Origin: Terriglobia bacterium
Lineage (GTDB): Bacteria; Acidobacteriota; Terriglobia; Acidiferrales; UBA7541
Direction of reading: 5' to 3'
Assembly: GCA_020072805.1 (NCBI GenBank)
Contig: JAIQGC010000005.1
Location: forward strand, 35,902 to 99,901
Length of the DNA: 64,000 nt
Of this stretch, positions 1 through 64,000 are shown in pieces. A model generated the notes under the pieces. That model made no database searches, was not told the DNA's origin, and saw nothing but the letters and a program-made list of their open reading frames with translations. Positions within the stretch are counted from its first letter, which is position 1, and each line of letters starts with the position of its first letter. The translations under genes and the position numbers were made by a program.

Positions 1-602
1 AGGCGGTGGTCGCGGGGAAGGATGCCACCCTGAAGGGTGGCGCTACAAAAGCGGCGGGAGCGGGAAGTTGAGAGCGGCGGCGGGAGAAAAAAGGATGCCA
101 CCCTGCTGATCGCTGAAAAAAGCAAGAAAAAAACAGATTCCTCGTCGCCTGCGGCTCCTCGGAATGACAGAAATGGGATTTTTTAGCAGCCTGCTCAAGG
201 GTGACCCTACAAGGGCGGGGAAGTAGGCGGATTTCAAATCCAGGGAAAAGGGAATGATGGGGAGAAGAGAAGCGATGGGCAGAGGTGTGGGCGGGAGGGA
301 AAAGGGCAAGGTGCCGGGCTAAAGAGCCTGAGTGGCAACCGCAAGATCTGTTCCTCAGCGGCTAAAGCCGCATTGAAAAGAAAACATTTTTGTCGGAGCT
401 AAAGCTCCGACCCCCTAAAAACAAGAGTTGCCACACAAACTCTAAAACCCGGGCTCTACAAAGGCGGGGGGAAGAGCAAGGTGCCGGGCTAAAGCCCGGG
501 CTCTACAAAGGTGGGGGACAAGGGCAAGGTGCCGGGCTAAAGCCCGGCCTCTACAAAGGCGGGGGAGAAGGGCGAGAAAGAGATTGGTTGGGAGGGGGAG
601 AA
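1..602. repeat. Gene-free block of palindromic and tandem repeats
   Basis: No credible gene lies here. The block has a short perfect hairpin at 25-40 (CCACCCT-GA-AGGGTGG), a REP-like half element at about 136-169 (ends in CTCGGAATGACA), and three tandem units of 47-48 bp near 447-575, each with a CCGGGCT-AA-AGCCCGG type hairpin and a CTCTACAAAGG core. A degenerate fourth unit lies near 312. The ORF listed from 390 only reads through these repeats, which gives a repeated GLKPGLYKGGG peptide. The first 42 bases could be the end of a further repeat. Confidence 0.8.
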
Positions 603-1556
603 ATGGGAAAAGTGCTGGTGGTTGGGGGAGCGGGATATATCGGAGGGGCGGTGACGGAGCTGCTGGGAGCGGAGAAGATCCCGTTCACGGTGTACGACAG
701 CCTGGTGTACGAGCCGCACTATTTGAAGAAGGTGGACTTCATACGCGGGGACGTGCGGGACGCGGAGAGGTTGAAGGGGCTGCTGGCGGGATATACGCAT
801 GTGGTGTGGCTGGCGGCGATTGTGGGAGACGGGGCGTGCGAGGTGAACCGGGAGTTGACGGTGGGAGTGAATCAGGAGGCGGTGCGGTGGCTGGCGGAGA
901 ATTTTCACGGGAGGATCGTGTTCACGTCAACGTGCTCGGTGTACGGGCAGATGGAAGAGGAAGTGGACGAGGAGGCGGCGGTGGGGCCGCTGTCGCTGTA
1001 TGCGCAGACGAAGCTGGCGGCGGAAGGATTTTTAAAGGGGGAGAACAGTTTGATTTTCCGGCTGGGGACGGCGTTTGGAGTTTCGGATACGTATTCGCGG
1101 CCGCGCATGGATTTGGTGGTGAATTACATGGCGGCGAACGCGCTGACGAAGGGAGAGCTGTCGGTGTTTGGAGGGACGCAATGGAGGCCGCTGGTGCACG
1201 TGAAGGACATCGCGCAGGCGATCGTGCACAACCTGGAGAGGCCGGTGAGGGGAGTGTACAACGTGGCGGCGGGAAATGTGCAGATCAAGGATTTGGCGGC
1301 GGTGGTGAGCGGGATGACCGGGTGCAAGGTGAAGTACACGGAGCAAAAATTCCAGGACCAGAGAAATTATCACGTGAGCTGCAAGAAGGCGCTGCGGGAC
1401 GGAGTGTTTAATCCGCACACGATGAGGACGGTGCAGGACGGGGTGCGGGAGATTGCGGAGCTGGTGGGAGTGGGGCGGATCAAACAGACGGAGGATGAAG
1501 TGTATTTCAACGTGCGGCATGCGGAGAAGCTGAAAGCCTATGGACAATTCGCGTAA
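603..1556 (+). CDS. NAD-dependent epimerase/dehydratase (extended SDR)
   Basis: 317 residues. A nucleotide-sugar epimerase or dehydratase of the extended short-chain dehydrogenase family, acting in the cytoplasm on a nucleotide sugar. The N-terminal Rossmann motif GGAGYIGG is at residues 8-15; the catalytic Ser/Tyr/Lys set is visible as STCSVYG and YAQTK. The track start at 390 was rejected because it translates repeats; ATG 603 follows a GGGAGGGGGAG ribosome site. It overlaps the next gene by 17 nt and starts a polysaccharide cluster. The family is firm; the exact substrate (UDP-glucose, UDP-GlcNAc or a deoxysugar) cannot be read from the sequence. Confidence 0.85.
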   Translation: MGKVLVVGGAGYIGGAVTELLGAEKIPFTVYDSLVYEPHYLKKVDFIRGDVRDAERLKGLLAGYTHVVWLAAIVGDGACEVNRELTVGVNQEAVRWLAENFHGRIVFTSTCSVYGQMEEEVDEEAAVGPLSLYAQTKLAAEGFLKGENSLIFRLGTAFGVSDTYSRPRMDLVVNYMAANALTKGELSVFGGTQWRPLVHVKDIAQAIVHNLERPVRGVYNVAAGNVQIKDLAAVVSGMTGCKVKYTEQKFQDQRNYHVSCKKALRDGVFNPHTMRTVQDGVREIAELVGVGRIKQTEDEVYFNVRHAEKLKAYGQFA

Positions 1557-1998
1557 AGAGCCGCGACTGATCGCGGGGGGATTGGCGGTGGACGACCGGG
1601 GACAAGTGTCGTTCGTGAACGGGTTTGGGTTTGAAGGGGTGCGGCGATTCTATCTGGTGGAAAACTTTTCGACGGAAGTGGTGCGGGCGTTTCACGGACA
1701 CATGAAGGAAGAGAAGTTCGTGCTGGTGGCGGCGGGGTCGGCGATCGTGGCGGCGGTGCGGATGGATGACGCGGCGCGGCCGGACCGGGAGATGAAGCCG
1801 CAGCGATTTGTTCTTTCCGCGAGGCAGCCGCAGATACTGCATATTCCGGCGGGCTACGCGAACGGATTCCGGCCGCTGGAGGCGGGTACGAAGATTTTGT
1901 TTTTTTCGACGGCGACGCTGGAGGAGGCGAAGAACGACGATTTTCGATTTGCGCACGATTATTGGGGAGAGGGAGTGTGGGAAGTGGAACCGCGGTGA
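1540..1998 (+). CDS. RmlC-like cupin, sugar 3,5-epimerase family
   Basis: 152 residues, a single cupin barrel of the dTDP-4-dehydrorhamnose 3,5-epimerase type. The visible signature is a VRAFHGH segment (the histidine-containing strand expected in RmlC-like enzymes) and an LHIPAGYANGF segment matching the conserved IPxGxAHGF strand. It is shorter than classical RmlC (about 180), as seen in FdtA/WxcM-like cupins. It overlaps the upstream epimerase gene and is followed 28 bp later by a reductase gene, so epimerase, cupin and reductase are likely made together. The specific sugar is unknown. Confidence 0.75.
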   Translation: MDNSRKEPRLIAGGLAVDDRGQVSFVNGFGFEGVRRFYLVENFSTEVVRAFHGHMKEEKFVLVAAGSAIVAAVRMDDAARPDREMKPQRFVLSARQPQILHIPAGYANGFRPLEAGTKILFFSTATLEEAKNDDFRFAHDYWGEGVWEVEPR

Positions 1999-2026
1999 GA
2001 GGAACCGGGAAGGAGAGAAAAAAGTG

Positions 2027-2911
2027 ATGCGAGTGTTATTGCTGGGAGCCACGGGGATGCTGGGGAGCGCGGTATATGGAGTGCTGAAGGACAAGTGCGA
2101 GCTGGTGCTGGGGGTTCGCAACGAGGAGAAGATTGCGCTGCTTGACCAGGTATTTGGAAGAGCCGGCGGGGGGCGGAGAATTGTTCCGTTTGACGGCGCG
2201 GGCGTTTATCAGGACTACGTGAGCAAGCGGGGAGGAGCGAACGGATACTTCGGCGGATTCCTGAAGGCGGTGGGAGAGGTCGATTATGTGATCAACGCGA
2301 TCGGAGTGACGATTCCGTTTGCGCTGAGCGACCCGGCGCAGACTTTTTTCATTAACGGGGCGCTGCCGCATCTGCTGGCGCGGGAATTCGGAGAAAAGCT
2401 TATTCACATCACGACCGATTGCGTTTACAACGGAACAGAAGGTTTTCCGTACGACGAAAAGTCTCCCAAAACGCCGATGGACATCTACGGTCTCTCGAAG
2501 AGCCTGGGCGAGCCGGCGGAGTGTCTCACGATCCGCACCTCGATCATCGGCCGTGAACTGAACGGATTTACCGGGCTGCTGGAGTGGTTCCGGCGGCAGG
2601 AGGGGCAGACGGTGACCGGCTTCGCGGAGCATTACTGGAATGGGATCACCACGCAACAATTCGGGCGGATTTGTCAGCAGGTTATGGAGTCGCGCAACGG
2701 GTTTCCGCGGCGCGGCATTTACCACGTCTTTTCCACGCCGGTTTCGAAATACGAGATGCTGGTAGCGTTCCAAAAGAAGTACCGGGTCAAATGCACGGTC
2801 CGGGCGGAATACGACAAGAAGCTGAATCGAACGCTTACGACCTGCAGGGAACTCAACGAACAACTGAAGACGCCGCCTTTCCACGAGATGCTGAATGCGC
2901 TTCCCGAGTAA
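2027..2911 (+). CDS. RmlD-like nucleotide-sugar reductase (SDR)
   Basis: 294 residues. N-terminal GATGMLG nucleotide-binding loop, TTDCVYNG and YGLSKS catalytic-region motifs typical of dTDP-4-dehydrorhamnose reductase and the Cap5F/FnlB-type reductases. It probably reduces a 4-keto or similar nucleotide-sugar intermediate. The track start at 1808 is far upstream inside the cupin gene; ATG 2027 is preceded by AAGGAGAG. Its stop is 6 bp before the next gene. With a separate cupin upstream and a 2-epimerase downstream, the set resembles a split version of the Cap5F-Cap5G arrangement; that comparison is inference. Confidence 0.75.
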   Translation: MRVLLLGATGMLGSAVYGVLKDKCELVLGVRNEEKIALLDQVFGRAGGGRRIVPFDGAGVYQDYVSKRGGANGYFGGFLKAVGEVDYVINAIGVTIPFALSDPAQTFFINGALPHLLAREFGEKLIHITTDCVYNGTEGFPYDEKSPKTPMDIYGLSKSLGEPAECLTIRTSIIGRELNGFTGLLEWFRRQEGQTVTGFAEHYWNGITTQQFGRICQQVMESRNGFPRRGIYHVFSTPVSKYEMLVAFQKKYRVKCTVRAEYDKKLNRTLTTCRELNEQLKTPPFHEMLNALPE

Positions 2912-2917
2912 GTGACC

Positions 2918-4174
2918 ATGAAAAAACAATTCAGGCTCGTATCCCTGCTGGGAATCCGTCCAGACATTATACGCATGGGAAAGCTGCTGAATCTGCTGGA
3001 GCGCGGGCAGGCGGCGAACGGGTACCGGCATTTGTATGTTCATTCCGGCCAGCATTACGACGATTCGCTGGAAGGAATATTCCACCGGGAATTGGGCGTG
3101 CGGCGGCCGAAGTTCAATATGGGAACGGGAAGGACTTTGAAGAAGCGGGCCAAGACCGGCCATGTCTACCAGGCCGGCTACCTTTTTGAAAAGACCGCGC
3201 AAATGATCGAGCGATTGCGTCCCGACGCCGTCCTGTTCCTGGGAGACACGAATACGGTTCTTTCTTCGATCGTCGTGGCGAAACACAACATACCGGTGAT
3301 CCACGTCGAGGGCGGCGGGCGCAGCTTCGATTGGCGAATGCCGGAGGAGAAAAACAGGATCATCATCGATCATCTTTCGGACGTGATCTATTGCTATCTC
3401 GATCGCTATAAGCAAATTCTGCTCGCCGAAGGAGTGGCGGGACACCGGGTTGTTTCCGTGGGGAATATTATCGTTGATGCGCTGGAGAAGTTCCTGCCCG
3501 CGGCGCGGCAAAGGCCAATCCTGCGAAGCCTCGGTCTGCAGCCGGGGAAATATGCACTGTGCACGCTGCATCGGGAGGAAAACATCGAGAACCGGCAGAT
3601 TCTTGAGGAAAAAGTAAATGGTCTTCGGCAGCTCTCCCGTCAATTGCCTGTGGTTTTTCCCGTGATGCCCCGCGTGCGCGCCCGGCTTCGGAAGTACGGA
3701 TTTACGGACCGCCTGAAGAGTCCGGGGATCATTCTAACGCCGCCCTTGGGATTTCTGGATTTTCTCAAGCTGGAAGCGGAAGCGAAGATGATCGTCACCG
3801 ACAGCGGCACCGTTCAGGAAGAAGCCCTTCTTCTGGGCGTGCCCTGCCTGGTAACAAGGCGTTCCACCGAGCGCCCGGAAACAATCGCGGCGGGGGCAAG
3901 CATATTGGCGGAAGGGGATCTGTTTTCGAATGCCCAGCGGGTATTGCAAATGGAGCGTCATTGGGACCGCACGGTCCTGAATCCGCTTGGGGGAAGTCCG
4001 AGCGAGCGAATCTACGAGGACCTCTTGAATCGAATCAGGTCCGGCTATTTTGCGGAGTCGCGATGCCTGGCGATGCTCCAGGAGAATTCATTTGTTCGCG
4101 AGGCCTATGGGCTCACGCAGCGCAGCTTCAAGCGCCCGTTGCCGTTTTCCGAAGAAGCGTTGTGCGCCCGATGA
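2918..4174 (+). CDS. UDP-N-acetylglucosamine 2-epimerase family (WecB/FnlC-like)
   Basis: 418 residues, matching the non-hydrolysing UDP-HexNAc 2-epimerase fold. Visible family motifs are HSGQHYD, FLGDTNT, the SFDWRMPEE segment, TLHREEN and TDSGTVQEEA...TERPE near the C-terminus. The N-terminus reads GIRPDIIRM rather than the WecB GTRPEAIK, which is closer to the FnlC/Cap5G branch making N-acetyl-L-fucosamine precursors; this subfamily placement is inference. ATG 2918 is preferred over GTG 2912. It lies between a reductase and a broken WbuB-like transferase, supporting a role in an aminosugar of a surface glycan. Confidence 0.85.
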   Translation: MKKQFRLVSLLGIRPDIIRMGKLLNLLERGQAANGYRHLYVHSGQHYDDSLEGIFHRELGVRRPKFNMGTGRTLKKRAKTGHVYQAGYLFEKTAQMIERLRPDAVLFLGDTNTVLSSIVVAKHNIPVIHVEGGGRSFDWRMPEEKNRIIIDHLSDVIYCYLDRYKQILLAEGVAGHRVVSVGNIIVDALEKFLPAARQRPILRSLGLQPGKYALCTLHREENIENRQILEEKVNGLRQLSRQLPVVFPVMPRVRARLRKYGFTDRLKSPGIILTPPLGFLDFLKLEAEAKMIVTDSGTVQEEALLLGVPCLVTRRSTERPETIAAGASILAEGDLFSNAQRVLQMERHWDRTVLNPLGGSPSERIYEDLLNRIRSGYFAESRCLAMLQENSFVREAYGLTQRSFKRPLPFSEEALCAR

Positions 4175-4186
4175 GCAGACGGTGAT

Positions 4187-5354
4187 ATGAGAATTCTGAT
4201 CCTCGTTGATTGTTATGTCCCCAGCGTGAAATCCGGCGCCAGGCAGATCCGAGATCTGGCGGCCGAATTCCATCGCCAAGGCCATGAGGTTACCGTTATC
4301 ACTCCCAGCCACGAGATTGTAGATGAAGCGCAGGTCACCTGGGACGAGGGGACGCGCATCGTCCGGGTTAGAACAGGGAAGATCAAGGGGGTGGGGAGGA
4401 TCTGGCGCGCCTTGGAGGAGATTAGGCTTTCGGGCGTCGTGTGGCGCCGTGTCGGACGATTCCTGCTAGAGAATCCCGCGGATTTTATTGTCTTCTACTC
4501 GCCTACAATTTTCTGGAGCGCGCTCGTAAGACGCCTGAAGGCACTCTGGGGATGTCCCGCGTATCTGATACTGCGCGCAATACGAAGTTGCGGACAAGAT
4601 CGCAATCCAGTCTCCGGGAAACGCAGAATATTTCACGAAAGAATTTCCCCTGCGGGAATATCCATTGGAGGTGCTTTACAACTGGATGGCTCTGGAGGAT
4701 AGGGATCCGCCGGCCAGAGAGTGCCGCGGAAAGCTGGGGCTTCAGGATAAAGTGGTTTTCTTCTACGGGGGCAACCTGGGAGTCGCTCAGGATGTGGACA
4801 ATATTGTTCGCCTGGCTGCTGGCCTCGCCCCTTACGCGCATATTCACTTCCTTCTCGTGGGCGAGGGCAGCGAGGTGTCCCGGCTGAAAAGGCTTGTGGC
4901 GGAGAGAGCGTTGAACAATATCCAGATTCTGCCGCCGGTCGGGCAGCACGAGTATCTGGCCATGCTTTCGGAGTTTGATGTGGGCCTGATCTCGCTGGAC
5001 CGGAGGCTCACCACACATAACCTGCCAGGAAAGATGCTGGGGTATATGTACCGGGGGAAACCCATGCTGGCGAGCATCAATGGGGGCAATGACCTCTTTG
5101 ACCTGATAGAGAAAAACGACGCAGGCTTCTGTTTCAAGAATGGAGAAGACGACAGTCTGGCGGCTGCTGCGCTGAAGCTGTCCAACGACCCTGAATTGCG
5201 ATCCCGAATGGGCGCAAATGCACGCCGGCTATTGGAGCGGCAGTTTTCGGTTAACCGGGCCGCTCGTCAAATCACGGCCTTTGCCGCACGGGAGAAAGTG
5301 AAAACAGAAGAGATTCCCGTATTCCAATCTGCCGGTAACGAGTCGTTCTCCTAG
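4187..5354 (+). pseudogene. WbuB-like group 4 glycosyltransferase, broken by an internal deletion
   Basis: Two ORFs in different frames make one glycosyltransferase. The N-terminal frame (from ATG 4187) runs MRILILVDCY... to YLILR at 4562-4576. The C-terminal frame resumes at about 4578 as QYEVADKIAIQSPGN, then the EVLYNWM, FYGGNLG and LLVGEG segments, to 5354. WbuB-like proteins normally have about 28-30 residues (a DIFPxWA segment) between these two pieces, and they are missing here. The junction is inside ctgcgcgcaatac. The lost length is not a multiple of three, so the gene is out of frame. A real deletion or an assembly collapse would look the same. Confidence 0.8.
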
Positions 5355-5490
5355 AAGATTTGCGCCGCGCGGAAAAGTGCATGCTGGACTGATGATGAAC
5401 ATTTTATGTCCGCGGTACAGTGCGTTTGTGACCCCTCCCCCAAGCCTTATATCCCTTCCGAATTTATAGAGTAACAACCAGGAGCCGCTC

Positions 5491-7047
5491 ATGATTTGGG
5501 GAAGTGATCCACTTGTGTTTGGCGGGGGGCTATTGTGCGCGAGTCTGATCACCCCGCTGGTGCGGGACTTCGCAATGAGTCGCGGGTGGATAGACTCGCC
5601 CGGTAACGGGCGGCATATTCACTGCCATGCCGTCCCGCGACTGGGCGGGGTGGCCATTTATCTCTCTGTTGTCGGTGCTTTGGGCATCGCAAACATTCTT
5701 TTCGCGGTGACCGGCACTTCAGCCCCGTATTCATTCCGAACCATATGGACTCTGCTGGGTTCGGCTACGGCGGTCTTTCTGCTGGGCTTGTACGATGATC
5801 TGCGGCCCGTCAGTCCGTATTGGAAAATCATGATTCAGTCGCTCGCTGCAGTGTTTCTCTACATGGCTGGATTCAGGATATACAGGATGGATCTCCTGGG
5901 CTCCGGGCACAGTCTTAGTGCGGGGCTCGACCTGTTGCTGACGGTTCTCTGGGTGCTTTTGATCACGAATGCATTCAATTTGATTGATGGCCTGGACGGG
6001 CTGGCTGCCGGGTCCGCATTATTGTCGCTGGCTGTAATGTTTGTAGTGGCGCTGTTCCGGAATGATGCGACAGTGAGCGTCATGACGCTGGTGCTCGCTG
6101 GGGCGATGTGCGGATTCCTGCGCTTCAATTTTTATCCGGCAACAATATTTCTTGGCGATTCGGGCAGCCTGTTCATCGGATTTGTGTTGAGCGCCATTGC
6201 CCTGGCCGGATCGCAGAAGGCGACGACAGCGATTGCCGTGGCGATTCCGGTGGTGTCGTTCGGTCTTCCTGTCGTGGATGTTGCGCTTGCGGTTGTGAGG
6301 CGGCTCATTCGTGGCAAGCACCTTTTTGCGGGTGACACCGATCATATTCACCACCGTCTGCTGAAAAAAGGGTTTTCTCACCGGGAGGCGGTGATCCTTT
6401 TGTATGTCATTTCAGCGGGATTCGGACTGCTCAGTCTGTCCCTGCTGCACGGGGAGCACAGGATTGCTCTGGTATTGAGTGTAGTGGGGATCGGAGTGTG
6501 GTCTGGTGTTCGCTATTTGAGATATGCGGAAATATCCGAAGTGCAAAGCCTTTTTGCGACGCTCCTGCAGCGAAGAAGAATTCTTGCCAACAATCTTATT
6601 CTGCGGCAGGCCGCCGAGGCATTGGAGGCCAGCAGTAATTTCGAGGGGATCTGCAAGGTTGTGAAGGCGACTCTCGAACCTCTGGGTTTTGCCGGAGTGT
6701 GTTATCAGTTGCATGCGAAAAACGGCAATTCAAACGGGCTGTTTGTTCCCCTGCGAGACGATGGGAACGGCGGGCTTTGGCATTCCTGGGGTGGAGAGAA
6801 GGCGCGCAAGGCGGAATGGGAACTGCGGCTGGAACTGGCTCCGCTTGAGGCGCATAGCCTTGGCCGAGTGTCGCTATTCCGGCCGTCTTGTGATGAGCGC
6901 ATCTGTGTCGACAGTCATATTTTGAGTTCGACATTTCGGCTGGCACTGTCCGGCGCGGTGGAGCGAGCCCTGGCGAACGGGTCCACGCATGCAGGAGAAA
7001 AGAAAATGGCTGAGGTTGCAAGGGCTCATCGGGCGGCATCCGCGTAG
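5491..7047 (+). CDS. MraY/WecA-family undecaprenyl-phosphate sugar-1-phosphate transferase with C-terminal extension
   Basis: 518 residues. An integral membrane enzyme that would load the first sugar phosphate onto undecaprenyl phosphate for glycan synthesis. Motifs in order: PRLGGVAIY near residue 50, LGLYDDLRP, NAFNLIDGLDGLAAG, FLGDSGSLFIG and DTDHIHHRLLKKG, the family's magnesium and substrate loops, set among about ten hydrophobic helices. Residues from about 350 onward form a soluble extension with a GAF-like look, not part of classical WecA (about 360 residues). The start is ATG 5491 with CAGGAG upstream. It ends the polysaccharide cluster. Confidence 0.85.
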   Translation: MIWGSDPLVFGGGLLCASLITPLVRDFAMSRGWIDSPGNGRHIHCHAVPRLGGVAIYLSVVGALGIANILFAVTGTSAPYSFRTIWTLLGSATAVFLLGLYDDLRPVSPYWKIMIQSLAAVFLYMAGFRIYRMDLLGSGHSLSAGLDLLLTVLWVLLITNAFNLIDGLDGLAAGSALLSLAVMFVVALFRNDATVSVMTLVLAGAMCGFLRFNFYPATIFLGDSGSLFIGFVLSAIALAGSQKATTAIAVAIPVVSFGLPVVDVALAVVRRLIRGKHLFAGDTDHIHHRLLKKGFSHREAVILLYVISAGFGLLSLSLLHGEHRIALVLSVVGIGVWSGVRYLRYAEISEVQSLFATLLQRRRILANNLILRQAAEALEASSNFEGICKVVKATLEPLGFAGVCYQLHAKNGNSNGLFVPLRDDGNGGLWHSWGGEKARKAEWELRLELAPLEAHSLGRVSLFRPSCDERICVDSHILSSTFRLALSGAVERALANGSTHAGEKKMAEVARAHRAASA

Positions 7048-7365
7048 TTTGCCGGCCAGTAATCGGCGCACGCGCTCCCGCCTGGTAATCCCGCCGCGGA
7101 GCGGAATGCCTTCTTCATCGAAACGATGGAGAAGGCTTTTCTATTTTGGGAGCCTCGCATGCGTAGGGCAGTTGATTGCCCATGTGACCGAACTGAATTG
7201 GCGCCTGCCTTGAACCCGCTCGCGGTTCCGGCGCGGGTTTGACGTCCACCGTCCGCCCGATTCATGGGTGCGGGAGATTTCCTCAAGCAAAAAAAACGTA
7301 TGTAATTCCGCGTGGAATTGCGCCTGCACTGCCAGTACAATCCTCTGCGGCGGGACTCCGGCAAA
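7048..7365. other. Intergenic stretch, 318 bp
   Basis: No gene is supported here. ORFs on the track in this stretch are arginine/proline-rich shadows. A stem of AACCCGC paired with GCGGGTT (about 7214-7240) could act as a weak terminator for the upstream cluster, but there is no clear U run. Confidence 0.5.
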
Positions 7366-7938
7366 ATGGCAATCACGGTGGTGGCGGTGGGCAGCACGAG
7401 GCGTCCGAAGGTGGAGGCGGTGCGGGAGGCGCTGGGAGCGATTGGGGAGCGGTTTGGCGCGGGAGAGGTTTTTGAAGTGACCGGCGTGGAAGTGGAGAGC
7501 GGGGTAGGGCACACGCCGCTGAGCCGGGAAGAATTGATGCGCGGTGCGCGGCAGAGGGCCGAGGCGGTTGCGCGGATGGCACGGGAACGCGGCGAGGCTT
7601 GGCAGTACTTTGCGGGGCTGGAGGGCGGGCTGGACGTGGAGACGGAAGGCGGGCGGCGGCGGGTTTTCCTGGAGAGCTGGGCGTACGTGAGCGACGGGAC
7701 GCGGGGAAGCTTCGGATGTTCGGGAAGCATCGAGGTGCCGGAAGCGCTGGCGGCGGAAGTGCTGGAACGGGGAGTAGAGCTGAGCGAGGCCATCGACCGG
7801 TTCGCGGGAGCGGCGGGGATTCGCGACGGGCAAGGGGCGTGGGGAGTGCTGACGGGGAATCTGATCACGCGGCAGGACTCGTTTCGCGTGGCGGTGATCA
7901 GCGCCTTTGCGCCGTTTTATAATGAGAAGATGTATTAG
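7366..7938 (+). CDS. Inosine/xanthosine triphosphatase family (YjjX-like)
   Basis: 190 residues, slightly longer than E. coli YjjX (about 170). It is predicted to hydrolyse non-canonical purine nucleoside triphosphates (ITP, XTP) and so clean the nucleotide pool. Family features visible are the N-terminal VAVGSTRRPKVEAV segment, the GLEGGL motif, and the GQGAWGVLTGNLITR C-terminal motif. ATG 7366 gives the natural N-terminus; the upstream extension from 7312 has no family character. It precedes a thymidine kinase gene, a second nucleotide-metabolism function. Confidence 0.85.
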   Translation: MAITVVAVGSTRRPKVEAVREALGAIGERFGAGEVFEVTGVEVESGVGHTPLSREELMRGARQRAEAVARMARERGEAWQYFAGLEGGLDVETEGGRRRVFLESWAYVSDGTRGSFGCSGSIEVPEALAAEVLERGVELSEAIDRFAGAAGIRDGQGAWGVLTGNLITRQDSFRVAVISAFAPFYNEKMY

Positions 7939-8001
7939 GCGGCGGGATAGAGGTTGCGGGAGCGGGACAAAGATTCACAGTGGGATGTACCGGGAGGAAA
8001 C

Positions 8002-8631
8002 GTGGACATCGTTAAGGGAAACATGGGCTGGATCGAAGTGATCGTGGGGCCGATGTTTTCGGGGAAGAGCGAGGAACTGATCCGGCGGCTGCGGCGGGCG
8101 GCGATTGCGCGGCAGCGGGTGCAGATCTTCAAGCCGAAAATTGATGAGCGGTACGCGGCGGACGAAATCGTTTCGCACTCGGGACTGGGGATTCCCTCGG
8201 AAGTGGCGGTCAAGGCCGAGGACGTGCTGGCGCAGGTGCAACCGCGCACGGAAGTGATCGGGATAGACGAGGCGCAGTTTCTGGGCGAAGAGCTGGTGAA
8301 TGTGTGCACCAAGCTGGCGGATTCGGGCAAGCGGGTAATTGTGGCCGGGCTGGATACGGACTACCGCGGGAGGCCGTTCGAGCCCATGCCGCGGCTGCTC
8401 TCGGTGGCCGAGGAGATCACCAAACTGCTGGCGATTTGCGTGCGCTGCGGAAATCCGGCGGTGCATACGCAGAGGCTGGTGGAGTCGGAAGAGCTGGTGG
8501 TGGTCGGGGCGGGCGGGATGTATGAGGCGCGGTGCCGGAGGTGCTTCGAGCAGAACATCGCGCAGGCCAAGGAGCCCAGCCCATTCCTGGCGCCGCGAGT
8601 GCGCGCGGCGGGCGGCGGCAGCGCGAAATGA
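8002..8631 (+). CDS. tdk: Thymidine kinase
   Basis: 209 residues from GTG 8002. A type II thymidine kinase that phosphorylates thymidine with ATP in the salvage pathway. P-loop [11 protein letters not shown], the GIDEAQF catalytic region, and two pairs of cysteines (CVRCG and CRRCF) forming the structural zinc site are all present. Start: GTG 8002 has an ideal GGGAGGAAAC in front; ATG 8023 (MGWIEV) is the alternative and also has a purine-rich leader. The stop overlaps the next gene's ATG (ATGA), so the two are translationally coupled. Confidence 0.92.
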
Positions 8632-9644
8632 GGATCGAAGCGAAGGCGCCGACGCGGGTGGATCTGGCCGGGGGGACGCTGGACATCTGGCCGCTGTATC
8701 TGTTTCATCCAGGAGCGGTGACGGTGAATGCGGCGATCACGCGCTATGCGTCGTGCGTGATTGAAACGCATGCGGCGGGCGAACCGAAGATCCGGCTGGT
8801 TTCGCGGGACACGAAAAGGGAAGAGACCTTTGCGTCGCTGGCGGCGCTGGGCCAGGCGCGGGAATACCGGCTGCCGCTGCTGGCGGAGCTGGTGAAATTT
8901 TTCAGGCCGCGGGCGGAGCAGGGTTTTACGCTGACGACGGATTCGGAGGCGCCGGCGGGAGCGGGCATCGGGGGATCGAGCGCCATGGCGGTGGCCATCT
9001 GCGCGGCGCTGGACAAGCTGACCGGAGCGGGCAAGAGCAAGGAAGACTGGATTCACATCAGCCGCGACGTGGAGGCCATCGTGATCCACGTGCCCACGGG
9101 AACGCAGGATCATTACCCGCCGGCCTACGGAGGAGCGGCGGCGATCGAGCTGCCGCCGGGCGGGGAGCGCCGCGCGGCGCTGAACGTGGACCTGGACGAA
9201 TTGGAGCGGCGGCTGGTGGTGTGCTACACGGGCAAGCCGCGGCAATCGGGGATCAACAACTGGGAAGTGTACAAGGCGCACATCAACGGGAAGAAGGATG
9301 TGCAGCGGAATCTGGAAAAGATTTCGCTGGTGGCGCAGGCCATGCGCGGGGCGCTGGAGAGCAGCGACTGGAAGAAGGCCGGGAAGCTGATGCACGAGGA
9401 ATGGAGCTTCCGGAAGAGAAGCCTGCCGACAATTTCCACGAAGACGATTGACGCGATCATCGCGGGAGCGCGGAGCAAAGGCGCCCTGGCCGGGAAGGTG
9501 TGCGGAGCGGGCGGAGGCGGGTGCCTGATTCTGCTGATCGAACCGGGCGTGCGACAGGCGGTGGAAGCGGCGGTGGAGCGCGCCGGGGGGCAAGTTCTGC
9601 CGATGAAGATTGACCGCGCGGGAGTTCAGGTGGACTGGCGGTAA
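8628..9644 (+). CDS. GHMP family sugar kinase
   Basis: 338 residues. A GHMP kinase: N-terminal [13 protein letters not shown], the glycine/serine-rich ATP loop [13 protein letters not shown], and the C-terminal [10 protein letters not shown] motif. The layout and length are closest to HddA-type heptose-7-phosphate or related sugar kinases, but the substrate cannot be fixed. It starts at the ATG overlapping the tdk stop; the longer track ORF from 8532 would run inside tdk. Confidence 0.8.
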
Positions 9645-9697
9645 GCGGCCGGGGTGATGGGAAGCACCCGCAGGGCGGGAGGGAGCATCCTAGATAG

Positions 9698-10570
9698 ATG
9701 AAGATGCTTGCCAGGCTGGCCATGGCGCTGAGTTTTCTGCTGTTCGCGGCTGCGGATGCGCCGGTGACGTGCGGCCAGAGCGCGGGCGCTGCGGCGGGAC
9801 AATCCAAAGAACAATCCAAAGGAAAAGCGGAGAAGAAGCCGAATTCGGCGGCGCTGCGGCCGGAATCGCGGCTGGAGCTGGTGCGCTTCGTTTCGGGGGA
9901 ATTCGTGCACGTGCGCAAACCGCTGCCGGGAGGCAAGCAGGGATTTCTACTGCGCGCAGGCCGGCCGCTGGATCAGCAGGACCTGGACCGGCTGGTGACG
10001 CGGCGAGGGGCGGCGGTGAATACCGGAGATCCCGCGCAGATCACGCACCTGGAATTTCGCGCGCACGACATCGTGGTGGACATCAACGGCGGCGGGCGGA
10101 TCAAGAAGCGCTGGCGGGACCGGCTGCAAATTCAGTTGGGCGGGGGCGGCATGCCCATGCCCACGACGCGAACGACCACGCAGGAGAACGGGCCCGCGGG
10201 GATTCAGCCGGGCATGGGCAGCACGATTTTTCTGGAGTTTGGCAAGGCCGTGCCGGACCTGACGCCGGAGGAATTGAAGGGGCTGCTGGATCCGCTGCTG
10301 GATTTTTCGAAACAGCGGTCGGCGGCGGTGCAGTGGATTGATACGCTTCCGCCGGAGATGAAGAAAGCCATCCAGGAGAGGCGGGCGGTGGAGGGGATGG
10401 ACAGGGAGATGGTGGTGGCGGCGCTGGGCAAGCCGGAGCGCAAGGTACGCGAGCGCGACGAGCAAGGCAATGAAATCGAGGACTGGATTTACGGGCAGCC
10501 GCCGGCGATCACGATTTTCGTGCGCTTTCAGGGCGAGCGGGTTACACGCGTCAAGCAATTCCCGAAGTAG
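9698..10570 (+). CDS. Hypothetical secreted protein with BamE-like C-terminal segment
   Basis: 290 residues. Residues 1-26 form a signal peptide ending near CGQS. The middle is charged and Gly/Pro-rich. The last 60 residues (MDREMVVAALGKPERKVRE... then IEDWIYG) read like an SmpA/BamE/OmlA fold, which uses an MxxxxVxxxLGxP opening and an aromatic W-Y strand. No catalytic motif is seen. It lies 53 bp after the GHMP kinase and convergent with the P-type ATPase. An envelope location is likely; the function is unknown. Confidence 0.65.
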   Translation: MKMLARLAMALSFLLFAAADAPVTCGQSAGAAAGQSKEQSKGKAEKKPNSAALRPESRLELVRFVSGEFVHVRKPLPGGKQGFLLRAGRPLDQQDLDRLVTRRGAAVNTGDPAQITHLEFRAHDIVVDINGGGRIKKRWRDRLQIQLGGGGMPMPTTRTTTQENGPAGIQPGMGSTIFLEFGKAVPDLTPEELKGLLDPLLDFSKQRSAAVQWIDTLPPEMKKAIQERRAVEGMDREMVVAALGKPERKVRERDEQGNEIEDWIYGQPPAITIFVRFQGERVTRVKQFPK

Positions 10571-10599
10571 TCTCCAGCCTGCAATCCAAGAACAATAAT

Positions 10600-13428
10600 C
10601 TAACGGTGCTTGAGATGGCCGTTGCGAAGCAGCCACTTCTCGGCTTCCACAGCCCAGAAGATGACCGAGCTGAGGACCAGCGTGATGGCCAGGTCCCTCA
10701 CCGGGAGCGCCGTGGTCCGGAAGATACCTTGCAGGAGGGGTACGTAGAGCAGCGCGATTTGCAGGAGCAGGGTCAGTGCCACCGCGCCGAGCAAGGGCTT
10801 GTTGGACCACAAACCGATGCGGAAGAGGGAATTGCGCTCCGAACGGATGGCCATGACATGCGCCATCTGCGAAACAGTCAGCATGGTGAAGAGAATGGTC
10901 TGCCAGTTCTCATCCCCCCTTTGCCAATAGAAATATCCGGTTCCCAGCGCCAGCAAGGCCATCAGCAGCCCCACCCAAATGACATGCAGCCCCAAGCCGC
11001 GGGAAAAGACGCTTTCCTCGGGAGGGTAGGGAGGACGGCGCATGATGTTCTCTTCGGCCGGCTCGACCCCCAAGGCCAGGGCCGGGAGTCCGTCGGTCAC
11101 CAGATTCATCCAGAGAATTTGCAGAGGCAGCAGCGGCAGAGGCATGCCCGCGAGCGGGGCAAGAATCATGACGCCGATTTCGCCCGAGTTGGTGGCCAGA
11201 ATGTAGCGGATGAATTTGCGGACGTTGTCGTAGATGACGCGGCCTTCCTCGACGGCGGCCACGATGGTGGCGAAATTGTCGTCGAGCAGCACCATGTCCG
11301 CGGCCTCCTTGGCCACTTCGGTTCCTTCTTCTCCCATGGCCACGCCAATGTCCGCCTTCTTGAGCGCCGGAGCGTCATTGACGCCATCGCCGGTCATGGC
11401 CACGATGTGCCCGCGGCGTTGCAGGCTCTCCACGATCTTGAGTTTGTGCTCCGGCGAGACTCGGGCAAAAATGGCCACGGAATCGGCCTGAGCCTCGAGT
11501 TCGCCGGCGGAGATTCGTTCGAGCTCCGGTCCTGTGATGGCCTGCCCGCTTCCCACGATTCCAATCTGCGCGCCGATGTAGCCGGCCGTGAGCGGGTGAT
11601 CTCCCGTCATCATCAATGGACGGATGCCGGCGGCCTTACAGGTCCGAATGGCCGGGGCGGATTCCGGCCGCGGCGGATCGATGAGTCCGGCCATGCCCAC
11701 AAAAATGAAGCCGTGCTCGATGACCTCGGGCTCCGCGCCGGCGGGAGGGGAATCGGCGAGGCGGAAGGCCACGCCGAGAACGCGCATTCCCTTGCGCGCC
11801 AGTTCGTCGTTGGCGGCGAGCAGGCGCTCGCGCCACTGCGGAGTCAGCGGTTCGCTCTTTCCCCCGAGCCAGAGCGATGTGCTCAGATCCAGGGAGTTCT
11901 CAACGCTTCCCTTCATGAAGACGGCCTGAGCCTGCCCGGCTTCTCCTATTGCGGCACGCAGAGGCAGGGGGATAGCCGAGGGTTCCGGAGGAATCCGGTG
12001 AACGGTACTCATTCGTTTGCGCTGGGAAGAGAACGGCACTTCGGAGATTCGCGGAAAAATACGGTCCAGCCGGCTCTTGCCCATGCCGGCGAAGGCTGCC
12101 GCCAGCACCAGGGCCACCTCCGTGGGGTCGCCGCGGGCGGCTGACGGGCCGTCCTCCCCCCGCCCAGCGGCGGACTCGATGGCGTTGTTGCACAAAGCGC
12201 CTCCGGCCAGCAGCAGCGCAAGGCCGGGGTGGGAGAGGGCAGCTTCGGCAAGGCCGGTCCCGGCGTCGTGCGGGGAAGTGAGATTCATCTCCCAGTCCGG
12301 AAGCGCCAGCACAGCGACCGTCATGCGGTTCTCGGTGAGCGTGCCGGTCTTGTCCGAGCAGATGACCGTTACCGATCCGAGGGTCTCAACCGCGGGGAGT
12401 TTGCGGATCAGCGCTTTGCGGCGCAGCATGCGCTGGGCGCCGAGGGTCAGGGCGATGGTGACGATGGCGGGCAGGCCTTCGGGAACGGCGGCGACGCCGA
12501 TGCTGACCGCCGTGAGCAGCATCAGCTTCAACTCCTCGCCGCGGAGCATGCCGAGAACGAAAATGAAGGCCACAATCAAAAACGCGGCCGCTGCAAGATT
12601 CTTCCCCAGCCGCTCGAGACGCCGCTGCAAAGGCGTGGGCTCGCGCTCCACGCTCTCGATCATCTGCGCGATGCGGCCCAGTTCGGTGCCCATGCCCGTG
12701 GCCGTCACCGCGGCCAGGCCCCGGCCCGCGGTGACCAGCGTACCTAGGTAAACCATATTGCGGCGGTCGCCCAGGGGAAGCTCCGGATCGTGAAGGGCAT
12801 CGGCCGTCTTGGGGACGGGCTGCGACTCCCCGGTCAGAGCAGCTTCCTGTGTCTGCACATCGGCGCTTTGTAGCAGCCGCCCGTCGGCGGCCACCAGGTT
12901 CCCGGCTTCGAGCAGGAGGATGTCGCCGGGGACCAGGTCCTGCGCCGGAATTTCGCGCAGGCGTCCTTCGCGGCGCACGCTCACGCGGGGAACGGCCAGT
13001 TTCCGCAGGGCGGCGATGGCCTTTTCGGCGCGGTACTCCTGGGCGAACCCGAGGAGGGCATTCAGCACGACAATGGAGAGAATGGCCGCGGCATCCTTGT
13101 AGTCGGTCAGCAGGATGGAGATGACCGCGGCGGCAATAAGAATGACAACCAGAACGGAGGTCAGCTGCTCCGCGAGAATTTTCCAGGGGCTGGCCCCGGT
13201 GGATTTGTCAATCTCGTTTTTCCCATGAACAGCGAGCCTGCGCGCGGCTTCGGCGTCGGAAAGGCCCAAAGCGGCGTCGCTTTCAAGCGTCACGACCGTG
13301 GTTTCCGGGCTGAGCAGGTGCCAAAGGACCGGGGCGGCCCCTGTGTCAAGAGGGGGTGTGGTTCTGGGAGGAACCTCAGGGGCGGCTGGGTTCGTGGCGG
13401 GAGCACGGACTGGAAATAGGTCCGGCAT
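10600..13428 (-). CDS. P-type cation-transporting ATPase (PIIA, Ca2+-type)
   Basis: 942 residues, full length for a PII ATPase. An inner-membrane pump exporting a cation, probably calcium, with ATP. In order: cation-ATPase N domain, actuator loop [14 protein letters not shown] in the fourth membrane helix, phosphorylation site [11 protein letters not shown], the [16 protein letters not shown] hinge, and C-terminal helices with [14 protein letters not shown]. Asp in DKTGT is the phosphorylated residue. The MNLVTDG segment is typical of calcium and related PII pumps, but ion choice is inference. It stands alone, convergent with 9698-10570. Confidence 0.92.
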
Positions 13429-13740
13429 AATTACTAACGCAGCAGAGGAAGGGGTGTGCGGAAAGCCTCATTGCTGCAACTCCAGTTTACCTCAAGGGCC
13501 GGGCGAGAGAGGAGGATTGGGAGGTGGAGTGCGGCCGGTCTTGTGGAAAGCAGGCCGTTCAGCTCGGCGGGCTGGGGCACCGTCCCACTGGCTCCTCCGC
13601 CTGCTCCGAGCCATGCTAAAATGTCCCGTTAGTTGCCCCTTCTCCTGGTTCGTTACTGCGCCGCGCATGCCTTGCGTGATGAACCCGGTGTTTCGTCCGC
13701 CGCGGCCCGAGAAACTTCGGCCGCAGAGAGAAGGTACCGC
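13429..13740. promoter_or_regulatory. Divergent intergenic region with an extended -10 candidate
   Basis: 312 bp between the ATPase (leftward) and the CoA-transferase (rightward). A TGC-TAAAAT extended -10 sits at about 13614-13622 on the plus strand, suited to drive the CoA-transferase with a leader of about 110 nt. No coding region is supported. The track ORF beginning at 13633 is only an upstream extension of the next gene. Confidence 0.4.
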
Positions 13741-15063
13741 ATGTCCGCTGCAAGCCCGCAGTCGCAATACGTTCATAAACTCACCACCGCGGAAGCCGCC
13801 GCTGCCATGATCGCCGATGGCAGCGTCCTCTGCGTGGCCCTCGGCGTGGGCGCCCCCGTTGCCCTGGCGGGCGCTGTCGCCGGGCGGGTCCGCTCCGGCG
13901 CCCTCAAGGATCTGCACCTTGTCTACCAGCAGGCCCTGAAGCCTATGGCGGACACGCTCATTCAGCCCGACATCCTGGAGAAGGTCGATGCCCGCAACTT
14001 CTTCATCGGCGAGCCCGACCGCGAAATGATCAATCGCGGCATCGCCGAAGGCCGCAAATACATCTCCTACATTCCCTGCAACTTCAGTCAGATTCCCCGG
14101 GCCCTGACCGAAGCGATCCACGTGAACACCTTCGTGGTCACCGTCTCCCCCATGGATGTCTCGGGCCATTTCAGTCTGGGCACCAACAACGACTACGCCT
14201 CCACGGTCATCCGCCACTGCGACCGCGTGGTGGTGGAGGTAAATCGTTACATGCCGCGCGTCTTTGGAGATTCCGCCGTGCACGTCTCCGAGGTCCAAGC
14301 CATCGTCGAGAATCACGTGCCGCTGCCCGAATTTCCCCTGCGCGAGCCCGATGAAGACGCCCTGGCCATCGGCAAGACGATCGCCGCGATGATCCCCGAC
14401 GGCGGCACACTGCAGTTCGGCATCGGCAACCTCCCCACCGGTGTAGCGCGCTTCCTGGGCAACCACAACGACCTGGGCATTCACAGCGAGCTTCTTAGTC
14501 CGCCTTTGGCGGACCTGATTCAGCGCGGAGTCATCAACGGGCGGAAAAAGACGCTGCACCCGCGCAAGCATGTCTTCACCATTGCCCTGGGCAACGCCGC
14601 GATGTACTCCTTCATGAACGACAACCCTGCGATGGAGAGCTACGCCTCGTCCTACGTCAACGATCTGCGCATCATCGCCGCACACGACAACCTGATCTCC
14701 GTCAACACGGCCATTGAGATCGATCTCTACGGGCAGGTCAACGCGGAATTCGTCAACGGGCACCAGTACAGCGGGGCCGGGGGCCAGTTCGATTTCGTCA
14801 AGGGGGCTTCGCTCTCGCGCGGCGGGAAGTCCTTCATCGCCCTGAAGTCCGCCGCAAAAAAAGAGACCATCTCCTGCATTGTTCCGCGCGTACAGATGGC
14901 TACCGACACGCGCATGGACGTCGAGCACGTCGTCACCGAATACGGCTGTGTCAACCTGCGCGGACGCTCCACCCGGGACCGCGCCCTGGCCCTTATCAGT
15001 ATCGCCCACCCCGGCTTCCGCGAGGAGCTCACCGCGCACGCCAGGCAGATCAACTTGATCTAG
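13741..15063 (+). CDS. Acetyl-CoA hydrolase/transferase family CoA-transferase
   Basis: 440 residues. Moves CoA between acyl-CoA and a carboxylate, or hydrolyses acetyl-CoA. The second half has FGIGNLPTGVA and DLGIHSELLSP, where the glutamate after IHS matches the catalytic Glu of 4-hydroxybutyrate and acetate CoA-transferases, then the GAGGQFDFVKGA and EYGCVNLRGRS motifs. Start ATG 13741 gives a normal N-terminus. Codon use is strongly C-ending, unlike the G-ending genes to its left. It stands alone. The acceptor acid is unknown. Confidence 0.85.
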   Translation: MSAASPQSQYVHKLTTAEAAAAMIADGSVLCVALGVGAPVALAGAVAGRVRSGALKDLHLVYQQALKPMADTLIQPDILEKVDARNFFIGEPDREMINRGIAEGRKYISYIPCNFSQIPRALTEAIHVNTFVVTVSPMDVSGHFSLGTNNDYASTVIRHCDRVVVEVNRYMPRVFGDSAVHVSEVQAIVENHVPLPEFPLREPDEDALAIGKTIAAMIPDGGTLQFGIGNLPTGVARFLGNHNDLGIHSELLSPPLADLIQRGVINGRKKTLHPRKHVFTIALGNAAMYSFMNDNPAMESYASSYVNDLRIIAAHDNLISVNTAIEIDLYGQVNAEFVNGHQYSGAGGQFDFVKGASLSRGGKSFIALKSAAKKETISCIVPRVQMATDTRMDVEHVVTEYGCVNLRGRSTRDRALALISIAHPGFREELTAHARQINLI

Positions 15064-15301
15064 CATAAAGACACAAAGCGCGGAGAGGTTCTTCGCCCGC
15101 GGGCAAGGCGGGCGAGGAAAATGCGGTTCCTCGCTTCGCTCGCGATCCTGCCGCACCCGCCAAACGGGCATCCCTGCTTTTGCGCCGGCGGCGTGCCGGG
15201 CGCGTTGACAATTGCGCATCAGACACCTAGCATGAAAAGCAGTTAAACGACGCGAACGCGCGCTTTGCCTTGCGGATCGCGGCCAACTGCTCGGAGGAAT
15301 C

Positions 15302-16306
15302 ATGCCCATCAAGGTTGGAATCAACGGCTTCGGCCGCATCGGACGCAACATCATGCGCACGACGCTGGACGACAAGAACATCGAGGTGGTGGCGGTGAAT
15401 GACGTCACCGACGCGGCCACGCTGGCGCACCTGCTCAAGTACGATTCGATTCTGGGGAATCTGCCGCACAAAGTCACGCACACCGAGGACACGATTGCGG
15501 TCGAGGGCAAGAGCTTCAAGGTATTCAAGGTCAAAGATCCGGCGGAGATTGACTGGGCCTCGGTGGGCGCGGAAATCGTGGTGGAATCCACGGGCCTTTT
15601 CACCAAAGGGGTGGACGCGAAAAAGCACCTGCGCGGCACGGTGAAAAAGGTGATTATCTCGGCTCCGGCGGACGGCCCGGACCACACGCTGGTGCTGGGC
15701 GTGAACGACAAGACCTACGATCCGGCCAAGCATAACGTGGTTTCCAACGCCTCGTGCACCACCAACTGCCTGGCGCCGGTGGCCAAGGTGCTTCAAGACA
15801 CTTTTGGAATCGTCAGCGGAACGATGACCACGATTCACTCCTACACGAATGACCAGAAGCTGCTGGACCTGCCGCACAAGGACCTGCGCCGGGCGCGCGC
15901 CGCGGCGTTAAACATGATTCCCAGCTCGACCGGAGCGGCCAAGGCGCTGCACCTGGTGATCCCGGAGCTGAAGGGGAAGCTCGACGGCTACGCCATGCGC
16001 GTGCCCACGCCGAATGTGAGCGTGGTGGACGTGACCGTCTTCACGGAGAAGCCGGCGACGGTCCAAACGGTCAACGCGGCGCTGAAGGCCGCCGCCGAAG
16101 GCCCCATGAAGGGGATTCTCGGCTATACCGAGGAGGAATTGGTCTCCGCGGACTTCAAGGGCGATCCGCACTCCTCGATTGTGGATGCGGGTTACACCAA
16201 AGTCGTGGGCGACCGCTGCGTGAAGGTGCTGGCGTGGTATGACAATGAGTGGGGCTATTCCTGCCGCTGCCGGGATTTGATCAAGTTCATGGCGGGAAAA
16301 TTCTAG
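15302..16306 (+). CDS. gap: Glyceraldehyde-3-phosphate dehydrogenase, type I
   Basis: 334 residues, normal length. Converts glyceraldehyde 3-phosphate to 1,3-bisphosphoglycerate with NAD. N-terminal NGFGRIGRN Rossmann loop, catalytic ASCTTNC (Cys) and the C-terminal WYDNEWGYS are all intact. It has a strong GGAGGAATC ribosome site before ATG 15302. First gene of the gap-pgk-tpiA-secG run; 108 bp with an imperfect inverted repeat separates it from pgk. Confidence 0.98.
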
Positions 16307-16310
16307 GAGC

Positions 16311-16398
16311 AGTGACTCGTGACTGGTGACTCGTGGGAGATCAATCAACCCAACCGCTTTTTCACGGGTCGCAAGTCACGAAACACGAGTCACGTTTT
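16311..16398. repeat. Imperfect inverted repeat between gap and pgk
   Basis: Copies of a short GTGACTCGTGA-type word face each other: agtgactcgtgactggtgactcgt on the left and cacgaaacacgagtcacg on the right. The arms are imperfect. It could fold in the gap-pgk transcript and set relative expression, or be one of the genome's dispersed intergenic repeats. Confidence 0.5.
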
Positions 16399-16414
16399 TC
16401 GATGAACGGCGAAC

Positions 16415-17623
16415 ATGAATAAATTGACGATGGACGATCTGGACCTGCGGGGGAAGCGCGTCTTTATCCGCGTGGACTTCAACGTGCCGTTGAAGGATGG
16501 CGTGGTGACCGACGACACGCGCATCCGGGAGACGCTGCCGACGCTGCGGCTGGCGATTGCCAAGGGCGGGCGGATTGTGCTGGCTTCGCATCTGGGCAGG
16601 CCCAAGGGGGCGCCGGAGGCCAAGTATTCGCTGCTGCCGGCGGCGAAGAAGCTGGAAGAGATTCTTGGCCGCATGGTGGAGTTTTCCCCGGAAACCGTGG
16701 GAGGAGTGGCGGAGGCGCGCAGCCGGGCGCTGGCCGACGGCGAAATTCTGCTGCTGGAGAATGTGCGTTTTTATCCGGGGGAGGAAAAAAACGACGAGGT
16801 GTTTTCGAAACAGCTGGCGGCGCTGTGCGACGGCTTGTATATCTGCGATGCGTTTGGTTCGGCGCACCGGGCGCACGCTTCGGTGGCGGGCATCACGCGG
16901 TTTGTGAAGCAGGCCGCGGCGGGCAGGCTGATGGAGAAGGAACTGGAATATCTGGGCAAGGCGCTCACCAATCCGGCGCGGCCGTTCGTGGCCATCCTGG
17001 GCGGGGCCAAGGTTTCCGACAAAATTGAAGTGGTTGAAAACCTGATGAAGGTGGCCGACGCCATGCTCATCGGCGGCGGAATGGCTTATACATTCCTGAA
17101 GGCGCAAGGGCTGCCCATCGGCAAGTCGCTGGTGGAAGCGGACAAGGTGGAACTGGCGGCGCGGCTGCTGGCGGAAGCCAAGAGCCGGAATTTCCGGCTG
17201 ATGCTGCCGCTGGACCATGTGGTGGCGGCGGAGTTCAAAGCCGACGCGCTGAACCATGCCTGCGGCGTCGCCGAGACCGCGGCGGAAGAGATGGGGCTGG
17301 ACATCGGGCCGCGCAGCATCGCGGCGTACGCGGCGGAAATTTCCCGGGCGAAAACAATCGTGTGGAACGGGCCGATGGGCGTTTTCGAAATGCCCGCGTT
17401 CGCCCGAGGCACGCTGGAGGTGGCCAAAGCGGTGGCGGCGGCCACGGACGCCGGCGCGGTGTCGGTGGTCGGGGGCGGAGATTCGGTGGCGGCGGTGCAC
17501 CAGTCCGGCGTGGCCGGGAGAATTTCACACATATCGACGGGCGGCGGCGCTTCGCTGGAGTTCCTGGCCGGGCGCAAACTTCCCGGCGTGGAAGCGCTGA
17601 CGGATAAGGGGCGGGCGGCATGA
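16415..17623 (+). CDS. pgk: Phosphoglycerate kinase
   Basis: 402 residues. Transfers phosphate from 1,3-bisphosphoglycerate to [11 protein letters not shown] near the N-terminus, the SHLGRPKG loop, [33 protein letters not shown] and GGGDSVAA are the expected substrate- and nucleotide-binding motifs. Its stop overlaps the tpiA start (ATGA), showing translational coupling. Codon use is G-ending. Confidence 0.98.
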
Positions 17624-18369
17624 GGCGCAGGGTGATCGCGGGAAATTGGAAGATGTACAAGACGCAGGCGGAGACGCGCGCGTTTTTCACCGCGTTTCTG
17701 CCGCTGGTGGCGGGCGCCGGCCATTGCGACATCGTGATTGCGCCGCCGTATCCGTCCCTCGCAGCGGCGGCGGAGGCGGCCCGGGGCAGCGCCGTGGGAA
17801 TCGCCGCGCAAAACGTTTTTTGGGAGAAGGAAGGCGCTTTCACCGGAGAAGTTTCCGCGGGGATGCTGGCGGAGGCGGGCTGCCGATACGCGATCATCGG
17901 GCATTCCGAGCGGCGGCAGTTTTTCGGCGAAACCGACGAAACCGTGGCCAAACGCAGCAAGGCCGCGCTGGCCGCCGGGCTTACCCCCATCGTCTGCGTG
18001 GGGGAACTGCTGGCGGAGCGCGAGGGCGGCAAGACGGAAGAGGTGCTCGGGCGGCAATTCCGTGGCGGGCCGGGTTCGTTGACCGCCGAGGAATTCTCCC
18101 GTATTCTGTTAGCGTACGAGCCGGTGTGGGCGATCGGAACCGGGCGCGTGGCCACGCCGGAAATCGCGGCGGCGGCGCACCGGAGCCTGCGGCAGTGCGC
18201 GGCGGAAAAGTTTTCCGCGGCAGCCGCGTCCGCGCTGCGCATACTCTACGGCGGCAGCGTCAAACCTGACAACATCAAGGGATTGATGGCGCAGGAAGAG
18301 CTGGACGGGGCGCTGGTGGGCGGCGCGAGCCTGGATGCGAAATCGTTCGCCGCGATTGTGAATCATTGA
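17620..18369 (+). CDS. tpiA: Triosephosphate isomerase
   Basis: 249 residues. Interconverts dihydroxyacetone phosphate and glyceraldehyde 3-phosphate. N-terminal AGNWKMYK (active-site Asn and Lys), GHSERRQFF with the catalytic His, AYEPVWAIGTGR with the catalytic Glu and flexible lid, and the LYGGSVKPDN phosphate loop are present. Starts on the ATGA overlap with pgk; secG follows 13 bp later. Confidence 0.98.
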   Translation: MRRRVIAGNWKMYKTQAETRAFFTAFLPLVAGAGHCDIVIAPPYPSLAAAAEAARGSAVGIAAQNVFWEKEGAFTGEVSAGMLAEAGCRYAIIGHSERRQFFGETDETVAKRSKAALAAGLTPIVCVGELLAEREGGKTEEVLGRQFRGGPGSLTAEEFSRILLAYEPVWAIGTGRVATPEIAAAAHRSLRQCAAEKFSAAAASALRILYGGSVKPDNIKGLMAQEELDGALVGGASLDAKSFAAIVNH

Positions 18370-18382
18370 GAGGGAGCGGGAA

Positions 18383-18817
18383 ATGCCGAGTGCCGTGAAA
18401 TGGGCGATTGCCCTGTTGTTGGGAGTCGCAGTCATCGTGGTGGGCTGGAAGTGGGCCGGATGGCTGCTGACGTCGTTTTTCGTGATGAACTGTTTCGTGC
18501 TGATCATCGTGGTGCTGCTGCAGAGCGGCAAGGCGGCGGACCTGGCGGGCGCCTTTGGAGGCTCGGGCAGCCAAACGGCCTTCGGGCCGCGCGGCGCGGC
18601 CAATGTGCTTTCGCGGGCGACGACTTGGTGCGCCATCATGTTCATGATCTGCGCGCTGGCGCTGGTCCTGCGGCAGGATAAGACAGTGTCCAAGGGGAAT
18701 TCGATTCTGGAGCGGGTCTCGAAGCCGGCACCGGTGAAGCCCGCGGCCCCTGCTTCCGTTCCGGTCACTCCGGCGCAGCAAGCCCCGGCAGCGCCTCAGC
18801 CCGCCGCCAAGCCCTGA
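18383..18817 (+). CDS. secG: Preprotein translocase subunit SecG
   Basis: 144 residues. Small membrane partner of the SecYEG channel. Two hydrophobic helices flank the conserved VVLLQSGKAADLAGAFGGSGSQTAFG cytoplasmic loop (about residues 43-70). The C-terminus carries an extra Ala/Pro tail, common in this phylum. secG next to tpiA is a widespread bacterial arrangement. A GGGAGCGGGAA ribosome site precedes ATG 18383. Confidence 0.95.
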   Translation: MPSAVKWAIALLLGVAVIVVGWKWAGWLLTSFFVMNCFVLIIVVLLQSGKAADLAGAFGGSGSQTAFGPRGAANVLSRATTWCAIMFMICALALVLRQDKTVSKGNSILERVSKPAPVKPAAPASVPVTPAQQAPAAPQPAAKP

Positions 18818-18956
18818 CGTTTTTTCGCCTCGCTTGCGGGGGAGGGTACCCGCGGCTACAATGGCATCTCCTGATCCCGCAGCGGAAGTTCGGCAACTAG
18901 CCGGGGAACAGGGGTTTGCAACATCAGCAGTAAGGTTTTTCTCGTAGTGCAACAGT

Positions 18957-19043
18957 GCGGCAGTGGCGGAATTGGCAGACGCACCAGCTTGAGGGGCTGG
19001 CGGTAGCAATACCGTGGAGGTTCGAGTCCTCTCTGCCGCACCA
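18957..19043 (+). tRNA. tRNA-Leu (anticodon GAG)
   Basis: 87 nt with encoded CCA. The acceptor GCGGCAG pairs with CTGCCGC, the anticodon stem CCAGC/GCTGG encloses TTGAGGG with GAG at 18991-18993, there is a long variable arm as expected for leucine, and the TTCGAGTCC T-loop is intact. It reads CUC/CUU codons. The track ORF 18856-19170 on the minus strand is only this gene read backwards. Confidence 0.97.
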
Positions 19044-19206
19044 ACTTTTCCTTGAATTCAATGCGGCCCCGTGCGGAGCCGTTTCCTTCCGTTCCCATCG
19101 AAAACTGCAAATTGTATTTTAGCTTGCGACTAAACAGTCGATCCGGCTGATGGCACAGCGGGCGGGGCAAGCTCCGCCCCTGCGTGAGGCTCGTGAGAAA
19201 TACGTA

Positions 19207-20820
19207 CTAGGGGATGACGGCGGCGACTTCGTTGGAGTTGACGCTTTCGGCGCCGGCGGAGTCCACGGCGGTGGTCACGTAGTAGTAGGTCGTGGCGGAT
19301 TGCACGCTGCTGTCGGTGTAGTTGGTGAGGGCCACGGCGCTCGCGTTGAGCCTGGTGTAGGGCCCGCCGGAAACCGATCCGCGGTAGACGAAGTACCCCG
19401 CGACGGAGGAGCTGCTGGCCAGCCAGCTTAGACCCACGCTATGGGAGAGCACGCCCGAACCGGACAGAGAAACGCTGGCCGGTGAATTGGCGGCATTGCT
19501 GGTGACGGCGACGCTTCCCGAGAAGCTGCCGGATGCGGCGGGGGAGAAACTGACGTTGAAGGCTGCGGATTGTCCGGCGGCAAGAGTCAGCGGCAGCGCC
19601 AGGCCGCCGGCGGAAAAGGACGAGCCGGTGACGGTGAGCTGAGAAACACTCACGCTGGAGTTTCCGGTGTTGGAAAGAGTGACGGATTGCGTGGCCGAGG
19701 CGGCCACGGTGACGTTGCCGAAACTCAGCGCGGTGGGGCTGGCGGAAAGTTGCAGCGTGGAGGTGACTCCCGATCCGCTCAGGGAAATGGAGGTGGGCGA
19801 AGTGGGCGCGTTGCTGGTGAGCGCGAGGCTGCCGGTTACGCTGCCGGCGGTGGAGGGAGCAAAGCTCACGGTGAAGGAAGAGGACTGGGCCGGGGCGAGG
19901 CTCAGCGGCAGGGTGAGGCCGCTGAGGCCGAAGCCCGCGCCGGTGAGCGCGGCCTTACTGATGGTCAAGGTGGCGCTGCCGGGATTGCTCACCTGCACGG
20001 TCTGGGTATTGGACGTGCCCGTGGTCACGTTGCCGAAGGTGATGCTGCCGGGGGGCACGGAGATTTGCGGCTGCACGCCGGTGCCGGAAAGGGAGATTGT
20101 GGCCGGAGAATTGGTGGCATTGCTCACGATGGAGACGCCTCCTGGGGCGCTGCCTGTGGCCGTGGGGGCGAAGCTGACGCTGAGGGAGGCGGATTGCCCG
20201 GCAGCCAGACTGAGCGGAAGAGTAATCCCGCCGGCGGTGAACCCTGACCCCGTGGCGGTGATCTGGCTGATCGTTACCGCGCTGTTGCCGGTGTTGCTGA
20301 GCGCCACGCTCTGCGAGCTGGATGAGCCGAGCAGAACATTGCCGAAGCTAAGGCTGGTGGCGCCAGGCGAAAGTAGATAGGTCGCGGTGGTCGGCGCAGC
20401 GGAGCCGGTGCTGCCGGTGCCGCCGGTGCCGCTCAAAGGCACGGTGATCAGTCCGCCGGATGTCCGGTTCAGACTGAAGAGGAGCTTGGCGGAGAAGCTT
20501 CCCGCCGTGTCCGGTCGAAAGACGACCTGAAAGGAAGCGTTCTGGCCGCCCTGCAGGGTCAGGGGCAGCGCCGGCCCGGAAAGGATGAACTGCGGCAGGC
20601 CGCTGGAAGCCTGCAGGATGGTGACGCTCTGCTTGCCCAGGTTGGTCAGAACGACGGTGGATGGGGCGCTGCTTGATCCGACGGCGACGGAGCCGAAACT
20701 CAAAGAAGATGGCGAACTGGAAACACCCGCGTCGGCGACCACCACGCCGGTACAGCCGTAAATCATCATCCCTGCAAGACCGAATGCACACACCCGTAGC
20801 CATTTGTTGAAACGCATCAT
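19207..20820 (-). CDS. Lipoprotein with choice-of-anchor D (ASH-like) repeats and C-terminal FN3-like domain
   Basis: 537 residues. The N-terminus MMRFNKWLRVCAFGLAGMMIYGC is a lipoprotein signal with the lipid-carrying Cys in YGC. It is followed by four to five repeats of about 100 residues, each with an LSFGNV(x)G core, the Ser/Thr-rich pattern of choice-of-anchor D domains. The last 90 residues (VGLSWLASSS..., YFVYRG, TTYYYVTTAVDSAG) form a fibronectin type III-like domain. It is probably an extracytoplasmic adhesion or scaffold protein. The repeats are close in sequence, so the gene is prone to recombination or assembly collapse. Confidence 0.85.
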   Translation of the reverse strand: MMRFNKWLRVCAFGLAGMMIYGCTGVVVADAGVSSSPSSLSFGSVAVGSSSAPSTVVLTNLGKQSVTILQASSGLPQFILSGPALPLTLQGGQNASFQVVFRPDTAGSFSAKLLFSLNRTSGGLITVPLSGTGGTGSTGSAAPTTATYLLSPGATSLSFGNVLLGSSSSQSVALSNTGNSAVTISQITATGSGFTAGGITLPLSLAAGQSASLSVSFAPTATGSAPGGVSIVSNATNSPATISLSGTGVQPQISVPPGSITFGNVTTGTSNTQTVQVSNPGSATLTISKAALTGAGFGLSGLTLPLSLAPAQSSSFTVSFAPSTAGSVTGSLALTSNAPTSPTSISLSGSGVTSTLQLSASPTALSFGNVTVAASATQSVTLSNTGNSSVSVSQLTVTGSSFSAGGLALPLTLAAGQSAAFNVSFSPAASGSFSGSVAVTSNAANSPASVSLSGSGVLSHSVGLSWLASSSSVAGYFVYRGSVSGGPYTRLNASAVALTNYTDSSVQSATTYYYVTTAVDSAGAESVNSNEVAAVIP

Positions 20821-21164
20821 TTCCCCCGGGCTATTTTTTTAAACAGCGCGTAAACTCTGGCTGGGAGAGGACCGCAGAGATTCGCTGTTCTTTCACGCCC
20901 ACTCTACAGGGGAAGAGTAAGCGAGAGGGAAACGCGCGGCTACTGGCGTGAAGGTCAGATTTGGAGCAGGCCGCGCCGTTCCTTCGTGCCGGGAAAAAAC
21001 CTGTCCTGGACTGGACGCGAGGGGCAACGAGTACAGGAAAAGTGCACTGTCCTTATTCCAAGATGGGTCTAATGCGATGAATCAGAAATGAAATGCGGGC
21101 GAGAGAAGGGAAGGGGAATGCGCGGAAAAGAAGAAGGCGGCGCCCGAAGACGCCGCCCGAAGAA
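20821..21164. other. Intergenic stretch, 344 bp
   Basis: Between the leftward repeat lipoprotein and the leftward peroxiredoxin. No coding region or RNA gene is supported. It should contain the lipoprotein promoter on the minus strand; no strong promoter consensus is evident. Confidence 0.4.
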
Positions 21165-21746
21165 TTATTTTTTGTGAAGTTTGGTGCACACGGCGATGGC
21201 GCTGTTGGGATTGACGGCGCCGGTGCCTTCCTCGACGTGCTGGATGACGCCCTGCTTGTCCACCACGAAGGTAGTTCGCTGGGCCCATTCGTATTCGTCT
21301 TTCTCCACGTCGTAGAGCTTCAGGATGCCGTACTGCTTGAGCACCTTGCGATTCATGTCGCTCAGCAGGGGGAAGGTGACCCCGAGTTTTTCCGCGAAAG
21401 CGTTGTTGGCCGCCGGGCTGTCAATGCTGATGCCCAGCACGACGGTGTCCGCCGCGTCCAGTTTTTGCCTATCAGCCTGATAGGCTTGCAATTCCTTCGT
21501 TCAACCTTCGGTGAAGGCCAGAACGTAGAAGGCCAGGACTACGTTCTTCTTGCCGCGAAAATCGCCCAGGTGCACCGGCTTCCATTTATTGTCGAGCAGG
21601 GTGAAGTCCGGCGCCGTGTCTCCCACCTTCAGGCTGGTATGCGCCACGCCGGCCTGCGGCACGGGTTCTCCCGCGGGCAGGCGGGAGGCCACTCCCCCAG
21701 CGATGAGCGCAGCGAGCGCCGCGGCTGCGAAACCTTTTAAGTTCAT
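21165..21746 (-). CDS. Exported peroxiredoxin, predicted selenoprotein (UGA at the peroxidatic position)
   Basis: 193 residues if UGA at 21503-21501 is read as selenocysteine 82. The track splits it into 21501-21812 and 21165-21491. The pieces join in one frame: [14 protein letters not shown], then [22 protein letters not shown], then [18 protein letters not shown] and TTFVVDKQG, a full AhpC/TSA-type thioredoxin fold. The peroxidatic Cys of this family sits exactly where UGA lies. A hairpin 15 nt after UGA fits a bacterial SECIS element. The only Cys left is in AVCTKLHKK near the C-terminus, a possible resolving residue. Residues 1-28 look like a signal peptide. ATG 21746 has GCGAGG upstream. 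A nonsense mutation is the alternative. No sel genes lie in the window. Confidence 0.85.
21467..21485 (-). other. Candidate bacterial SECIS hairpin
   Basis: On the minus-strand mRNA, 15 nt after the UGA, GCCUAUCA pairs perfectly (8 bp) with UGAUAGGC around the triloop GGC. The loop begins 23 nt after the UGA and has G in its first two positions. Known bacterial SECIS rules ask for a 16-37 nt distance and a G in the first two loop positions; both are met. It lies inside the coding sequence, as bacterial SECIS elements do. Confidence 0.8.
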
Positions 21747-21845
21747 GAAACCTCGCTTTCTCTGGAAAGATTGGACCCGGCAGAAGTATACGCCGGGGAA
21801 GGGGCGCGGCAAACGTGTATTCAGAGCGGCTGTCTTAGCCCGTGG

Positions 21846-22103
21846 TCAGCGAAGGCGGCCGGGCGGATCGGCCGGCGGCGGCATGGCCTGGGAGCGCGAG
21901 GTGGCGGGGGAGTTCGGAGAGAGCTTCGCGGGAGCGGGCTGGGGGAGGCCCACGCCGGCGTTGAGGTCGTAATGCTCCTTGCCGCAGCGGGGGCAGAAGC
22001 CCTTGCCGGTGTCCTCGTCGCGCAGGCTGGCCAGTTCGTAGCATCCGCAGATGCAATCGCAATAGCCGGTTTCCGAAGCGGTCTTGATGGGGACCAGAGC
22101 CAT
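21846..22103 (-). CDS. Small cysteine-rich zinc-ribbon-like protein
   Basis: 85 residues. Residues 11-45 hold CDCICGCYEL and CPRCGKEHYDL, a cluster of six cysteines suited to bind zinc; the rest is a Pro/Ala-rich tail. ATG 22103 is chosen because the longer track ORFs run through non-coding sequence; GGAGG lies 12 nt upstream. No function can be assigned. It sits between the peroxiredoxin and the HD-GYP regulator, all on the minus strand. Confidence 0.55.
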   Translation of the reverse strand: MALVPIKTASETGYCDCICGCYELASLRDEDTGKGFCPRCGKEHYDLNAGVGLPQPAPAKLSPNSPATSRSQAMPPPADPPGRLR

Positions 22104-22180
22104 GAGGAAAAGACCTCCGGGGCGAAAGTGTATGCGCAGCGGGCGGCGCGCGCAAGGTCCGCTTGGCGGCCGGGCGGCGC

Positions 22181-23260
22181 TCAGAGATTCTGCAAATGGG
22201 CCAGGCGGAAAGGGGACTCCAGGTTGCGCCGCAATTCGATCCAATGGGTGTCCGGGATGGCCATGAAAACCTCGACGACCTGGGGATCAAACTGCGTGCC
22301 GGAGCAGCGCTTGACCTCGTCGCGGGCGTGGGCGATGGGCAGGGCGCGGCGGTAAGGGCGGTCGGAAATCATGGCGTCGACGGCGTCGGCGATGGAGAAA
22401 ATGCGCGCGCCCAGGGGAATCTCCTCGCCCTTCAAGCCGCGGGGATAGCCCGAGCCGTCGTAAAACTCCTGGTGCGCCAGAACGATTTCCGCGGCGTCGC
22501 GCAGGAAGGGAATGCGGGTGAGCATGTTGTAGCCGATTTCGCAGTGGGTTTTCATGACGACGCGCTCATCGTCATTGAGCGGGCCGGGCTTGCGCAGGAT
22601 GCCGTCGGGGATGGCCATTTTGCCGATGTCGTGCAGGAAAGCGGCGCGGGCCAGAATGGGCAGAAATTCCGAGGGAACCTCCATGGCCTTGGCGATGGAA
22701 ATGGTGAAGGCGGTGACGCGCTGGCAATGGCCCTCGGTCTCCGCGTCGCGCAGGTCCAGCGCGCTGCCCAGTGCTTCCAGGGTGTCGTCGTAGGACTGCT
22801 CGAGCTGGGTGAGCGCCCCGGAGAGCTGCGCGGTGCGCTCCTCGACGAGGTCCTCCAGATTGCGCTGGTAATTGCGGTTTTCCAGGATCAGCCGGCGGTG
22901 CTGAAGGGCGCGCCGCACGCTCAGAAACAACTGGTCCTTTTCAAACGGCTTGAGGATGTAGTCGTAAGCGCCGCGGCGGATGGCTTCGAGCGCCGTGGAG
23001 ATGTCGTGGATGGCCGTGACCATGATCACCGGAACGTCGGCGTCGTATTCCCGCAGCCATTCCAGCAGGCGCATCCCGTCCATCTCGGGCATGATCATGT
23101 CGCTGAGGACCAGGTCGGGAAGGAATTTGGGCGCCAGTTCCTGGGCGGCCCGCCCGTTGGACGCGGTCATGCACTGAAAGCCCTGGGCTTCCAGCAGGGT
23201 AGAGACGACTTCCCGGATCGGTTCTTCGTCGTCCACGACCAGTATTTTTTCAGTGTCCAC
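22181..23260 (-). CDS. Response regulator with HD-GYP phosphodiesterase domain
   Basis: 359 residues. A receiver domain at residues 1-120 has the phosphoacceptor Asp54 (VLSDMIMPEMDG) and the KPF lysine. A short coiled linker follows, then an HD-GYP domain with HDIGKMAIPD, the HCEIGYNML helix and HQEFYDGSGYPRGLKG. HD-GYP domains degrade cyclic di-GMP, so phosphorylation probably controls the level of that messenger. It is divergent from a very large histidine kinase (23509), its likely partner. A GGDEF cyclase lies elsewhere in the window (53006). Confidence 0.92.
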   Translation of the reverse strand: MDTEKILVVDDEEPIREVVSTLLEAQGFQCMTASNGRAAQELAPKFLPDLVLSDMIMPEMDGMRLLEWLREYDADVPVIMVTAIHDISTALEAIRRGAYDYILKPFEKDQLFLSVRRALQHRRLILENRNYQRNLEDLVEERTAQLSGALTQLEQSYDDTLEALGSALDLRDAETEGHCQRVTAFTISIAKAMEVPSEFLPILARAAFLHDIGKMAIPDGILRKPGPLNDDERVVMKTHCEIGYNMLTRIPFLRDAAEIVLAHQEFYDGSGYPRGLKGEEIPLGARIFSIADAVDAMISDRPYRRALPIAHARDEVKRCSGTQFDPQVVEVFMAIPDTHWIELRRNLESPFRLAHLQNL

Positions 23261-23508
23261 AGTTTAAGAGTCTCCATGGCCATTATATGAGAAAGCACAT
23301 CCCAGGTGTGCAGCTCTTGCTCAGTTTGAAAACAGCGTGTAACGTCGCTTCCAGGCACTCCCCAGGCGATAAAGAAGCAGGAAGCCGCTGAATAGGCCCG
23401 GGTATTGGCTGAATTCGGCGGGGCACGACAGGGAGGCAGGATATCGTTACCAGCGCTCAAAATCTGCTGCTGCCTTTCTTCGATGCAGCCGCCCTGCTGA
23501 TCCTGCTG

Positions 23509-26500
23509 GTGCTGCTCGCCCATTTGCGCAAGGACGCGCCCCTCGCCTATTTCCGAATCTGGCTGGCCGGGTGGACCTGCCTGACGGCAGGCAGTCTGGC
23601 CCAGGGCATTTCCCTCCTGTTCCCGGACGCTCCGGCGATTTTAAGGCTCACCGCCGAATTCGGCAGCGTCCTTGGCGCTCTGCTGTTTTTGGCCGCGGTC
23701 ATTCAATACACTTCAGATTCTTCCCGCAAAATCTGGCAGTTGCTGCCCCTGGTTGTTCTGACCTTGTCCGTGTTTCTCTACATCGAGCGCGGCGCGGCGG
23801 CGGAGATCGGCCGCATGCGCTGGGAGACCGGGCTGCTGCAGAGCGTGGTTCTTCTCTTCGCCGGAATGCTGATGTGGAAGAAGGAGAATTCCACCGCCGG
23901 GGTGGGCAGCAAGCTGATGGCCACGGCCCTGTTGCTGGGCGGATTGCATGGCCTGGACCGTCCCATCTGGCCGGATCATCCGCTGTTTCTCTTTCGCGTG
24001 GCCTTCGACGACCTGGTGATGATGGCCTCGGGAATCGGCATGGTCATCGTGGTGCTGGAAGGCGCGCGCGCGCGCACCGAGGAATTGAGCGACAAACTGC
24101 GCCGCCTTACCCTGCTGACCACCGCCAGCACGCAAACTCTTTCCGTTCAGGAAGTGCTGGACAATGTGCTGCACCACCTGGTGGTGAGCATGAATGCCAG
24201 CAGCGGCGTGGTGCGCATTCTGGAAGGGGAAGGGGATGCGGCGGAACTGGTGGCGCGCAGCTCCATCGGTTTCGACGGCGCGTATTTGCAGAAGTACCAC
24301 AGCTTTTCCGCATCCACGCCCTGGGCCAAGTCCATTCTGCATGAAAACTTCGTGCTGCATGACGTGGATGAGACCGCCGACGAACCGACGCGCAGGCGCC
24401 TGATTGATTGCGGGCTGGTGCGCATGGCCACCGTGCCCCTGCCGGGGAAGGACGGTCCTCTGGGAGTCGTGGCCATCGGCTCCGCCCGCCCGGTGCGCTT
24501 CCAGGAGGATGAAATCGCCTTCATGGCCAACGTGGCCAACCTGCTGGGGCTGACCTTGCAGAACGTGAACCTCTTCAAACAGGCAGCCGCGGCGCAGCAG
24601 CAATGGGCGGACACCTTCGATTCCATCGCCGACCCCGTCTTCGTCCATGACCCCGCCTTCCGCATTGGCCGCAGCAACCGCAGGCTGGCACAGCTTCTGG
24701 GCCGCGAGGATGCCGCGCTCGCCGGCGCTTCCGTGCGAGACGTCTTTTCCAGAAAGAACGCGAAATTCAGAGACTGCCCCTATTGCGAGGGCGTCGCCGG
24801 AGACGGCGATGAACGCGACCCCTGGCTTCCGGGATACTTCCTCGCTTCCAATTCCAGCTTCGCGGATTCGGCGGGGCGGCCACAGGGCACGATCCACGTT
24901 CTGAAGGACATCACCGAACGCAAGCGCGCGGAAGAAAAATACCAAACCCTGGTTTCCAATGTACAGGAAGGCGTATTCATTTCCACGCCCCAGGGGTATT
25001 TCCTGGACTTCAACCAGTCCTTTCTGCAAATGACCGGATATGCCGGCCGCGAAGAACTCCTCTCCGCCGATATTCCTTCCCTCTATGTGGACCCGGCCGA
25101 GCGCGACCGTCTGAAAAAACTGCTGCAGGAACACGGCAGCGTGAACGACTTCGAATTTGAAATCTACCGCAAGGACGGGGAGATCCGCACGGTCATCGAA
25201 TCCTCCATCGCCGTCCGCGATGCCGCCGGCAGTGTGACGGCTTACCAGGGTTTTTTGCAGGACATCACCGAGCGCAAGCGCGCGGAACTGGAGATCCGCC
25301 GGCGCAACCGCGACCTGATGGTGCTCAACTCCATCAGCCAGACCCTCAACGAATCCCTCAATCTCCGCGATTCGGTTCATCGCGCCCTCGCTCAGTTGCA
25401 GGATCTCTTCCACATTGATTCCACCACGCTCTACCTCATTCAGGGGCAGCCTGCGGTTCTCCGCCGCATCGCCGCGCTGGGCCACCGCAGCGAATATGCG
25501 AACAGGTCGCCGCAGATTCCCATTCAGCCCGAGGTACTCCAGCAATTGAACGCTGCCCGGCCGACTTTCGTGCCCATTCAGGCCCTGCCTTTCTCCGGAG
25601 CCTTCCGCGATGTTCAGCTCAAAGAGGGGTTTGTGAGCGTGCATGTGCTCGTGCTGTGGTCGAAGGACAAGGCCATCGGAGGCTTGTCGCTGAATAACCG
25701 GACCCCGCGGGAGTATTCGCCCGCGGACATCAATCTGCTCGTGGCCATCGGAAGCCAGATGGCCAGCGCGGCGGAAAAATCCATGCTCTTTGAAGAGACC
25801 CGGCTGGCCTATGACAATTTGCGGCGCACCCAGGAGCAGCTCCTGCACAGCGAAAAAATGGCCGCTGTGGGGCAGTTGATCTCCGGGGTGGCCCATGAGC
25901 TCAATAATCCCCTCACCGCCATTCTCGGTTACAGCCAGTTGCTCACTTCTTCCGCCGAATCCGGCACGCAGACCCTGACCTATTCCGAAAAACTCTATAA
26001 GCAGGCCCAGCGCACACACCGCATCGTGCAGAATCTCCTCAGCTTTGCCCGCCAGCATAAGCCGGAGCGAAATCCCGTCCAGCTCAATCAGACCATCGAG
26101 GATACTCTGGCGCTGCGCGACTACGACCTGCGCTCCAGCAATATCCGCCTGCACCTCGATCTGGCCCCGGACCTGCCCCTCACCTCCGCCGACCCCCACC
26201 AGATGCAGCAGGTCTTCCTCAATATGGTCAATAATGCCCTGGACGCCATCCTGGAACACGCCGCGGAAGGCGATATCTGGATTCGCACGGCGGCCGAGGG
26301 CGGTCGCGTGGTCATCGAAATCGCCGACAGCGGCCCCGGCGTGAAGGATCCCCTGCGCGTCTTCGATCCTTTTTACACCACCAAGCCCGTGGGCAAGGGC
26401 ACCGGCCTGGGCTTGAGTATCTGCTACGGAATCGTCACCGAACACGGCGGGACCATCCGCGTGCACAATGCAGCGCCGCGGGGCGCCACCTTCTCCATCG

Positions 26501-26961
26501 AACTTCCTCTGCATGCCGGAAAGAACGCCGAGGTGGCCGCCGCTCCGCCCCCCGCTCCCATCTCGCGGGAGGGGCGAATCCTGATCGTGGATCGCGACGA
26601 ATCCGTGCTCGAGGCCGTGAGCGAAATCCTGCGCAGCCGCTATTCCTCCGTTCTGACCGCCCAGACCGCCGAAAGCGCCCGGGAAATTCTCGGCAAAAAC
26701 GAATTTGACGTCCTCGTGGCGGACCTGCGGCTCGACGATCGCAAGAACGGCAGTGGATTTTTTGAATGGCTGGGAGCGCAGCAGCCGGTCATGGGCAAGC
26801 GCCTGGTGCTGATGAGTTCGGCGGCCCCCCTGGACGGCAACAGCAATCAGTGGGAACGCCAGGGAGTGCAAATTCTTCAGAAGCCCTTCAAAACCACGGA
26901 ACTGATCGCCGCAGTGGAAGAAATCCTGCGCCAGGTTTACGCCGTCCCGGCCGTTTCCTGA
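23509..26961 (+). CDS. Hybrid sensor histidine kinase (membrane, GAF, PAS, PAS, GAF, HisKA, HATPase, REC)
   Basis: 1150 residues from GTG 23509. About 190 residues of membrane helices, GAF (about 200-365), two PAS domains ending in DITERKRAE (365-600), GAF (about 610-770), HisKA with His796 in GVAHELNNPL, HATPase with NNALDAI, DSGPG and GKGTGLGLS, and a C-terminal receiver with Asp1072 in VADLRLD. GTG 23509 cuts the first helix. The frame stays open upstream to a stop at 23410, with a good GGGAGG at 23431-23436 but no ATG, GTG or TTG, so translation may begin at a rare codon near 23443. It is divergent from the HD-GYP regulator. Confidence 0.92.
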   Translation: MLLAHLRKDAPLAYFRIWLAGWTCLTAGSLAQGISLLFPDAPAILRLTAEFGSVLGALLFLAAVIQYTSDSSRKIWQLLPLVVLTLSVFLYIERGAAAEIGRMRWETGLLQSVVLLFAGMLMWKKENSTAGVGSKLMATALLLGGLHGLDRPIWPDHPLFLFRVAFDDLVMMASGIGMVIVVLEGARARTEELSDKLRRLTLLTTASTQTLSVQEVLDNVLHHLVVSMNASSGVVRILEGEGDAAELVARSSIGFDGAYLQKYHSFSASTPWAKSILHENFVLHDVDETADEPTRRRLIDCGLVRMATVPLPGKDGPLGVVAIGSARPVRFQEDEIAFMANVANLLGLTLQNVNLFKQAAAAQQQWADTFDSIADPVFVHDPAFRIGRSNRRLAQLLGREDAALAGASVRDVFSRKNAKFRDCPYCEGVAGDGDERDPWLPGYFLASNSSFADSAGRPQGTIHVLKDITERKRAEEKYQTLVSNVQEGVFISTPQGYFLDFNQSFLQMTGYAGREELLSADIPSLYVDPAERDRLKKLLQEHGSVNDFEFEIYRKDGEIRTVIESSIAVRDAAGSVTAYQGFLQDITERKRAELEIRRRNRDLMVLNSISQTLNESLNLRDSVHRALAQLQDLFHIDSTTLYLIQGQPAVLRRIAALGHRSEYANRSPQIPIQPEVLQQLNAARPTFVPIQALPFSGAFRDVQLKEGFVSVHVLVLWSKDKAIGGLSLNNRTPREYSPADINLLVAIGSQMASAAEKSMLFEETRLAYDNLRRTQEQLLHSEKMAAVGQLISGVAHELNNPLTAILGYSQLLTSSAESGTQTLTYSEKLYKQAQRTHRIVQNLLSFARQHKPERNPVQLNQTIEDTLALRDYDLRSSNIRLHLDLAPDLPLTSADPHQMQQVFLNMVNNALDAILEHAAEGDIWIRTAAEGGRVVIEIADSGPGVKDPLRVFDPFYTTKPVGKGTGLGLSICYGIVTEHGGTIRVHNAAPRGATFSIELPLHAGKNAEVAAAPPPAPISREGRILIVDRDESVLEAVSEILRSRYSSVLTAQTAESAREILGKNEFDVLVADLRLDDRKNGSGFFEWLGAQQPVMGKRLVLMSSAAPLDGNSNQWERQGVQILQKPFKTTELIAAVEEILRQVYAVPAVS

Positions 26962-27494
26962 AGGGCCTGGACGGCCCGCTCTCCCATTTCGAGAATCGCC
27001 GCATCCAGCCGCGTCGAAAGGGTTCCCACCGTCTGCACGATCTTCAGAAGCTGCCACTGCGGGGAAATCCCGGCGAGCAGCATCAGGCGGACGCAGCGGT
27101 AGCGCAATTCAAATTCCACGGCCAGGCGGAAGCGCTCCGCTTCCTGACCGGCCACGACCTTGGGGGAGAGCGTGGCAAGGACCCGGGCGATCTGCAACAG
27201 GCTGCGAAAATCGTGGTGAATGGCTTTCACGTATTCCAGAGCCACGCGCTGCCGCTCCGCCCGCGCGCGGCGGGCCAGCTTTGGCGATCCCCGCTCTTGC
27301 AGATAGTTCAAATCCTCTTCGCTGAAAGTCTGGCGCACTTGCGGGTAATACAGCGCATTGTGCAGCGGAGAACCCGTGCCCGGGACCAGTTTCATGCGGG
27401 CCGGCGAGTCCTCCGCGGATTCACGCAAGCTCCAGGACAGAATCGCCAGCAGCAATCCCACCAGGACCACAAAACTGATCACCGTCCAGGTCAT
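26937..27494 (-). CDS. Hypothetical membrane-anchored protein
   Basis: 185 residues. One N-terminal helix (MTWTVISFVVLVGLLLAIL) anchors a soluble, arginine-rich, mostly helical domain with no known motif. ATG 27494 overlaps the TGA of the gene upstream (ATGA), so the two are coupled. Its 3' end overlaps the end of the histidine kinase gene by 25 nt, tail to tail. Probably part of the local signalling group, but the function is unknown. Confidence 0.65.
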   Translation of the reverse strand: MTWTVISFVVLVGLLLAILSWSLRESAEDSPARMKLVPGTGSPLHNALYYPQVRQTFSEEDLNYLQERGSPKLARRARAERQRVALEYVKAIHHDFRSLLQIARVLATLSPKVVAGQEAERFRLAVEFELRYRCVRLMLLAGISPQWQLLKIVQTVGTLSTRLDAAILEMGERAVQALQETAGTA

Positions 27495-28279
27495 GGCAGA
27501 GGCGCCTCCACTTTCCAGGCGGAAATCAGCCGGTCGTTCAATATCCGCAAACGCGCGTTGATGGCTGGAGAAAGCTGCTGGTAGCTGTCGTCCTCCAGCA
27601 GGGGGGGAAGTTGGGCCTGCGCCGGAATGGGGATGCGCAGCGCCCGGCCCCAGATCGCCAGGGACAAGCAGAAGACCAGCATCATCCCGATGTTGTAGAA
27701 ATTGAAAAGACGAAGGGAGACAAAGTCGCCGAAGGTGTTGTGCAGCACGACGGCGCACGAATAGAGGCAAAAGCCGGCTGCCAGAGCGCGGTTCTGCCGG
27801 GAGAAGGGCACTTGGTAATAGCGCGAAAAAAGGAAGAGAGATACGACGACGCCGGCGATCGCCAGTTCCAGGCCGCGGCTTGCCTCTGTCACCGCCTTGT
27901 CCCCGTGCCAATCGGAAACCGCAACCGCATACAGGATGATTGCGCTGGCGCAGGCCAGCAGAACGCGTGCGGCCAGGGCCCAGATTCCCGTGAAACGGCC
28001 CAGCACTCCCCGGCAGAGTTCGGCTACAGCCAGCCCCCGCAGAACCAGCACCACTCCCTGCGTGGTCCAATACACCGCGAATGCCGCGATTGTGACGTAG
28101 CCGAATTTTCGGTAGGCGAGCAGGAGGATGGTGGCCTGAACAAGATTGGAGGCTTGGTAGGCCGTGAAGAACGGATAGTTCCTGCCATTGCCGCTGCGCA
28201 AGAGAACGGCGAGGACCGCAAGAATTCCGATCTGGCTCATTGCCCAAACGGCGTTCTGTATGGAAGAAACATCGGCCAT
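27491..28279 (-). CDS. Hypothetical polytopic membrane protein
   Basis: 262 residues with about seven hydrophobic helices spread from residue 12 to 210 and a soluble C-terminal tail (LLEDDSYQQLSPAINARLRILND). ATG 28279 is favoured over the TTG at 28309. The helix pattern resembles the membrane sensor part of some acidobacterial kinases, without a catalytic domain. It is translationally coupled to 26937-27494. Confidence 0.65.
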   Translation of the reverse strand: MADVSSIQNAVWAMSQIGILAVLAVLLRSGNGRNYPFFTAYQASNLVQATILLLAYRKFGYVTIAAFAVYWTTQGVVLVLRGLAVAELCRGVLGRFTGIWALAARVLLACASAIILYAVAVSDWHGDKAVTEASRGLELAIAGVVVSLFLFSRYYQVPFSRQNRALAAGFCLYSCAVVLHNTFGDFVSLRLFNFYNIGMMLVFCLSLAIWGRALRIPIPAQAQLPPLLEDDSYQQLSPAINARLRILNDRLISAWKVEAPLP

Positions 28280-28341
28280 AATTGAATAGATGGTAGCATG
28301 AAGTTGCAATCCGGTAAACTGGATTCGAGGCCGATTGAAAT

Positions 28342-28375
28342 GCGAGAGAGGGCGCGGTCCCGCCCCCTCTCTCGC
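28342..28375. terminator. Strong hairpin downstream of the proline-rich peptide gene
   Basis: GCGAGAGAGGG pairs perfectly over 11 bp with CCCTCTCTCGC across a GC-rich loop. It lies just after the leftward peptide gene (stop at 28390). The long T run (ATTTTTT) is on the plus-strand side of the hairpin, so termination of leftward transcripts would rely on the stem more than on a U tract. Confidence 0.6.
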
Positions 28376-28389
28376 GGATTAATTTTTTC

Positions 28390-28620
28390 TTAGACGGAGA
28401 AGGCGGGCGGTCTCGGCGGCGGCGGGGAACCATCCGCCAGTTGGAATGCCGTGCCGTCATGAAGCCCCGGCGGCGTGGGCGGCGGCGGCGAGCCGTCGGC
28501 CAGTTGCTGGTTGACAGAGGCCCCCAGATTACTGGAAACTGTGTTGACCGAAGAAACAACCGGGAGTACGATGACCCCGAGAACGAGAAATAAGACAACT
28601 GTTTTTGAAAAACGTGTCAT
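28390..28620 (-). CDS. Small exported peptide with tandem QLADGSPPPP repeats
   Basis: 76 residues. Residues 1-25 are a hydrophobic signal-like helix (KTVVLFLVLGVIVLPVV). The rest carries two copies of QLADGSPPPPxPP separated by GLHDGTAF. ATG 28620 follows AGGAG. It is followed by a strong hairpin and is divergent from the gene starting near 28726. No known family is recognised with certainty. The layout, a short exported precursor with duplicated proline-rich units beside sensor genes, could be a signalling peptide, which is inference; a structural or cell-wall peptide is equally possible. Confidence 0.6.
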   Translation of the reverse strand: MTRFSKTVVLFLVLGVIVLPVVSSVNTVSSNLGASVNQQLADGSPPPPTPPGLHDGTAFQLADGSPPPPRPPAFSV

Positions 28621-28725
28621 GGTTGGACTCCTCCTGTGCGCCAGGATGGAGCCCAACAAGTCTTTCGCTTGAGATTCTCAGGAAATGTTCAGAAAGTGGA
28701 ACGCGCGCAGCAAGGACAGCACTCC

Positions 28726-29175
28726 GTGGAGATGATGACGCAGCTTCAGCAGAACCGCAGAATTATCCACGACTTCGCCTCCACCACTCTGGCCGCAATT
28801 CCCGGCATGTTTGCCCGCTTGACCTACGTGGCTTCCCTGCGGGACCTCTCCTCGGGAGCCTACGAACATTCCGGCCTGGAAGTTCTCTATCCCAAGGCGG
28901 CCGTGCAGCAGGCCCTGGCCCGTTGCCACGAAGAACTTTTCGAGAGAATTTTGGAGATGTCCCTGGCGGCCCAGGAAACCGATTTGCGGGCCTGTTTGGC
29001 GGGGATGGAGGGGGGATTAGCCTCCGCCGTGGACCACTGGACGAAGATGGAATCCTATCGCGTGCTGATCCCGGAGGGTTCCCCGGACTACCTCAAGACG
29101 CTTTTCTGCTCGAATGTTCGAGCGCTCCTGGAGATTCTGCGGAAAGAATCGCGGCGGCCTCATTCAGCCGCGTGA
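28726..29175 (+). CDS. Hypothetical helical protein
   Basis: 149 residues from GTG 28726, which has AAGGA nine bases upstream; ATG 28732 and the GTG at 28636 are other options. The product is mostly helical (RRIIHDFASTTLAAIPGMFARLTYVASLRD...), with no signal peptide and no known motif. Its last 83 nt overlap, tail to tail, the end of the XRE regulator gene on the other strand. Divergent from the small repeat peptide. No function is assigned. Confidence 0.6.
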   Translation: MEMMTQLQQNRRIIHDFASTTLAAIPGMFARLTYVASLRDLSSGAYEHSGLEVLYPKAAVQQALARCHEELFERILEMSLAAQETDLRACLAGMEGGLASAVDHWTKMESYRVLIPEGSPDYLKTLFCSNVRALLEILRKESRRPHSAA

Positions 29176-29896
29176 CCACGCCCACAACCCGTCCGACCAC
29201 TTCGGCATCTTCGGGAAATCGATAGGTTTCCGGCGAGCAGCGCGAGAGCGGATGAGGGTGCAGGATCAACTGGCTGCCGTTCAGGGCAAACCATCCGCAA
29301 CGGTATCCTGTTCTAACATCAACAAAATAAAGAGGCCGGTCAAATTCGGAGGGCCAGGCGCCATTCTCGATCCGGCGCATCCGGGTATCCACCAGCACGA
29401 CGCTCCCCGGCCGAAGTAGCGGCGCCATGCGCCGGTCGGAGAGCCCGATATATCCGTAAGCATTGGAGGAATCCGCGGCGCTCAGCGCTCCTTCCCACCG
29501 CCCCCAGCGCTCCACCATGCGGGAGAGAAATTCCGTCCGCTGCGGGTCGAACGCCGGATCAAAACGCATGGGCACGCGCATCGTTGCGGGGGCCGCGGCC
29601 AGGTGCGTGAGCGGGGCAGGGAGCGCGGAGCCGTCCTGGAAAAAATCCGCCAGCGGCACATCGTACCAGCCGGAGATTTCCACTGGGCTGAGATGATAGA
29701 CCGCCGCCAGCGTGTACAGCTTGTGCAGGCCGGGAACGACTGAGTGGTTTTCAATATCCGCGAGCCGGCTGATGCGCAGGACGAATTCGGGCCTGCCGCG
29801 CCGCGCCGCCAGCTCAAAACTGGCGCGTTCTACATCCCGATAGGTGAGTCCAAGCCGTTCGCGAATCTGCCGGAGACGAAGACCAGGATGAATCAT
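29093..29896 (-). CDS. XRE-family regulator with S24/LexA-like C-terminal domain
   Basis: 267 residues. Residues 4-75 form a helix-turn-helix of the XRE type (LRLRQIRERLGLTYRDVERAS, SRLADIENHSVVPGLHKL). The C-terminal half has LSDRRMAPLLRPGSVVLVD and GWFALNGSQLILHPHP, resembling the peptidase S24 fold of LexA/CI repressors. A catalytic Ser/Lys dyad is not clear, so autocleavage is not claimed. ATG 29896 follows AAGGAAGAAAAG. It overlaps the convergent gene by 83 nt. Targets are unknown. Confidence 0.75.
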   Translation of the reverse strand: MIHPGLRLRQIRERLGLTYRDVERASFELAARRGRPEFVLRISRLADIENHSVVPGLHKLYTLAAVYHLSPVEISGWYDVPLADFFQDGSALPAPLTHLAAAPATMRVPMRFDPAFDPQRTEFLSRMVERWGRWEGALSAADSSNAYGYIGLSDRRMAPLLRPGSVVLVDTRMRRIENGAWPSEFDRPLYFVDVRTGYRCGWFALNGSQLILHPHPLSRCSPETYRFPEDAEVVGRVVGVVTRLNEAAAILSAESPGALEHSSRKAS

Positions 29897-30057
29897 CTTC
29901 TTTTCTTCCTTTGCAGTGCATTGCTGCATTTACCGTGAGGATATAACAGGACGGGGCAATGCTTGTTAAGAAAACGGAACAGGTGCGCAAGTGGCCTTTG
30001 GCTTTGTTCCGATTTGGAACAATGCTCTTCGGAAATCCGTTCGAGTTTGCCGTTTCT

Positions 30058-31413
30058 CTAACGGACCCTCTTTGCCTCTTTGCCTTTTTTTGCGGGCGGC
30101 AGGGAAGCGCTCCCTTTCCTCCGGCCCCCCGCGATGCGCTGCTCCAGCCGCGCCAGTCGCGCTGAAAATTTTTCTTCGAGGCGCGCCGCGCGCGCCGTTG
30201 CTTCCGCGGAGGACCACGGAGATCCCCCCTGGCCGCGGAGAAGTTGAGCTTTGCGCATTCCCAGGCGGGCAAAATCCGCGGCGCGCTCGATGTTGCGCGA
30301 GCGGCGCTCGTGATGAATGGCAAGCTGCTCGCAGGCCAGCAGGCCGTCGCGCGGATCGGCGAGGAGTTTCTCCCACAGCGCTGCCGCGGTGTCGTAATCG
30401 GCGCTGCGCCGCGCGCGCAGGGCCAAGTCGCGCTGCGCCAGGGGATGAAATGCCGCGGGCAGCCCGCTTTCCATCGCCCGCGTACACACGGCATTGGCGC
30501 GGGCGGGTTCTCCGCGCCGCTCCAGATAGCGCGAAAGCCCGAAGAGGTCCACGCTATGGGCTTCCGGCGCTTCTCCGGCGGAATCCGCAAGCATGGCGTT
30601 AATTTTTCCGAACAGGGCGGCCAGTCCGCGCAGGTCCATCTGATTATGCCGGGCCACGCCGGCCAGGGGCGCGACGGGCCCTCCGCGCAGATAGTCGAAG
30701 TAGAATTGCGGAATCAGCGCCGAAGGAACGTCGTGGTCGCGGCGCCACCCGAGCCGCGGCGCGTCCAGCACGTGGCGTTCGAGTTCAGCCAGACGCACCG
30801 AGCCCAGCCGCAACTTCCACAGCGCCCGCGCCGGATGCAGCAGGTCCAGATGCGCAGCCAGGCGCGGCGCGGCGATGGCCCGTGTCATGGTGAAGCGGCT
30901 TTGCAGCAGCGGCCAGTCGAAGCTCTTACCGTTGAAGGTCACCAGCACCGGGCGCTTGGCGATGCGCGTAGCCAGTTCCTGCAGCAGCGAATATTCCTCG
31001 GTGAAATCGCGCAGAACAAGCTGCTCGACCTGCAATCCTCCCGCGTCCCACCAGCCAATCCCCACTAGGAAAGCGTAGGTGCCCGTTCCACCGGCGAGGC
31101 CGGTGGTTTCCGTGTCGAGAAAAAGCCATTGCGCGGGGTCGGCGAGCGCGGCGCGCATGCGGCGGCTGGCGGTTTCGTCCCGCGTGCGCGAGAGAATTTC
31201 CAGCGCCGCGGGCGCCGGCTCTGAAAATTCCGGGCTGGAAAACCAGGTGCGTAAGGCAAGATGTTCGCCGTAGCGGTTGCTGGCCACGGCGGCGCCCAGG
31301 GCACGTGCCAGCGCGTCCGTTTCCTGCGGCGCGCGCAACTCCGCCGGGCGCGCCCCTTCCGCTCGCGCGGGTTTGAGCGCGGCCAGGCGCGCGAATTTAT
31401 CTTGATGGCTCAT
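30058..31413 (-). CDS. YprB-like ribonuclease H-fold exonuclease
   Basis: 451 residues. Residues about 110-290 form a DnaQ-like 3'-5' exonuclease fold: FLDTETTGLAGGTGTYAFLVG (exo I acidic pair), VTFNGKSFDWPLLQSR (exo II region) and HNQMDLRGL (exo III region). This matches YprB-type RNase H-like proteins. The C-terminal 150 residues are helical, TPR-like and basic. ATG 31413 lies 2 bp after the helicase stop, so yprA-like and yprB-like genes form one unit and probably act together on nucleic acids. Confidence 0.82.
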   Translation of the reverse strand: MSHQDKFARLAALKPARAEGARPAELRAPQETDALARALGAAVASNRYGEHLALRTWFSSPEFSEPAPAALEILSRTRDETASRRMRAALADPAQWLFLDTETTGLAGGTGTYAFLVGIGWWDAGGLQVEQLVLRDFTEEYSLLQELATRIAKRPVLVTFNGKSFDWPLLQSRFTMTRAIAAPRLAAHLDLLHPARALWKLRLGSVRLAELERHVLDAPRLGWRRDHDVPSALIPQFYFDYLRGGPVAPLAGVARHNQMDLRGLAALFGKINAMLADSAGEAPEAHSVDLFGLSRYLERRGEPARANAVCTRAMESGLPAAFHPLAQRDLALRARRSADYDTAAALWEKLLADPRDGLLACEQLAIHHERRSRNIERAADFARLGMRKAQLLRGQGGSPWSSAEATARAARLEEKFSARLARLEQRIAGGRRKGSASLPPAKKGKEAKRVR

Positions 31414-31415
31414 GC

Positions 31416-33911
31416 TCAAATCGCGAGCCCCGCCGCGCTCGCTCCGCCCTCTCCGCAGCGGCACAGACGATCGAGGATGGCCAGGGCGGCCTCCTTGGCC
31501 CGCGGCGCGAGGTCGCCCGCCGGGCCCACGCAGGAGGGGCAGCCCTGCTCGCAGGCGCAGCCCGCGATCAGCTCGCGCGTTTGCCGCAGCAGCGTCTCGT
31601 GCACGCGGAAGAGCGGTTCGGAGAAGCCGATGCCGCCGGGATAGGCGTCGTAGAGATAGAGATTCGGCTCGAAAAACTCCCTGGCATTCGCGCCCACCGC
31701 ATCTTCCAGACGCAGCGGAGCGAACTCGGCGTTCTCCGCGCCGGGCGCCGGGGGCCGTTCGCCGATGGAGGTGCCCAGGTCGCGCGTGTCGCACATCAGC
31801 AGCAGCGTGGCCACCGATTCCAGCGCGTGCAGCAGCCCGAACATGCCGCTCTGCCGCTCGCTGATGCTGAAGGGCAGCGATTCCAGCAGCGCGCGCTCGA
31901 GCGTGATCCACCAGGCGGTCGTGTGCATCTCGTTTTCGGGGAGTTCCAGCTGCCCCGCGCCCACGTTTTCGTTGGTGAAAAATTTTATCTTCTTGAAGCC
32001 CACCACCTGCGAGCGCACCAGCACGTCCCCGTGGGCGTGGGTATAGGAGGGGGCGGATGGGTTTGTAGCGGGGTTGAGGTTGAGATCCTTCGCTTCGCTC
32101 AGGATGACAGCATTGGCCGTTTGTGGCGAGCGCTGCTGCGCGGCAATGTCCAGCACGCGCACCTGGGTATAGCGGATGGCATCGGTGTAATAATCGCAAT
32201 CCACCTTCTTTACGTAAGCCTTGCGCTCCTCGAAATCCAGATGCTCCACGTGGTATTGCTGCGCCCCGTGCAGATAAATCGCCTTGGGATGCACCATGTC
32301 CAGCGCGCTGGTGAAGTCAATCTCCCCGATCACCTCGGGCTGCCCGGTAATGTCCACGATCACGAAATTGTCGCTGGAAACCGAGCGCAGGCTCACGGTG
32401 TCCGCCGGATAGGCTTCGTGCGTCCAGTGCCAGTGCTCGCCCGCGCGGTGCAGATAGCCGGCCTCCGCGAGCCGCGCGCACAGCTCCCTCACGTCCACCG
32501 CGCCGAAGCGCTCCTCCGGGCGGATGGGCAGCTCGAACGCCGCGCATTTCAGATGGTTGACGAGAATTTCCAGATTGTCCGGCTGGATGAAGGCGTGCTC
32601 CGGTGTGTTGCCGAAAAAATAGTCAGGATTGCGCACCATGAACTGATCGAGCGGCGCCGAAGAGGCCACCAGCACCGCGCAGGAACTTCCGCTGCGCCGC
32701 CCGGCGCGCCCGGCGCGCTGCCAGGTTGAAGCGATAGTGCCGGGGTATCCGGCCAGCACGGCGGCATCGAGCGAGCCGACGTCAATGCCCAGCTCCAGCG
32801 CGCTGGTGGAGACGACGCCGCGGATGCGCCCTTCGCGCAGCCCGCGCTCGATCTCGCGCCGCTCGCCGGGAAGGTATCCGCCGCGATAGCCGCGAATTTT
32901 CTCCGCCCCGCCGGGTGCATGCGGATTGGCTTGCTGCAAGTAGGTCAGCAGCAGTTCGGTGTGCAGGCGGCTGTTGGCGAAGACGATGGTCTGCAAATCG
33001 TGCCGCAGAAATTCCTGGGCCACGCGCGAGGATTCGTTGATATAGCTGCGGCGAATTCCCAGCGCCCGGTTGACCACCGGCGGATTGTAGAAAACAAAGG
33101 TCTTCTCCGCGGCCGGCGCCCCGTTGGCCTCCAGCACCTCCACTTCCGCTTCCAGCAGCCGCCCGGCCAGCTCTCCGGGATTAGCGATCGTCGCCGAGGA
33201 GCAGATGAATTGCAGCTCCCGACCGTAAAATCGCGCCACGCGCCGCAGCCGCCGCAGCACATTGGCCAAGTGGCTGCCAAAAACGCCCCGGTAGGTGTGC
33301 AGTTCGTCCAGTACGACGTAGCGCAAATTCTCGAACAGGCGCGTCCAGCGCGTATGGTGCGGCAGAATTCCCGTGTGCAGCATGTCCGGATTGGTCAGCA
33401 CGATGTGCCCCAGCTCGCGGATGGCTTTGCGCGCGCCGCCGGGCGTGTCCCCGTCGTAGGTGAAGACCCCAAAGCGGTTCTCCAGCCGCTCGTTCAGGTC
33501 GTGCAACTCGGCCAACTGGTCCTGCGCCAGGGCCTTGGTCGGGAAAAGATAGAGTGCGCGGGTGTCGCTGTTTTCCAGAATCGCGTTGACCACCGGCAGG
33601 TTGTAGCACAGCGTTTTTCCAGAAGCCGTGGGCGTGACCACCACGACGTTTTTGCCCTCGCGGACGGCCTCCGCCGCGGCGGCCTGATGGCTATAGAGCC
33701 GGGTAATGCCTTTGGCGGCATAAGTCGCGGCCAGATCGGCGTGCGTCCAGGCAGGTAGGTCGGCCCACTGCGCCTCCCGCGCGGGGAAGTGGCGTACCGC
33801 GGTGAGTATTTCTCCGCGTGTGTCGCGCGCGGCCAGCGCGTCCAGCACCTCAGCAACCCGGGCGATGGACTGTCCGGTGGAGGGAGCGCGAACGGCCAGA
33901 GAATGGGGCAT
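31416..33911 (-). CDS. YprA-like DEAD/DEAH-box helicase with DUF1998 zinc domain
   Basis: 831 residues. Motif I TPTASGKT, motif II DELH (VLDELHTYRG), STSALELGIDVGSLD and QRAGRAGRRSG of the second RecA lobe. The C-terminal region has LYDAYPGGIGFSE and a Cys cluster (CACEQGCPSC) of the DUF1998 type. YprA homologues unwind DNA with ATP. About residues 600-640 contain an extra VILSEAKDLNL segment encoded by a dispersed genomic repeat (plus strand about 32079-32109), inserted in frame. It is translated together with the nuclease gene. Confidence 0.88.
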   Translation of the reverse strand: MPHSLAVRAPSTGQSIARVAEVLDALAARDTRGEILTAVRHFPAREAQWADLPAWTHADLAATYAAKGITRLYSHQAAAAEAVREGKNVVVVTPTASGKTLCYNLPVVNAILENSDTRALYLFPTKALAQDQLAELHDLNERLENRFGVFTYDGDTPGGARKAIRELGHIVLTNPDMLHTGILPHHTRWTRLFENLRYVVLDELHTYRGVFGSHLANVLRRLRRVARFYGRELQFICSSATIANPGELAGRLLEAEVEVLEANGAPAAEKTFVFYNPPVVNRALGIRRSYINESSRVAQEFLRHDLQTIVFANSRLHTELLLTYLQQANPHAPGGAEKIRGYRGGYLPGERREIERGLREGRIRGVVSTSALELGIDVGSLDAAVLAGYPGTIASTWQRAGRAGRRSGSSCAVLVASSAPLDQFMVRNPDYFFGNTPEHAFIQPDNLEILVNHLKCAAFELPIRPEERFGAVDVRELCARLAEAGYLHRAGEHWHWTHEAYPADTVSLRSVSSDNFVIVDITGQPEVIGEIDFTSALDMVHPKAIYLHGAQQYHVEHLDFEERKAYVKKVDCDYYTDAIRYTQVRVLDIAAQQRSPQTANAVILSEAKDLNLNPATNPSAPSYTHAHGDVLVRSQVVGFKKIKFFTNENVGAGQLELPENEMHTTAWWITLERALLESLPFSISERQSGMFGLLHALESVATLLLMCDTRDLGTSIGERPPAPGAENAEFAPLRLEDAVGANAREFFEPNLYLYDAYPGGIGFSEPLFRVHETLLRQTRELIAGCACEQGCPSCVGPAGDLAPRAKEAALAILDRLCRCGEGGASAAGLAI
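32079..32109 (-). repeat. REP-like half element inside the helicase gene
   Basis: The word gagatccttcgcttcgctca followed by ggatgacag matches the intergenic elements at 136-169, 34993-35086 and 62613-62715. Here it lies inside an open reading frame and is translated as VILSEAKDL on the minus strand. Confidence 0.75.
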
Positions 33912-34027
33912 GGGGAAGGCCTCCTGTGATTCGCCTTTTATTCGCCTAAGCTATCATGCCGCCCATCCCGGCGCAAGATCGTTCTGCGCATTTTGCGGAA
34001 CCGCCCGGCTCATGTAAGATTGCTCGC

Positions 34028-34966
34028 ATGCGAAAACTATCTTTTTTTGCGGTAACTCTCTTGTCGGCCGGAATTCTGCTGGCCGGAACAGCCGTCGCCC
34101 AGCAGGCTCCGGCGCCTAAACCCCAACCCGCCGCACCGACCGCCAAGGCGCCGCAGAAGCCTCCCGTGGCCAAAACCTCGCCGGGCGCCAAGCCGGGCCT
34201 CTCCGCCGCCTCGGCGCTCAAGACACAGAAAGAAAAGATCAGCTACGCCCTCGGAATGAACATGGGCAACAACATGGCAAAGAGCATGACCGAGGAAGGC
34301 GTGGACATCGACCGCGCTCTTTTTGCGCGGGGCTTGAAGGACGCGCTGACCGGCGGAAAGCCGCTGCTGACGGAAGCGGAAGCGAAAGAAGCGATCATGG
34401 CCTTCCAGATCGAGGAGCGCTCGAAGATGGAAGCCAAGCTGGAGAAACTGGGCGAAGCTAACAAGAAAGAGGGCGAGGCATTTCTGGCCGCCAACAAGAC
34501 CAAGGAAGGGGTGGTCACTCTGCCCAGCGGTTTGCAATACAAGATTCTGACCGCGGGAACAGGGCCGAAACCCACCGCTGCCGATTCCGTGGTCTGCAAC
34601 TATCGCGGCACGACCCTCGATGGCAAGGAATTTGACAGCTCCTACAAGCGCGGCCAGCCCGCCACTCTTCCCGTTGGCGGCGCCATGATCAAGGGCTGGA
34701 CCGAGGCCCTGCAGCTCATGCCGGTGGGTTCGAAGTGGCAGATCTTCATTCCCTCCGACATCGGCTTCGGTCCGCGCGGCAACGGTCCGGACATCGGGCC
34801 GAATGCCACCACCATTTTCGAGGTGGAACTGATCTCCATCAAGGAAAAGACTCCGGCCCCGGCTGCAACTCCAGCTCCTGCTGCTGCGCCAGCACCACCG
34901 CCGGCACCAACAGCGGCACCAGCGGCAGTAGCGGCGCCGACCCCGGCTCCCCCGAAAAAACCCTAG
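34028..34966 (+). CDS. FKBP-type peptidyl-prolyl isomerase, exported
   Basis: 312 residues. Signal peptide at residues 1-24 (LLAGTAVAQQ). A Pro/Ala linker is followed by the FKBP N-terminal dimerisation domain (KISYALGMNMGNNMAKSM), then an FKBP domain (LPSGLQYKILTAGTG, GKEFDSSYKRGQPATLPVGG, IKGWTEALQLMPVGSKWQIFIP). It folds exported proteins by proline isomerisation, like FkpA and Mip. The last 50 residues are an Ala/Pro-rich tail. ATG 34028 is chosen because it gives the signal peptide. Confidence 0.93.
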   Translation: MRKLSFFAVTLLSAGILLAGTAVAQQAPAPKPQPAAPTAKAPQKPPVAKTSPGAKPGLSAASALKTQKEKISYALGMNMGNNMAKSMTEEGVDIDRALFARGLKDALTGGKPLLTEAEAKEAIMAFQIEERSKMEAKLEKLGEANKKEGEAFLAANKTKEGVVTLPSGLQYKILTAGTGPKPTAADSVVCNYRGTTLDGKEFDSSYKRGQPATLPVGGAMIKGWTEALQLMPVGSKWQIFIPSDIGFGPRGNGPDIGPNATTIFEVELISIKEKTPAPAATPAPAAAPAPPPAPTAAPAAVAAPTPAPPKKP

Positions 34967-34992
34967 CGGGTTGCGGTAAGAAACACGGGCTC

Positions 34993-35086
34993 TGTCATTT
35001 CGAGGCGCCGCAGGCGTCGAGAAATCTTTCTTTGAGAAAGGCCAGCAAGAGAGAGATTCCTCGTCGCTTCGCTCCTCGGAATGACA
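34993..35086. repeat. REP-like inverted pair
   Basis: Two half elements face each other: TGTCATTTCGAGG...GAAATCT on the left, and GATTCCTCGTCGCTTCGCTC...GGAATGACA on the right. The arrangement is like a REP doublet and lies between two convergent genes, where it may end transcripts. Confidence 0.7.
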
Positions 35087-35126
35087 CATGAAGTGAGTTT
35101 TTCCGCAGACTGCTAACGCGCGGGCC

Positions 35127-36788
35127 TTACTCCAGCCGCAGGGCCTGGATCTGTTTTCCTTTGACGCGTATATCGATGCCGAGGGGCGGGCGAATGTCCG
35201 TCCCTTTCACGATTTCTCCGCGCACCAGGATGTTTCCCTCGATTTGCTTCAGCCGCATCGGATCAAACACGGTGTGCGTGCAGGGGTTGCCCACCATGGG
35301 ATGCTCCGCCGCGAATCCGTAGTCGGAGGAGAGCTTCGCCAGGTCGGTAATGAATTCGTAGTGACAGCGGCGGTCGTAGATCACTTCGGTGGAAAAAGCC
35401 CAATACGAACCGCTCTTCTCCGCCGCTCCCCCCTGCAAGCGCACCAGCATTGCGGGGACGCTGGAAGTCGCAGTGGCTCCCTGCAGAAAGAATTCCTTTG
35501 AAGACCACGGCGCGGCCATCTCTACCACCGTGGCTACTTCGGGATGATCCGCCGTGGCCACCGGAGGCGCCGGGGCCCTCGCGGGCTGCGGCGCGGGCGC
35601 GTCAACCTGCGCGGCGGGTTCCACCGGGACGGGCTCCTGCTGCCCGGATTTCCGCATTGCGCGCACTCCGAAAAATCCCAAAACAGCGGCCAAAGCCAGT
35701 CCCGCGGCCCACATCCCCAGCGTCCGGCTTTTTCCTCGCTGCTCCACCGCGCCCGCTTCGCTTCCGCCGGTTTCGGGAGTTGCCGGTTTGGCCTTCGGTT
35801 CCAGGCCCGGAATTCTGGGCATCTCCGCCTTCAGGGGAATCTTCGACGGCACAGGCGCCCCAGCGGGTACGGTGGGCACAGGCTCTGTTCGCCGCCGCGG
35901 TGGCGGCGTCGTCGTCGTCGGTGGCAGCGCCACCGCCACCGTGGCAGTCGCGCTCGGCCCCGCTGCGCGGTAGTTTTTCAACTCCTCACTCATCTCCCGG
36001 CAAGTCTGGTAGCGCTTGCTGGGGTCTTTGGCCAGTGCTTTCAGGATCACTTTGCTGATCCCCGGATGAACCCCCGGCGCAATCTGCTGCGGCGGCGCGG
36101 GCTCTTCGTTGCCGATCTTGTAGAGCACCGTGGCGATGTCCTGCCCGCTGAACGGCCTTTGCCCGGTGACCAGTTCGTAGAGCATCACCCCCAGCGAAAA
36201 TATGTCCGCGCGGCCGTCCATCACCCGTCCCTTGATCTGTTCGGGCGACATATAGCTGGGCGTGCCCATCACGTGCTTGGTCTGCTGCGCGGCTCCGTAT
36301 TGCAGGATTTTGGCCGTGCCGAAATCCGTGATTTTCACGGTGTCGTCGCTGGTGATCATCAGGTTGGCCGGCTTGATGTCCCGGTGCACCACATTGCGCT
36401 CGTGCGCGAAATGCAGAGCCGCGCAGGCCTGCTCCATGATCCGCAGCGTGCGCGTCAGCGGAAAGCTTTGCCGGTCCTCGATCAGCCCCAGCAGGCTCCG
36501 CCCCTCCACCATCTCCATGGTGATGTAATAGAGCCCGTTTTCCTCCCCGGCATCGTGGATCACCACGATGTTCGGGTGGGTCAGCAGGCCCGCCGCCTGC
36601 GCCTCCGTCTGGAATCGCTGCAAGAGATCGGCTGACGATAATCCGCTGCCTTCCGCGCTCAGCTTGATCGTCTTCACCGCCACGGTGCGCCCGATCACCG
36701 GGTCTTTGGCCTTGTACACCACGCCCATGGCGCCTCGCCCCAGCTCGCCCAGCACTTCGTACCGCCCCACTTTTTTCAGCTCTTCCAT
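35127..36788 (-). CDS. Membrane Ser/Thr protein kinase (PknB-like)
   Basis: 553 residues. Kinase domain at about 8-275: GRGAMGVVYKAKD glycine loop, AVKTI lysine, VVHRDIKPANLMI catalytic loop, DFGTAK metal site, MSPEQIKG activation segment. A Pro-rich linker leads to one membrane helix (TLGMWAAGLALAAVLGFFGV, about residue 360) and an external domain of about 170 residues without PASTA repeats. The outside domain may sense a signal, but its ligand is unknown. It stands alone, convergent with the FKBP gene. Confidence 0.92.
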   Translation of the reverse strand: MEELKKVGRYEVLGELGRGAMGVVYKAKDPVIGRTVAVKTIKLSAEGSGLSSADLLQRFQTEAQAAGLLTHPNIVVIHDAGEENGLYYITMEMVEGRSLLGLIEDRQSFPLTRTLRIMEQACAALHFAHERNVVHRDIKPANLMITSDDTVKITDFGTAKILQYGAAQQTKHVMGTPSYMSPEQIKGRVMDGRADIFSLGVMLYELVTGQRPFSGQDIATVLYKIGNEEPAPPQQIAPGVHPGISKVILKALAKDPSKRYQTCREMSEELKNYRAAGPSATATVAVALPPTTTTPPPRRRTEPVPTVPAGAPVPSKIPLKAEMPRIPGLEPKAKPATPETGGSEAGAVEQRGKSRTLGMWAAGLALAAVLGFFGVRAMRKSGQQEPVPVEPAAQVDAPAPQPARAPAPPVATADHPEVATVVEMAAPWSSKEFFLQGATATSSVPAMLVRLQGGAAEKSGSYWAFSTEVIYDRRCHYEFITDLAKLSSDYGFAAEHPMVGNPCTHTVFDPMRLKQIEGNILVRGEIVKGTDIRPPLGIDIRVKGKQIQALRLE

Positions 36789-36887
36789 CGCCCCGTCCCG
36801 CCGCTCATTCCGCCCGCACGCCCAAATCTATCCTATCTTCGGCAGTCTACGGGTGCTCCGTGCTTCCCCTGCACTAACTTTTTGGAA

Positions 36888-38108
36888 TCACTCGCGCTCC
36901 CCCGGCTCCTGCAAGCGCAGGATGATCACCGTTCCCGCGAAGAACAGCACCGCCGTGGCCCCGAACGCCATGCGCCCGCCGAGAGCGCTCCAGAGAAATC
37001 CCACCAGTACGCTTGAGAAAAAATCCCCCGCCGCGTTCACCGCCGCCAGCGTCCCAAAGGCCATTCCGTGTTGTTCGCGCGGCACCAGTTCCGCCGCCAG
37101 CGAATCCTCCAGCGCCTCTTCGGTGCCCACATAGATTCCCGCCAGCGCGAACAGTCCCGCCAGCATCCAGAAACTGCTCATGCCCGCCGCCAGAAGAATC
37201 GCGGTGACGCCCGCCAGCGCGTAGCCCGCCGCCAGAACATGTTTGCGCAGGCGCACATGATCGCTCAGCCACCCGCTGGCGTATGCCGACCCCGCATAGA
37301 ACACGTTGTGCAGCGTATAGAGCACCACCGCCAGGCTGGCCGCCCGCGCCGCTCCGTGCCCCGCCGCCAGCTGCCGCGCCGCGTAGAGAATCAGCAGCGT
37401 ATGCGAAAAATCCCCCGCTCCGAACACTCCCACTCCCACCAGAAACCGCCGGAAGGGAACTGGCAGCGCGCGCACTCCGTGCCAGAACGATTTTTGCGAA
37501 CGCGCCCCCACCGGCCGCTCCCGCACCAGCAGCCAGAAAGCCGCCACCGCGGTCATTCCCGGCACGAGCGTCCACAGAAACACCGTGCGGTAGTTATGCC
37601 CCGTGCGCTCCAGAAGCCATAGCGCCGTCAGCGGCCCGATGATTGCTCCCGTGGTGTCCAGCAGCCGCTCGAAGCCGAACGCCCGCCCGTAGGCCTGCGG
37701 CGGGACGTCCGCGGCCAGCAGCGTCTTGCGCGCAGGCGTGCGGATGCCCCGGCCGAACCACGCCGCCGAGCGGCCAAAAAGAATGTGCACGGCATGTGTG
37801 GCGAAGGCAAAAGTCGCGGTGGCCAGCCCCGTGATCGCGTATCCCGCCACGGCCAGCGGCTTGCGGTGCTTCAGTTTGTCGGTAAAATGCCCCGCGGCGA
37901 GCTTGGTGATGCTGGAGAGACCGTCGGCTACTCCTTCGATCACTCCCAGCCACGCCGGGCCCGCTCCCACGGTTGCCAAAAACGCCGGCAGTACCGCCGT
38001 GGCGATCTCGTGGCTCCAGTCGCTGAACAGGCTGGTCAAGCCAACGCCCAGCACCGTGCGATTAAGCCAGCGCTCGTGCGGGGGATGCGGTGTCGTGGAG
38101 GAGTCCAT
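36888..38108 (-). CDS. MFS transporter
   Basis: 406 residues with about twelve hydrophobic helices. The GLTSLFSDWSHEIATAVLPAFL start and the RTPARKTLLAADVPPQAYGRAFG loop between helices are typical of a major facilitator subgroup often annotated only as MFS transporter. A probable proton-linked carrier in the inner membrane. The substrate is not visible from the sequence. It lies upstream of the kinase gene, same strand, 99 bp apart. Confidence 0.85.
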   Translation of the reverse strand: MDSSTTPHPPHERWLNRTVLGVGLTSLFSDWSHEIATAVLPAFLATVGAGPAWLGVIEGVADGLSSITKLAAGHFTDKLKHRKPLAVAGYAITGLATATFAFATHAVHILFGRSAAWFGRGIRTPARKTLLAADVPPQAYGRAFGFERLLDTTGAIIGPLTALWLLERTGHNYRTVFLWTLVPGMTAVAAFWLLVRERPVGARSQKSFWHGVRALPVPFRRFLVGVGVFGAGDFSHTLLILYAARQLAAGHGAARAASLAVVLYTLHNVFYAGSAYASGWLSDHVRLRKHVLAAGYALAGVTAILLAAGMSSFWMLAGLFALAGIYVGTEEALEDSLAAELVPREQHGMAFGTLAAVNAAGDFFSSVLVGFLWSALGGRMAFGATAVLFFAGTVIILRLQEPGERE

Positions 38109-38214
38109 GGGAGCGTCGCGCGGTTCGAGTGTAGGGGGAAAAGTTAAAAGTTCAAAGTTGAAAGTTGCAAGGCGGAAAAAACCGAAACGCGCGAGCAGGC
38201 CGCGCTCCGGCGCG

Positions 38215-38565
38215 CTACTTTTTCTTCGCCGCGCGATAGAGAATCACGCGCACCTTCTCCAGCGTGATCAGTCCGCCCTCGACCATCTCGTCCAGCCGCG
38301 GCAGGATCCCCTCGATGCGTTCCTGCGTCTCCACCACCTCGACGATGATGGGGAGATCCTGCGAAAGCCGCAGCAGCTTGTCCGTGTGGTAGATGCTGGA
38401 CCCACCGTAGCCCGCCACTCCCCGCAGCACCGTAGCTCCCGAAAATCCCTCCTTGCGCAGCAGTTCCACGATGGCTTCGTGCAGCGGCCGCCCGTGCCAC
38501 TTGTCGGACTCCCCGATGTGTATGCGCATCAGCGTCCGCTCGCCCTCGAATTTTTCGTGTCCCAT
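38215..38565 (-). CDS. DUF190 domain protein, CrcB-associated
   Basis: 116 residues. Matches the DUF190 family: RIHIGESDKWHGRPLHEAIVELL, GATVLRGVAGYG, and LPIIVEVVETQERIE, a ferredoxin-like regulatory fold. DUF190 genes are commonly linked to crcB. Here crcB ends just upstream (38574, 8 bp gap), with AGGAG before ATG 38565, so they are in one unit. It may modulate the fluoride channel; this is inference from linkage. Confidence 0.85.
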   Translation of the reverse strand: MGHEKFEGERTLMRIHIGESDKWHGRPLHEAIVELLRKEGFSGATVLRGVAGYGGSSIYHTDKLLRLSQDLPIIVEVVETQERIEGILPRLDEMVEGGLITLEKVRVILYRAAKKK

Positions 38566-38573
38566 GCCCGCTC

Positions 38574-38957
38574 CTAGAAGCGATTCGCCAGCCGGATTCC
38601 CGCTACCGACAGAAACAGCCCGGCCACCACGCTGGCTCCCACGTAAGCCGCCGCGCGCAGCCATTCTCCGTCTTCCATCATCTTGGCTGTTTCCCAGCCG
38701 AAACTCGAAAACGTCGTGTACCCGCCGAAAAACCCGATGGCCATCGCTGCGCGCCATTCCGGTGCGACGATGATCCGGTTCAGCGTCAGTTGCCCCAGCA
38801 GCCCCAGGAAAAAACAGCCGCTCAGGTTCACCGCCAGCGTTCCGTAGGGAAACGTTCCCCCGCTGCGATGCTGCACGAGCCCCTGCAAGCCGTATCTCGC
38901 CACGGTCCCCAGCGCTCCAAACAATGCGATTAGTGCGATGCGCACATCGGCTCCCAT
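38574..38957 (-). CDS. crcB: Fluoride channel CrcB/Fluc
   Basis: 127 residues, four membrane helices. ALGTVARYGLQG, YGTLAVNLSGCFFLG and GFFGGYTTFSSFGWE are the three CrcB signature motifs, including the Phe residues lining the pore. Exports fluoride as a dual-topology dimer. No fluoride riboswitch consensus was seen upstream. Co-transcribed with the DUF190 gene. Confidence 0.93.
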   Translation of the reverse strand: MGADVRIALIALFGALGTVARYGLQGLVQHRSGGTFPYGTLAVNLSGCFFLGLLGQLTLNRIIVAPEWRAAMAIGFFGGYTTFSSFGWETAKMMEDGEWLRAAAYVGASVVAGLFLSVAGIRLANRF

Positions 38958-39039
38958 TCAGCCTCTCCGGCGAACTTCCCGCCCGGCAAAAGTTCTTTCG
39001 GAGAGAAAGTGTAGCCCCGCCCTCCGGGGCGTGCAACCT

Positions 39040-39432
39040 TCACTGTCCCGGATGCTTATGCTGTTCCGCCGCGCCGTCCTTTGGCGCCGCTCCGGGCGCC
39101 GGAGAAACCGCGGGTGGATTCTTCCCGGTTTTTTGCACCAGCACGATTTTCTCGAGATGGCTCTTGCCCTCGGCCACCACCAGGTCCGCGCTAATCTTGT
39201 CGCCCGCTCCCAGCTTCTCGATCTCCTTCGCGTCGGCCACCTGGTAGCTCATGGTCATCGCCGGCATCAGCCCCGGAATTTCTTCGCCGTTCAGCGTGAT
39301 CATTTTTGCCGCCACATCCACCGAAATCACTTCCCCCGATATCGCGTAATGCTTTGCCGGCGCCGCGGAGCAGGCGCCCAGAAAAAAGAGCGCTCCCGTT
39401 GTTGCCAGCAGTGCTGCAAGCGCATGTCTCAT
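39040..39432 (-). CDS. CusF-like copper-binding lipoprotein
   Basis: 130 residues. A lipoprotein signal ends at LGAC. The small OB-like domain has the GEEIPGLMPAMTMSYQV segment, matching the Met/His/Trp metal-site region of CusF-type periplasmic copper proteins. The C-terminus is His-rich (EQHKHPGQ). ATG 39432 follows AAGGAGAAGGTGAAC. It lies 26 bp after the TonB receptor stop, on the same strand, and belongs to a likely copper-handling cluster. Confidence 0.82.
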   Translation of the reverse strand: MRHALAALLATTGALFFLGACSAAPAKHYAISGEVISVDVAAKMITLNGEEIPGLMPAMTMSYQVADAKEIEKLGAGDKISADLVVAEGKSHLEKIVLVQKTGKNPPAVSPAPGAAPKDGAAEQHKHPGQ

Positions 39433-39458
39433 GTTCACCTTCTCCTTTGGCCCTGGCT

Positions 39459-41681
39459 TCAATAGTGGAAACGATAGCGCACTTGCGCGAAGATTTCCCG
39501 CGGATTCAGGGTATGCGTTCCCCCGAAAGTCTGGCTGTTATCCAGCAGCACCCGCCGGTTGGCTGCGTTCATCGCGCTCACGGAAACCGAAAAATGCTCC
39601 CCGAACTCTTTTCCCACCGACACGTCGAACGTCGTGTGTCCCGCCAGATGCTCTGGCGGGGCATTTCCGTTGGCGAAGCCCGATCCATAATACACATCCA
39701 GCGACGCATAGCTCCGCTTCGGCAGATCCACGCGGCCTCCGGCGTGCAGCGTGTTGCGCTGGTCATGGTCCAGCAGAAAGGCGCCGCCCGGCGGCGAAAA
39801 GTCCGTCAGTCCTCCGCTGATTCCCCCGCTCCCCGTGGCCACCTGATTCGAATACGTCAGATAAATCTGCCCCTGCTTGCGCAGGCGCGGCGAACGCAGC
39901 GTCAATTCCCATCCGCGCACCAGCGCTCCATTGATGGTAATCGGGAAGCACACCCCGGAGCCCTGCAGGCAGTTGTGGTCGAAGAAATTGCGCGCCCGCG
40001 TGCGGAACGTGTCCGCGTCCGCCGTCCACCCGCGCAGCGGAATCGTCACGCCGAACTGGTGCTCCTCGTCGCGCTCCCCATGCAGCGGGATAAACGCCAG
40101 GTTCTGGCTGGTGACGAATTGCAACAGCGGTCCCGAAGCCGTCAGCAGCGGGGGCGCCTGGTAAAAGCGGCCGTAAAACCCCCGCAGCGTCCATTTCAGT
40201 TTTGGAATGCGCACCGCCGCGCCCAATCGCGGGCTTGTCGCGTTCTCCGCCACGCCGCCGGAAAAATGCGTCTGGCGCACACCGCCGCTCAGCGTCAGCC
40301 ACGATGCCGCGCGCAACTCCTCTTCCGCAAACAGCGCCAGCATCCCTCCGGAAATCGCTTCCCGGTCGGGAAAGCCGGAAAAACTCTGCTGACTGGCCGC
40401 GAGGTCGAAGAGTTGATCGTCCTGCTGCGCAAATCCGTAAAGCCCCGCGCGTGCATTGTGACGGCCCTGCACATAGGCCATCGTCGCCTGCCCTCCTTCG
40501 TATTTCGAACGGCGATCGTCCGTCGCCGCGATCGGAATATCTCCGGGACTGCTTTCGTAGGCGGCCCGGTTGAAATGGTCAAACGGAGAAACCGTCAGCA
40601 TCAGCCCGGGGTTAAACGTATGCACCCACGAAAACGCCGCATATGCGTCACTCTCCCGGTTGGCATCCCGCTGCACCTGATTCGCGCTGTTGTCCGGATT
40701 CGCCGGATCAAACGGCACCTGATAGAAGTCGCGCCGCAGTTGCGCCACCAGGCGCAGTTGATTCCGCGCGTCCACGTTGTAGATCAGCGACGCGAACCCT
40801 CCCGCGCCGTTGGTGCGGTCGTGCAGCACCGCCGCGGTCGGCGTCTCCAGCCCCAGATCGCTGCGGCTCCCGCTGACGCTCGCGTAATACGCGAAGCGGT
40901 TGCCGTGCCCGCCGAGGTTAAGCTGATCGTCCGTCTGCAGGAAATTTCCGAAACTGGCCACGATCTCCGCTTCGTTGTTCCGTTCGAATCCCGTCCGCGG
41001 CGCCACGTTGAATACTCCGTACGTCCGGTCGCCGAAATCCGCCGCATAGCTCCCGCGCTGTATTTCCACCGTATCAATGTCCTTGGGATCGATTTGCGGG
41101 CCCAGATTGCCCGCGATATTCGTGTTGGGAATGGGCACGCCGTCGATCAGCCAGCTCACCTGATGCCCGCCGCGCACGTGCAGTTGGTCGTGCGTCAGAT
41201 AAGCTCCCGGCACATTGTTGGTAATCAGAGCCAGGCTGTTGCTGCGCGCGGCCCCCGGCGTTTCCCGGATCTCCTCGCGGTTCACCAGATTTGTCGGTGT
41301 CACCGATTCCGTCTGCGCCGGCGCTCCTTCCGCCGTCACCGTGACCGACTGGACCTGCGTCGCCAGCTGCAGCTCGAAGTGCAGAATCGGCGCCGTCCCC
41401 GAAAGCACCGTCACCGCCTGCTCCGCCGCGGCCAGCCCCGCTTTGCTGGCGCTCACCGTATATTCCCCCAGGGGCACGGCGTCAAAATGAAACTCTCCAT
41501 CCACATCCGTCTGGGCTGTCTGCGTGTAGCTGGAAGCCCTGGCCTTCAGCACCACGGTCATCTCCGCCACCGGGCGATGCTGCGGATCATGAACGATCCC
41601 GCGTACCGTGCCAAACACCGTCGCGTGCGCCGCCCAGCCAAAAAACAATAAAACGCAGCTCAACTGCAAAATCCGCGGCAT
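39459..41681 (-). CDS. TonB-dependent receptor with carboxypeptidase-regulatory-like N-domain
   Basis: 740 residues. A signal peptide (MPRILQLSCVLLFFGWAAHA) is followed by an Ig-like carboxypeptidase-regulatory domain (GTVRGIVHDPQHRPVAEM, about 25-105), a plug domain (INGVPI-like LIDGVPIPNTNI, QRGSYAADFGDRTYGV) and a beta barrel ending in an aromatic residue (VRYRFHY). Imports a substrate across the outer membrane using TonB energy. The CusF-like and Cys/His-rich neighbours suggest a metal, probably copper; this is inference. ATG 41681 gives the signal peptide. Confidence 0.9.
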   Translation of the reverse strand: MPRILQLSCVLLFFGWAAHATVFGTVRGIVHDPQHRPVAEMTVVLKARASSYTQTAQTDVDGEFHFDAVPLGEYTVSASKAGLAAAEQAVTVLSGTAPILHFELQLATQVQSVTVTAEGAPAQTESVTPTNLVNREEIRETPGAARSNSLALITNNVPGAYLTHDQLHVRGGHQVSWLIDGVPIPNTNIAGNLGPQIDPKDIDTVEIQRGSYAADFGDRTYGVFNVAPRTGFERNNEAEIVASFGNFLQTDDQLNLGGHGNRFAYYASVSGSRSDLGLETPTAAVLHDRTNGAGGFASLIYNVDARNQLRLVAQLRRDFYQVPFDPANPDNSANQVQRDANRESDAYAAFSWVHTFNPGLMLTVSPFDHFNRAAYESSPGDIPIAATDDRRSKYEGGQATMAYVQGRHNARAGLYGFAQQDDQLFDLAASQQSFSGFPDREAISGGMLALFAEEELRAASWLTLSGGVRQTHFSGGVAENATSPRLGAAVRIPKLKWTLRGFYGRFYQAPPLLTASGPLLQFVTSQNLAFIPLHGERDEEHQFGVTIPLRGWTADADTFRTRARNFFDHNCLQGSGVCFPITINGALVRGWELTLRSPRLRKQGQIYLTYSNQVATGSGGISGGLTDFSPPGGAFLLDHDQRNTLHAGGRVDLPKRSYASLDVYYGSGFANGNAPPEHLAGHTTFDVSVGKEFGEHFSVSVSAMNAANRRVLLDNSQTFGGTHTLNPREIFAQVRYRFHY

Positions 41682-41750
41682 GAACTTTTCTTTTCTCAAT
41701 GGAATGTGCCCCCGGCGGCGATTTAGCCGCGGTTCGCGTGGTTTTTGTGG

Positions 41751-41778
41751 GTAGGGGCACGGCATGCCGTGCCCCTAC
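41751..41778. repeat. Perfect 28 bp palindrome
   Basis: GTAGGGGCACGGCA is followed directly by its own reverse complement, with no spacer. It lies between the TonB receptor start and the Cys/His-rich gene stop, so a leftward transcript would carry a long perfect hairpin there. Confidence 0.9.
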
Positions 41779-41834
41779 TCGCTTTCCGCAATGGAAATCG
41801 CGCTCTTGCGCATCCGTCCCGTGAGTATTTCGGC

Positions 41835-42254
41835 TTAAAGGGCTGCGGCAATGTATCGAGGCGGCGGGGAACTGGGCGCAATCGCCCGGGGAATCTCGCG
41901 GGCCTTCAAATCCAGGATGAATTCGCCGGGGTCGGACAGCGGAAGACCAGGCGCCGGCGGAGGAAGCAGAAACGCCAGCGGCGCTCCCACCAATCGCTCC
42001 GGACTCTGGCAGCAGTCCATCGTGCAGGCGGCCATCTCCGCCAGTTCACGGTCGCAATTCGCCGCGGAACCCGGCCTGGCCGGAGGTTTCGAATGATGCT
42101 GCCCGCTCACCGGACAGTGTCCCGCCGCACAGCAGCTCTCTCCACTCTGCCCGGAAAGCGCAGCCGCGGCCCAGGGCGCATGCAGCAGCACCACCGCAAG
42201 CAGGCAAATACCGGCCTGCAGGGTAGTGCTCCGATGGGAATTCCTCGTCTTCAT
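41835..42254 (-). CDS. Exported Cys/His-rich hypothetical protein
   Basis: 139 residues. The signal region (LQAGICLLAVVLLHAPWAAA) is followed by a metal-binding-like stretch (CCAAGHC, GQHHSKPP, AACTMDCC). The second half is Pro-rich and low in cysteine. The track shows only a 1100-residue read-through from 45137; the true start is ATG 42254 with AGAGG upstream. First gene of the leftward set with the TonB receptor and CusF-like lipoprotein, fitting a copper-sensing or sequestering role, which is inference. Confidence 0.65.
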   Translation of the reverse strand: MKTRNSHRSTTLQAGICLLAVVLLHAPWAAAALSGQSGESCCAAGHCPVSGQHHSKPPARPGSAANCDRELAEMAACTMDCCQSPERLVGAPLAFLLPPPAPGLPLSDPGEFILDLKAREIPRAIAPSSPPPRYIAAAL

Positions 42255-42383
42255 CCGGCCTCTTTCTTCTCCGCCTATCATACGATAGATGGCAGGGAAG
42301 CCATGGCGCCATTCGCCGCGCGCCGCCATATTGGCCTGTTCTCCCCGCTTGACTCGCCGCGCAAGGAGTCGCAAACTCGTCTC

Positions 42384-42788
42384 ATGCCCGAAACCTTTCT
42401 GACTTTCGACTTCGCCACGGGCGAAGAAACGGCCCAACAGGCCCGCCACAAGCTGGAAACCTGGAAGCAGGCCTTCCGCCTCGATAAAAAACTGCGTTTC
42501 GCTTTCGACCGCGGCGAGCCCCTGGCCGAACCCGCTGCCGCTCCCGCCGCCTCCAAAGGCAAGCCCAAAAAGGAAGAAAAAGCGCCCGCGAGCGGCCCGG
42601 TTAAACTCCTCGTGCGCCTCTATTTTTCCGATCACGAGAAAATGACCGGCCAGCGCTGGATCCAGCGCATCCCCCAGGAAGAACCTTTCAAGGCCGCCTC
42701 GCCCCAGGTCATCCCCGCGGGCGCTCCCGAATTTGCCGCCACGCAGCAACGCTTTGAAGCCCTGGCCACGGACAGGCCAAAATGGTAG
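42384..42788 (+). CDS. Hypothetical protein, about 134 residues
   Basis: No family was recognised. N-terminus PETFLTFDFATGEETAQQARHKLETWKQAFRLDKKL, an Ala/Lys-rich linker, then VKLLVRLYFSDHEKMTGQRWIQRIP. Cytoplasmic, mixed alpha/beta character. ATG 42384 is chosen because sequence before it is non-coding. Divergent from the Cys/His-rich gene and 117 bp before the E1 gene. Confidence 0.65.
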   Translation: MPETFLTFDFATGEETAQQARHKLETWKQAFRLDKKLRFAFDRGEPLAEPAAAPAASKGKPKKEEKAPASGPVKLLVRLYFSDHEKMTGQRWIQRIPQEEPFKAASPQVIPAGAPEFAATQQRFEALATDRPKW

Positions 42789-42838
42789 ATACGGCACGGA
42801 GGTTTTCCTGGGGGTTCTATCCGGCCCTCGAAGCCCGG

Positions 42839-42844
42839 TATAAT
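42839..42844 (+). promoter_or_regulatory. TATAAT -10 box for the E1 gene
   Basis: A perfect TATAAT lies 62 bp before ATG 42906. The -35 region at about 42816 is weak. It is the best promoter candidate for the 2-oxoacid dehydrogenase gene. Confidence 0.5.
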
Positions 42845-42905
42845 ACACTTTCCTAGGCAGGCATCCCGGTTCCCGCGGCAATCTTTCCCTACGAGGGCAG
42901 AGCGA

Positions 42906-45062
42906 ATGGCGGTTCAGACGCGCATTAAAATAGCCAGGCAGGACGCTCCCAAGCTCGGCGGCCTGGACCACGAAACCCTGCTGCGTCTCTACCGCACCAT
43001 GTATCAGTCCCGGCGCATTGATGACCGGGAAATCCAGCTCAAGCGCCAGAACAAGACCTTTTTCCAAATCTCCAGCGCCGGCCATGAAGCCGTCACCGCG
43101 GCTATGGGGCTTCTTCTGCGTTCCGGCGAGGACTGGATCTATTCCTACTATCGCGACCGCGCTCTCTGCCTCATGCTCGGCGTCTCTCCTCTCGATATGC
43201 TCCTGCAGGCCGTGGGCGCCAAGGACGATCCCGCTTCCGGCGGCCGCCAGATGCCCTCCCACTGGGGCCATCCCCGCTTCAATATCGTCAGCCGCTCTTC
43301 CTGCACCGGAACCCAGTTCCTCCAGGCCGTGGGCTCCGCCGAAGCCACGCTCTATTACGACCAGTTTCCCAAGGCCCTCGCCCGCGCCTCTTCTTCTCCC
43401 GGCGGTGAACTGGCCCGCCATGCGCACGGCGAGATCGTCTATGTCTCCTCCGGCGACGGCGCCACCAGCGAAGGCGAATTCTGGGAATCCCTGAACGCAG
43501 CCTGCATGAAGAAACTTCCGCTGCTCTACCTCATCGAGGACAACGGCTACGCCATTTCCGTTCCCATCGAGGCCCAGACCGCCGGCGGCAGCATCTCCAA
43601 ACTCGTCCAGGGCTTCCCCGGCCTGCACGTCGCCGAATGCGACGGCACCGACCCCCTGGTAAGCTATGCCGTCTGCAAACAGGCCGTCGAATATTGCCGC
43701 GAACGCCGCGGCCCCGCCCTGGTTCACGCCCACGTGGCTCGCTGCTATTCCCATTCGCTCTCCGACGACGATAAGCTGTACCGCACGCCCGCCGAGCGCG
43801 AAGCGGAATCCCGCCGCGACCCGCTCTCCAAGTTCGCGCTTTTCCTCGTCCGCAACAATGTCCTGGACGAAAAAGCGCTGCAAGCCCTTGAAACCGAAGT
43901 GGACCATGAAATCCGCGAAGCCGCCGACCACGCCCTGGCCGCCGAATTCCCCCCTTCCGGCTCCTACCGCCTCCACGTCTATTCCCGCGATGTGGACCCC
44001 ACAGCGAATTCCTTCGACTCCGCTCCGCGCCTCCACGGTCCCGCCAAGACCATGGTGGAAATGGTCGCCGCCACTCTCGCCGATGAAATGGCCCGCGACG
44101 AACGCATCATCGTCTTTGGCGAGGACGTCGCCGACTGCAGCCGCGAAGATTCCCTGAAAGAAGTAAAGGGAAAAGGCGGCGTTTTCAAAGCCACTGCCGG
44201 TCTGCAGCGCAAATACGGCCACGACCGCGTCTTCAATTCTCCTCTTGCCGAAGCCGCCATCGTCGGCCGCGCCATCGGCATGGCCACCCGCGGCCTCAAG
44301 CCCGTCGCCGAAATCCAGTTCTTCGATTACATCTGGCCCGCCATGATGCAGATCCGCGACGAACTCTGCGTCATGCGCTGGCGTTCCAACGGCGCCTTCA
44401 AGGCTCCCGCGGTTCTCCGCGTGCCCATCGGCGGCTACCTCACCGGCGGCGCCATCTATCACAGCCAGTGCGGCGAAGTCCTCTTCACGCACACGCCCGG
44501 CCTGCGCGTGGTCATGCCCTCCACTGCTCTGGACGTTTGCGGCCTGCTGCGCACCGCCGTGCGCTGCGACGATCCCGTCATGTTCCTCGAACACAAACAT
44601 CTTTACCGCCAGCCCTATAACCGCTCCGAATATCCCGGCCCCGATTTCACCATCCCCTTCGGCAAGGCCCGCATGGTCCGCCAGGGCTCCGCCGTCACCA
44701 TCCTCACCTATGGCGCTGTCGTGCACCGCGCCGAAGTCGCTGCCGCCCAGTTGGAAAGAGAAGGCATCTCCGTCGAGATCCTCGACCTGCGCTCCCTCGC
44801 TCCCTACGATTGGGAGGCCATTGCCACTTCCGTCCGCAAAACCGCCCGCGTCATCGTCGCCCACGAGGACATGCTTTCCTGGGGCTATGGCGCGGAAATC
44901 GCCGCCCGCATTGCCGATGAACTCTTTGCCGACCTGGACGCCCCGGTCAAGCGCATCGCCGCCGCCGACACTTTCTGCGCCTACCAGCCCAAGGTCGAAG
45001 ACGAAATCCTTCCCCAGACGCATACGATCGTGACCGCGGTGAAGGAACTTCTGCGCTACTAG
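42906..45062 (+). CDS. Fused 2-oxoacid dehydrogenase E1 alpha-beta subunit
   Basis: 718 residues. A fusion of the two E1 chains of a branched-chain or pyruvate-type 2-oxoacid dehydrogenase complex. Residues 1-380 are E1 alpha, with the thiamine diphosphate/Mg motif [36 protein letters not shown]. Residues about 385-718 are E1 beta, with [13 protein letters not shown], the [14 protein letters not shown] helix and [11 protein letters not shown]. It decarboxylates the oxoacid and passes the acyl group to lipoyl-E2; no E2 or E3 is nearby. Codons are strongly C-ending. Whether it prefers branched-chain oxoacids is not settled by sequence alone. Confidence 0.9.
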
Positions 45063-45135
45063 CAGGGAATTCAGGGAACTTTCTCCGCCCCGCCCTCGTA
45101 TATTCAATAGGTGTTGTTCCCGTGGAGGTGCGCAC

Positions 45136-45657
45136 ATGCTTTGCCCATCCTGCCAGAAGGAAATCCTGCAAGATTCCCGATTCTGCTATTTCTGCGGCGC
45201 CGCCCAGTCCGCCGCCTCCTCTCCCGCTGCTCCGCCGTCCGGCGCAAAAGTCCTGCTCCGCTCCGTCTCCGACAGGAAAATCGGCGGCGTCTGCGCCGGC
45301 CTCGCCGACTACCTCGATCTCGACGTTTCCCTCGTCCGCATCTTGTGGGTTTTGCTCGCCTTTGCGGGCGCCGGAATTCTCGCCTACCTGATCTGCTGGA
45401 TCGTCATTCCCGAGGCTCCCGCCGCCACGCCACCCGGCCCGCAAAAACGCCTCCAGCGCTCGGTCAGCGACGCCAAGCTCGGCGGCGTCTGCGCCGGCGT
45501 GGCCTCCTATTTCGGCCTCGACGTCACCCTGGTCCGCGTCGTCTGGCTCGTTCTGGCTCTCACCGGCACCGGCATCCTCGCCTACATCGTCTGCTGGATC
45601 GTCATGCCGGAAGCCCCTTTCGCTCATCCTTCTCCCAGCGGCGCCGCCACGGCTTGA
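45136..45657 (+). CDS. Double PspC-domain membrane protein with zinc ribbon
   Basis: 173 residues. N-terminal zinc ribbon (CPSCQKE and CYFCG). Two near-identical PspC units follow: [21 protein letters not shown]... and [21 protein letters not shown]..., each ending in a hydrophobic helix and CWIVxPEAP. PspC proteins sit in the inner membrane and are linked to envelope stress in phage-shock systems. The second unit appears to be an internal duplication of the first. Confidence 0.88.
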
Positions 45658-45751
45658 AGCTCTGCCCGCCCGCGGGTAGCCCAACCCCTTCCTTTTTGTT
45701 ATTCTGTAAAAAATCGATAAAGCGGAGGGTGTCTCCGCGGGCAACTTGAGC

Positions 45752-45771
45752 TATAATAGTAAATCGATTTA
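45752..45771 (+). promoter_or_regulatory. Promoter -10 with adjacent ATCGAT palindrome before phosphofructokinase
   Basis: TATAAT at 45752-45757 is followed by the perfect 12 bp palindrome TAAATCGATTTA at 45760-45771. A second AAATCGAT lies at 45711-45718, about 50 bp upstream. The start codon is at 45803. The palindrome covers the likely transcription start, a position where a repressor would block initiation. Confidence 0.5.
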
Positions 45772-45802
45772 GTTAAGATACCCGTTCCATGAAGGACCGT
45801 CC

Positions 45803-46987
45803 ATGAAACCCATCAAGCGCATCGGCATCCTCACCGGCGGCGGCGACGTCCCCGGCCTCAATCCCGTCATCAAGAGCGTCGTCTATAACGCCTCCGCCAT
45901 GGGCGCCGACGTCATCGGCATCCGCCGCGGCTGGCAGGGCCTCACCCACATGCGCCCCGGTGTGCTCCCCGACGAGGAATATATCCGCCCCCTCGACCGC
46001 ATCAACACGCGCCACATCGACCGCACCGGCGGCACCGTCCTGCACACCTCGCGCACCAACGCCCGCAAAATGAAAAAAAACAAACTCCCCGCGCACATTT
46101 CCCCCGAAAAATTGCGCTCCATGGAAAAGGGCGACGGCTTCTACGACTTCACCCCCGTGGTCCTCGATAATATCGCTTCCCTCGGCCTCGATTGCCTCAT
46201 CGCCATCGGCGGCGACGATACCCTCAGCTATGCCCAGGTCCTCGAGGACGCTGGCGTTCCCATGATCGGCATTCCCAAAACCATGGATAACGACGTCCAG
46301 GGCACGGAATACTGCATCGGCTTTTCCACCGCCATCACCCGCGCCAAGGACCTCATCACCCGCCAGCGCACCACCATCGGTTCCCACGAGCGCATCGGCA
46401 TCTTTCGGATCTTCGGCCGCGACGCCGGCTTCACCGCCCTCTATACCGCCTACGTCACCTCCACCCGCTGCGTTCTTCCCGAAGTCGAATTCGATCTCGA
46501 TCGCCTCGTCGAAGTCCTGGTCGACGATAAGAAGAACAATCCCAGCCGCTATGCCCTGGTCATCGCCTCCGAAGGCGCCGTCTGGAAGGGCGAGGAAGTG
46601 CGCGAATACGGCGAAGCCGACGCCTACGGCCACCGCAAAAAAGTGGATATCGGCCACGCCCTCGCCGAAGAAATCAAGCGCCGCACCGGCGAAGACACCA
46701 TCGTCAGCGACCTGACCTACGACCTGCGCAGCGGCGAACCCGATGCCGTCGACCAAATGGTCGCCATCACCTTCGCCAACGTCGCCATGGACCTCCTTCG
46801 CGACGGCATTCATGGCCGCCTCGTCGGCGTTCAGGACGGCAAATATGCCCACGCCCCCCTGCCCGACCCCAAAATGGGCCCCCGCAAGCTGGACATCGAG
46901 CGCATGTACAACATTGAACGTTTCCGCCCCATGTACACGGGCAAACTGGGCATGCCCCTGCTCCTCGGCACCGTCCACACCACGTAG
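45803..46987 (+). CDS. 6-phosphofructokinase with PPi-type signature
   Basis: 394 residues. Phosphorylates fructose 6-phosphate. GGGDVPGLNPV opens the fold; the donor-site motif reads IGGDDTLSYA (Asp where ATP enzymes have Gly) and PKTMDND (Lys where E. coli PfkA has Gly). The Asp+Lys pair is the classical mark of pyrophosphate-dependent enzymes, which work reversibly. A second phosphofructokinase, of ATP type by the same criterion, lies 0.6 kb downstream. The assignment rests on two residues. Confidence 0.8.
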   Translation: MKPIKRIGILTGGGDVPGLNPVIKSVVYNASAMGADVIGIRRGWQGLTHMRPGVLPDEEYIRPLDRINTRHIDRTGGTVLHTSRTNARKMKKNKLPAHISPEKLRSMEKGDGFYDFTPVVLDNIASLGLDCLIAIGGDDTLSYAQVLEDAGVPMIGIPKTMDNDVQGTEYCIGFSTAITRAKDLITRQRTTIGSHERIGIFRIFGRDAGFTALYTAYVTSTRCVLPEVEFDLDRLVEVLVDDKKNNPSRYALVIASEGAVWKGEEVREYGEADAYGHRKKVDIGHALAEEIKRRTGEDTIVSDLTYDLRSGEPDAVDQMVAITFANVAMDLLRDGIHGRLVGVQDGKYAHAPLPDPKMGPRKLDIERMYNIERFRPMYTGKLGMPLLLGTVHTT

Positions 46988-46993
46988 GGAATA

Positions 46994-47013
46994 CCCGCGG
47001 AGGTATCCGCGGG
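46994..47013. terminator. Hairpin between convergent genes
   Basis: CCCGCGGA and TCCGCGGG pair perfectly around GGTA, between the rightward phosphofructokinase and the leftward DoxX gene. It is likely a bidirectional terminator, though neither side has a long U run. Confidence 0.5.
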
Positions 47014-47047
47014 CACGCTGAAAAAAAGAATTTTCTTCGGATGATTG

Positions 47048-47458
47048 CTACTTCCCGGACTTGTCCTTAAACAGCGGCCGGTCCAGCGATAGCATCCCTG
47101 CCCCCACGCTGGCCAGCGCCAGGCACGCCGCTCCCATCACCAGCGCGAATTCGTACTCCCGCACCGCCAGATATCCCTTCCCCATATGCACTTTCCAAAT
47201 GGCCACGCCCATCTCTACCGCCAGCAGCCCCGCCGTCACCCGCGTGAACAGTCCCAGCACCAACAGGATGCTTCCAAATACCTCCAGCACTCCCGAGACG
47301 TACGCCAGGTAGCCGGGCAGGCCGTGCTGCGCGAAAAACGCCACGTACCCCGCGCTCGCTCCCGCCAGCTTGGGATATCCGTGCGTGAAAAAAATAATCC
47401 CCAGCGCCAGCCGCAGCATCAGCAGCGCCACCGGTTGCAGCTTTCCGAATAGTTTCAC
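47048..47458 (-). CDS. DoxX family membrane protein
   Basis: 136 residues, four hydrophobic helices. The LRLALGIIFFTHGYPKLAG opening and YLAYVSGVLEVFGSILLVLGLFTRVTAGLLAVEM middle are typical of DoxX/SURF4-like proteins. Inner membrane; family members are associated with thiosulfate metabolism or membrane redox protection, but the function here is not shown. It stands alone between two rightward phosphofructokinase genes. Confidence 0.85.
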   Translation of the reverse strand: MKLFGKLQPVALLMLRLALGIIFFTHGYPKLAGASAGYVAFFAQHGLPGYLAYVSGVLEVFGSILLVLGLFTRVTAGLLAVEMGVAIWKVHMGKGYLAVREYEFALVMGAACLALASVGAGMLSLDRPLFKDKSGK

Positions 47459-47589
47459 GGGAAACTCTCTCCTTCGCGGCTCACCCTCTTCGGCGGGCTT
47501 TCCTCGGTTATCGAGTCTAGCAGAAGTTCCCGTTGCGGCGGAACGCCCCGCAAATCGGGTACAATCATGCGGAGGTTTACTCGCGCGAT

Positions 47590-48675
47590 ATGGGCGCCAT
47601 ACGAACCATCGGAGTGGCCAACGGCGGCGGCGACGCTCCCGGCCTCAATGCCGTCATTCGCGGCGTGGTCAAATCCGCCATCGGCCGTTTCGGCTGGCGC
47701 GTTATCGGAATCCGCAACGGCTTCGACAGCCTCATCTGGCCGGAAACCTGCCTCCCCCTCACCTGGAATTCCGTCAGCGGTATCCTCCCCCGCGGCGGCA
47801 CTATCCTCGGCACCACCAACCGTGGCAATCCTTTCGCTTACCACCAGACGGTCGGCGGCAGAGAAGTCATCCAGGACTTTTCCGCGCGCTGCCTCGAAAA
47901 TGCCCGCTCCATCGGCCTCGATGCTCTCGTGGTCATCGGCGGCGACGGCACGCAAAGCATCGCCCGCGATTTCTTCCGCCTCGGCCTCCCCGTCGTCGGC
48001 GTGCCCAAAACCATCGACAACGACCTCTCCGCCACTGAAGTCACTTTCGGCTTCGACACCGCCCTGCATATCGTCACCGAAGCCATCGACCGCCTGCACA
48101 CCACCGCCGAAAGCCATCACCGCGTCATGCTCATCGAAGTCATGGGCCGCGATGCCGGCTGGATCGCCCTCCATTCCGGAATCGCCGGCGGCGCCGATAT
48201 CATCCTCATCCCGGAAATCCCCTTCACTTTCGAATCCATCGCCCGCGCCATCGCCCGGCGCGAGGAGGCCGGCAAGAATTTCAGCCTCATCGTGGTTGCC
48301 GAAGTCGTCAAACTCCCCGAGAAAGACCCTCTGGGCAAGCCCATTCCTCCGCCCCAGCCCGGCAGCGTCGCCAACACCATCGCCTTCTCTCTCCGCGAAA
48401 TGCTTCAGAAGGAGCTGCGCGTCACCGTCCTCGGCCACGTCCAGCGTGGCGGCTCTCCCAGCCCCTATGACCGCATCCTCGCCACCCGATTCGGCGTGGC
48501 CGCCAGCGAACTCGTCTCCCGCGGCGAATTCGGCAGAATGGTCTGCCTGCGCGCCGGCGAAATCACTTCCGTCCCCATCGAGGACGCCGTGGCCCATCTC
48601 AAACTCGTTGATCCAGGGAGCGAAATCGTGCGCACCGCCCGTTCCGTCGGCATCAGCTTTGGTGACGAGCAGTGA
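47590..48675 (+). CDS. pfkA: ATP-type 6-phosphofructokinase
   Basis: 361 residues. GGGDAPGLNAVIRGVV, IGGDGTQSIA and PKTIDND motifs. The Gly in GGDGT marks an ATP-type donor site, with Lys in PKT as in several actinobacterial ATP enzymes. Committed step of glycolysis. ATG 47590 is preferred; the track start at 47533 adds residues without family character. Its stop overlaps the GTG of the next gene. Paralogue of 45803-46987. Confidence 0.85.
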   Translation: MGAIRTIGVANGGGDAPGLNAVIRGVVKSAIGRFGWRVIGIRNGFDSLIWPETCLPLTWNSVSGILPRGGTILGTTNRGNPFAYHQTVGGREVIQDFSARCLENARSIGLDALVVIGGDGTQSIARDFFRLGLPVVGVPKTIDNDLSATEVTFGFDTALHIVTEAIDRLHTTAESHHRVMLIEVMGRDAGWIALHSGIAGGADIILIPEIPFTFESIARAIARREEAGKNFSLIVVAEVVKLPEKDPLGKPIPPPQPGSVANTIAFSLREMLQKELRVTVLGHVQRGGSPSPYDRILATRFGVAASELVSRGEFGRMVCLRAGEITSVPIEDAVAHLKLVDPGSEIVRTARSVGISFGDEQ

Positions 48676-49721
48676 AGCGCAATCTTCTGCTGGCCATTCC
48701 GTTTCTCGCCCTCGTCGCTTTCCTGGCCTGGTGGTTTCGCCCCCAGCCCCAGCCGCTCTCCTCCGCCTTTGTCAGCGACCGCAACCTCACCCTCTATAGC
48801 AGCCTGGCTCAGGTGCGCACTCCCCTCGCCACCCTCCACTATGGCGACTCGGTCGCTGTCCTTCGCCGCCGCAATGAAAACGTGCAGGTCCGCACCAAAG
48901 ACAACCTCACTGGATGGGTCGATGGCAGCCGCCTCATGGCCCCCGACCTCTGGCTCAAGTGCGCCCAGCTCCTCGAGCGGGCCCGCGCCCTTCCTCTGCA
49001 ATCCCGCGGCCGCACCAAAGTCAAAACCAATCTGCGCTCCGAACCCGGCCGCTCCTCTCCCAAGCTCTATCAATTCTCCCGCGGCGTCCCTCTCGAAGTT
49101 GTCGGCCGCTCCGTCGCCGACTGGGTCCAGGCCGCCGATGAAAAGGACTCTTCCGAAGCACCGCAGGAATCCAGGAAAGAGGACTGGTTCCTCGTTCGCG
49201 GTCTTTCTTCCGCCGCTCCCGGTGAAGCTGCGGCTCGTTCCGACGCTCCCGGCGTCCAGAACCTGAGCGATGAGCCCGTCCCCGTGGCCGGCTGGGTCGT
49301 GGCCCGCTTCGTCGAACTCGATCTCCCCGATGCCGTCCGCGTTCAGACCCTCGCCTCCGACCTTCGCCCTCTCGCCTGGTTCGAACTCAATCGTGTTCCC
49401 GATCCCTCCGGTGACAAACCCCAATATCTCGTCGCCGGCGCCCGCGGTCCCGAAGGCCAGCCTTGCGACATCACCGCCTTGCGGGTCTTCACCTGGAACG
49501 CCAAGCGCTCCCGCTACGAAACCGCCTTCCTCGAAAATCAACTCTGCGGTTCGCTGCCCATCCGCGTCGGTAAAGGCCCCAAGGGTCAACCCGAATTCCG
49601 CTTTAACGCCATGAGCGTCAAGAAGGAAGAATTCGTCTTCCGCCTCGAACAGACCATCGTGCGCCGCATCCGCAATGCTCCCCCATTCGTCTCTTCTCCG
49701 CTTCCCCAGCCGAATCACTGA
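48672..49721 (+). CDS. Membrane-anchored protein with bacterial SH3-like domains
   Basis: 349 residues. An N-terminal helix (LLLAIPFLALVAFLAWWF) is followed by two SH3-like units (DRNLTLYSSLAQVRTPLATLHYGDSVAVL...GWVDG, and VKTNLRSEPGRSSPKLYQFSRGVPLEVV), and a C-terminal beta-rich region. Probably extracytoplasmic and cell-wall related; no enzyme motif is seen. GTG 48672 overlaps the pfkA stop, so the two genes are translationally coupled. Confidence 0.75.
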   Translation: MKRNLLLAIPFLALVAFLAWWFRPQPQPLSSAFVSDRNLTLYSSLAQVRTPLATLHYGDSVAVLRRRNENVQVRTKDNLTGWVDGSRLMAPDLWLKCAQLLERARALPLQSRGRTKVKTNLRSEPGRSSPKLYQFSRGVPLEVVGRSVADWVQAADEKDSSEAPQESRKEDWFLVRGLSSAAPGEAAARSDAPGVQNLSDEPVPVAGWVVARFVELDLPDAVRVQTLASDLRPLAWFELNRVPDPSGDKPQYLVAGARGPEGQPCDITALRVFTWNAKRSRYETAFLENQLCGSLPIRVGKGPKGQPEFRFNAMSVKKEEFVFRLEQTIVRRIRNAPPFVSSPLPQPNH

Positions 49722-49800
49722 CGTATTGCCAATTCACCTTGCATGCGCCGCCACAAGCGGCGAAAATCAATTCGTTCCTGTTCTTCCAAGCGGAGCGCTC

Positions 49801-50769
49801 GTGCTGGTGCGAATCACACAAAAAATCTTGCACGCAAATCGTCCTCTCCTTCCCTCTCTCATTTTCGGATCGCTTCCCGCCCTTCTCGTTCTTGCCGCCT
49901 GCAATCGTGCCGAACCCCTCGTCACCGCCTCCACCGCGTCCCCCACGCTGGAATACCAAGGCGCTTGGGGCACGCGTGGCGCCGGCCCCGGCCAGCTCAC
50001 CTCTCCCATCGGCTTTGCCGCCGATTCTGTCGGCAACATTTACCTCGTCGACGCCGCCACCGGCTTCGTGAATAAATTCTCCCGCTCCGGCCAGCCCCGC
50101 CTCTCCTTTCAGGATGACCGCCTCAACCTCCAGCCCTCGGACATTGCCGTGGACCAGGGTGGCGCCATCTACGTCGCCGAAGCCCGCCGCGGCAGCGTCA
50201 TCATCTATTACCCCGACGGCCGCCGCTATCGCGAGATGCGCATCGCCCCCGCCAAACAGTTCCGCGGCAGCCTGCGCGTCGCCGTGGATTCCGACGGCTC
50301 TCTCTTCATCGCCGGGAGAAAACCCTTCGGCATCCGCCGCTACAGCCGACGCGGCCGGCTCGAAGCCACCTGGGCCACCGGCAAAATTCCCTCCGCCGTC
50401 GCCCTCGAAGAACCCGCCGCCATGGCCATCGGTCCCGACGGCTTCCTCTACGTCAGCGAATCCGCTCGCCCCGTCATCCACGTCTTCCATCCCTCCGGCG
50501 AATGGCAGCGCACCTTTACCGTTCCCGGCGATGGCGCGCAGCTCGCCGGCCTTTCCTTCACCGCCCGCATGCTCGTCGCCGCCGACCCCAAGAACCACGC
50601 CCTGCACCTCTGGTCCCTCAATGGCGCCTACCGCCGCCGCGAAGAACTCGACGCCTGGATTACCGACCTCGCTCCCTCTCCCACGCGCCTCGCTCTTTCC
50701 CCCGACGGCGAATGCCTCCTCCTCGACGCCCCTGCCGCCCGCATCCTCCGCTTCCACCTCCGCGAATAG
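49801..50769 (+). CDS. Lipoprotein with NHL/beta-propeller repeats
   Basis: 322 residues from GTG 49801. A hydrophobic stretch ends at LAAC, a lipobox. The rest has NHL-like blades: LTSPIGFAADSVGNIYLVDA, LQPSDIAVDQGGAIYVAEA, LRVAVDSDGSLFIAG, PAAMAIGPDGFLYVSE. Beta-propellers of this type bind proteins or glycans outside the cytoplasm. The longer track start at 49675 is not favoured because the signal would be internal. Function unknown. Confidence 0.75.
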   Translation: MLVRITQKILHANRPLLPSLIFGSLPALLVLAACNRAEPLVTASTASPTLEYQGAWGTRGAGPGQLTSPIGFAADSVGNIYLVDAATGFVNKFSRSGQPRLSFQDDRLNLQPSDIAVDQGGAIYVAEARRGSVIIYYPDGRRYREMRIAPAKQFRGSLRVAVDSDGSLFIAGRKPFGIRRYSRRGRLEATWATGKIPSAVALEEPAAMAIGPDGFLYVSESARPVIHVFHPSGEWQRTFTVPGDGAQLAGLSFTARMLVAADPKNHALHLWSLNGAYRRREELDAWITDLAPSPTRLALSPDGECLLLDAPAARILRFHLRE

Positions 50770-51026
50770 CCCCGCGCTCTGCGGCGTTGCGCCCGCAATG
50801 TTGCGTATGCTGATGCCTTGTGCCAGTTTTCAATCTCGCTCCATAACCTGCCGCAACACCTCTTCGACCTCTGTAGCCGCCCTCTTCAGAGGGCGGGCCT
50901 TTCCTCCCCGTTCGCGCAGACGTGACCCTGCTCGCAAGCAATTCAAGCTAGAATTATTCCCTGGCTTCAAACGTCGCTCTAGGAGCGGGGCTTGCCCCGC
51001 CCGCTTGGCAACCCCGAGGAGAAAAA

Positions 51027-52007
51027 ATGGTCCTGCACATCAACGAATCCGAAGTCCGCACCCTGCTCGACATGCCCGCCGCCATCGCCGCCGTCGAGCA
51101 AATCTCCCGCAAGCAGTCCGCCGGCGAAGCCGTCGTCCATTCCCGCCGCCGCATCGAATTTCCCGGCGGCAGTTTCTTCCACTACATGGCCGCCGCCGAT
51201 CTTGTGGCCGGCTATACCGCCGCCAAGCTATACACCTTCGTGCGCGGCCGCATCCGCTTCGTGGTTCTCCTCTACCGCATGGACACGGGCGAAATGGCCG
51301 CCATGATTGAAGCCGACGTCCTCGGTCAACTCCGCACCGGCGCGGCCTCCGGCGTGGCCACCAAATACCTCTCCCGCCCCGACGCCAAAGTCGCTGCCAT
51401 CATCGGCACCGGCGGGCAGGCCCGCACCCAGCTCGCCGCCGTCGCTGCCGTTCGAAAACTCACCTCCGCCCGCGCTTACGGCCGCAATCCCGAACGCCGC
51501 GCCAAATTCTGCCGCGAGATGTCCGAGCGCCTGGGCATCCCCGTCAGCGAAGCAACCTCCTCCGCCGCGGCCGTGCAGGACGCCGACATCATCTGCACCG
51601 CCACCACCGCCTCCCAAACCGTTCTCCACGGCGCCGACCTCCCACAGGGCGTCCACCTCAATGCCATCGGCGCCAACCACGCCCACAAACGCGAACTCGA
51701 CGAAACCGCCGTCTCCCGCTCTTCCGTAATCTTCACCGACTCTCTCGACCAGGCCCGCCAGGAAGCCGGCGACCTCATCCTCGCCTTCGCCGCCGACGAA
51801 TCCCGCTGGTCCGCCGTCGGCGAGCTCCACCAACTCGTCTCTGGAAAACTTCCCGGCCGCCAAAACAATTCCCAGATCACCCTCTTCAAATCCAACGGCT
51901 TGGCCGTCTGGGACCTTGCAGCCGCCGTTCACGTCTATCAGGGGGCCAAGGAAAAGAACCTGGGCAGGGAACTTCCGCTTTGGGCGACCGAGCAGGGCGG
52001 CGGGTAG
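51027..52007 (+). CDS. Ornithine cyclodeaminase / mu-crystallin family protein
   Basis: 326 residues. An NAD(P)-binding enzyme of the ornithine cyclodeaminase/alanine dehydrogenase/ketimine reductase superfamily. The dinucleotide loop is AIIGTGGQARTQ (about residue 123); other features are LGQLRTGAASGVATKYL and QITLFKSNGLAVWDLAAA at the C-terminus. The reaction cannot be chosen from sequence. The 3' 280 bp of this gene recur, diverged, at 58590-58868. It is the last C-ending-codon gene before the accessory segment. Confidence 0.85.
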   Translation: MVLHINESEVRTLLDMPAAIAAVEQISRKQSAGEAVVHSRRRIEFPGGSFFHYMAAADLVAGYTAAKLYTFVRGRIRFVVLLYRMDTGEMAAMIEADVLGQLRTGAASGVATKYLSRPDAKVAAIIGTGGQARTQLAAVAAVRKLTSARAYGRNPERRAKFCREMSERLGIPVSEATSSAAAVQDADIICTATTASQTVLHGADLPQGVHLNAIGANHAHKRELDETAVSRSSVIFTDSLDQARQEAGDLILAFAADESRWSAVGELHQLVSGKLPGRQNNSQITLFKSNGLAVWDLAAAVHVYQGAKEKNLGRELPLWATEQGGG

Positions 52008-52197
52008 TAGGTCAGTTTCCGAATACGCCGTCATCCGCCCGCAATGGGCGGCAAGGTCCAAATTACGATGAGGCTAACGGGTTGATGGTTAAGCGTTGCG
52101 TAGCCTAGCTCAATTCATCCGTGATATGATCGCCGCGCTTTAGGTCGCCCCACGGTTCACGGGATCCCTGCAATCGAGAATCAAAGGAGGGTAGGTC

Positions 52198-52824
52198 ATG
52201 AACAAGTATGTGGCTGAATTTATCGGGACCTTTTTCCTCGTTCTCACGGTTGGGTGCACAGTAATCGGCAACGGTGCAGGGGCGTTTGCCCCGTTAGCCA
52301 TAGGCTCGGCGCTCATGGTAATGATTTTTGCGGGCGGGCATATTTCCGGAGGGCACTTCAATCCGGCTGTTACGCTGGGCGTTTGGCTGCGCGGGAAGTG
52401 CGAGGCCAAAGATGTTGCGCCGTACATGATTTCTCAGATTATCGGTGCTGTGCTGGCGGCTTACGCCGTCAAGTTTTTGAAGGGAGGGGCTGCTGTTACA
52501 CCGCTCCAGCCGGCGACACTACCGGCACTTCTTGCGGAGTTTCTTTTCACCTTTGCGCTTGTTTACGTTGTGCTGAACACTGCTACGGCCAAGGGTACAT
52601 CCGGCAATTCCTTTTATGGGCTGGCCATCGGGTTCACGGTGCTGGTGGGGGCGTTTTCCGTCGGCAACATTTCTGGCGGAGCGTTCAACCCAGCGGTGGC
52701 GGTGGGCATCTCCTGTATGGGGCTGTCGCCCTGGCCGAATATCTGGATTTACCTGGTAGCGAATTTTGTTGGTGGCGCTGCGGCGGCGGGCGCTTTCAAG
52801 GCAGTAAACCCAACCGACGACTAA
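52198..52824 (+). CDS. Aquaporin/MIP-family channel
   Basis: 208 residues, six helices with two NPA loops (HFNPAVTLG and AFNPAVAVG). Water or small-neutral-solute channel. The residue after the second NPA is Val, whereas classical aquaporins have Arg there as part of the selectivity filter, so pore selectivity may be unusual. A strong AAAGGAGG precedes ATG 52198. Base composition is lower in GC than in the neighbours to the left. First gene of the accessory segment. Confidence 0.9.
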   Translation: MNKYVAEFIGTFFLVLTVGCTVIGNGAGAFAPLAIGSALMVMIFAGGHISGGHFNPAVTLGVWLRGKCEAKDVAPYMISQIIGAVLAAYAVKFLKGGAAVTPLQPATLPALLAEFLFTFALVYVVLNTATAKGTSGNSFYGLAIGFTVLVGAFSVGNISGGAFNPAVAVGISCMGLSPWPNIWIYLVANFVGGAAAAGAFKAVNPTDD

Positions 52825-53005
52825 TTGGCCCCGTCAAGCACATCGAGGCTCGTTCGTCCGTTGCCGTACTAACACTCCCCTTGTCCGGTAAGTACGTTAA
52901 CGGGGCAGTTGGCCAATTGGCTTTCGGTAGTCCCTGTTTTCGAGAGAAATCCAGAGATCCCAGACAATTCAGAGGCTGGAAGGGAGCAGCACCCAAGGCA
53001 GCAGG

Positions 53006-54304
53006 TCAGACAGCGGCCTGTCTCACGAATGACGGATTGCGCTTGTGCTGCTCTTTCATGCGGTAAAGAGCGCGGTCGGCGGCATCCATCAAGGCTTCTG
53101 CGGTATTACCGTCCCGCGGAAAAATGGCGACGCCTGCGCTCAGAGAGATGGCCGGCTGCTTGCCGTCATTGGAAACACAATCGCAGATGCGGCTCAACAC
53201 CTCCTGCGCGCCTTGTTCCATTGTTTCCGGCAGGACCAACGCGAACTCATCGCCTCCGTGCCGTGCAGCAGTGTCGATAGCGCGGGAGTGAGAACGGAGC
53301 ACATCCGTGGCGCGGCACAGCGCCCGGGTTCCGACCTGATGCCCGAACTGGTCGTTGATCTTCTTGAGGCCGTCCAAGTCAAACAGGAGGAGAGCGAAGG
53401 GTCTCCCGGTCCGGCCTGTTCTTTGGATTTCCAACTCAAGGGAATCGATAAGGCGCCGGTAATTGGCAAGACCGGTGATGGGATCGGTGACCGCTAAGCG
53501 CTGGATGTGCTGAAAGAGGTGAATGTTATCAAGGAGCGTCCCACCGAGAAGGACGCCGTAACTACTGAATTGAAGAATCGCGGCTAAGGCGAAAGTTGCA
53601 TCGAGCCCGCGGGCGGATTGAGCGGCGGCGACCGAGCACCAGAAATTAATTGCGGCTGCAAAATAAAGCGAAAGATCGAAGGGGGTGGAAGCATCTTTCA
53701 GCCGGCGGTGGTAAGAGAGCGCGGCCAGGAGAAAGAAAGCCGCCGGAACCAGATTTCCCGGGCGCGGAAAGAAATGCCCCGGTTGAACGACAAGATTTGA
53801 TGGAAGATGCCGGTGCAGAATGCTGAGGAGAGTGGAAATTAGAACCACCAGAACGAGAGCAGCGGCGATATCACGGCCTGGGTTGCGCGACCAGGGATGC
53901 CACTTTTGAACGAGCAGCGCGGACACCAGCAAAATAGCGAGCAGTGTGCGGCCGATCACCCAAGTCATGGGATCGCGAAGACTCGCAGTCGAATCAAATG
54001 GCGAGAGAGTCGGCAAGCTGAGGCTGGAGCTCGCGAGAGTGACTCCAACAATGACGAAACCGGTGGCCAGAATCAATGGCAGACGGTCTCGAGTTCCGCG
54101 AAACCTGACGAATGCCGCTCCCGCAAAAGTGATGGCAACGATGCCGCAGGTGAATTGAAGCTGTCCGAAGAGCAGTGGATCAGAAGAGATGGAAAGGCTG
54201 CGGAGCAAAGCAGAGAGGATTAGCACGCAAATCCCCCCAACAACGGGCAGCCAAGCCCCGGGGGATCCCAGAAGAAAGCTCCACGCTTGATCTTGTCTGT
54301 TCAT
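53006..54304 (-). CDS. Membrane diguanylate cyclase (GGDEF)
   Basis: 432 residues. About seven helices in residues 15-255, then a GGDEF domain with RHGGDEFALVLPE intact. RAID five residues before GGDEF is an RxxD inhibitory site, so the enzyme should be feedback-inhibited by cyclic di-GMP. Makes c-di-GMP from GTP. ATG 54304 gives MNRQDQAW. It is the counterpart of the HD-GYP protein at 22181, though far away. Confidence 0.9.
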   Translation of the reverse strand: MNRQDQAWSFLLGSPGAWLPVVGGICVLILSALLRSLSISSDPLLFGQLQFTCGIVAITFAGAAFVRFRGTRDRLPLILATGFVIVGVTLASSSLSLPTLSPFDSTASLRDPMTWVIGRTLLAILLVSALLVQKWHPWSRNPGRDIAAALVLVVLISTLLSILHRHLPSNLVVQPGHFFPRPGNLVPAAFFLLAALSYHRRLKDASTPFDLSLYFAAAINFWCSVAAAQSARGLDATFALAAILQFSSYGVLLGGTLLDNIHLFQHIQRLAVTDPITGLANYRRLIDSLELEIQRTGRTGRPFALLLFDLDGLKKINDQFGHQVGTRALCRATDVLRSHSRAIDTAARHGGDEFALVLPETMEQGAQEVLSRICDCVSNDGKQPAISLSAGVAIFPRDGNTAEALMDAADRALYRMKEQHKRNPSFVRQAAV

Positions 54305-54544
54305 GCCCGCACCCACGCGCTGCCGGGCTTCAATTAAAGACTACTCCGATACAAGAGCGAAGGCATCTAGTGATTCAAAACGGGTTTCTATTCTGTCTAC
54401 CCAGCGCGGTCGGGCACATCGGAGGTGCGGTATCACTTTTCCCGTTCGTATCGCCTACCCCCCAAGTATTTGTGGGAGTGAACAACAATCTTCCGGCAAC
54501 CGGACTTTTGGACGGCGAGGAGAGACTGCACACAAGAGGAAACA

Positions 54545-55429
54545 TCACTTCCCGTCAGAAGAGTCGGGTCGGTTGGGTTTCCGCAGGTAAATGAACCAAT
54601 AGACCAAACCCACCATCAAGGACCCACCGAACGTATTTCCCAGCGTGACTGGAACCAGATTTCGCAACATGCCCATCCAGGTCAAAGCTGCTGATGAGGA
54701 GGCCGAATCATGGATTAGGTTCCAGTATTCGGGCGGCGCATACGTCTTAATCAGAAGACCGATCGGAATGTAATACATGTTCGCCACGCAATGTTCAAAT
54801 CCGGCGGCGACGAAGGCGGTGATAGGAAAAATGATCGCCACGATCTTGTCCGTCGTCGTCCGGGCGCTGTAGCACAGCCACACCGCCAGGCAGACCAGCA
54901 CGTTGCACAGAATCCCCAGGGCCACGGCCTGGACAAAGCCAAGATTGCACTTGTTTTGCGCGATTGCCAGTGCGTTCTTGCCAACCGCTCCCGCGCCAAA
55001 GAAATATTGCTTCGCGAGGAAGACCAGCACAGCAGTAGCCATCGCCCCAATCAAGTTGCCGGCGTAAACGATCACCCAGCTTCGTAATAGTTGTGCCGTG
55101 GTCACCTTTTTGTTGGCCCACGCCATCACAATGAGGTTGTTCCCGGTGAAAAGCTCGGCACCGGCCACGATGACGAGGATCAGCCCCAAACTGAATGCCA
55201 GGCCTCCCAGCATCCGGTTCACACCATAGGGAAGGGGCGACGCGGTTATTGTCGTGGAAAAGAGTGCTCCCAACGCAATGAAAGCTCCCGCGAGGATTCC
55301 CAGCGCCAACATGGTCCAGGAATCAAGACTTGCCTTCTTTGCGCCCACGCTTTCCGCGCGTTCCGCCATCTCTGGCGGAAGCCACGCATCGACGTGAAAC
55401 CGCATGTCCCTCGGGTCCTCAGCTTTCAT
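54545..55429 (-). CDS. Formate/nitrite transporter family channel
   Basis: 294 residues. Six helices; typical FNT segments are LGILAGAFIALGALFS, GAELFTGNNLI (the loop that shapes the pore) and GFEHCVANMYYIPIGL with the central His. Likely a pentameric channel for formate, nitrite or hydrosulfide; which anion is not settled. Separated from the cyclase by 240 bp, both leftward. Start ATG 55429. Confidence 0.9.
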   Translation of the reverse strand: MKAEDPRDMRFHVDAWLPPEMAERAESVGAKKASLDSWTMLALGILAGAFIALGALFSTTITASPLPYGVNRMLGGLAFSLGLILVIVAGAELFTGNNLIVMAWANKKVTTAQLLRSWVIVYAGNLIGAMATAVLVFLAKQYFFGAGAVGKNALAIAQNKCNLGFVQAVALGILCNVLVCLAVWLCYSARTTTDKIVAIIFPITAFVAAGFEHCVANMYYIPIGLLIKTYAPPEYWNLIHDSASSSAALTWMGMLRNLVPVTLGNTFGGSLMVGLVYWFIYLRKPNRPDSSDGK

Positions 55430-55451
55430 GGTTGCCTAAAGTACTATACGC

Positions 55452-55508
55452 CTAGAGCACTTTAGCCAGCATCACAATCTGCTCAGGCTTGTATTTCTTC
55501 ATCGGCAT
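55452..55508 (-). pseudogene. Remnant of an IS3-family orfA transposase
   Basis: Eighteen codons read MPMKKYKPEQIVMLAKVL then stop. The MKKYKPEQIV start is the opening of IS3-family OrfA proteins, which normally continue for about 90 residues. A ribosome site (AAGGAGAG) remains upstream. No terminal inverted repeats were identified. It lies between two island genes and suggests past IS activity. Confidence 0.6.
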
Positions 55509-55578
55509 GTCCAGCTCTCCTTGAAAGTGATTCTCTCTCGCTTTCGCTGGACCCATAAGCCTCGGTCAGGTCAGAACA

Positions 55579-58335
55579 TCAGGAGTGCATCGCGCCGCCT
55601 ATCAGGGCCACCAGACGAGGGGGCGTAGCAGGGAGATGGTGGATTCGAATTCCCATGGCGTCGGCGATGGCGTTGGCGATGGCGGGGGCCACAGCCACTG
55701 TCGCACACTCGGCTACGCCCTTGGCTCCGAGGCTCGCCGAGGGATCCACCATCTCCACCATCAACGGGACGACTTCGGGGGTTTCGCGCATGGTGGGAAT
55801 GCGGTATTGCTTAAAGCCCTTGGTCTCGCCGGGGTGGAATTCCTCTTTGAGGGCCAGCCCCATTCCCATAGACACGGCTCCTTCTATCTGTCCTTTCAGC
55901 CCTTGAGCAAAGATAACGCGTCCCACATCGTGGGCAGCTACTACCCGGAGCACCCGCACTGTCCCCTTTAGGGTGTCGACCTCCACCTCCGCCATGTGCG
56001 TCGCGGACACATGCACCAGATACGGGCTGGGGTTCCCGCTCAGCGAATCGCGCACGGGGACGGGATGGAAGCTTCCCTCGAACCGCAGGGGAAGCCCTGC
56101 CGACAGCCTGGCCCGGGCCACTTCCGCCAAGGACATTCTCCTCTCGCAAGCGCCAGCCGTTCTTCGCGTAACCACAAGTCCTTCTCTCAGTTCCAGGTTC
56201 TCGGAGGGGATTTCCAGCAGTCCGGATGCCGTCGAAAGGATGGCCTCCTTGAGCCGGGCGGCTGCCTCCTTCACCGCGTTGCCCTCGGTATAGATGACCC
56301 GGCTGCCCGAGGAGGGGCCGGTGTCGGGGGTGCGAGTGGTGTCGCCACTCACCACCGACACCGATTCCAGCGGCAACGCCAGCTCGCCGCTGACGACGAG
56401 CGCCAACGCGGTGTCGGTACCCTGGCCCATATCTATGGCTCCAGTGAAAAGGCGCACACGGCCATCGCTCTCCAGCTCCAAGGCTGTCTCCGGCGGTTGG
56501 GCCGTGGCGTAGCCGATGCCATACCGCATGGAGGCTATTCCCACTCCGCGACGCCGTCGGCCATCGCTCGGAGCGCTGGCCTGCCGTGCCCGCAACGCGT
56601 CCTCATAGTAGGGACGGACAGCCTCAAGGGTTCCCCGGTAGGCCTCCTCCTGCTCCATGTCCTGAGGTGTTGCCTCAGCAGCATTCGACTTGCGGCGATT
56701 CATTAACCGGAACTCCAGAGGGTCGATGCCCAACTTGGCAGCCATGATGTCCATCTGGGACTCGATGGCAAAGGCTACTTGTGGGGCACCGAAGCCACGC
56801 ATGGCGCCGGCCAAGGTGTTGTTGGTGTACACGACCCGCCCATGGATCAACACATGGGGGAACTGATAGGGGCCCACCAGAGACACAAAAGCCCGGATCA
56901 TAATTTCGGGGCCCGCCGAGGCGTAGGCCCCCGTATCAGCCAGCACCTCCGCGGCGAGGGCTGTGAGCCGGCCATCCCGGGTCACGCCCGTCCGGCAGCG
57001 CATTCGGAAGGGGTGCCTCTTCGTGGTGGAGGAGAAGGACTCGGCGCGGCTGTAGACGATCTTTACCGGATGACCTGTCTTCAAAGCGAGAAGGGCCGCG
57101 ACGCACTCGCAGGAGACATCCGTCTTGCCGCCGAAGGCACCGCCCACCACAGTGGGCAAAATGCGCACCTGCTCTAGCGGCAGGTCCATGGTCTCGGCCA
57201 CGATCCTGCGGTGCAGGTGAGAGTGCTGGGTGGCCGATCGCACTACCAAGCGCCCTTCGTTGTCCCGGTAGGCCAAGGCCGACTCCGGCTCCAGGTAAGC
57301 GTGCTCGCAAAATGGCGTGGTGTACGTCTCATCCACCACGATATCTGCCTGGGCCAGCGCTGTTTCAACATCGCCCCAGTGGACCTCTCTCTCGGCCAGA
57401 AGGTTGCCGCTGTCGTGGACCAGCGGGGCGCCCTCCTTCAGGGCCTCGCTGGGATCCAGGATTGCCGGAAGAGGCTGGTAGCTTACGCGAATCAGCGACA
57501 GCGCCTGGGCCGCTGTCTCCGCCGAGGTCGCGGCAACGGCAGCCACCGCATCCCCGATCTGGCGGACCCGGCCATCAGCCAACACGGGCTGATCCTTGAC
57601 GGTTCGCCCGAAGCGATTGAGTCCGGGCACATCCCGGGCCGTTACTACGGCCGCTACACCCGGCAGGGCTCGGGCTTCGCGATCATCGATGTGGAGGATG
57701 TCGGCGCGAGGGTGAGGGCTCCGCAGAACCGCTCCATGAAGGATGCCGGGCATTGTAAGATCGGCGGCATAAAGAGCGGTGCCCAGCACCTTGTCTTGCG
57801 CATCGGCCCGCCGGTGCGCCTCGTCCGACACTTGGGGCTCCGGGCACGGGACGCCCCTGCCAAGATCGGCTGCGCGAGTGACCGCTTCGAGGATGCTCGT
57901 GTAGCCGGTGCAACGGCACAGGTTGCTCCCCAGGGCTTTGACGATCTGCTCCCGGGTCGGGGCGGGATTGCGGTCCAGCAGCGCCTTGGCCGCCATGATC
58001 ACTCCCGGCGTGCAGAAACCGCACTGGACGGCATCGGCTTTGATGAAGGCTTCCTGCAAGGGATGAAGTCGCTCGGGGGTCCCTAGTCCCTCGATGGTCA
58101 AAACAGCTTTGCCTTTCACACGAGCCACGGGGACGCGGCAGGCGCGAGCCATCGCGCCGTTCACGATGACCGTACAGGTGCCGCAGGTACCATCATCGCA
58201 GCCCTGCTTGGTGCCAGTGAGGCCAAGAACATCACGCAACGCCCCCAGGAGAGTCTGGCGAGGATTTACCAATAGCTGGTGCTCCTTGCCGTTGACGTTT
58301 AGCGTTAGATGGGTCTTGGCTGATTTTTTCTGCAC
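55579..58335 (-). CDS. Molybdenum hydroxylase: fused [2Fe-2S] and molybdopterin domains (xanthine dehydrogenase family)
   Basis: 918 residues from GTG 58335, which has GAGAGGAAGG seven bases upstream; the track uses GTG 58374. Residues 1-75 are a plant-type ferredoxin (GCDDGTCGTC), 75-160 a second [2Fe-2S] domain (CGFCTPG, CRCTGY), then the molybdopterin part with GGAFGGKTD and the catalytic Glu in GAKGVAE. No FAD domain is present, as in Desulfovibrio aldehyde oxidoreductase. The substrate is not determined (aldehyde or aromatic heterocycle). No molybdenum-cofactor gene is nearby. Confidence 0.88.
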   Translation of the reverse strand: MQKKSAKTHLTLNVNGKEHQLLVNPRQTLLGALRDVLGLTGTKQGCDDGTCGTCTVIVNGAMARACRVPVARVKGKAVLTIEGLGTPERLHPLQEAFIKADAVQCGFCTPGVIMAAKALLDRNPAPTREQIVKALGSNLCRCTGYTSILEAVTRAADLGRGVPCPEPQVSDEAHRRADAQDKVLGTALYAADLTMPGILHGAVLRSPHPRADILHIDDREARALPGVAAVVTARDVPGLNRFGRTVKDQPVLADGRVRQIGDAVAAVAATSAETAAQALSLIRVSYQPLPAILDPSEALKEGAPLVHDSGNLLAEREVHWGDVETALAQADIVVDETYTTPFCEHAYLEPESALAYRDNEGRLVVRSATQHSHLHRRIVAETMDLPLEQVRILPTVVGGAFGGKTDVSCECVAALLALKTGHPVKIVYSRAESFSSTTKRHPFRMRCRTGVTRDGRLTALAAEVLADTGAYASAGPEIMIRAFVSLVGPYQFPHVLIHGRVVYTNNTLAGAMRGFGAPQVAFAIESQMDIMAAKLGIDPLEFRLMNRRKSNAAEATPQDMEQEEAYRGTLEAVRPYYEDALRARQASAPSDGRRRRGVGIASMRYGIGYATAQPPETALELESDGRVRLFTGAIDMGQGTDTALALVVSGELALPLESVSVVSGDTTRTPDTGPSSGSRVIYTEGNAVKEAAARLKEAILSTASGLLEIPSENLELREGLVVTRRTAGACERRMSLAEVARARLSAGLPLRFEGSFHPVPVRDSLSGNPSPYLVHVSATHMAEVEVDTLKGTVRVLRVVAAHDVGRVIFAQGLKGQIEGAVSMGMGLALKEEFHPGETKGFKQYRIPTMRETPEVVPLMVEMVDPSASLGAKGVAECATVAVAPAIANAIADAMGIRIHHLPATPPRLVALIGGAMHS

Positions 58336-58589
58336 TGGGTTGCCTTCCTCTCCCACTTTCCCCGATGATACCACTCGCCCGTTCGATGACTATGACAGAT
58401 GGGAGAGGTCTGCAAGTCTGTGATCAGAGTCACCCTGCCATGCGCAAATAAACAATTATGTCGCTTGGGTATCCGTTAACTCCCGGGACGTCGGATTACC
58501 GGACATGTGCCGGCCAATGGCGACAAACGGGGAGGGGGAAGCGAAAGCGGAGGTTGTGGACGAATTGTCGCTAACTCGGAAACTGCTCC

Positions 58590-58868
58590 ATCTTCACCGA
58601 CTCCCTCGACCAAGCCTGCCAGGAAGTCGGCGACCTCATCCTCGCCTTGGCCGGAGACGAATCCCGCTGGTCCTCCGTCGGCGAACTCCATCAACTCATC
58701 TCCGGAAAACTCCCCGGCCGCCAAAACAATTCCCAGATCACCCTCTTCAAATCCAACGGCCTCGCCGTCTGGGACCTCGCTGCAGCCGTCCACGTCTATC
58801 TGGGCGCCAGGGAAAAGAACCTGGGCAGGGGAACTGCTACTTTAGGCGGCTGAGGAGGGCGGTGCGTA
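58590..58868 (+). pseudogene. 3' fragment of an ornithine cyclodeaminase-family gene
   Basis: Parallel by eye to the 3' end of 51027-52007 (offset 6861 bp) without indels for about 240 bp, roughly 85-90% identical, then a one-base insertion after CTGGGCAGGG shifts the frame. It encodes IFTDSLDQACQEVGDLILA and QITLFKSNGLAVWDLAAA. There is no N-terminal part, so it is a truncated copy. Confidence 0.85.
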
Positions 58869-58923
58869 ACGCGTTTATCGCCCAATTGGCTGACTCGTCC
58901 AGCTTAATGAGGCTCGACCATGC

Positions 58924-58962
58924 CGCGAAATCGTGTGCGCCGCGTCGCGAAATCGTGTGCGC
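58924..58962. repeat. Two-copy tandem repeat
   Basis: CGCGAAATCGTGTGCGC occurs at 58924-58940 and 58946-58962 (22 bp period). It lies in non-coding sequence after the truncated cyclodeaminase fragment. Confidence 0.8.
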
Positions 58963-59100
58963 AATTCCACAGAGTGTCACCACCACAACACAGTGTGACA
59001 AACGTGGTCTCCCGCAACCTCCGGGTAGTCAGCGCATTTGCGGATGGCAATGACCTTGCTATCTTTGTCTTTGAGCGATTTCTGCATTTGGGAGGTTGAG

Positions 59101-59652
59101 ATGCTGAAGGGTTGCAAACCAATTCTATTTGTCGCCTTTTTCTTTGGCCTGGGGGCGTACTCCCCGCGGCAATCGACTGCTGCGACTGCGAAGCAGGAAA
59201 CGACTCAGCCGGCAAGTAGAGAGAAGGCTGCCAAGCCACGAGCGGCAAAATCCGTGGTTTACAAAAACAAGAAGTACGGTTTCAGTTTTTCGCTGCCCGG
59301 GAGTTGGAAAGGATATTCCATCCGCACTCGTAATTGGGGCGGAGGTCCGTATGACAGCCACCAGACCGGCCCGGGGAAATTAGATGACGGGCCCACGATC
59401 TGGATAAGACACCCGCTTTCGACGGAAGCGAACCCTCGCCAGGATATTCCGATCATGATATTTACGCATGCTCAGTGGGGCTTAGTTGAGGAAGGCAAAT
59501 TAATTGTCAGTGCAGCGCCCGTCGGACCTTCTGAAATAGGAAGAAATGCCAGATATGTCTTCGCTTTGCCGCCTCGTTACAACTACGCATCTCCGGAGGG
59601 CTGGGAAGAAGTTGAGGAAATACTCCAGCACAATCCTCTTCGCGCGCTCTGA
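59101..59652 (+). CDS. Hypothetical secreted protein
   Basis: 183 residues. N-terminal signal (LFVAFFFGLGAYS), a Lys/Ala linker, then a domain opening with YKNKKYGFSFSLPGSWKGYSI, the YGFSFxLPxxW pattern seen in PsbP-like lipid-binding or stress proteins of many bacteria. No catalytic motif. ATG 59101 follows GGGAGGTTGAG. It lies between the truncated cyclodeaminase copy and the TetR cluster. Confidence 0.7.
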   Translation: MLKGCKPILFVAFFFGLGAYSPRQSTAATAKQETTQPASREKAAKPRAAKSVVYKNKKYGFSFSLPGSWKGYSIRTRNWGGGPYDSHQTGPGKLDDGPTIWIRHPLSTEANPRQDIPIMIFTHAQWGLVEEGKLIVSAAPVGPSEIGRNARYVFALPPRYNYASPEGWEEVEEILQHNPLRAL

Positions 59653-59702
59653 GGAGTGATGGCTGTACGCCCTTGACACCCCTGCGCAGGAAAGTTAGTC
59701 TT

Positions 59703-59722
59703 TCTCGAACGAACGTTCGAGA
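59703..59722. promoter_or_regulatory. Palindromic operator before the TetR gene
   Basis: TCTCGAACG-AA-CGTTCGAGA, a 20 bp inverted repeat with 9 bp arms, ten bp before ATG 59732. It lies just downstream of a TTGACA -35 (59673-59678) and a weak -10 (TAGTCT at 59696). Position and symmetry fit autorepression by the TetR protein. Confidence 0.75.
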
Positions 59723-59731
59723 GTTTCGCTT

Positions 59732-60373
59732 ATGCCTGACCGCGCTCCCATACCTCGCGACACCGAAGCCAAGCTCGAGCACATCCTGCGCCACGCCGCC
59801 AATATCTTCGCCAGCCGCGGCTTTGGCGCATCCTCTATCCGCGAAATCAGCCGCTCCTCCGGTGTCTCCCTTTCCGGCCTGTACTACTATTTCGAAAGCA
59901 AACAGAAGCTCCTCTACCTGATCCAGTCCAACGCCTTCACCAGCATCCTGCAGTCCCTCGAAGCCCGCCTCGAAGGCGTCCGCGACCCCCAGCGCCGCCT
60001 GCTGCTGTTCATCCAGAATCACCTCGAATATTTCATGGAGCATCCCGCCGAAATGAAAGTCCTCTCCCACGAAGAAGACGCCATCGAGGAGCCTTTTCGA
60101 AAGGAACTGCTCTCCATCAAACGCCGTTACTACACGCTGGCTCGCGGCATCTTCGACGAATTGAATCGCGATGGCCGCGCCGCTCATCTCAGTCCCCGCG
60201 TCGCCGTCCTGTGCCTCTACGGCATGATGAACTGGGTCTACAAATGGCACAATCCCAAGGTGGACCCGGGCGCTGCGGAACTCGCCGAATCCATGACCGG
60301 TATTTTTCTTCACGGTGTCTTGAACGGCTCCGGCCGCGCGCGCCCTGCTGCGCCGGGTGGAAATAAGCCATGA
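59732..60373 (+). CDS. TetR-family transcriptional regulator
   Basis: 213 residues. The N-terminal helix-turn-helix (HAANIFASRGFGASSIREISRSSGVSLSGLYYYFESKQKLLYLI) is at about residues 15-60. The C-terminal helices form the ligand pocket. It precedes three enoyl-CoA hydratase-family genes, so a fatty-acyl or aromatic acyl-CoA effector is likely, as in FadR-like TetR proteins; this is inference. A 20 bp palindrome lies upstream. Codons are C-ending. Confidence 0.88.
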   Translation: MPDRAPIPRDTEAKLEHILRHAANIFASRGFGASSIREISRSSGVSLSGLYYYFESKQKLLYLIQSNAFTSILQSLEARLEGVRDPQRRLLLFIQNHLEYFMEHPAEMKVLSHEEDAIEEPFRKELLSIKRRYYTLARGIFDELNRDGRAAHLSPRVAVLCLYGMMNWVYKWHNPKVDPGAAELAESMTGIFLHGVLNGSGRARPAAPGGNKP

Positions 60374-60437
60374 GAACCGCAAGCACAACGCCATTTTTCT
60401 GGCATCATGGACAATTAACTTCACGAGGAAACCGCCG

Positions 60438-61247
60438 ATGACCGCGACGCCCACAACTGAACCCAAAGAACTCGTCCATTACCGCGTGGAAGACGGCGTG
60501 GCCGTATTCGAAATGGACGATCCCCCTGCCAATACCTATTCCTACGAAATGCTGCAGCAACTCGACGCCTGCATCCTCCGGGCTCGCATGGACGATTCCG
60601 TTCATGTGATCATTCTGCGCGGCGCGGGTGAAAAATTCTTCTGCGCCGGCGCGGGAATTTCCATGCTCACCAAGGCCACTCCGCAGTTCAAATATTATTT
60701 CTGTCTGCACGCCAACGAAACCCTTTGCCGCCTGGAACAGACCCCCAAGCTGGTCATCGCCGCGCTCAACGGCCACACTGTCGGCGGCGGTTTCGAAGTC
60801 GCCCTGGCCTGCGACATCCGCATCGCCAAGAAAGACGGCGGCAAAATCGGTCTGCCGGAAGTGAATCTCGGCGTGCTGCCCGGCACCGGCGGCACGCAAC
60901 GCCTCTGCCGCCTGGTGGGCAACGCGCGGGCCATCGAAATGATGGTTTCCGCGGCGACCTACGGAACCGAGGAAGCCAAGACCCTCGGCCTCATCCACCA
61001 CGTCTACGAAGCGCAGACGTTCTGGCAGGACGTGATGGCGTACGCCAAACAGTTCTGCCCGCCGAATAAGGCGTCGCTCGCCGTGGGGCGCATCAAGCGC
61101 GCCGTGATCACCGGCTCGCAAGTTCCCCTTTCGGAAGCGCTGGCGCTCGAACGCGAATTGCAGCAGGAACTTTTTACGAGCGAGGATGCGAAGGAAGGCC
61201 TCGCGGCATACGTGGAAAAACGCGCGCCGAAGTTCCGGGGCCGGTAA
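60438..61247 (+). CDS. Enoyl-CoA hydratase/isomerase family protein
   Basis: 269 residues. Crotonase fold: NTYSYEMLQQLD, oxyanion-hole segments FFCAGAGISML and NGHTVGGGFEVALACDIRIA, and GLPEVNLGVLPGTGGTQRL with one catalytic Glu. Probably hydrates an enoyl-CoA in beta-oxidation or a related pathway. ATG 60438 follows CGAGGAA. First of three crotonase genes on this strand. Confidence 0.88.
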   Translation: MTATPTTEPKELVHYRVEDGVAVFEMDDPPANTYSYEMLQQLDACILRARMDDSVHVIILRGAGEKFFCAGAGISMLTKATPQFKYYFCLHANETLCRLEQTPKLVIAALNGHTVGGGFEVALACDIRIAKKDGGKIGLPEVNLGVLPGTGGTQRLCRLVGNARAIEMMVSAATYGTEEAKTLGLIHHVYEAQTFWQDVMAYAKQFCPPNKASLAVGRIKRAVITGSQVPLSEALALERELQQELFTSEDAKEGLAAYVEKRAPKFRGR

Positions 61248-61249
61248 AC

Positions 61250-61762
61250 GTGAAAACTCTTCAGGACTATTTGCGCAAGGGCATGAAGCTGGTGATTGTG
61301 GGCTGCAATCCCAGCGAATCCTCGGTGCGCGCGGGGCATTATTATTCCGGACGCGGCAATCAGTTCTGGACGCTGCTGTACGATTCCGGCGTGATTCCCG
61401 AGCCGCTGGAATCGCGCGACGACAAGCGCGTGCTGGAATTCGGCGTAGGCCTCACGGATCTGGTGAAGCGCCCAACGAAGGGAATCGAGGACCTGGAGCG
61501 GGAAGATTTCGCCGCGGGGCGCGTTCTGCTTTCCCGGAAGATCGAAGAACTGGCCCCGCGCATCGTGGCGTTTCACGGCAAGATGACTTACGAATATTTT
61601 ACGCAGCGCCGCTGCAAGCTGGGCGCACAGAAGGAACTGCTTTATGGGTCGCATGTGTTCGTGCTGCCCTCTTCGAGCGGGGCGAATACGGCGGGCCGCG
61701 CGGCGAAGCTGAAGATTTTCCGCGAACTCGCGAAATTGATGCGCAAGGGAGAAAAATCATGA
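61250..61762 (+). CDS. mug: Mismatch-specific uracil-DNA glycosylase (Mug/TDG family)
   Basis: 170 residues. Removes uracil or thymine from G mismatches in DNA. VGCNPSESS corresponds to the GxNPG catalytic motif and LPSSSGAN to the LPSTSG motif. A GTG start 3 bp after the upstream stop. The gene is inserted between two hydratase genes and its stop overlaps the next start, so it is in the operon, though functionally unrelated. Codons switch here from C-ending to G-ending. Confidence 0.85.
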   Translation: MKTLQDYLRKGMKLVIVGCNPSESSVRAGHYYSGRGNQFWTLLYDSGVIPEPLESRDDKRVLEFGVGLTDLVKRPTKGIEDLEREDFAAGRVLLSRKIEELAPRIVAFHGKMTYEYFTQRRCKLGAQKELLYGSHVFVLPSSSGANTAGRAAKLKIFRELAKLMRKGEKS

Positions 61763-62574
61763 GCAACGCTGCGCCGCCGGTCCCGGCCGGCCCGGTCATC
61801 CTGACTTCGCAACGCGACGGCATCGCCACGCTGGTGATGAACCGCCCGGACCGTTTGAACGCTCTGAATAACGAACTTTCCACGGCTCTCAACGAAGCGC
61901 TGGGCCGCGCCGAGGTGGATGAGTCCGTGCGCGTGGTGGTGGTTACCGGCGCGGGGCGGGCGTTCTGCGCCGGGGGCGACCTGGGGCAGATTCGCGCCGG
62001 TCGGGAGAAGGGCGATCATACGCAACTCGAACCGCTGCTGCGCGCGGGGATGCAGGCGGGGATCCGCATGCGCACCATGGCCAAGCCGGTGATTGCCGCG
62101 GTCAACGGAGTGGCGGCGGGCGCGGGAATGAACGTGGCGCTCGGCGCGGACATCCGCATCGCCGCGGAGGAAGCCGGGTTCGGGCAGAACTTCGCGAAGG
62201 TGGGACTTTTTCCGGACTATGGCGGAACGTTTTTCCTGCCGCAGCTGGTGGGGCCTTCGCGCGCCGCGGAGATGTTTTACACCGGCGACTTGATCACGGC
62301 GCAGGCCGCGTTGCAGATGGGGATCGTGAACCGCGTCGTCCCGCTGGCGCAACTGGAAGCGGAAGTGGGTGCGCTGGCGCGCAAGATTGCGCAGGGGCCG
62401 CCGCTGGCGATTCGCGCGGTGAAAAAGGTTCTCTTCGGAGACGAGAAGGCCGCGCTGGAAGCAGCGCTGGAACGCGAAGTGCAACAGCAACTGATTTGCT
62501 TTCATTCCGAGGATTGCAGCGAGGGAATTCGCGCGTTTTTCGAGAAGCGCGCGCCGAATTTTCAGGGACGCTGA
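61759..62574 (+). CDS. Enoyl-CoA hydratase/isomerase family protein
   Basis: 271 residues. Crotonase motifs: MNRPDRLNALNNEL, FCAGGDLGQI and NGVAAGAGMNVALGADIRIA, with FAKVGLFPDYGGTFFLPQLVG in place of the usual GxTPG(A/T)GGTQ segment, as in PaaG-like isomerases. Likely a hydratase or isomerase acting on an acyl-CoA. Overlaps the mug stop (ATGA). Confidence 0.85.
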   Translation: MSNAAPPVPAGPVILTSQRDGIATLVMNRPDRLNALNNELSTALNEALGRAEVDESVRVVVVTGAGRAFCAGGDLGQIRAGREKGDHTQLEPLLRAGMQAGIRMRTMAKPVIAAVNGVAAGAGMNVALGADIRIAAEEAGFGQNFAKVGLFPDYGGTFFLPQLVGPSRAAEMFYTGDLITAQAALQMGIVNRVVPLAQLEAEVGALARKIAQGPPLAIRAVKKVLFGDEKAALEAALEREVQQQLICFHSEDCSEGIRAFFEKRAPNFQGR

Positions 62575-62612
62575 ACGCGAGCAGATCCGGCAGGGCGGAA
62601 TATTTTCGCGGA

Positions 62613-62715
62613 TGTCATCCTGAGGACGGCGAAGCCGGCTGAAGGATCTCAACGTGGGGTGATTGCAATGATTGAAGTTGAGATTCTTCGGGCGCTGTGC
62701 GCCCTCAGAATGACA
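62613..62715. repeat. REP-like inverted pair
   Basis: TGTCATCCTGAGG...AGGATCTCAAC faces GAGATTCTTCGG...CTCAGAATGACA. Same family as the pair at 34993-35086. It separates two hydratase genes. Confidence 0.7.
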
Positions 62716-62772
62716 GATGTAGTTTTTAGGCTGGCGCTGGGGAAATGAGCGGCTGGCAAGGGAGGATTGCGC

Positions 62773-63534
62773 ATGAGCGAAGCGATTGAACTGCGAATGG
62801 ACGGCCGCACGGCCTGGGTGACGCTGAATCGCCCGCCGCTGAACGTGCTGAACATCGCCATGATGGGCGAGCTGGACGCCGTGATTGCGCGCATACTGCC
62901 GCAATGCGACATTCTGGTTGTTCAGGGCGCGGGGCCCAAGGGTTTTTCCGCCGGGGCTGAGGTGGGCGACCATACGCCGGAGCGCGTGGGCGACATGCTG
63001 GCCGCGTTTCATGGGCTTTTTCGCCGCCTGGCGCGCGCGGAGTGCGTGACTATCGCTGGCGTGCACGGCCTGTGCCTGGGCGGCGGGATGGAGCTGGCCA
63101 CGTTCTGCGATTTCGTGATTGCCGAAGAGACGGCCAAATTCGGCCAGCCGGAAATCAAGCTGGCCTGTTATCCGCCGGTGGCCATGGTGACGTTTCCACA
63201 GCTCTGCGGAATGCGCGCGGCCATGGATTTGATTTTCACCGGGCGCACCGTGGATGGCCGCGAAGCGCACCGCATCGGACTGGTCACGCGGCTCGCTCCG
63301 CAAGGGCAGCTTGCCGCCACGGTGGAAACGCTACTCGGCGAACTGCGCGGATTGAGCGGCAGCGTGCTTCGGCTGACACGGAAAACGCTGTGGCGGCTGC
63401 ACGCCGATGAGTTCGAGAAACAGCTTGGCGAAGCCGAGCGTACTTACCTCGATGTGTTGATGAAGACGCATGACGCTCCCGAAGGCATCCGCGCGTTCCT
63501 GGAGAAACGGCCTCCGGTCTGGAAAGCGGATTGA
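62773..63534 (+). CDS. Enoyl-CoA hydratase/isomerase family protein
   Basis: 253 residues. Crotonase fold: VTLNRPPLNVLNIAMMGEL, FSAGAEVGDH, GLCLGGGMELATFCDFVIA, GQPEIKLACYPPVA. The long N-terminal RPPLNVL pattern and the CYPPVA segment resemble cyclohexene carboxyl-CoA hydratases, but this subfamily is not firm. ATG 62773 follows GGAGG. The rhodanese gene begins 1 bp after its stop. Confidence 0.85.
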   Translation: MSEAIELRMDGRTAWVTLNRPPLNVLNIAMMGELDAVIARILPQCDILVVQGAGPKGFSAGAEVGDHTPERVGDMLAAFHGLFRRLARAECVTIAGVHGLCLGGGMELATFCDFVIAEETAKFGQPEIKLACYPPVAMVTFPQLCGMRAAMDLIFTGRTVDGREAHRIGLVTRLAPQGQLAATVETLLGELRGLSGSVLRLTRKTLWRLHADEFEKQLGEAERTYLDVLMKTHDAPEGIRAFLEKRPPVWKAD

Positions 63535-63858
63535 ATGAGCGATTTGCAGATTACTCCGCAGGAATTGAAGCAGCGCCTGGAGCACGGGGAAAAGTTTCTG
63601 CTCGTGGATGTGCGCGAGCAGTGGGAATACGATTTGTGCCGCCTGCAGGGCGCAACGCTCGTTCCGTTGAAAACGCTTCCGGCGAATCTCCCCATAGTGG
63701 AGGGGGCGGCGGAGGTTATCTGCTATTGCCATCATGGCATCCGCAGCCTCGATGCGGCTTCCTGGCTGCGCAAGCAGGGAATTGAAGGCGCGCGATCGCT
63801 GGCCGGAGGGATTGAGCGCTGGTCGAGGGAAGTGGATCCGCAGGTTTCGCGGTATTGA
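63535..63858 (+). CDS. Rhodanese-like domain protein
   Basis: 107 residues, a single rhodanese domain. The active-site loop is CHHGIRS with the catalytic Cys intact. Sulfur transfer from a persulfide carrier. It begins 1 bp after the hydratase stop, so it is in the same unit. Confidence 0.9.
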   Translation: MSDLQITPQELKQRLEHGEKFLLVDVREQWEYDLCRLQGATLVPLKTLPANLPIVEGAAEVICYCHHGIRSLDAASWLRKQGIEGARSLAGGIERWSREVDPQVSRY

Positions 63859-64000
63859 TTGTCTGCTGGCGAAGGCTCCGAGCAGACCCAGGAACGCCAG
63901 GATTCCCGCAATCAAGCTGACACGTGATTTGCGTTCTCCGGACGCCTGCTCCATTCCATGTATGGGAAAGGGGCTGTGGCATTCGAAGTCGCGGTAACCG
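63859..64000. other. Window end, no complete gene seen
   Basis: The sequence after the rhodanese stop shows no supported gene. A leftward ORF (63331-63954) starts with a hydrophobic segment, but it runs antisense through two real genes. Confidence 0.4.

Follow-up and report, generated by a model that had tools for sequence, protein, structure and literature searches.

A WbuB-like glycosyltransferase gene split by an 83-base gap within a putative surface-polysaccharide cluster of a Terriglobia bacterium

In the window, that is, the whole 64,000-nucleotide stretch of Terriglobia bacterium contig JAIQGC010000005.1 that was analysed, positions 4187 to 5354 constitute a single WbuB-like GT4 glycosyltransferase gene whose translation is split over two reading frames. 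The split is probably best read as an ordinary, recent null allele produced by a single deletion of about 83 bp.

The two reading frames and the missing segment

Translation of the first frame began at the ATG at 4187 (MRILILVDCY...) and continued up to 4576, where it ended in YLILR; past this position, the frame encoded 41 nonsense residues before the stop codon at 4700-4702. The second frame opened at 4578 with QYEVADKIAIQSPGNAEYF... and was stop-free to 5354, and the 3' frame from 4578 read QYEVADKIAIQSPGN up to the natural end of the gene at 5354. The initial annotation had described a WbuB-like transferase in two frames meeting after YLILR, and translation and DNA alignment agree with this, placing the exact junction at 4576^4577. 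The parts of the gene are as follows.

4187..4576, plus strand: 5' part of the GT4 gene, encoding the N-terminal acceptor-side domain, residues 1-130 (Pfam Glyco_trans_4_4 / Glyco_transf_4, PF13579/PF13439)
4576..4577, plus strand: deletion junction, at which 83 orthologue bases (28 codons, DIFPQWAV...EIE) are gone and the frame is lost (DNA and protein alignments)
4577..4702, plus strand: out-of-frame tail of 41 missense residues and a stop (translation)
4578..5354, plus strand: 3' part of the GT4 gene in the shifted frame, encoding the remainder of the N domain followed by the C-terminal nucleotide-sugar-binding domain (Pfam Glycos_transf_1)

A close orthologue was present in 1 of the 35 other genomes of the genus (G007), on contig JAIQEV010000014.1 of Terriglobia bacterium SRVP_26, where it encodes 414 amino acids in an uninterrupted frame. 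The frame running through both glycosyltransferase domains is thus continuous in the orthologue and is lost at 4576^4577 in the window. The 5' part aligned with the orthologue without gaps at 80.8% amino acid identity; the 3' part, which matched PF00534/PF13692, was 76.6% identical and contained no internal stops, its first start-like codon in the open reading frame list being the TTG at 4665. In the DNA alignment, the whole gene had one 83-base gap, with a breakpoint ambiguous by 1 base (a G common to both sides), so that 28 codons of the orthologue are replaced by one base at the junction; this size and the lost sequence are read from the sole close orthologue (~80% DNA identity) and not from the organism's own bases. 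No further indels relative to the orthologue were found ahead of the C-terminal tail, and the blastn match was interrupted at the same junction. Measured against this intact orthologue, the gene therefore carries a disabling lesion, the 83-bp deletion plus frameshift, as expected of a pseudogene. The measured loss of 28 residues and 83 bases falls within the earlier estimate of 28-30 residues or 80-90 bp.

Comparison with relatives, as the initial annotation had proposed, showed a segment of 28-29 residues at the junction site in all 24 intact relatives in protein alignments. These comprised the orthologue, 18 sequences from several phyla (L050-L067), 3 sequences from alignment A3 (L069, L070, and L072), and 2 relatives from the class (L129 and L130). 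With the segment present in 24 of 24 relatives, its absence in the window is far beyond chance. Among the relatives compared, DIFPQWAV marked the best-conserved nine-residue region of the family, a conservation that is overstated since D[IL]FPQ[WN]AV was one of the two patterns used in the contig search, which partly biased the motif. The motif in L129 and L130 (DIFPDWAVQ in the latter) was not created by the search, because these two were retrieved with the C-terminal half alone as the query, which does not include that segment.

Two other relatives had irregularities of their own. In L068:1506-2640, from a Deltaproteobacteria MAG (HGW-Deltaproteobacteria-1), the same gene shifts frame near orthologue residues 283-294, within the C-terminal domain, reflecting either an independent disruption or a sequencing error. 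In L071:4001-4542, from a gammaproteobacterial MAG, a wbuB N-terminus remnant of about 49 residues precedes an intact wbuB-like gene and adjoins a stretch resembling the end of an epimerase gene; it looks like the scar of a partial duplication.

Predicted structure and loss of function

The presence of both domain types, an N-terminal Glyco_transf_4-type domain and a C-terminal Glycos_transf_1 domain, places the gene in GT4 with a GT-B fold. An AF2 model of the orthologue, for which 22 intact relatives were aligned, had a mean pLDDT of 91.2 and matched the GT-B enzymes BshA, MshA, WaaG, and PglA. In this model, the lost residues 131-158 sit between strands 125-129 and 165-168 of the N-terminal domain and comprise the loop that follows the first of these strands, a short helix, and the greater part of helix 147-162. 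The enzyme should therefore be inactive in this strain, as the most conserved loop and most of the following helix are removed and the frame is shifted, a combined loss that is predicted to abolish activity. Ribosomes would produce a 171-residue fragment with a nonsense end and, possibly, a 229-residue C-terminal fragment devoid of the acceptor domain.

The open C-terminal frame, with its possible TTG start at 4665, also allows the notion of a working enzyme formed from two separately translated proteins, one per frame, or from frames joined by frameshifting. This is highly improbable, however: even rejoined halves would still be short of 28 residues, among them those of the most conserved motif and the greater part of one N-domain helix, the N frame ends in 41 nonsense residues, and a split at the corresponding place was found in none of the relatives compared.

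Recent deletion or assembly artefact

Both halves bear the normal signature of purifying selection. The dN/dS ratios against the orthologue were 0.13 for the N half and 0.20 for the C half, compared with 0.11-0.16 for neighbouring genes, and no second lesion (other stops or frameshifts) relative to the orthologue was found in either half. These values bear out the earlier remark that the gene is well conserved on either side of the junction. Since both halves keep their coding character with no further stop or frameshift, the lesion is either recent or confined to the assembly. Of the two origins first proposed, deletion or collapse, a recent deletion with loss of frame is favored by the dN/dS values and the lack of other lesions, whereas collapse finds no repeats to drive it. 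No direct repeats were detected at the orthologue breakpoints or around the window junction, nor is the lost piece itself a repeat unit; because the orthologue breakpoints share one base and no repeat, repeat collapse is unlikely, with the proviso that the check used the orthologue and the window junction and the organism's own lost sequence may differ.

An artefact of assembly or consensus, in which the population gene is intact and the 83 bp dropped out when gaps were closed, through a local misassembly, or because a minority variant was chosen, is possible but clearly the less likely origin. The assembly is a draft of 157 contigs, and the absence of other decay in the gene, with low dN/dS on both sides, also fits an intact gene that was misassembled. 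In addition, the orthologous segment has a somewhat higher G+C content (61%, versus 57% for the gene), and its fold is slightly more stable than those of shuffled sequences (z of about -1.8, with RNA parameters and mononucleotide shuffles). Against this, a direct repeat of k-mer size that could drive collapse was found neither in the orthologue nor near the junction, the surrounding genes are clean, and the segment was not found on another contig: searches of the organism's own assembly for the missing segment or a second gene copy gave nothing beyond the left flank itself and matches of 14-34 bases attributable to chance.

In the predicted fold of the orthologue's nucleic acid sequence, bases just inside the left breakpoint paired weakly with bases beyond the right one, which may be a codon coincidence.

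The background of broken genes was considered in two genomes, where the stretches compared held about 12 true orthologues, too few for an assembly error rate; the other rows flagged as broken in this comparison, one C138 row apart, look like antisense or overlapping open reading frames. A literature search on disrupted genes in metagenome-assembled genomes gave nothing.

The polysaccharide cluster and comparison with known systems

The broken gene lies in what its gene content identifies as a probable Wzx/Wzz-type surface-polysaccharide cluster, otherwise intact among the genes compared. Its nearest neighbors are the following.

1540..1998, plus strand: RmlC-like cupin sugar epimerase/isomerase gene, intact (PF00908)
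2024..2911, plus strand: SDR / RmlD-like gene in an FnlB/WbjC-like position, intact (PF04321)
2912..4174, plus strand: UDP-GlcNAc 2-epimerase family gene (WecB/FnlC-like), intact, directly upstream (PF02350; TIGR00236 above cutoff)
5491..7047, plus strand: WecA/MraY-family polyprenyl-phosphate sugar-1-phosphate transferase gene, intact, directly downstream (PF00953; TIGR02380 below cutoff)

Synteny with G007 covered SLBB/Wza-like export, Wzi/PAP2, Wzz, NusG-like, Wzx-like, and GT4 genes, as well as the SDR, cupin, RmlD-like, epimerase, broken GT4, and WecA-like genes. Every syntenic gene compared read through against its G007 counterpart, with the sole exception of the broken GT4 gene. Upstream of the window, PAP2 phosphatase and Wzi capsule-assembly domains occupy one frame (L048:9115-11688), as they do in G007. 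In the WecA/MraY-like protein, the transferase region is followed by about 200 additional C-terminal residues, and homologues beside glycosyltransferase genes in L005, L008, and L130 likewise extend past this region.

Provided that the pathway follows its usual logic, the chain on the polyprenyl carrier would stop growing early, and the cell would then lose or alter an O-antigen- or capsule-like polysaccharide. The unfinished polysaccharide foreseen in the initial annotation can reasonably be inferred, because the sole close copy of the gene is broken in an otherwise intact cluster. As a special case of the null allele, with which its confidence overlaps, a real deletion in part of the population could have been selected, for example by phages that use the polysaccharide as a receptor. 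Such a population variant, by which a soil bacterium of the Acidobacteria type would turn off its surface polysaccharide under pressure from phages or grazers, is a doubtful proposition. It accords with the recent lesion and with the documented route to phage resistance through frameshifts in lipopolysaccharide glycosyltransferases, such as CDS2289 of Xanthomonas oryzae (PMC9143033), but the junction has no simple repeat tract for a reversible switch.

The null allele has little import beyond annotation, where the gene needs flagging as disrupted, and any prediction of the strain's polysaccharide from this cluster should wait for reads that confirm the junction. Should the deletion prove genuine and differ between members of the population, an uncultured soil lineage would offer a modest case from nature of polysaccharide loss.

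The family label itself is broad. The best NCBIfam match was the WcaI family PRK10307, at 80.7 bits for the 3' part and 106.6 bits for the intact orthologue against a cutoff of 276; as even the intact orthologue falls far below this cutoff, the precise sugar cannot be assigned from the family match. The name WbuB thus reflects family resemblance and the neighboring epimerase and SDR genes only, a neighborhood that is only suggestive of L-FucNAc transfer to a lipid-linked acceptor.

Loss-of-function frameshifts are common in polysaccharide glycosyltransferases. The window gene resembles WbuB/WcaI-like GT4 enzymes in its domain order and its UDP-GlcNAc 2-epimerase family neighbor, but it is short of 28 codons and of the frame; the DIFPQWA segment of such enzymes (28-29 residues) is absent in the window and present in all relatives compared. 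The SRVP_26 orthologue likewise lies between the epimerase and WecA-like genes, at 77-81% amino acid identity, and differs in its uninterrupted 414-residue frame. Xanthomonas oryzae CDS2289 shares the frameshift in a polysaccharide glycosyltransferase and truncation in the N-terminal half, but there the lesion is a one-base insertion in a phage-resistant mutant (PMC9143033), whereas the window gene has an 83-bp deletion in an uncharacterised soil bacterium. The deletion in the window is one more case of the known loss-of-function frameshifts in glycosyltransferases.

Follow-up and report, generated by a model that had tools for sequence, protein, structure and literature searches.

The window (the whole stretch of DNA that was analysed, 64,000 nt) carries on its minus strand a gene that runs in a single frame from ATG to TAA with one interruption, a TGA (Table 1). 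Residues 41-170 of the read-through protein match Pfam AhpC-TSA (E = 2.9e-35), on both sides of the UGA, which is aligned with the peroxidatic Cys (aftegCtke in the window protein, aftqvCtke in 2ywn). The initial annotation had put the UGA at exactly the peroxidatic position of an AhpC/TSA peroxiredoxin, within one continuous and family-like frame; the alignment to 2ywn and a Pfam match that crosses the UGA bear out both points. Its remark that ORF callers split the gene into two fragments also holds: Table 11 ORF calling yields ORFs of 103 and 108 aa.

Table 1. Features at the predicted selenoprotein peroxiredoxin locus (window coordinates)
Feature	Position	Strand	Basis
Sigma-70-like promoter match, TTGCCG-16-TATACT	21785..21812	-	Consensus match only; 1 found vs 0.1 expected
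Complete predicted selenoprotein CDS, 193 residues with Sec82, exported-type AhpC/TSA peroxiredoxin	21165..21746	-	Frame, Pfam, AlphaFold model
Predicted N-terminal export signal, ~residues 1-26 (n-region MNLKG, then 14-residue h-region)	21669..21746	-	Hydropathy/charge test
Val75, where the definitive Prx proline of Pxxx(T/S)xxC belongs	21522..21524	-	Alignment; motif per PMC5302317
Thr79 of the TxxU motif	21510..21512	-	Nearly invariant in A1; Sec members T 93/95, S 2/95
In-frame UGA, predicted Sec82, peroxidatic position	21501..21503	-	UGA or Cys only in orthologue column
Predicted SECIS hairpin, GCCUAUCA-GGC-UGAUAGGC, over codons U+6 to U+12	21467..21485	-	Folding, orthologue covariation, published rules
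Arg157, conserved catalytic arginine	21276..21278	-	Invariant in A1; R in 95/95 Sec members
Cys187, sole Cys besides Sec, candidate resolving residue, C-terminal helix 181-192	21186..21188	-	Conservation, AlphaFold helix
Intrinsic-terminator-like hairpin immediately 3' of stop codon	21135..21158	-	Consensus match; 1 found vs 1.4 expected in shuffles

The gene is probably monocistronic. A conserved redox operon was sought around the orthologue loci and not found, the only recurring neighbours being an upstream HD-GYP response regulator (~14 loci) and a small Cys-rich ORF (~7 loci). This ORF (CDCICGC...FCPRCGKEHYDL) has no Pfam match and lies upstream, at 21846-22244 on the minus strand. Elsewhere in the window, 57596-57651 (minus strand) in this bacterial genome matches Rfam RF03144, a euryarchaeal ribosomal-protein leader, barely above the gathering score; this is probably chance.

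The product is predicted to be exported, by a simple test for a hydropathy and charge pattern; the same test finds a positive n-region followed by a hydrophobic stretch in 70 of 75 orthologues as well. An AlphaFold model (mean pLDDT 88) has the Prx fold, with U82 in helix 80-91 and the C/U position at the start of helix 2. Its closest solved folds are Bcp4, BCP, Bcp1, and AhpE, with target-normalised TM-scores of up to 0.89.

Among distinct orthologue sequences with a score of 350 or more, the codon in the UGA column is UGA in 95, TGC or TGT in 11, and any other codon in none, so that this check on the homologues gives Sec (UGA) or Cys only. A UGA orthologue occurs in 55 genomes among 101 relatives, and UGA genes make up nearly all of the strongest matches in 396 genomes drawn across Acidobacteriota; the Sec peroxiredoxin family is spread across the phylum. 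Viral contigs gave one weak relative; among plasmids, 228 records matched, all at less than 60% identity, and neither set was informative. Genomes that were assembled independently, among them Candidatus Acidiferrum typicum and Terriglobia SRVP_26, have the same UGA and hairpin, and because of this recurrence a miscall of TGC or TGT can in practice be discounted. In the segments that were compared, the Ca. Acidiferrum typicum sequence does not differ from that of G033, a genome listed in the same genus as the window, so the window genome is a Ca. Acidiferrum-level relative in Acidobacteriota.

Seven of the Cys sequences form one clade nested within the Sec sequences of the window's genus (tree, 99 SH-aLRT). 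Members of this clade have lost the hairpin and retain the Val that Sec forms have at the proline position, and most of their genomes still hold a UGA paralogue and selA. This is a Sec-to-Cys reversion with hairpin loss, nested inside the genus.

The window genome (3.98 Mb in 157 contigs, 99.8% complete) encodes selA (549 bits), selB (354 bits), selD (347 bits), and a tRNA-Sec with UCA anticodon (selC), i.e., all four of the genes for which the initial annotation suggested looking. None of the three things it had named as telling against its reading (a genome without selB or selC, homologues with residues other than Cys or Sec in the column, TGC or TGT in place of TGA) was found. Of the 55 genomes with a UGA orthologue among the 101 relatives screened, 52 have selA above the cut-off; the three with a UGA gene and no selA over it are MAGs (G025, G042, and G058), each 59-85% complete. 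The selD gene of the window genome (L018, G000:C94:18911-19876) is itself interrupted in frame by TGA, at the canonical Sec position (KAAGUAAKL), which brings the predicted selenoproteins of this genome to at least two.

The hairpin starts 15 nt past the UGA and has a perfect 8-bp stem (21485-21478 with 21474-21467); its GGC loop (21477-21475) begins after 23 nt from the UGA, and its MFE is -11.3 kcal/mol. The published model of bacterial SECIS elements has a loop of 3-9 nt with G in its first two positions, an upper stem of 4-16 bp, a distance of 16-37 nt from the UGA, and an MFE of -7.5 kcal/mol or lower (PMC13188914), and the window hairpin satisfies all of these rules. The geometry first described for it (15 nt, 8 bp, GGC loop, 23 nt) was reproduced in full, and its claimed agreement with known bacterial SECIS rules was confirmed on the PMC13188914 values. 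Compared with dinucleotide shuffles, the window-gene hairpin has a z of -2.8, with 2 of 200 equally stable. Compared with synonymous recodings of the same stretch its energy is unremarkable (z -0.85), and because that value is not significant the energy of this single gene is not taken as proof. The mean synonymous-recoding z is -1.57 for 67 UGA genes vs -0.5 for 11 Cys genes. Energy by itself being weak for the window gene, the above-chance evidence for the hairpin comes from the orthologues.

Standard pairing at the four apical positions of the stem is found in 48, 48, 47, and 46 of the 48 distinct UGA orthologues with the main hairpin type, whereas the 11 Cys orthologues have it in 1, 10, 7, and 2; the apical pairs are kept through compensatory changes in nearly all UGA orthologues and lost in the Cys orthologues. 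Across 31 distinct hairpins, 92% of cells pair and 17 cells are changed on both sides, a number reached by 0 of 500 shuffles. Sliding the hairpin register collapses the pairing signal, the actual register being best by far, and the first loop nucleotide is G in 70 of 70. Codon choice follows the stem as well. Where UGA genes of this hairpin type have Ala at U+9, its codon is GCT in 46 of 46, vs 1 of 9 Cys genes (Fisher 7e-9; family background for GCT 16%). The codons at U+7 and U+10 are coupled: TAT occurs with GAT (one GAC), TAC with GGT or GGC, and GTC or CTC with GGA. The stem is therefore kept while the amino acids at U+9 and U+10 change.

A second group of UGA peroxiredoxin paralogues (AFYI/VFAFTGGU..QNFQQNL; L082, L084, L085, L088, L091-L097, L099-L102) has a different downstream hairpin, CUUCCAGC/GCUGGAAG, with 8 bp and a 13-nt loop, longer than the 3-9 nt of the published model.

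Taken together, the Sec machinery, the UGA/Cys column, the hairpin covariation, and the nested reversion argue that the UGA is read as Sec and that the gene is neither broken nor misread. It is very probably a functional bacterial selenoprotein gene, in which UGA 82 would specify the Sec of an exported PrxQ/AhpE-like peroxidase. The assembly is, to be sure, a draft, and one substitution would be enough to make a pseudogene, or to turn by sequencing or assembly error the TGC or TGT of a Cys peroxiredoxin into TGA. But the same UGA recurs in 95 distinct orthologues from many different families of Acidobacteriota, each of which keeps the reading frame beyond it, and the hairpin covaries in the UGA forms and is absent from the Cys versions, so that an error or a pseudogene has next to no likelihood. 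That the UGA is a true stop, leaving an 81-residue fragment, or that the two parts are genes in their own right (a TTG lies at 21491 in the downstream one), agrees with the two Table 11 ORFs. In every orthologue, however, the break coincides with the catalytic residue, stop codons other than UGA are not seen at this site, and UGA orthologues co-occur with selA; judging from the AlphaFold model, moreover, halves of a single thioredoxin-fold domain would be unlikely to fold separately. A true stop is very improbable. On these comparative data, sequencing error, true stop, and pseudogene were all rejected.

An equally slight chance attaches to the idea that selection on the protein sequence or on a DNA-binding site, and not a SECIS function, preserves the palindrome in codons U+6 to U+12. 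It does overlap a conserved peptide, AYQAD; yet a Cys gene with the same peptide (L081) uses GCG GAC, which breaks the stem, while changes of A-D to D-G and A-G retain pairing, and the spacing, loop G, and energy all match SECIS rules. Gene structure, the UGA/Cys column, hairpin conservation, and Sec machinery are all supported by the analysis.

From these features we infer a course of events in which SelB and Sec-tRNA(Sec) would decode UGA 82 as selenocysteine, steered by the hairpin 15 nt downstream, and the product would cross the inner membrane. The Sec82 selenolate would then attack peroxide, held in place by Thr79 and Arg157, giving a selenenic acid; the C-terminal-helix residue Cys187 would probably resolve this by forming a selenenylsulfide within the protein, and an exported thioredoxin-like protein would then reduce the bond. 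Both Sec and Cys forms keep Cys187, which is present in at least 90% of A1 and in 105 of 106 distinct members. The initial annotation had singled out a "single remaining C-terminal Cys"; this is indeed the sole Cys of the protein, but with 105 of 106 members sharing it, it is not peculiar to this gene.

In classical PrxQ the resolving Cys follows CP at a distance of five residues, within helix 2. The window protein has no Cys at +5 (UTKELQ), and 1-Cys AhpE is among its best solved relatives; both observations would suit a 1-Sec peroxidase whose direct reductant is an external thiol, as in AhpE, with Cys187 structural or intermolecular. Such an enzyme would equally be a selenoprotein, and we regard it as a real possibility, somewhat on the doubtful side. 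Against it stands the near-universal Cys187 of Sec and Cys forms, placed within the C-terminal helix; atypical 2-Cys Prx5 enzymes also have their resolving Cys in a C-terminal helix. An exported peroxidase in which Cys187 is the residue resolving the selenenic acid is the likely form of the selenoprotein reading.

A more unusual feature than Cys187, overlooked in the initial annotation, is the Val at position 75. The proline of Pxxx(T/S)xxC is considered definitive for the peroxiredoxin superfamily (PMC5302317) and strictly conserved (PMC5719442). The TxxU motif is present in the window protein (T79-E-G-U82), and of the features of the superfamily the fold, the T/S, and the distant Arg are all found; the definitive Pro is not, though homology is plain regardless. 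Among the 95 core Sec members the proline position is V in 71, I in 19, S in 2, L in 1, and P in 2 (non-Pro in 93 of 95). More distant Sec homologues have P in 15, V in 4, and A in 2, and more distant Cys homologues have P in 7 of 7. The Cys group L087/L089/L090 has Pro, which the derived Cys clade lacks. This distribution points to Pro loss having taken place on Sec backgrounds; a test of Pro loss against Sec by independent pairs was not significant, with too few pairs. The Val may entail catalytic detail differing from that of textbook peroxiredoxins. Tentatively, and with rather less than even confidence, one may go further and propose a distinct, undescribed exported subfamily of Acidobacteriota in which Sec made the proline dispensable, its loss occurring on Sec only and Val being kept after reversion. 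If this is true, Sec chemistry relaxes a near-invariant constraint of the peroxiredoxin active site. The family makes a clean test case for asking if an enzyme with selenocysteine can do without the definitive proline.

TxxU peroxiredoxins form an established family of selenoproteins that goes back to PrxU of Eubacterium acidaminophilum (PMC9312934, PMC13188914), as the initial annotation had recognized, and were already common in the Sargasso Sea (PMC1088965). The window protein shares with this group (COG1225/PF00578) the AhpC/TSA fold, Sec in TxxU, and an in-frame bacterial SECIS; unlike PrxU-type proteins, it has a predicted export signal and Val for the Pro of PxxxTxxU, and it scores 58.3 bits against the 270-bit cut-off of the PrxU equivalog NCBIfam NF040737. 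Its best solved PrxQ/BCP and AhpE relatives are 2ywn, 3hjp, and 1xvw/4x0x, with ~35-39% identity to the closest PrxQ/AhpE structures (3hjp and the AhpE entries). The T and Arg are common to all of these, and the AF(T/S)xxC-like stretch is as in AhpE; Sec for Cys, Val for Pro, the lack of the PrxQ Cys at +5, the predicted signal peptide, and the conserved C-terminal-helix Cys set the window protein apart. The UxxC/UxxU Prx-like thiol:disulfide oxidoreductases and the thiol peroxidase Prx-SUH are likewise selenoproteins of AhpC-TSA-type thioredoxin fold, but the window protein has UTKE in place of UxxC, and reaches 38.5 bits against a cut-off of 298 for Prx-SUH (NF045827). None of the NCBIfam models searched matched it at cut-off.

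The protein is of an established kind (TxxU), here as a predicted exported, proline-less variant spanning a phylum; what distinguishes it is the predicted export signal, the Acidobacteriota-wide spread, the conserved C-terminal Cys, and the loss of Pro. Searches of the open-access literature turned up no account of a Sec peroxiredoxin family in Acidobacteriota that is exported and lacks the Pro. A 2006 count for Acidobacteria gave four selenoproteins in three families (PMC1794560), and three known selenoprotein genes were detected by deep-Sep in a single acidobacterium, Occallatibacter riparius (PMC12013277). The present family adds one that is phylum-wide and clearly selected, in abundant soil bacteria, and provides a recent Sec-to-Cys reversion with SECIS loss within one genus that retains the Sec machinery. 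Standard gene calling splits these genes, and the window protein lies beyond the curated NCBIfam models.

Further UGA peroxiredoxins were seen in Acidobacteriota. Sec peroxiredoxin genes occur as tandem pairs at L054, L055, L075, L076, and L103, both members having UGA and most having SECIS-like hairpins. In G404, G231, G222, G185, G365, and others of the genus coded g113, the stretch matched to the peroxiredoxin contains the Sec TGA and one extra in-frame TAG or TAA. One additional UGA subfamily has the sequence FYPLDWTPVUTVQMPSYEAD (L155, L156, L158-L161, L164-L166), and another, with a Cys at U+4, has WFPKAFTGGUTLECKSLRESG (L162, L163, L167, L168).
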